DNA of 64,000 nt from Cristatella mucedo (lineage: Eukaryota > Bryozoa > Phylactolaemata > Cristatellidae), in NCBI GenBank assembly GCA_009760855.2, contig WPIO01000002.1, positions 5,451,001-5,515,000 of the forward strand. The letters are read 5' to 3'. The notes under the pieces were generated by a model. That model saw nothing but the letters and a program-made list of their open reading frames with translations, made no database searches and was not told where the DNA came from. Made by a program: the position numbers and the translations under genes. Shown piece after piece: positions 1 through 64,000 of the stretch; the first letter of the stretch is position 1; every line of letters starts with the position of its first letter.

Positions 1-782
1 TGGCATCTTAGTAGTCAGAGCGACCGCGGATGATCGGGCAGCATCGGATGCGCGAGCGCAGAATAAAGCAGCACCTGATGAAGCGGCAATGAATGGATTC
101 GCGGCTGACGGAGCTATGTCAGCTGATCGATCAACCTTGCTTACATGGTAGCAGAAGAGCCACGACGGCTACTACGATGGCTATTATTGTCCTGGGCTGC
201 TTTGTCGGGTCACCCTGTTAAAGCTCAATGTAGCCAGTGTCTGCCTTGGCTATCTAGTACGCCAGCTGTCTGAGCCGGTGTTTTTGGGTGGGTTGGGAGA
301 TGCACTTGCAGGGGCTTTCCAAATCATGAAACAAGGGGATAGGTCACCGAATGCGCCATTCTGAGTCGCCGGATATATAACTTTTATTTCTGAAGGCTAT
401 TAGTGGCCCTGTTCTTGGACTGGTTACTCTGCCGTTAGGCAGCAAAGACTGAAGCCATAACTAGGTCTAGACTTGAATCAAATAATTTGAAAAAGCCTTA
501 GCCGACCGCTCACTGAAGAAACTCACAAGGATGGCTTTTAGTGCTAGACTGACTGTAAGCTCAAAGTATCGCGATCATGAAACTGTCCTGACTTGGGGCA
601 ACAATATATAATAGGCTTTAGCTTAATAATAATAGGCTTTAGCTTAGCGATCCATTGAACCTATTTTTCCTGTGATATTTACTTACCTGTGCGTAATTTT
701 GTGAGTGTTACTAACCCCCTGTCGTACTAACCAGCAGCCGTGAGTCTTGCATGCATGTTTTAGCATGATAATTGTGTGTTCA
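1..782. other. Intergenic sequence, possible decayed SINE-2 at 117-215
   Basis: No coding feature. The segment 117-215 resembles a reversed SINE-2 (AGCTGAT followed by TAGCAGAAGAGCC and GACGGCTA), but the match is weak. Confidence 0.35.
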
Positions 783-895
783 AGCTTCGTATTCTGGCTA
801 CCGAATGCGTACCGAAAGTCGCTTAGCCTGTAAGTGCGTTATACAATACTCTCCTGAGTATCACCCCAATAGTCTTGATGGTTTTGTAATGTTTG
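783..895 (+). mobile_element. LINE-B 3' end fragment
   Basis: Matches the final coding and 3'UTR part of other LINE-B copies (the block CTACCGAATGCGTACCGAAA, then the CGCTTAGGCTGTGAGTGCG-like run). Truncated at both ends. Confidence 0.7.
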
Positions 896-2869
896 CTTGA
901 AGTTTGTGTTGCCCTTGAATGACAAGTTTTGAAAGACAGCTATTATGACTCGCTTGTTTCTTAAGAGTATTTGCTCAGTCCACATGAAATATTCAATATG
1001 TCCTCACGCCGACTGAAATTTTGCAAGCTATTACCAAAACTTACGCGACCCGCTTCCTGCACATTAATAAGTGCAGTGCGTAAAAAGAGAATTAGCTATC
1101 TTATAATTTCATTGAAATGGATTATTGTACAAACAGTGCAATATCTCACTGCCGAAATGCACTGCAGATAGTGACTTATATTAAATAGTCATGGAATGAC
1201 CCAAATCATCAAATGCAAAGCATGCTACGAGGCCCTCTCACTGATGTAGTATTATACATGTCCATCTGTAGCTCATCACCTCAATAAGGACTATGTGGAA
1301 CGCATTGCAATGTTTTCTTAAACATACCCTCAGCCGACGCAGCTTTGCTTGGCCACTCTGCAGCAAATATTCAGTTGCTATAGCAACTTAAGCCTGCTTA
1401 CTAAGCAGTCAACCACACCTTCAAGCAAACATCTATACAACGACTTTGAGGAACACTCGCCAAGTAAGACTGCTTTCTATTTATGTGTGCACATTAATTA
1501 AAAAATCTTTATTCTGCCCTGGGTTGCAGCTAAAATGTCACAAGAGCTCTGCTGAAACCGCATTCGCGAGACAATGAGATATCGGCTTTCATTGCCAACC
1601 ATTCGGCCAAGATTCCTGTGATTACCGATTGACAAATCTTCTAACTAGTTGCACAGCAATCTACTATCTCAAAAAGATTACCATTGACGAAGGATTTAGG
1701 CCATTTAACTGTCTTCTTCTGGAAGCTTGTATCTTCTCCGACGCACTGCAAAAGCAAGATGCCAAGCAGTAGCAGTTTCTTAAAACAATGCCAGAAGATC
1801 TTTGGTCACCGACGTTATATTAAATCAAAGCGTCAATCTTGTTTTCTGTTTCACATCCAATAGGATACTAAAACAGGATGCTACATATATCCTAGCATCC
1901 GTAAGAACATACTATTCGATGCCCAAAATTGATTTAAACCTACACCTTATTGTGCCAGGTTTTATTATCTCGTTTGCCCTGGGTTAAAGGCTGTTTATCA
2001 TAAAAGCTGGAACCTTGTCTTTATACCTACATATGTATGTATTATGCTTATTTTCTAGTCTAGTCAAACGTTTAACGCCAGCTTTCAAGCTCATGACTCA
2101 CAGATGCCACCTATTCAGACAGTAGGGGCGTTTGCAGCACAGTCATTCGTCAAGCCTGCGTGATCAGCTAGCTATGCTCCTGAGGTGTACTTCAATACTA
2201 AATAACGCAATCACACTGATAGTGGACCACTCGCGACAGTGGGCTAGTTTTTTATGTGGAAGATAACTTATTTTTTCCCAGATAAGCTCAACGGTTGTGG
2301 AATATTTAAGCATTACATAATTGAAAGAAATGCTTATTTGATTACATAAGGCTTGTCAATCCTACTGGATCTCATGTGTGCCTTCAAAAACAGTCATTAG
2401 GAATTCACTAACAATAAGCATAAGCTAATTTACATTTGGCCGGCTAGCATGCATGCTCTTATTACTTGTATGTATCACAACATTGGCAACTCCTGCTTAA
2501 GAAAATGGTTCCTGATGTTTGTGAAAGCATTAGAGATAATACGGTTGAGCCAATTTCTATGCAGCGATTTAAAGCAATATTGATTTTTCTTTTTATAGCT
2601 TCCTCAACTGGTGCATGAATATACGATATCTGCGTTTATGCATAGCTATAATGAGGTCAAGAAGGGGCTTCACCTTGACCCTACACAGCAGCCAATCATA
2701 GTTTTGCTGAAATTGAGTGTTGCGAGGAAGTAATAGTACATCTCTTTCCTAAACGCTCGATGCTGTGGCAGTATTTAGAATCCACTAAGGAGACAATAAG
2801 CAAAGGAACTATTTAGCCGAACATAGCAGTCACTTAAACTGCCCTCTGATAGTTTAGATCATACCTCCC
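896..2869. other. Intergenic, AT-rich, nothing recognised
   Basis: Short open frames only (61-66 codons), with no homology I recognise and no clear repeat. Confidence 0.6.
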
Positions 2870-3812
2870 TGGAAGACATCGTGGATCACAGCAACCTTTT
2901 TAAATTAAATGACGACAAAATGAACTTACTAGTTATGAGAAAACCAAGTGTGGTTCACAAGTGAACCACACTTGGTCTAGTGAAAGGCCGTCTAGTGAAA
3001 GTGACCTTTCAATTAGACGGCCACATCAACTCCACAGTCGTGTCCGCCTACTCTTAGCTACATTACATTTCTAAAATTCTAACTCGTTTAACCAGGGATA
3101 CCACATCTAAATTGGTCCCTGCCTTTTTGACATCTTGTCTTGACTTCTGTAACTCACTGCTTGCTGGTCTACCGGCATGTGCAACCGGCGCTTACAGCTG
3201 AAGCAAAACTCTGCAGCTAGGCTTATCTGCCGTGAGCGTCGCAATAGTCACGTCGCACCGCCTCTCGCCGACCTGTACTGACTCCCAGTCAAGCAGCGCA
3301 TCGACTTCAAGGTTCTGCCACTTATTTTTAGGTACCTTCATTCTCTGGCTCCAGCCTATCTATCAGAACAACTACCCCATCAGGCAAAGGATCGCTTTTC
3401 AGAATCTAATTGTTTACCTATACCTCGTACGAACCTCAAATCTTTTAGAGACCATGCCATTTAGTTCGTATGCTCCCAAAGCCTGGAACTCACTCCCGAC
3501 TTGTGTCACGACATCTCCTGACTTTACCACATTCAAAAAGAAACTAAAAACGCATCTACTTATCACAGCATCTAGTGAGTCCCTGTGATCCGACCTCTAT
3601 GTGCTTATGCGTGCTGACACTGTGCATGCTGCCACTAACTATACTTGCCTGCTGACCCTATGCATGTGACCCCTAACCATGATATTCTTGCTGTTTATTG
3701 AGCATGCTACCACTAACCATTTGCTCACTTTGCAGGAAATGTGAAATGCCTAGAAAGAGATTGGGTTTTCAAGTGCGCTTTATCAAGTGTATAATTGTTA
3801 TTATTATGACCT
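2870..3812 (+). mobile_element. LINE-A 3' fragment with internal hairpins
   Basis: Reverse-transcriptase C-terminal part of an L2/CR1-like LINE. It starts at a decayed LNDDK-type block and includes the FGDRAFSSYAPKAWNSLPTC-like block near 3450. The 3'UTR has the gtgctgacactgtgcatgct repeat unit, a GAAATGTGAAATGCC version of the tail and a terminal TTATTATTA. Frameshifts and stops make it a pseudogene. Where other copies have about 80 bp following the GKPSV-type codons, this one has two tight inverted repeats (2943-3022). Confidence 0.88.
2943..2976. repeat. Perfect 16-bp inverted repeat, 2-nt loop
   Basis: Left arm accaagtgtggttcac at 2943-2958, spacer aa, right arm the exact reverse complement at 2961-2976. 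It sits inside the LINE-A copy, and a second, imperfect inverted repeat follows at 2987-3022. Confidence 0.95.
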
Positions 3813-3997
3813 TTCACTATGTACTTTCGAGTATATACTGTGCTGACGTTCGGCTGCACAACTAGACAGTCTTCCGAATGGGGTCTGACATGACATGGGT
3901 TGTGAAATGGGTCCTGAATTGGTTGTGAAATGGCAACCCAACTCCTAAACTTACTGTTTAGTGGTTGGGTTGTCATTTCCGCCTCCTGAGCTGCACT

Positions 3998-4160
3998 CCA
4001 TGCTTTTCGTCTTAGCGGAGGTAATGCCCGAACTTCACAATCGAGGATGTAAATTCGAGTCCTGTAATGGTGAATTTTTGGTTATTGCCTAATGCAGGCG
4101 GTGGAGATATCCGTCAAGGCTCTTCTGCTGCTATATAAACGAGGCTGCTAAATCATCCAA
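3998..4160 (+). mobile_element. SINE-2, decayed copy
   Basis: Same layout as the better copies at 22415 and 33067: a B-box-like AATTCGAGTCC, then GCAGGCGGTGGAGATA, AAGGCTCTTCTGCTGCTATA and GAGGCTGCTAAATCA. The tRNA-like head is poorly preserved. Confidence 0.7.
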
Positions 4161-4880
4161 AAGTACTTATTTTAGCTACGTACATAATTCCACTGTGCTT
4201 CGGCATCAATGTATCAGATATACTGCGCATGCTTACCATTATAGGTATAGCATAGATTGTTTTTTCTTAAAGTGATCTTACTAAATTTGCAAGTAAACGC
4301 GTAAGGCTGCCTTTTAAATTGACTATTTACTCGTTTACATATGGAAGCCGCTGCCACTATGAAGCCAGCCTAAGCTACATGCCAGAAGAGATTGAGTTGT
4401 GGCTGTAGAATAAACCAGCACTTTGTGGTAACAACTAAGGCTGCACGGCTGCGCTCGAATACGTATGAGCAAATACGCTCATTCATTCTCACCTCTAACT
4501 AAGGTGTAGAGCTTTCCGTCAGAACATGCCTAACTATCCAGATATGACTCTAGCTTATTATAAAGCAGGTTCGGTTTCTCGCCACAAGGCAGCAATACTT
4601 AGAATTTAGCATTAACGCACACTCAAGTTCTTCTTATTCTCCGTCATTATTGGTTTCATCGTTGACCATTCGTTTCATTCAAAATGGGCTATCGCTTTCA
4701 ATGGTTTCTACCGCTTAAATAAAAGAGCTTCCTCTACATATTTCAGTGGGCTCAAGCAAAATATTCCGTTGCAACAAATTCATTTTCGTAAATATTTAAA
4801 TAAAATATCAGTAGACTAAATTTACAATTCCAATATGCATATAATATACAGTATAATATACAATATAATTTTCAAAAAAA
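4161..4880. other. AT-rich intergenic sequence
   Basis: No coding or repeat feature recognised. The last 100 bp before the LINE-B copy are very AT-rich. Confidence 0.5.
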
Positions 4881-7017
4881 CTTCAAATGATGCACAGTGT
4901 CAAGCTCAGGCTAGAGCGTCGTTTCAAGAAATCGGGGTCTAATGCAGATCTAGTCAATTTCAAAGACTTCCTTCGAGTTTACACCCGGAAGCTTAAAAGA
5001 GCCAGGGCTTCTTTTTTCACTCAAAAACTGAATTCCTGCCAGTCCAACCCAAAAAAGATTTGTAAGACAGTAAACAATTTACTGGTCAATGCTGAAAGGT
5101 CTGACTACCCAGATATGAACGGCTCAGCCGAAAGGTTTTCAGCCTTCTTCACTGAAAAAATTGTGCACATTCATGCTTCTAGAAAGCCCACACCGAGTAA
5201 AGCAATTGTGGAATCACAACCTGTGACCTTTCTTAAAAGATTGTCCGAGGGTTCTGCATGCGATGTGGCTACCTTAATAAGGTCTAGTAAAAAGGGCTCA
5301 TCTCCTGAAGACCCTATATCATCATCTCTGTTGTCTTCACTGGTAGACCAACTTAGCACAGCCATGCCCGATATGCTTAATGTTTCTTTGGAAAAGGGGA
5401 CTGTACCCAAGTCCTTCAAATCGGCGATTGTTGGACCCATACTTAAAAAGCCTGGATTAGATACAGAAGTCCTTGCAAACTATCACCCAGTTTCCCTTCT
5501 TTCTTTTTTGTCAAAGATTCTTGAAAATATTGTCGCTAAGCAGCTGGTCGCACATATTGAAAAGAATAAAATGTCAGAAACATTTCAATCATGGTTCAAG
5601 AGGCAGCACTCCACTGAAACTGCTCTCCTCCTTGTTAACAATGACATTCTATGTGGCAACGACTACGGGAATGTCACAGCCCTAGCTATGGTAGGTCTGT
5701 CAGCTGCCTTCGACACCATTGATCGCGATGTTCTACTTGAACGATTGAGAACAACGATCGGTCTGGCAGACGAGGCACTTGCATGGTTCAAATCGTACTT
5801 GTCTGATCGTGTTCAATCCGTGTCGTGTGGGGGTCAGGTCTCACAGTCTCACACACGAGACGGGTCACCTGCGGAGTCCCTCAAGGATCCGTTCTCGGTC
5901 CCTTGTTGTTCTCCATTTATACTCAAGCTCTGGGAAAAGTGACGAAGGCCCATGGAATAGAATATCACTTTCATGCTGACGATACTCAGCTGTGGTTGTC
6001 ATTCAAACCGTTGGAATCTGCTGCAGCAACTCTAAACTGATTGCTTGCCTTGCCGACACTCGATCCTGGATGTCGGAAAATTTCTTGAAACTAAAACCGA
6101 ACTGCTGCTCATAGGACACCCTTGGCATGTGACTGGATTAAAAGGCTTTGCTATACTAATATGCGATACCGTTGTGCGACCATCACCACGTGCTCGAAAT
6201 TTAGGTGTCGTTTTTTCGACAGCTGCTTACATTTTTAAAGCTTGATTCCGAGGACTAATTCTACAGCTAGCCACCACGTCCGATCCTTATCTAAGAGAAG
6301 GAGCTGTCTTCCGTGGTGTCTAGCACACAATTTAACTAGCTCCTTAGTTCTGTCTCGGCTTGATTATTGTAATTCCTTTATGGCTTGGCTACCAAAGAAA
6401 GCAACTAGGCCACTGCAGCTGGCTATGAATATGGTTGCAAATAATGAATATGGTTACAAGGCTAGTTTTTAAGTCCCAGAGGTTTGACCACGTGTCTTCT
6501 TTGCTTAAAGAGCTAGGATGACTGCTGGTTAATCGACGGAGACAGAGCAAAGTTCTTACGCTGACTCACAAGGCCGCGACGGCTTGGCTCATCCATACCT
6601 AGCAGAGCTGCTGCACCAGTGACAGCCTCTTCGTGCCCTCAGGTCCTGTATGGACAATAAAGCTGCTCAATTCTTTCGCTTAAAGACCGTTGGCGACAGA
6701 AGCTTTAGCTCTGTAGGTACTAGACTGTGGAACTCGCTTCCACAATTCTTATGCAACGACAACTACTCTCCTACTGCCGACTATGGCTCATCCGTTTCAG
6801 CGGTCCCGAGCTGCTTCTTCCATGCTACTCACTACCTCAACTGCTCTCCTGACTCTGCTATGCTTCCCACTTTCTCTTTGTTGCGTGAGATGAATTATGT
6901 TGGCTACCGAGTGCGTACCGAAAGCCGTTTAGGCTGTGGGTACGCTATACAAAACTCTCCTGCGTAATACCTCATGACCTCTATGGCTCTGTGTAGTTAT
7001 AGACAGAGATACATTAC
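4881..7017 (+). mobile_element. LINE-B, longest copy (reverse transcriptase pseudogene plus 3' end)
   Basis: A non-LTR reverse transcriptase begins in the frame at 4887 (351 codons): thumb/finger region, the ILKKPGLDTE and HPVSLLSFLSKILE motif near 5440-5530, and AFDTID with the first catalytic Asp near 5706. A frameshift near 5850 moves [16 protein letters not shown] and the catalytic HADD (usually F/YADD) near 5972 into another frame. Stops follow at 6038 and after. C-terminal blocks SRLDYCNS (6355), KKATRPLQLAMNM and TVGDRSFSSVGTRLWNSLP (6690) precede a 3'UTR ending in gatacattacaata. The 5' endonuclease part is missing. Non-functional. Confidence 0.9.
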
Positions 7018-8517
7018 AATACTAATTTATAAAGCTAGAGTAGTGTCTCTCAGCAAGTAATTTATTGGCCGGTAAAAGTTGTATTCGGTTAAACGACGCC
7101 AATTTTGAAGAAATTTCTCACCAGGGTCGCTGCAATAAACGAGTAACTCCATAGTAATGCAATGGGAATTCAGATTTGTTCGCTTAAGTTGCTAAGTAAT
7201 TTCTTTCAATTTTCCCTATTGACAAATTTAATCAAAAAGTAAGCCTATTTCATTACCATCCTGTGGGACTTGTGTGGAGACTTTTGTGCTAGCTGGTGAT
7301 TATCTGTATGGTGTATCTGCTAGCAATTATTCCTGTCAAGCTGCCAGTGTAAAAGCAACGTTTGGGGGAAATGTGAAATTACTGGATTGTAATGAAATTG
7401 GTTGCAGACATCAATAAACTGCATGAACTTCTAAAACAAATTTGAGCTTCCCTCGCTCTGTCTGTCTGATATCCTTGTTGTGACACTAGAATTTATAATT
7501 CTATGGACAGGTCAATCACTCTATTTTAGGAATGGGCAACTGCATTTTGCTACTTTTAAATTTCCACATGGACATAGGCACTGCGAGGCGGTAAATCTCT
7601 GCTGGCCTAAAACAAATGCCTTTAGTCCTTTATTGTGGTTCTCTAAGTTTATTTTTACTAGTTTTATTAGTTTTTACCAGTCTAAGTTTCCATCATCCAA
7701 ATTAAAATACTGGTATTTTTTAGATGCCAGAGTGAAATAAGGACCAATCGAAACGCATGCCACTACTTAAGATTCAGCGAAGTGACCTATTGATGATGCC
7801 TTTGAAGATGATTTAAAATCACCATGCATTTTGGTCATCATCCTAGTTCATAACGAAGATTCCATTCACTACATCAATAAACTAAAAGCTCTTAGAATGA
7901 CAGAATAATCCTGAGAACAAGAGCTCAACTGAAATCAAGATAAATTTGAGTCTTCTGCAGAGCCTTTCTGTGCAATGGCGTTTGCTTTGAAATTCTGTCG
8001 TGCTAAAGGCTTGGCTTGGCGTTCTATATCCATATCAGAGCTTAAGCGTTCTGAGATTCTCATGCACTTTAAGACTGAATGCTTGAAATAGGCTCAATTT
8101 TCTCGATCAAGCCCTGGGTCCTTGCCTTGGATCTGGTCAGCCGGTGCGCACTTGCGAAAAAAATGATCATTTTCGAAATCGCTGTCTTTCTGCTGACGAA
8201 TATAACTCGATGAGCCCGACATTTTTAGCCTATTTGCATATAATTTGGGCAATATTTAGGTAGTTATCGCAGTCCGCACGCACCCGGGTTACATTGTAAT
8301 CCGGGTTAACGCCATCGGGCTAATATGTCTACTGCAAAACGCAAGGACAGCGATAGAAAACCTATCTTGACTATAGCCACCTAAGGAAAACCATGGATTT
8401 TGGCAAAGAGCTGAATAAAAAATCTGTGGATTTAATTACCAAGCATTCTAAGATCTTGGTTGTGGTCAAGGTAAGAAAATGCAATTCATCTCTTATCTCT
8501 TATCTCTTATTATTCAT
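7018..8517. other. Intergenic sequence, nothing recognised
   Basis: Contains an 86-codon open frame at 7480-7740 rich in aromatic residues, with no similarity I recognise. No repeat boundary seen. Confidence 0.5.
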
Positions 8518-8822
8518 CTCTTATTGAGGTAGTGAGTAGCATGGATGAAGCAGCTGAGGACCGCTGAAAAGAATGAGCCGTAGTCGGCAGCAGGAGAGTA
8601 GTTGTGGTTGCGTAAGAATCGTGGAAGCGATTTCCACAGTTTAGGACCTGCAAAGCTAAAGCTTCTATCGCCAACGGTCTTTAAGCAGATGAATGAAACA
8701 GCTAAGTTATTGTCCAATAGGGCCTGGGGGGCACGAAGAGGCTGAAACTGGTGCAACAATTCAGCTAGGTATGGAGGAGCCTAGCCGTGGTGGGCCTTGT
8801 GGATCAGCGTACGAACTCTGTA
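8518..8822 (-). mobile_element. LINE-B fragment, minus strand
   Basis: The reverse strand encodes LLHQFQPLRA, then LKTVGDRSFSFAGPKLW, the C-terminal block of LINE-B. Truncated on both sides. Confidence 0.85.
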
Positions 8823-9988
8823 CATTTAGTATTAATTACAATATATAAATTCGTGACCTAGACTGTCACATCAATATCGTATTACGCAATATAGTTTGAC
8901 CTCAAAATTCACTCCTGCAAGTTTCAAAAAACTGTGCTGGAATGGCTATTGGTGACCTGGATTACAACTTGATTGGATCTTCATACTTATACTACATATC
9001 TTGATGAGTAAGTTTTACTTAAGTTATTTATAACATGCGGGGAGATTTTCTCATAGACCCTTCCCCAACAGAGCTTTTTTGGCACGTTTTGGTACCTAGG
9101 TTCAACATGCTTACTAAGTCACTGCTCGGCAGCGCTACAACAGAACGACTTCAGGCCTTGCATACAATGGGCCTAAGCCACCCAAAAGGTGATACGGACT
9201 CTTAAAATTGGCCGTAGAGTTGTGAGCTGCAATCTTAATAGGCCAGGCAATAAAATAATAAATTTATAACTTAATTTTGAATTGTCAAAGCTGTCGAGCT
9301 TACAGCTTGGCTTGGCTACCGACAGAAAAATATAAAAATACTGGTCCAAGAGGCACGCAGTTCGATTAAAACCAAGCAGCTTGGACTTCTTTGGCCAATA
9401 GCTCGATGTCTGTATTTGATGGGTATCTCATGTCTGCATTTGCCGGTATCCCATTCATTCAGCTATTGCAGTAGCTGAATGTTTGATGCACATTTCTTTA
9501 TTTACAACCTCCTAATAGCAAACCTCCCCAGCCTCATGGCGGAATTCTTATAGGCGCAGGTTGACTTGTATGGCGGCATGCTAAACTAAAGCAATTTGAA
9601 TTCCAAGTTTACCAGGCATCTGAAGCAGCACATATCTTTAGCATGTGCAATCATGCCTGTTTCGACATTGCTTGCTGCTGACAGCTCAGTAGTTACTTGC
9701 GCAAGAGCGTGCGCCGGCATCTGCTTCGTTTCATTGGTAACATCGGTTGCCATACGTTTTCGTGATCGCCTACTCTGTGAGCTCAAGCAGTATGACCTAA
9801 TCGTCTATTGGTGATGGAGACAAGAATCTATGATTAGGAAGAAAGCTGTAACAATCAGGAGGTGAGGCCTACAGGCAGCTGCCGATTCGAGTTATGGTCC
9901 AGACGCTTCTGGAAGGAAAAAGCAAAATCTACCACTGTTGACGTGTCAGTTGCACTTAATGCTGGAGCTGCATTGACTTTGAAGTGTA
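8823..9988. other. Intergenic sequence, nothing recognised
   Basis: Only short unsupported frames (66-72 codons near 9590-9810, overlapping on opposite strands). Confidence 0.5.
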
Positions 9989-10053
<65 letters not shown>

Positions 10054-10076
10054 TTATATATATATATATATATATA

Positions 10077-10132
<56 letters not shown>

Positions 10133-10133
10133 T
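9989..10133. repeat. Compound microsatellite (TA)n then (GCGT)n
   Basis: (TA)n at 9989-10050, an interruption gcct, (TA)n to 10077, then (GCGT)n to 10133. It generates artificial open frames on both strands. Confidence 0.97.
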
Positions 10134-10137
10134 ATCA

Positions 10138-10209
10138 CCCCTAAACCGTAAACGCTACATGTTAAACCTTCGACCCTCAACCCTCAACCCTAAAACCCTA
10201 AACCCTATA
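10138..10209. repeat. Degenerate telomere-like CCCTAA/CCCTAAA motifs
   Basis: Four or five close units: ACCCTCAACCCTCAACCC, then TAAAACCCTAAACCCTA, preceded by CCCCTAAACCG. Too short and irregular to be an assembled telomere. Confidence 0.55.
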
Positions 10210-10264
10210 CACCAAGGTGGAAATGTCCTACCCCAAGGGGGAACATTCGGAAGAAACGTCCGTC

Positions 10265-10600
10265 CACCATACTGTTTATTATGGTGTCTCGGATGCAGTG
10301 AATGAAGATTACGATGCGATTGAGAAAACACTCTTGGCAGCTTTCTCGCCAAATTTGTTTTGAGGCCTACGAGGATTTTACCTGGCGCTGCTTCGTTGAC
10401 CGTGAGAAGGTGGACGTCTTCTGGTCGAATTTAAATCGCCTGACTGGTTTAGTGGCAGGTAAATTCTTAAAATGGGCTTTTCGCTATTATTTCAGAGGCA
10501 GCGAGAAGACAGCTTCTAGCTTCGTGCAAACTTGTCACCATGCCTTAGCACGCTTTCGTCGACAAGGCTCGCGTTTTGCTGAAGATGGGCAGCATAAATA
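10265..10600 (+). mobile_element. Gypsy-type retrotransposon gag fragment (pseudogene)
   Basis: Frames here resemble the central Gag region of Ty3/Gypsy elements: DYDAIEKTLLAAFSPNLF, then, after a frameshift near 10360, AYEDFTWRCFVDREKVDVFW and NLNRLTGLV. The family pattern is an AF..aye.F..r....gE.vDvf..dL.rL block. No LTR or pol was found beside it. Confidence 0.6.
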
Positions 10601-10614
10601 ACTTGGTTTTTTTG

Positions 10615-10825
10615 GCAACTTTGAAGGCAGCGGTGACTTCGCGGAATGGCTAAACAAATTTGAGAGAGTAACGAAGTCACAATGTCTTTGCGATCTCGTA
10701 AATTTTCTGCCGTTATTTCTAACGCGTGGGTGAACGCCGTCAATAAAGTCGTCCCGGAGGTGGTGGAAAAGGATTCTGGTACGCTAAAGAAAATAATTTT
10801 AGCGGCTTTTCACCAAACTGTTTTA
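10615..10825 (+). mobile_element. Second Gypsy-type gag fragment, N-terminal part
   Basis: Reads FFGNFEGSGDFAEWLNKFE, typical of the start of the retrotransposon Gag domain (G..GDf.eWl.kFe). After a frameshift it reads KDSGTLKKIILAAF, ending where the fragment at 10265 begins in the protein. A LINE-B 3' end abuts it. Confidence 0.55.
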
Positions 10826-11185
10826 ACGCTTAAAGACAGTTGGTGACAGAAGCTTTTGCTCTGCAGGTCCTAGACTCTGGAACTCGCTTCCACAATTCTT
10901 ACGCAACGACAACTACTCTTCTACGGCCGACTATGGGATATCCTTTTCAGCGGTCCTGAGCTGCTACTTCTATGCTACTCACTACCTCAACTGCTCTCCT
11001 GACTCTGCTATGCTTCCCACTTTCTCTTTGTTGCGTGAGACGAAATCTGCTGGCTACCGAATGCGTAACGAAAGCCGCTTAGGCTGTGAGTGCGCTATAC
11101 AAAACTCTTGCCTAACACCCACATGGTCTTTATGACTTTGTGGAGTTACAGATGGAGATTACATAACATATTACATAACATAACG
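10826..11185 (+). mobile_element. LINE-B 3' fragment
   Basis: Starts in the TVGDRSF-type block, continues through the CTATGCTTCCCACTTTCTC region and the terminal reading frame, and ends with a degenerate ATTAC-type tail (gattacataacatattac). Confidence 0.85.
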
Positions 11186-11943
11186 CTTATATACCTTCTG
11201 GCTACGGTGCTTGTGCTGCCCTGGTCTGCGCTGCCAGATCGTTCGCACTTGTCGTGCTTGTCTGTAGTTGGTGTGAGGTTGCACCTGGTGCGTGACTACA
11301 TAGTATAAGCTATTTCGGCATTAAGGAGGCTGTGCCAGTCATATAATGGTTTCGGTGACTTCGTCGGCTTGCTGCTAGTATTGTAAGCGGCGTTACCGGC
11401 TGGGTTGGCTTGACCCGTGTGAGTGGCACCTGCGTCTGATCCTTGCCATAGTTGAGCCGTGCTGTTGGACGTGGGCGTTTTTCCTGTCATCGTCTGGGTT
11501 TCGGGACCGTCCGCACTCGTTGCGCTTGTCTGTAGTTGCACCTGGTATGAGGTTGCACCTATTTAGTGAGTATAAAGTATAGCGTTGTCGAGCGAAGTCA
11601 CTGAACCATCGAGGGAATTGCAGCTCGAAAGACTAAGGGCGTTCTGACGACGGTAAATTGGTATAGCCTTTCACCAAGGTCCGGATTAGACGAGAAATCG
11701 AGCCGGAGGCTGTTCTCCTATTAGTGGTGGAGACCTACTGTCGGGGTAAAAATGGCGACGAGGACAGTTTGGTTTGTCAGCTGGTCAGTTGTGAAGCAAC
11801 CCAGGCGCCTCGTGCACTACCGAGTGGCCTGCCGGTGACCGGTGAGGGCCAGGGCAGATCGAGATCGAAGAGGGATCCAGATCGACTGCGCATGCGTCGC
11901 CACTTTGCCAACCTGCGTTCCATATCGGGGTAAGAAGACGAAT

Positions 11944-11980
11944 CCTCAGCCCGATGAGTCATAGACTCTAAGGGCTGAGG
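11944..11980. repeat. Two-tier hairpin, 9-bp plus 5-bp stem
   Basis: cctcagccc (11944-11952) pairs with gggctgagg (11972-11980), enclosing gagtc (11956-11960) paired with gactc (11964-11968) and a 3-nt loop. Confidence 0.85.
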
Positions 11981-11990
11981 CTGAGGCTCG

Positions 11991-12038
11991 AACGTGACGT
12001 GAAATGTGAACGTGACGTGAAACGTGAATGTGACGTGT
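11991..12038. repeat. 18-bp tandem repeat, about 2.6 copies
   Basis: Unit aacgtgacgtgaaacgtg, with single changes between copies. It lies 10 bp after the two-tier hairpin. Confidence 0.85.
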
Positions 12039-12473
12039 GGCCGCTTCAGCGACTACATACGCAGCTGCTATCTCGCCAGCGCCCGCGCTAGATGCCCCAG
12101 CCGCATTTGCGTTTTTGTTTTCTTTTGCGATCAGCAAATCAAAGAGAATGTGATTACGACGCCACGGCGCTAGCGGATGCCGCTCTGAGCGAAGTGGAGG
12201 TCGAAGACGTTACAATGCGTCACATCCCAGTAGATTGGCTTATATTGCGCTTCTGGATACGGCAACTCCACTGGACCGTGATGCGGACCGGCGGGGTTGC
12301 CGCCACCTTTCGGTTGAATATGCGATACCCAAAATTTACTTCCCATTGACTGAAAGAGATGCAATTTAAACAGTTTGAGTTAGTTTTGTGCCGCCAGTCT
12401 TTCAGCTAGACGACACGAGCTTCTTTTATCAAGCTAGTCAATAAATTTCTACCCAAAAAAGTGGTATGTGAAA

Positions 12474-12605
12474 TACATATTGTGATAGTGCCTTAAGAGA
12501 ACTTAATCTCTATTCGGGTGCCTTACTTTTACGCCAGAGCTCGAGCACACAACCCTGATCCTTTGAGGTGAGCTCCTTACGAATGGATCAAATCAAGGCA
12601 AATTT
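12474..12605 (-). mobile_element. SINE-1, decayed copy, minus strand
   Basis: The left side has the LINE-A-like tail in reverse (gtgccttaagagaacttaat, then ctctattcgggtgcctta). The tRNA-like head to the right is poorly preserved (gagctcgagcacacaaccc). Confidence 0.7.
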
Positions 12606-12735
12606 GAAAGCTCATAGCAGCTGTTGGGTAATTGGTCGTATTTTTTTAGTCTACGTGCTTTAAACTCTATTTTTATCCAATGCATGTGCTACCCACGTTA
12701 TTTCGTTGCCTTACATGGTCTGAACATCGCTACGA

Positions 12736-12795
12736 AATGCTTACTAACGACAGCCTAAGGGCTAAGGAGTGCTTAGGCTGTCATTAGTAAGCATT
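12736..12795. repeat. 24-bp inverted repeat, 12-nt loop
   Basis: The arm at 12736-12759 (begins aatgcttactaac) and the arm at 12772-12795 are reverse complements with one mismatch. Possible tiny foldback element or snap-back product. Confidence 0.9.
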
Positions 12796-13121
12796 CAGAG
12801 TTTAGCATCCAGTTATTCTTGTTGCCTCAGTGAAGTTACTTATATATACATACTTATGTAGCCATGCAATTCATCTACCTAAAACTAAGCAGTCATTAGT
12901 CTCTATTCTCAAATAAATTTTTTCAAAATAAAACCATGACTTTTTTGGTATAGATTGACCTCGATCTTTTGCATGGTTTGATCCTTCCAGCATGTCAGAC
13001 CCTTTTAAATTTCTTACGGTGTTGCATGTATTTCTGAATTCGTGTATGGAAATCAAAGACTTTGTCAAGTTGAACGATGACATAACCAACTTATCAGTTA
13101 TGAACACATCGAGCGTTTTCA

Positions 13122-13183
13122 GATATATATATATATATATCTGTCCTACATATATATATGTATATATATATATATACATATAA
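13122..13183. repeat. (TA)n microsatellite, interrupted
   Basis: Two (TA)n blocks separated by ctgtcctaca. It is directly attached to the tail end of the SINE-1 at 13184 and probably represents its 3' tail. Confidence 0.9.
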
Positions 13184-13322
13184 TTTACATAGCGCCCCAA
13201 GAAAACTTAATCTCTATTCAGGCGCTTTACATATGCCTCGGGGCTCGAGCCCATGACCTCAATCAGACCTTGGTCGGGGCGAGAACCTTAACAGCTGGAC
13301 CAAACCAGCTCGGCATCGGAAA
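13184..13322 (-). mobile_element. SINE-1, best-preserved copy, minus strand
   Basis: Read on the minus strand it has an A-box-like TGGTCCAGCTG, then a B-box-like GGCTCGAGCCC, then ATGTAAAGCGCCTGAATAGA, GATTAAGTTTTC and GGGGCGCTATGTAAAT, ending in (TA)n. The head is tRNA-derived and the tail resembles LINE-A. Confidence 0.82.
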
Positions 13323-13879
13323 ACCCAGCCCTAATAATGTGCTCGGACAGCATGTCTCATTTAGCATCTGCGAGACCTTTCACTGGACAATTACATCAAC
13401 TACATATTAAAGTCTACCTCATTTCAGCTGCATGCAATTAAAAAACTTTAGCCTTCTTAGACGAGTCACATCTAAGCTTGCAAATGCATTTGTCACTTAG
13501 TCGTTTTGGCTTAAGTGACTAATAACCCTCGTTCGGCTGGTCTGCTCAATAACTTGCTTATTAGAGTTGAGCCCAAACTCTACTTCTAAGCTTGTCTTTC
13601 GCAAACATAGCAACTGCCATGTTACACAATTTGTAGCCAACCTGCAATGGCACCCGGAGCGAGTCTCGGAGCCCAGTTTGGGCTGAGGAGCGGAGCGGAG
13701 GTATTCGCTCGACTCGGTGCAAAACTGCTCCGACGGCTCCGAGGGGGCTATCGCATTGGCACATTCTTCGGCTACCGCTCGTCAGCGCTTGTCGGCTACA
13801 GCTTTATAAGCATTTATAAGCATTGCTTTATCAGCATCTGCTCGCTCTTTCACTTCGGCATCTCAATCAAGAAGCCTAT

Positions 13880-14130
13880 AGACTTAAAGACTCTTCTACT
13901 CACTTCTAGGTCTCAAATGCGTGCTCGGGTTTACCCATCCCAACTACTTCTAATCAAGCTAGGTAACGTACCACCTGCTTCTCTGACTTACGCCGTTCAG
14001 CTCTGCCTCTAAACAGCCTCAAGTCATGTGTGCCCGCACCTTTACTTCCCATACTCTGAAAGCCCGGAACTCAATGCCTATTGACGTCATGACAACCTTG
14101 ATATTAAGAAATTGAAAAGATATTAAAAAT
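13880..14130 (+). mobile_element. LINE-A, strongly decayed fragment
   Basis: Aligns loosely with the LINE-A C-terminal region (ctaggtaacgtaccacctgc, cctctaaacagcctcaagtc, gaaagcccggaactcaatgc). Confidence 0.6.
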
Positions 14131-14625
14131 CCACCTCTTCGTTGAGCGTTTAGTTTGTCCCTAGCCTTACGTCACTTAACCGTAGTCGTAATCAAAGCAG
14201 AAAAAAAACAGCTAGGCACCTGAGTTTTTATGTTGGCAGAATTTTTCAGTACTGCATTCACATTGTACTTGAGGATTTGAGGACATAGAAAAATGTAGCT
14301 TCCCGTTTCTTTATAGGTAACCGTATCATAGAGTGACCGGTGACCGTATCATAGAGCTGCAGGCGTCAGTTACACAGTAAAAGATCCGACAGTTGGAGGA
14401 CAATTTTATGTTTTATTAGAAGCTTTGCCATTTATTAGCGTCAACCACCTTTACAGTTGCAACCCATTTATTTTACTAAATGACTCCAAACGTAGCTTCT
14501 ATGCTAGCTGCTGCACCGTAAAAAGAATCATTCCCAGCAATGAATGTATTGTTAAAATTACCAAAAACTTCTTCCCTACGAGGCTGGTAACGACGCTAGT
14601 ATAACTTAAAAAATATATCACTGGT

Positions 14626-14752
14626 ATAGCGCCCTAAGAGAACGTAATCTTTATTCCTGCTCTTCAAATAGTCCAAGGCGCTCGACACCTCGATGATCAC
14701 ATACATTCACATTGACCTTGGTCTGGGTGAGCCCCTTAACCACTGGGATAAA
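14626..14752 (-). mobile_element. SINE-1 copy, minus strand
   Basis: The tail part tatagcgccctaagagaacg is at the left. The head at the right ends ccttaaccactgggataaac, equivalent to the A-box region. It immediately abuts the LINE-A at 14753. Confidence 0.75.
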
Positions 14753-15592
14753 CCAGTAATAATAAAAATAATAATGGACTTGATAGAGCGCCCCCAGAGA
14801 ACTTAATCTCTTTCTAGGCGCTTTACATTTGCTGCAGAGGGAAATGCAATTAAATTGTAAGTAAAATAATCCCTGAAAAACAAACAAAATGAATAATATG
14901 GTTGGGGGTAACATGCACAGGGTCAGCATGCAAATGTGGTTAGTGGCAGCATGCACAGTGTCAGCACGCATAAGCACATCAAGGACGAATCACAGGGACC
15001 CCCTAAATGCTGTCCTAAATAGGTGTTTTTAGGTTCCTTTTAAATGTGGTCAGGTCAGGGGATGTTCTGACGCAGATCGGGAGGGAGTTCCAGGCTTTGG
15101 GAGCATACGAACTAAATGCACGGTCTCCAAAGGATTTGAGTTTTTTACGAGGTATTTGTAGACTGTTGGATTCCGAAAAGCGGGTGGTACGATGCTTGGC
15201 CTGATGGGGTAGTACATCTGAGAGATAGGCTGGAGCCATAGAATGAAGGGACCTAAAAGTGAGCGACAAAACCTTGAAGTCAATCCGTTGCTTGACTGGT
15301 TGCAAGTGCAGGTCGGCGAGAAGTGGAGTAATGTGGCAACTATGATGCTCACGACAGACAAGCCTAGCTGCAGAGTTTGGCACCGGCTGCAATCGCCTGA
15401 TCGCACATGCTGGTAGGCCAGTAAGCAGTGAGTTGCAGAAGTCGAGACGGGATGTCACGAATGCATGGACCAACTTGGACGTGGTATCCTTATCTGAGCA
15501 AGCCCAATTTTAGCAATGTTATGAAGCTGAAAATAGGCAGATTTGAATGTGGAGCTGATATGGTCGTCTAACGAGAGGTCGTAGCCAGATGA
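14753..15592 (-). mobile_element. LINE-A 3' fragment, minus strand, well preserved
   Basis: The minus-strand frame 15473-15015 encodes 152 residues without a stop: SRLDFCNSLLTGLPACAIRR, NSAARLVCREH, ADLHLQPVKQRIDFKVLSL and SFGDRAFSSYAPKAWNSLP. These are the standard C-terminal blocks of L2/CR1-like reverse transcriptases. The 3'UTR contains TGTAAAGCGCC-type sequence and ends in (ATT)n at 14753. It closely matches the copy at 31749-32562. Confidence 0.92.
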
Positions 15593-15639
15593 TTAACATG
15601 GAAAACAGATTAAATGGTCTAGTCAAGAACTTCCACGAA

Positions 15640-15868
15640 CATGATCACATCCATCGTACTTATGCGTGCTGACACTGTGCATGCTGCCACTAACCATATT
15701 TGCATGCTGACCCTCTGCATGTCACCCCAAACGATGCTATGCTTGTTATCATTGAGCATGGTACCACAAACCATTCGATAGTACTTCCTTTGCAATAAAT
15801 GTAAAGTGCCTTGAAAGAGATTGAGTAATCCGAAGGCTCTGTGCCAAATGTATTATTATTGCATTGCT
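15640..15868 (+). mobile_element. LINE-A 3'UTR fragment, plus strand
   Basis: Contains tatgcgtgctgacactgtgc, atgctgccactaaccata and a decayed tail ending in attattattg. It lies head to head with the minus copy just to its left. Confidence 0.85.
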
Positions 15869-16314
15869 AAATAAATACATTAGTAGTTTAGTGCATTGAT
15901 TGTACTACTAATATAGACCAATTTCTTCAAAACCTTTGTATTCAGCTAATTATAGCTTGGCCTTACCAATAAATCTCCAGCAAAGAGATTTAAATTTGGC
16001 TTAATAGATTAGAAGCATGCCCACAGCAAAATGTGATATGCTATTCTTTATTTACAGAAGTGAGTTTTTTCAGAATGGCGTCTTGCGTTTGAGCGCTATG
16101 GAGATATGGAAGAGAGTAAAACTCATTTTCGTAACTAAAATTGCTATTTCAGTGAAAAAAACCCCAAAATAGAACCGAAATGCGCGCCGATCACTAAGTA
16201 TAACTTAAACGACAGAGAAATCTCACGACAGAGCTGCTGATCCTATGTAAAGCCTGCCACACTGACCTCATATACCATTGACAGCATTAATCGGTGCTGG
16301 TATTTTCCCTCCAT

Positions 16315-16545
16315 TTAGTAGCGTAGCACCTTGATCTGGATTCCTAGACAGTCTATAGAACTGAGAGCCATGATCGTAAGGGGAATGTTACCCCAATCAA
16401 GGTCGGATATAACTAATGCGATCGTACCGAAGGCAGTCAATTTCATATGTAATGCAGAGAAATCAAAGAAGACTGGACCACTGATGGCTGGCGTCTGTTG
16501 ATCCAAACTCACTAGACGCTCGCCAGACGCCAATGACTCAAGCAA
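16315..16545 (-). pseudogene. Possible retropepsin-like fragment of an LTR element
   Basis: The 76-codon minus-strand frame has a pattern loosely like the C-terminal half of Gypsy aspartic proteases: GTIALVISDL, IPLTIMALSSID, CLGIQI. The catalytic DTGA is absent. This is a weak resemblance only; it could be chance. Confidence 0.2.
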
Positions 16546-16885
16546 TTGTGCTATTGGTTGAATTCAACGCCAAAACGGAAGCTGTGCCTCCTAACCATGA
16601 GAACCACCCAGCACGCTGCGATGCAGCACTAAGTACAACACAAATCGTTCCGTTTGGTTGTCATTTAATCAGCGATACATCTGTAAAGTGAAATTCAGCT
16701 TTTTTCTACCCTTCCCCGCTCCTTAAAGCTGCCATTGGAAATAGGTATTCTTGGCAATTTGAGATTGTGAAGCTGCCGAGAAACCTAAAATAATGTTAGT
16801 CAAAGCGAATAAAAGCTAGTAAATTTATGGAATTACATGGATCAATTTTGCGCCAGTCTTTCATTTAGTTTACAGTAGCTTGAAT

Positions 16886-17080
16886 TTATTCGGTCGAGAG
16901 CGATTTCCGGGCTTTGGGAGAAAACAAAATATAGGCCCGGCCTCCAAATGATTTGCGGTTGGTTCATGGCTTAGCTACACGACTGCGATGTTCATAGCAG
17001 ACAAGCCTAGTCGCCGAGATGTTACGCCAACTTTAAGCGTCTGATCGCATAGGCCAGAAGACCTGCGAGTTATGATGGTG
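16886..17080 (-). mobile_element. LINE-A, decayed fragment, minus strand
   Basis: Reversed LINE-A C-terminal sequence: ccgggctttgggagaaaaca, cctccaaatgatttgcggtt and catagcagacaagcctagtc. Confidence 0.7.
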
Positions 17081-18132
17081 CCACCGACTCGCTTCAGAGT
17101 CGCTCCGCACGCTTTCAGCTCTAAGCTGTTTGGCTTTACCGGTTAGGTAAACCACCTGAATTGCATAAAATTCTGGCTTCAACAGGCAAATATGTTTTCA
17201 TGCACGCACCGGTTGGATTTAGGGTGTCTCGCGCACCCTTACCGGACACCCTTGTCTGCCCCTTTCTGAAACTTCTGTAGTCAGCCTGTACGGGTAGCTT
17301 CGCACTCAAGGCTGGGAGTTTCTGGACGCGGAGGGCAAGGCGGCGTGGCGCATGGCGGCAGCATTCTTTCCAAGGTACTGCTCACACGACGGGATTACTT
17401 TATTTCCTCTGCCTCCTCCATTGCGGGGCCTGCAAATCCAATCAATCGAACTGATGCATTGTTGATGTTGAAGCGGCGAAGTGCTAGACTAGCCAGATTG
17501 TTGCTGCGTAAAGATTATTCGCGGTTCCTGATATAGTGCACAGTCAGCCTCTCGAATTTCGACTTGGGAAATTCGGAGATACAAAATCGGCAGCGGTCAT
17601 GAAAACAATCAAACTTTATCTAAGAAAGCATTCGAAATTCGCGCGTAGTTAATTGATTTGACGATGCCAAAGACAATATGAAGAAACGATGACTGACAGC
17701 TATGCACTGCGGGTACTTAATGATCTCCTAAGCTTGCGTGACGACTCGCTAGAGGTAAGGCGTGTTCAGAGTGGTCTCGTGCATTCATATGTTTAGAGGG
17801 TCTCGCGAGGGCCAAGAGAAAGAGCAAGTTGCTGATCCTCCGGCAATATCGTCCAAATACTCTTCACCATCATAATTATTTTACCTCTTAATGTCCTCAT
17901 CAGAAGTTATCGTCGTAGGATTAATTTTATACCATTCTTGACTTACGAACTTTGGTGGCATGAAAGTTGGTCAAGTAATATTCCGTCAGTTGTGCTTTCG
18001 GCCATTAGCGTGGCTGGAGTTTCGCCAGCGACCTCGATTCAGGCAGTTAAGAGGTGCCCTGGGCGCCGGGTGAGTTGCCGTACGTCATGGCTGATTCTGG
18101 ACGCCCGTGGGTTTATCGGGGCTTCACCTAAA
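17081..18132. other. Intergenic sequence, nothing recognised
   Basis: Locally GC-rich near 17100-17350. Short frames only. Confidence 0.5.
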
Positions 18133-18788
18133 AGTCGGCTTGATTATTGTAATTCCATTTGGGCTGGGCCACCAAAGAAAGCAACTAGGCCACTGCAGCT
18201 GGCCATGAATATGGCTGCAACGCTAGTCTTCAAGTTCCAGAGGTTTGAGCACGTGTCTCCTTTGCTAAAAGAGCTAGGATGGATGCCGGTTGATCAACGG
18301 ATACAGAGCAAAGTTTTTACGATGACCCACAAGACCCGCCACGGCTTGGCTCCTTCGCACCTAGCTAAACTGCTGCACCAGTTTCAGCCTCTTCGCGCCC
18401 TCAGGTCATTTGTGGATGATAAATTAGCTGTTCCATTCTCCGCTTAAAGACCGTTGGCGACAGAAGCTTTAGCTCTGCAGGTCCCAGACTGTGGAACTCG
18501 CTTCCACGATTCTTACGCAACGACAACTACTCTCCTACTGCCGACTATGGCTCATCCTGTTCAGCTGTTCTGAGCTGCTACTTCCACGCTACTCATTCCT
18601 CAACTGCTCTCCTGACTCTGCTTTGCTTTCCATTTTCTCTTTGTTGCGTGAGACGAAGTCTATTGGCTATCGACTGCGTACCGTAAGCCGCTTAGGCTGT
18701 GAGTGCGCGATACAGCACTTTTCTGCGTAACACCCACATAGTTGTATGGCGTTGTGGAGTTACAGACGGAGATACATTACAATTCATG
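18133..18788 (+). mobile_element. LINE-B 3' fragment, well preserved
   Basis: Encodes SRLDYCNSIWAGPPKKATRP, FEHVSPLLKELGWMPVDQRI and LLHQFQPLRALRS. After a frameshift near 18430 come the TVGDRS block and terminal frame ending CECAIQHFSA. The 3'UTR reads ccacatagttgtatggcg, then gagttacagacggagataca and ttac. Confidence 0.9.
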
Positions 18789-21310
18789 GCAAGTCAAAGG
18801 CTGAGCCCCGAAGCTCACGACTTCGATGGTATTTGTCACGCTTCGTCGGCATAGTGCCAGCTCTGCCACGAGCGCTGCGCTCGCGGTCTGGACCTTTCCG
18901 GACGCCGTCGCCCCTAAATCCTGTTTCTAATAACATTAATTGGAATTCGTTTCGTCATCGAGTACTTAACACTTCCCGTCGAAAGCGCGCGCCGACGTGG
19001 CACAACCAGTTGCCATGCCAGTTCCTTTCATTTTACGACATTGTTCTACTGACTACCAACGAATCCGGCGTGACACCGGCCGAGGGGGCTTCGGACGGGG
19101 CTGAGAGCCATAGGTGATGTGAACGCTACCGTGCCACTCGCACGAGCCGCGGCACTGCGACAGCCGGAAATATGGAAATGTTTTCAGTTGTGTTCAGAGC
19201 ATACCTTTTCGCGTAGCCGAAAAATAACTGCGAGCTGTAGAGCTTTTCAAGTGTCTCCGAATTACCATTGCATGCTAAGAATCAGTACAATCACCTGAAT
19301 CTGAAATCGTGCACGTTACACCAACTACTTGACCGCGTTTCCTTTACGGCATATGTGTAGTGCCTATTAAAGACTTAAGTTCTCTGAGGACTCTATATAA
19401 ATGCATTGTCATTGTTATTATTGAGGGCTAGCTAAGATTTTAGCAGGGGTTAAATCGCGAACTAAATGGGCCAACGAAAGTTCGATGGCGTCTCTTCAAA
19501 GTCTCTCGGTAAAAGCTATTTAAACTCTCTGCCAACTTATTATTTAACCTGTCAGCATAATCCTAGCCGCTCGCAAAACTCAAAATTTTTTGGAAAAGCT
19601 GGAAGTATCTTGCAAACTACGCAGCACCTGGAAGTCTTTTTTAAAGCGCTAAACAAAAGACATTCTGCTCGATTCTCTGTATCCTGGAGCGGCACGCCGA
19701 TGGCACGCCACGCAACAGGTCTCCGCAAACCTACTCAAAAGGAATTGGCGTTTTCATGGCGCACACAAAATACGATCGCTCTTTGAAAAAGTTATAGTCC
19801 CTTTGGAAATGAACAGTGAACGGGCACGTCGGTGGCGGCGAAATGCTTCTCCAACCTTTCTAGACCCTTTAACAGGCAGTCGGTTCCAGTCTGGATAATC
19901 TTCTATATAAAATATATAATAAATAGCGCCCCGAATGGCCGAAGCCCCGCCGGCTTCTAGATACGCTCTACATGTTCGCTTGCCCCTATCGCGAGCTTTC
20001 ATATTAGGTAAGGCTAAAGGCTCATTCGATGCTGATCGCTTAGCCCTACTATGATCCAGAGCTAGAGCATTCAATAATGAGACTGCTGAATTTTAAAATC
20101 TTCGGGCGACTTGCTACGGCGAATGTACGCAGGGCATTGCTGTTTCGCGGCATACAGAACTTGGACAAGCTAATTTTTTTCCTCGGCGTTCCCTAAACGG
20201 AAATATTTGAGACGACTTTTGCCCACGTCGAAAGAGTGGCAAGCAGCGCTAGACCACTGAAGGTAGCCGCACAAACTGCTGGGCGTCCTTAGCTTCCTCC
20301 TTGACCTCGACAGCTCCCGGTTGAAGCAGACGGCGAGGCCGCCCCGCAGACCTCGTTAGCGCCAGGCAATGAGCTAGATGATTTAACAGCCTCACTTGTA
20401 TGGCGGCAGCTATGAGCCCTACCTGCGATCGTCGCACTTGCGGTCGGCAGTAAGGATCGCTCCACGTGAAAAGTCTCGATAGGCACTCTCCTGGACACCT
20501 TGAACCTGCACTCCCGCACGGCTCGCAGCCGAGTTTCCTGTGCTCCTCCATAAAACGCGTCATCGTTCTATTGGAGAGCTCGAAGCTGTGCGACACGCGG
20601 GCACGCAACCCGCTGCGAGCCTCTTTAGACTCGTTCGCCTAAAAGGATATTTTCCCCCAATGAGGAGAGCCTGAAGCTTCGTGCAGGTGAGCCGTTCGAC
20701 GTGCCTTTTGAGACACGTTCACGATTGATCAACTCTTGGCCGACGATTCTTAAGGTACTATCTCCCACTTATAATAAACGACGACCCCTTGGGAAACCGA
20801 CCGTGAGAACGGAAAGCGAGCGGAAAGCGAGCCAGTCTAGCAGCCTCATCTCAAAGGAACAGGTAGACTAGAGAAACACGCCTAAACTAGAACTAAGAGC
20901 TAGAGAAACACGCTTAAATCTGTGCGCGGAAGGCGAGCCGAGAGAGACGTGACTCTACAGACTGCTCTCTTAGCCTGGTGCTCCTTTCCGAGCGGCTTCC
21001 CGAGGAGCTGGGCTACACGGCTTCCAGGCGAGCTCCAGCCACACTCCACAGCAGCGCTACGCCCCCTCAGCCACCCATCCTTAACGCCTTGACCTGCCAC
21101 TGATCCGTCTGCCCGTCTGCGCCCCACTGACCTGAGTAATAGAACAGGCCGCCTATTCGCGACTTCCCGGAAAACCTTGAAACCAACGGATCATTCAATC
21201 TTCGATTGATCCGCGATCGGATTTTTGATTGATCAACCATTGATCAATCCTCCTCGTCCGGTGTGGAAACGCCCTTTCGGCTACCCGTGCGTACTGATTG
21301 TCTAAAAGCG
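18789..21310. other. Intergenic sequence, GC-rich 20.2-21.1 kb, one LINE-A tail
   Basis: A plus-strand LINE-A tail scrap is visible at 19340-19425 (taagttctctgaggactcta then tataaatgcattg). The GC-rich part at 20.2-21.1 kb has open frames up to 119 codons on the minus strand, consistent with base composition. No gene supported. Confidence 0.45.
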
Positions 21311-21389
21311 AGTGCAAAGGGCACGGAAAGAAGTCAATTCCACTTATGGCGCTATTAAAAAAACAGTTACAATTATTATCATTATTCTT
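21311..21389 (+). mobile_element. LINE-A tail scrap
   Basis: The run agtgcaaagggcacggaaag, then tggcgctatta and attattatcattatt, corresponds to the LINE-A terminal motif. Confidence 0.45.
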
Positions 21390-22213
21390 TACTCCAGTTT
21401 GAAGGTTTTTTCGGACCCATTAAGTATGATATCGCTCGCCGTTTTCAGCTTAAGCTACTACAGTTATTTGTTCAGAGTAGTGATTAATTGTGTAATTACA
21501 ATCAGATATACTTCCATCGTCTTAGGACCAAGTGCCGCTATCCCATTGCTTCCAGTGTCTAGGTACAATTGCAACAATGAAGGCGGGAAAATAGGTCTGG
21601 ACAGGGTCTGAAATTTCACAGCTACTGTAGCCAGGAGTTGGTAATTTGAATGTGCTAAAACTGTGATTTATATTTTTTATTAAATACACACACCTGCCGC
21701 CTGTTCAGTTTTCAGGTTTCCAAATAGTGATTCCGAAATATGGCTTCTCTGGGTGAGAAATGTGCCGATACAAGAGTGGATGTCATATCAGAAATCACGA
21801 TGTTAGTCATACGAAAATCAATTTTAATGACCTATGCGACGTATCAACGACGTATTTCATTGACCTGCACATTTCCTGAGCATTTCCAGATCTTCATTAG
21901 CTCCTAAACCTAAGGTAACCGTTGGCAGAAAATTTATTGAATAAGCAGCTTCTGTAAGCAAAACCATCCCTTAATTTTGACATGTGAAGAGCAAGCCTAT
22001 CTATGACATTCAGTGTCCTCTAGTTAAACTAAATTGCGTGTAAACGTCTTCCAAAAAAGAAAGGAGCATCACTGCAGCAACTTTTCTGGTAACGGCAGCA
22101 CAGTTGACGCCTAGATCGTAAATACAACAATCAATCATTGTTTTTGGACTCAATCGTTGCAAAATCTCTTGTCACAGTAATGTGCTAAGGCTTAGGAAGC
22201 AGCTTTTGGTGGT

Positions 22214-22330
<117 letters not shown>

Positions 22331-22660
22331 ATTCTTTTTGTGTAGCGCCCTGAAATAACCTATTCTCTATTGTGGCGCTTCACATATGTCGCGGGGCTCT
22401 ACCCCACGACCTTAAAAAAATCCTAGCTGATTAAACAGCCTCTTTTTGTATAGCGACAGAAGAGCCTTTACGGCTATCACCACCGCTTGCAGTGGCGATA
22501 AAGAATCGCCCACCGCAGGAATCGAACCCACGACCTCGGGAACGAGGTCGTGAAAGCAACCGCCTTATCTAGTGTGTCATCACGACCTTAGTAATCAACT
22601 GTATTCACCTTGACATTGCTCGGGGACCTTAATCACTGGCCCAAACCAGCGCAGCGTGCA
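22331..22660 (-). mobile_element. SINE-1, minus strand, interrupted by SINE-2
   Basis: The left part 22331-22414 carries the tail and B-box region (tagcgccctgaaataaccta, then ggggctctaccccacg). The right part 22581-22660 carries the head (ccttaatcactggcccaaac). A 10-bp sequence, cacgacctta, flanks the insert on both sides. Confidence 0.8.
22415..22580 (-). mobile_element. SINE-2, intact-looking, inserted into SINE-1
   Basis: Read on the minus strand: A-box-like region ACACTAGATAAGGCGG (best match to the consensus in the copy at 33067), a short palindromic ACGACCTCGTTCCCGAGG, B-box GGGTTCGATTCC, then the body ending TTTAATCAGCTAGGATTTTT. Flanked by 10-bp direct repeats (22405-22414 and 22581-22590). 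Confidence 0.88.
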
Positions 22661-23172
22661 TCAATGAAGCTCTTTAAGTGAATGGTTTCAGAGAAGCCAC
22701 ACCGGAAAGAGCCACATGCATGATCCAGAGTGGAAAGCCTTTGCAACGACATTTCAATTCCATTCAACAAAGGCGAACGAATTTGCTCAAGAAACATTTA
22801 ATCTTGCTTTTCCGCATCCAAGAGCCATCCGACAGTGGTATAGCCCTGCAGACGATTAACAAAGCTTCAATAGAAGCTTTTTCCGCTCTCGTTTCTCGCA
22901 CAGCAGAAGAAAATGCACAAGGACACGAGAAATGTGTTCACTTATGATGGATGAAATGTCTAAATGTAGCACCTAGAGCCTGTGAATAGATTATACCAGG
23001 GCCATGATGATTTTTTTGTCAGGCATGCTGCACGTGGTGTCAATTATTCTGCACCTATCGCTACGGATGCACCCGCTGAGCATCTACTCGCGCACACGCT
23101 AGTTTCATCGAACGGTAGGTGGAAACTTCTCCAGGACTATTTCTTCGTCGAAAGCCTTACAGGGTTACAGGG

Positions 23173-23248
<76 letters not shown>

Positions 23249-25109
23249 ATATTGTATGGGAATGTATTCCATTGGCTTATAAAGCATGGACATCATTCGC
23301 ATTCGCGTCAATTCAAAGTCAAGTGATGAGCCGTCAAGCCATTTAAACATGCTCAAGGCATTAGGTGCAGTTTTTCCGCCAACTATGATAATAACAATAG
23401 TAACTGATCTTACAAGTCGCACAAGAGAATCAATACCAAGGGCTAGTTACATGGACGGTATCAAATATGAAAAAGGCAAGCATAGTTTTTTTAGCCAGTA
23501 TGCTAAAGAGCACATGAAGGTGCTTATGGCTGGTACCTGTTAGTAAGACATTTGGCTCGTAACATGCAACGAATCATGCACAGGTAAGCACTCAAAGCAC
23601 ACCATACAGCTAACTGTCAGACATTAGCAGACCAGATTCTGGGCATGAAAAAACACAGCTCGAATAAGTAACTAGATCCTAGTCCGAAGCTTCTGAAAAT
23701 ACTTAACGAAGCATGCATCGGAGAATACTGAGTATTGCGTCACTCGAAGACGAGTGAACCGCCAGCTTTCTCGTCGCAGTCTCACATTAACGTGTAACTG
23801 GAATCTAAATACTAACAAATAAGAAAAGACTAAGAAATTCCAAACCTCTACGTACAAGAGTGAGCTGTAGCTATTGCGCCGTTGATTCTGTACCATTTCC
23901 TCGATAATCAAAGTATGGGCAAGCAGCCACACACCCCCTTACAGCCCCCTGTGTCGAGGTCGTCCAATCGCGTACTCTGGTTTCAAAGGTTAGCCAGTCG
24001 GAAAAGCCTTTATACAGGTCAGTGGTTCATGCCGATAGCCGGATTACTAGGAACATTATCAGCATAATTCCTTTAAATTTTTTACTTCATTAATTAAATG
24101 CATAGTATAAATAAGTTTTCAGATATGATACGGGTGGTCTCTTTAGACTTGGTCTGGCCTAAGCTGGAGAAGTCTGCAGTGAGACACTTGCCAGTATGGC
24201 AGCGCCCATTATGGTTGCGTGAGGGACTCGATATCCGTGAAGGTTATATCGTGCTAGAGACCTATAGGTCCGTACTTTATTTTCGCAGCTATTTTAATTG
24301 CTATATTCGTTGTGGTTTATTTAAACTGAAATGATCCTACGGTAAAACGATAGCATCTCTATTGGATGCCGTGCGTACCGGAGTAACCAAGAGGTGGCAG
24401 CTCGATACATGCATCCAGTAATACCGTTCGACCTTAGTATCGATTCGTTTCAGCTCCAGCCTTTTGGCTCATGTGTTGACGCTCGCTAGCCCCGTGTTGG
24501 CGATGATTTTCTATACGGCAGCTTCGTTATGATTCAGCGCCCGGGCTGGTAGAGCCATTTGCACTCAAGCTAGCCTAAAATCATCGGGGTCTCTTACCAG
24601 CTGGACCGGTGGCGCTTCATGCTGCCGCTCATTTAGGTACCTGGAAGTTGTCGCCAGTTCTAAGCTAAGTGCCATGAAATATGTGGCTGTAGGCTTTCAG
24701 AAGCAGTGAAATGTCAAGCAGTATGGTTGTGCAAATGCTACCGTTTGTTAATTTGATCGCCTATACTCTTCTGGTGCTGTTGTGGAATACCTACCGTGAC
24801 GTTTATGGCGTTTTTGCTTTTCAGGTTTGTTCAAGCCCGATTTCCATCGCGTTTATCTTGAGTACTGAGCCGGTGATTAATTGATAAATCACTGCTGTCT
24901 GGATTTTTCCGATGTGTTCATAATAGCTTGAGGTTAAGAATAGTGATAACACATTTGAATAGCACCATCGGAGAACTAAATCTTGTGCAAGGTATTTTGC
25001 ACATACTGTAATGAAAGTGCATCAATTAGTGATAAGCACCCATTAGCACACAATGGGCAAGTCACATGGACCCAGCAAAGGTTGTTACAAGCAGGTATGT
25101 TTCTACCTT
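22661..25109. other. Intergenic sequence with (GA)n tract; several unassigned frames
   Basis: Open frames at 22678-22947 (89 codons), 22982-23326 and 23286-23543, separated by a (GA)n tract at 23179-23245, are on the same strand. I recognise no family. They could be a decayed gene or chance. Confidence 0.35.
23179..23245. repeat. (GA)n microsatellite
   Basis: Uninterrupted GA dinucleotides; it produces artificial Arg-Glu repeats in two frames. Confidence 0.97.
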
Positions 25110-25592
25110 CTTTTGAAATGTTAGGTCAGGGGATGTCGTGACGACAGTCGAGATCGAGGATCGAGGAGGGAGATCCAGGCTTTGGGAGCATGCTAACTAA
25201 ACGCAGTCACCAATCGATTTGACATTTGTTAGAGGCCCAGCTAAATGAGTCAGAACAGTAGGTGGTACACAGCACTTAGACTGTAATCCAAAGAGCCCAC
25301 AAGAAAGAGACTGCTTGAAGCCTGAAGGCACGTCCAGGTACCCACCTCCGAAAAATCTCTCCTTGGGTTGCTGGCATCGAAGAGGCAGCCTGGTGCCAGA
25401 TGCCTAGCCTGATTGTGTGCTAGGGTGGATAGCTAGGAAGGAGCAAGAGAATGGAGGGGCCTAAAAGTCTGTGACGAAATCTTGAAGTCCATACACTGCT
25501 TGATGTGGGGCTAGTACAGATCAGTGAAAGTGGTGTTGTGTGACAACTGCTATGCTCACGACTGACTAGCATTGCTTCAGAGTTTTGCACCT
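25110..25592 (-). mobile_element. LINE-A, decayed fragment, minus strand
   Basis: Reversed LINE-A: ttaggtcaggggatgtcgtg, gatccaggctttgggagcat, ggggcctaaaagtctgtgac. A block of about 120 bp near 25280-25400 does not match the other copies. Confidence 0.75.
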
Positions 25593-26058
25593 ACTGAAAG
25601 CACACTGACCCACAAGGCCTGCCACGGTTTGACTCCTCCATACCTAGCTGAACTGCTGCATTAGTTTCAGCCTCTTCGTGCCCTCAGTTCCTGTATGGAC
25701 AATAAATTAGCTGTTCCATTCCTCCGCTTAAGGACCGTTGGCGACAGAAGCTTTAGTTCTGCAGGTCCTGGAGTGTGGAACTCGCTTCCACAATTCTTAC
25801 ACACGACAACTACTCCCCTGCTGCCGACTATGGCTCATCCTTTTCAGCGGTCCTGAGCTGCTACTTCTATGTGACTCACTAGTTCAACTGCTCTCCTGAC
25901 TCTGCTATGCATTCCACTTTCTCTTGTTGTGTGAGACGAAGTCTGTTGGCTACCGAAAGCCGCTTAGGTTGTGAGTGCGCTAAACAAAATTCTCCTGCTT
26001 AGCACCCACATAGTATTAATGGCTTTGTGGAGTTACAGACGGAGATACATTAAAACTC
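25593..26058 (+). mobile_element. LINE-B 3' fragment, left arm of inverted pair
   Basis: Encodes the LTPPYLAELLH-type and TVGDRSFSSAGPGVWNSLP blocks, then the 3'UTR ending gagttacagacggagataca, ttaaaa. Frameshifts present. Confidence 0.85.
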
Positions 26059-26059
26059 T

Positions 26060-26640
26060 CTCTCCGCAACTCCACAATGCCACAAAAACTATGTGGGTGT
26101 TACACTGGAGAGTTTTGTATAGCACACTCACAGCCTAAGCGGCTTTCGGTACGCGTTCGGTAGCCAACAGACTTCGTCTCACACAACAAGAGAAAGTGGG
26201 AAGCAAAGCAGAGTCAGGAGAGCAGTTGAGGTAGTGAGTAGCATGGAAGTAGCAGCTAGCTGGTATGTTGCTACTCATTCATTTCTTTGATAGGAACGGC
26301 AGTAAGGAGACTGGGCCGAAGTTGCTGAGGATCTGCTGGTTAGTGTTGTCTTGTTAATGAGTTGCCTAATGACAGCCTTTTTGAAAGATGCTGGGACGAG
26401 ACTACGGTTAAGGACATATTTATAATGTTAGTGATGCGGTGCAGCAGCTAATGGATGCATCTCTTGGGTATAGAGTTTGGAGGTACTAGTAGTCTTCTTA
26501 CACTGGGAGATGAATTTCCAGGTGAGGTCACTAGTGATGGGCTTGTAGATGGATGCATGACCCTAGCCTTCTTCCAGTTCACCATCACAATATCAGCTAC
26601 TTAGAAAGCCCCTCCAACGTGGGCAATGAAGATTGGAGCC
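26060..26640 (-). mobile_element. LINE-B, minus strand, internally deleted, right arm of inverted pair
   Basis: 26060-26266 is the reversed LINE-B 3' end (ccacaatgccacaaaaacta, gcctaagcggctttcggtac). Beyond an abrupt junction, 26280-26640 read in reverse gives a decayed upstream reverse-transcriptase segment with ILSNFGPVSLLPFLSK, equivalent to HPVSLLSFLSK of the long LINE-B copy. So about 1 kb is missing between the two parts. Confidence 0.7.
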
Positions 26641-27028
26641 TATCTTTAATGAGCACGCACTGTCTCGATGAGACCATCATTCAATTGTTACTTGTCGGTT
26701 GAATGCTGAAGTCGCAGAAGTGTATGCATCATGATTGATGGCGCCTGGCAGTTTGCTGGCAAAACTATCTCTTCTCTGTTATCTTGACGTGTATATGGGC
26801 CATCGCGCGTACGCCCATGCGGTCCTGTGTCTGCCAGAGGGAGACCGTGACAACTGAGCCTTTATTTTGGTTAGTTCGTGCTGCCAGCGTGCTTCCTTAA
26901 CGTGCATACCCACGCTCAATGTGAACAAACCAGTTCCATGTGCTGTCTACAGCTTAGGCAATCGAAGACAGTCGCAGACCACCGAATATCTCAGCTGACC
27001 ACCGAGCAACAGCTCCATCTGGCTCACC
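26640..27028 (+). promoter_or_regulatory. Presumed ELP1 promoter / 5'UTR region
   Basis: This is the stretch between a decayed LINE reverse-transcriptase fragment and the ELP1 start codon. I see no TATA box or clear initiator. It is assigned only by position. Confidence 0.3.
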
Positions 27029-63387
<36,359 letters not shown>

Positions 63388-63927
63388 GTAATGCAAATGG
63401 ATGTAGTGCCAGGCTTTTGTAGGCAATTGCATATGTGTGCGCTATTGTAGTCCTCAAATCAGTATGTCGGCAGCTTGTCAAAATCGTCAAAACATTTGCT
63501 GTACATCTGTCTGTGTGTGTCTCGTTGTCGTGTATTTTCTCTTATCTAAACGTATCTTATTCTCTCATCTATTTTATTTGTCGAAAGACAGTGTTATGTG
63601 AGACCCAGGGTGTTACATCTGCAGTTTACTGAAGCCTCACGGTTGTTAAGGGGCTTACTGATTCCGTGTATGTGCAGCTAGCTGATATAGCTCAGTAGCC
63701 GACCGGCATGTGTGCGACCTCATGGTGCTTACCAGCATTGAGCAGGTGAGCAGGACAGTATTTAGAGCTATTGTGAGCTAGCAACTCCACGACCTCAGAT
63801 TTGTCACTATGCAAAATGGGAATTTCTGCATCTCGTGTGCAAACGCCCTTGAATGTACCGTGTATATCCATTGCTGCTTCGACATTCCAGCAAAATTGTA
63901 GTAGAATGTAAGTGATTAGTGTCGGCC

Positions 63928-64000
63928 GCTGGGTCTTAGTCTAGCAGTAAGTTGCTCACTTTTCGCGACCGAGATCTTTGGTTCGACTCTCACATTGGGC
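63928..64000 (+). mobile_element. SINE-2, 5' part, cut by window edge
   Basis: Reads gtcttagtctagcagtaagt, then tgctcacttttcgcgaccga and the B-box-like ggttcgactctcacattggg. Same head as SINE-2. It lies 540 bp after ELP1 exon 20. Confidence 0.7.

Follow-up and report, generated by a model that had tools for sequence, protein, structure and literature searches.

The window analysed here, i.e., the whole stretch of 64,000 nucleotides from contig WPIO01000002.1 of Cristatella mucedo, carries several copies of SINE-1, a short element with a tRNA-like head, and of LINE-A, a longer element with a reverse transcriptase frame. This raises the question of which protein copies SINE-1 and where its 3′ end comes from. 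A sequence-only reading had noticed that the 3′ half of SINE-1 resembles the LINE-A terminus and had proposed LINE-A as the source of the mobilising enzyme. Both elements were followed in the window and across the genome (572 Mb, 688 contigs), using a SINE-1 consensus built from 29 genome loci (L010–L038) and a LINE-A 3′ end consensus built from 29 of 30 loci (L064, which is without the hairpin described below, was left out).

SINE-1 copies and the structure of the unit

Five SINE-1 copies are found where the sequence-only reading had placed them, all on the minus strand and 78–94% identical to the young genome consensus. The span drawn around the best of them, starting at 13122, does hold a SINE-1 copy, but it also takes in an (AT)n run (13123–13182) that is outside the element.

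13183..13315, minus strand: SINE-1 copy singled out by that span, head then 3′ tail hairpin, 94% to the young consensus
12472..12595, minus strand: old SINE-1 copy, 78%
14618..14756, minus strand: old SINE-1 copy, 78%, directly 3′ of a same-strand LINE-A (ATT)n tail
22329..22655 (22329–22412 + 22612–22655), minus strand: SINE-1 copy split by a SINE-2 insertion, about 82%
57675..57824, minus strand: SINE-1 copy, 81%, directly 3′ of a same-strand LINE-A tail
13123..13182, no strand: (AT)n simple repeat adjoining a SINE-1 3′ end, outside the element proper
22416..22582, minus strand: SINE-2, a 167-bp unit within SINE-1, with a 9-bp direct repeat AAGGTCGTG and a tail unlike that of SINE-1

The SINE-1 unit measures about 139 bp and is followed by an AT-rich end. 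The 3′ ends of young copies (L010–L038) vary, with (ATT)n, TATTTAT and T runs, and long AT runs are present at the 3′ end in L002–L008, the search query having itself included such a run. In the head, the consensus displays the words TGGTCTAGCGG and GGCTCGAGCCC, read by eye, which we take to be the pol III A and B boxes. ARAGORN reported no tRNA in the window and none in the SINE-1 consensus at default settings; at lowered thresholds, it returned one weak tRNA-Ala-like call in the consensus, with a poor anticodon arm. With Rfam, nothing in the window matched a tRNA at gathering scores, and neither did any of the four SINE-1 copies searched at a lax threshold. Of the tRNA-like head with A and B boxes proposed earlier, the box-like words are thus visible, but the head is only weakly recognised as a tRNA by either program, and it is the weaker half of the SINE-1 observation.

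Across 313 kb of sequence (the window plus loci chosen for a SINE or a LINE, hence not a random sample), 53 of the 55 SINE-1 heads run on into the tail. The two others are interrupted by insertions: the window copy by SINE-2 and, by eye, a copy in L002 by a short element that has inverted ends. LINE tails, for their part, are widely present without a SINE-1 head. The LINE match begins at base 80 of the 139, where the tRNA-like part ends. Since nearly all heads continue directly into the tail, head and tail form a single unit that leaves no room for a central domain; judged from this junction, SINE-1 is without a conserved central domain of the CORE-, V-, Deu- or Nin-SINE type.

Some further elements were met along the way. 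The SINE-2 unit belongs to a second young tRNA-like SINE, of which the 40 full-length genome matches scored are at least 96% identical and almost always share their ends; its head and that of SINE-1 share the B-box region (score 27, shuffle maximum 24), which has no bearing on the tail. By eye, the element that splits SINE-1 in L002 (2215–2987) has inverted ends like GAGCCCGATGGCGGTAACCCGG, and similar sequence lies near position 8300 of the window. Also by eye, a SINE-1-type tail follows an apparently different, shorter tRNA-like head in L059 (2472–2525), possibly a mosaic SINE.

Direct repeats of 5 bp or longer flank 15 of the 29 SINE-1 loci (re-paired flanks: mean 3.6, maximum 10.7), and the observed mean repeat length was reached by none of 2000 flank re-pairings; at seven of the 29 loci, the flanks show no direct repeat of even 4 bp. 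SINE-1 is a short unit scattered over the genome in many copies, and its target-site repeats exceed those of the re-paired control.

Likeness of the SINE-1 and LINE-A tails

In the window, LINE-A and a second LINE family, LINE-B, are represented by the following features.

52455..52521, plus strand: LINE-A 3′ tail hairpin, then an (ATT)n-like repeat; the reference end of the sequence-only reading, identified by profile and fold
51096..52304, plus strand: C-terminal part of LINE-A ORF2 in a broken copy, upstream of the 52455 tail
52574..52637, plus strand: second LINE-A tail, 5′-truncated, directly after the first
14772..14837, minus strand: LINE-A 3′ tail, with an ORF part at 15015–15580 on the minus strand
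31764..31830, minus strand: LINE-A 3′ tail, with an ORF part at 32025–32558 on the minus strand
57849..57917, minus strand: LINE-A 3′ tail
58157..58220, plus strand: LINE-A 3′ tail
17938..18785, plus strand: LINE-B, C-terminal part and 3′ UTR, tail unlike that of SINE-1

Read on the minus strand, the tail of the SINE-1 copy at 13183–13315 contains ATGTAAAGCGCCT, AGAGATTA, GTTTTCTT and GGGCGCTAT, with GTTCTC in place of GTTTTCTT in other copies, and the order and spacing of these blocks match the LINE-A end at 52455–52521, as had been claimed. The window holds 13 occurrences of the word GTAAAGCGCC when at most one mismatch is allowed (100 shuffles: mean 2.95, largest 8), and a profile built from 20 seed tails re-found those 20, as expected, plus one at 24948–25011 (E below 1e-6).

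The likeness carries over to the whole-genome consensus sequences, whose alignment had been put forward as the check to run. The two consensus tails are identical at 48 of 54 aligned positions, and the local alignment of SINE-1 with the LINE-A 3′ end scores 76, far above 500 dinucleotide shuffles (mean 16.7, sd 2.3, maximum 29). The SINE-1 head alone scores 15 against LINE-A, i.e., chance (shuffle mean 15.2), and so does the whole of SINE-1 against LINE-B (score 19; shuffle mean 16.6, maximum 29). LINE-B is also found at 4887–7020, 10827–11170, 25600–26060 and 8523–8822 of the window, with 3′ ends 82–89% alike. A second pair made of SINE-2 and LINE-B was considered and rejected: the two share only a 12-base word (CGCTATACAAAA), whose score of 24 was reached by 12 of 1000 shuffles.

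A LINE tail fitting SINE-1 better than that of LINE-A was found neither in the LINE-B comparison nor with a 54-base pattern joining LINE-A upstream sequence to the SINE-1 tail; the latter had no match at up to three mismatches in 572 Mb, in a search that fixes the LINE-A upstream word and misses LINEs with other upstream letters. A looser pattern of 35 places gave 258 matches. Of the eight loci opened among the matches listed (L072–L079), five match LINE-A tails (L072, L074, L075, L076 and L078), L075 and L076 with the LINE-A upstream sequence too. The other three (L073, L077 and L079) share one SINE-1-like tail copy inside a duplicated stretch that is present at all three loci; immediately upstream of this copy, there is no LINE-A sequence. 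A tail pattern had no match in viral contigs or genome contigs of the searched collections, and no LINE-A relative was found in the viral contigs; these collections hold viruses and prokaryotes and are little informative here.

At three places in the window (14618–14840, 57675–57935 and 52455–52637), a same-strand SINE-1 or second LINE-A tail sits directly behind a LINE-A (ATT)n end. An origin of such arrangements as LINE–SINE chimeras through template jumping was rejected: two of the five window copies lie directly 3′ of a LINE-A tail, but none of 36 genome loci has such a tail on the same strand in the 30 bases upstream. At L030 and L035, there is a tail on the 3′ side of SINE-1, no more than 25 bases away. 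LINE-A tails have a density of about 1 per 4 kb (28 in 113 kb at the SINE-1 genome loci), so the arrangement in the window may be chance.

A common predicted hairpin and the LINE-A protein

Both tails are predicted to fold into one two-tier hairpin, in which an AGCGCCU/GGGCGCU stem of 7 bp is followed by a 4+2 internal loop, an AGAGA/UCUCU stem of 5 bp and a UUAAGU terminal loop, for a total of 36 bases. The 30 stem and terminal-loop bases are all identical between the family consensuses, and the five differences all fall within the six-base internal loop. If these differences were free to fall anywhere in the 36 bases, such confinement would have P = 1.6e-5, a value that stands for one comparison and for an ungapped one, as a gapped alignment would score part of the change as a one-base insertion plus a deletion. 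The SINE-1 consensus folds with z = −5.6, and six single copies with −0.2 to −4.7. Among 19 decayed window copies, there was no covariation (80.0% of cells paired, a level reached by 485 of 500 shuffles), and RNAalifold returned no pairs on their alignment; this is expected of dead copies, yet it is no support for the fold either.

On the protein side, the longest open LINE-A frame in the 150 scored matches is of 983 aa. The 983-aa ORF2 frame in L069 has Exo_endo_phos and RVT_1 domains, which denote an AP-type endonuclease (EN) and a reverse transcriptase (RT), and matches LINE-1 ORF2 and R2 protein chains by sequence. In two zebrafish L2 LINEs, ZfL2-1 and ZfL2-2, hairpin binding has been mapped to the region between EN and RT (Hayashi 2014, PMC4176376). 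The residues named there for the tail-binding region of ZfL2-2 are W325, R334, E341 and W344, and the basic residues of ZfL2-1 are R376, K379, R383, R387, K390 and K391, positions 369–391 of ZfL2-1 being aligned to 324–346 of ZfL2-2 (PMC4176376). When the tryptophan is placed on W335 of the L069 frame, the LINE-A linker reads WFTTDIKLAKSTKRKLEKAYKR, in which the six basic positions are all occupied by basic residues, the E position by E and that of the second W by Y. This putative tail-binding signature, i.e., nine of the nine counted residues, appeared in none of 200,000 linker shuffles and is present in the three ORFs looked at. LINE-A and the zebrafish elements thus have in common an EN–RT ORF and, at the same spacing, the W of the cTBR, the four required basic residues plus two more, the E and an aromatic residue. 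They differ in that the second tryptophan is a tyrosine in LINE-A and the proline before the first one, which is not among the nine, is a leucine; this comparison concerns the proteins. According to the same work, W325 itself is dispensable for binding and the loop decides specificity (PMC4176376); here, the terminal loop is identical in SINE-1 and LINE-A. By its EN and RT domains and its putative tail-binding residues, LINE-A is a candidate L2-type LINE.

Both families are abundant, with 8,647 SINE-type hairpins (4,307 + 4,340) and 27,469 LINE-type hairpins (13,750 + 13,719) in 572 Mb, at up to two mismatches in 35 bases, a threshold at which the reversed pattern gave 0. Because the two patterns differ at five places, the counted sets do not overlap. 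Among the opened SINE-1 loci (L002–L038, window copy included), eight of 37 equal the 139-base consensus exactly, and LINE-A 3′ ends are 93.8–98.7% identical to their own consensus. As the sampled copies were all picked as best matches, they represent the young end of both families, which look younger than they are. By eye, SINE-1 is inserted within a LINE-A copy in L024. The SINE-1/LINE-A pair looks recently active.

The probable source of the enzyme and of the tail

SINE-1 ends in the same hairpin as LINE-A and therefore most likely borrows its copying enzyme. The explanation that we favour, and consider fairly probable, is that SINE-1 unites a tRNA-like pol III head with a tail from the LINE-A lineage and is mobilised by LINE-A ORF2 through the shared hairpin. 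A tRNA-like RNA polymerase III head would have been fused directly with a 3′ tail derived from this lineage, so that the SINE-1 transcript would bear the same two-tier hairpin as LINE-A RNA. The ORF2 protein would bind this hairpin via its region between endonuclease and reverse transcriptase, and would then use target-primed reverse transcription to copy the SINE-1 RNA at a nick in the target DNA. This explanation builds on the common tail, the common predicted fold, the open ORF2 frames with their signature, the near-identical copies in both families and the short target-site repeats that flank roughly half of the young copies sampled. From these we infer that SINE-1 is transcribed by pol III, that its tail is bound by ORF2 and that the element is mobilised in this way.

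Several observations count against it: the absence of covariation among decayed copies, the weakly recognised tRNA head, the two substitutions in the LINE-A cTBR and the seven SINE-1 loci with no flanking repeat. In addition, five of the six internal-loop bases and the sequence downstream of the hairpin differ between young LINE-A, which ends in CTTTATCAAGTG, and SINE-1, which ends in CTATATAAATG. Two features of the window bear on this last difference.

46600..46665, minus strand: older LINE-A relative whose tail end, CTATAAAAATG, resembles SINE-1
19343..19407, plus strand: older LINE-A relative whose tail end, CTATATAAATG, resembles SINE-1

Both, together with L014 (2002–2067), are old LINE relatives ending in CTATANAAATG. 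When 147 tails in 289 kb were classed by their upstream sequence (51 SINE, 56 LINE and 40 other), every one of the 56 LINE-class tails was nearer to the LINE consensus than to that of the SINE. The median of the SINE class was on the SINE side, and this class contains at least one tail of LINE type that lies beside a SINE head. Some of the 40 others were nearer to SINE-1, both SINE pieces and old LINEs. Since the SINE-1 tail is, downstream of the hairpin, nearer to the older LINE-A relatives than to young LINE-A, it probably came from an older LINE-A-lineage element; in the simplest reading, SINE-1 took its tail there and both families kept the recognised part. Hence, the proposal of LINE-A as the enzyme source is supported by the shared tail, the EN and RT domains, the young and abundant copies and the binding signature, but the likelier donor of the tail is an older relative.

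The main competitor is a less abundant sister LINE, with a tail ending in CTATANAAATG, that would mobilise SINE-1 and leave LINE-A as only a cousin of the true partner. LINE-A relatives with this end do exist (the three just given and L075), and downstream of the hairpin the sister-type relatives are closer to SINE-1. However, those seen look old and decayed, the 54-base pattern had no match (although sisters with other upstream letters could escape it), the LINE-class tails all score closer to young LINE-A, and young LINE-A has exactly the same stem and loop, which are what zebrafish L2 LINEs have been shown to read, so that we regard such a sister as rather unlikely. Far less likely still is that the tail is the fossil of an old capture, SINE-1 moving by relaxed recognition of its AT-rich end: the variable 3′ ends of young copies would agree with this, but the 30 stem and loop bases still match young LINE-A though the internal loop changed, and the 53 of 55 heads that carry the tail leave only two exceptions, both split by insertions. 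The reversed direction, with a LINE-A ancestor acquiring its tail from a SINE, is compatible with sequences from this one species; we give it very little credence, as LINE-A relatives both young and old carry the tail, which forms the last part of a longer LINE 3′ UTR. Finally, convergence or chance among L2-type tails, of which the short word common to SINE-2 and LINE-B may be an example, is highly improbable given the SINE-1/LINE-A score, the scores of SINE-1 against LINE-B and of SINE-2 against LINE-A lying within their shuffles.

Selection may have kept all stem and terminal-loop bases while the internal loop of one partner was rewritten. In that case, either the LINE-A protein would read stem and loop and ignore the internal loop, or SINE-1 would have adjusted its own internal loop so as to compete for the enzyme; we advance this only as a tentative idea.

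By its 3′ end and predicted hairpin shared within one genome, the SINE-1/LINE-A pair falls, from its sequences, into the known class of stringent SINE/LINE pairs. Fifty-eight SINEs with LINE tails have been reported, mostly with CR1 and RTE LINEs and with one protostome entry, Gecko of Aedes (Ohshima 2013, PMC3747384). Stringent pairs with L2-type LINEs include UnaSINE1/UnaL2 (eel), HAmo SINE/HAmoL2 (carp) and V-SINE/L2-4_XT (frog) (PMC3747384), and experimental evidence for a 3′ hairpin in several LINEs is cited in PMC5135761. Like SINE-1, the SINEs of these three pairs combine a tRNA-like head with a tail common to a LINE of the same genome, such pairs having a 3′ hairpin (PMC5135761). SINE-1 differs in that its head sits directly on the tail, with no room for a central core, and in its own UUAAGU loop, the comparison being one of descriptions and not of tail letters. 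The pair did not appear in the titles and abstracts searched; SINE-1 may still be identical with one of the published mollusc SINEs (Matetovici 2016; Luchetti 2016, RUDI).

The pair described here adds a recently active-looking and very abundant case to these systems and, from sequence alone, connects an RNA hairpin with a candidate binding site on a protein. If the tentative idea on selection were true, SINE-1 and LINE-A would amount to a natural mutagenesis experiment on hairpin recognition. Because the partners are identical in stems and terminal loop and different in the internal loop, a six-base swap would directly probe L2-type recognition beyond the zebrafish elements.
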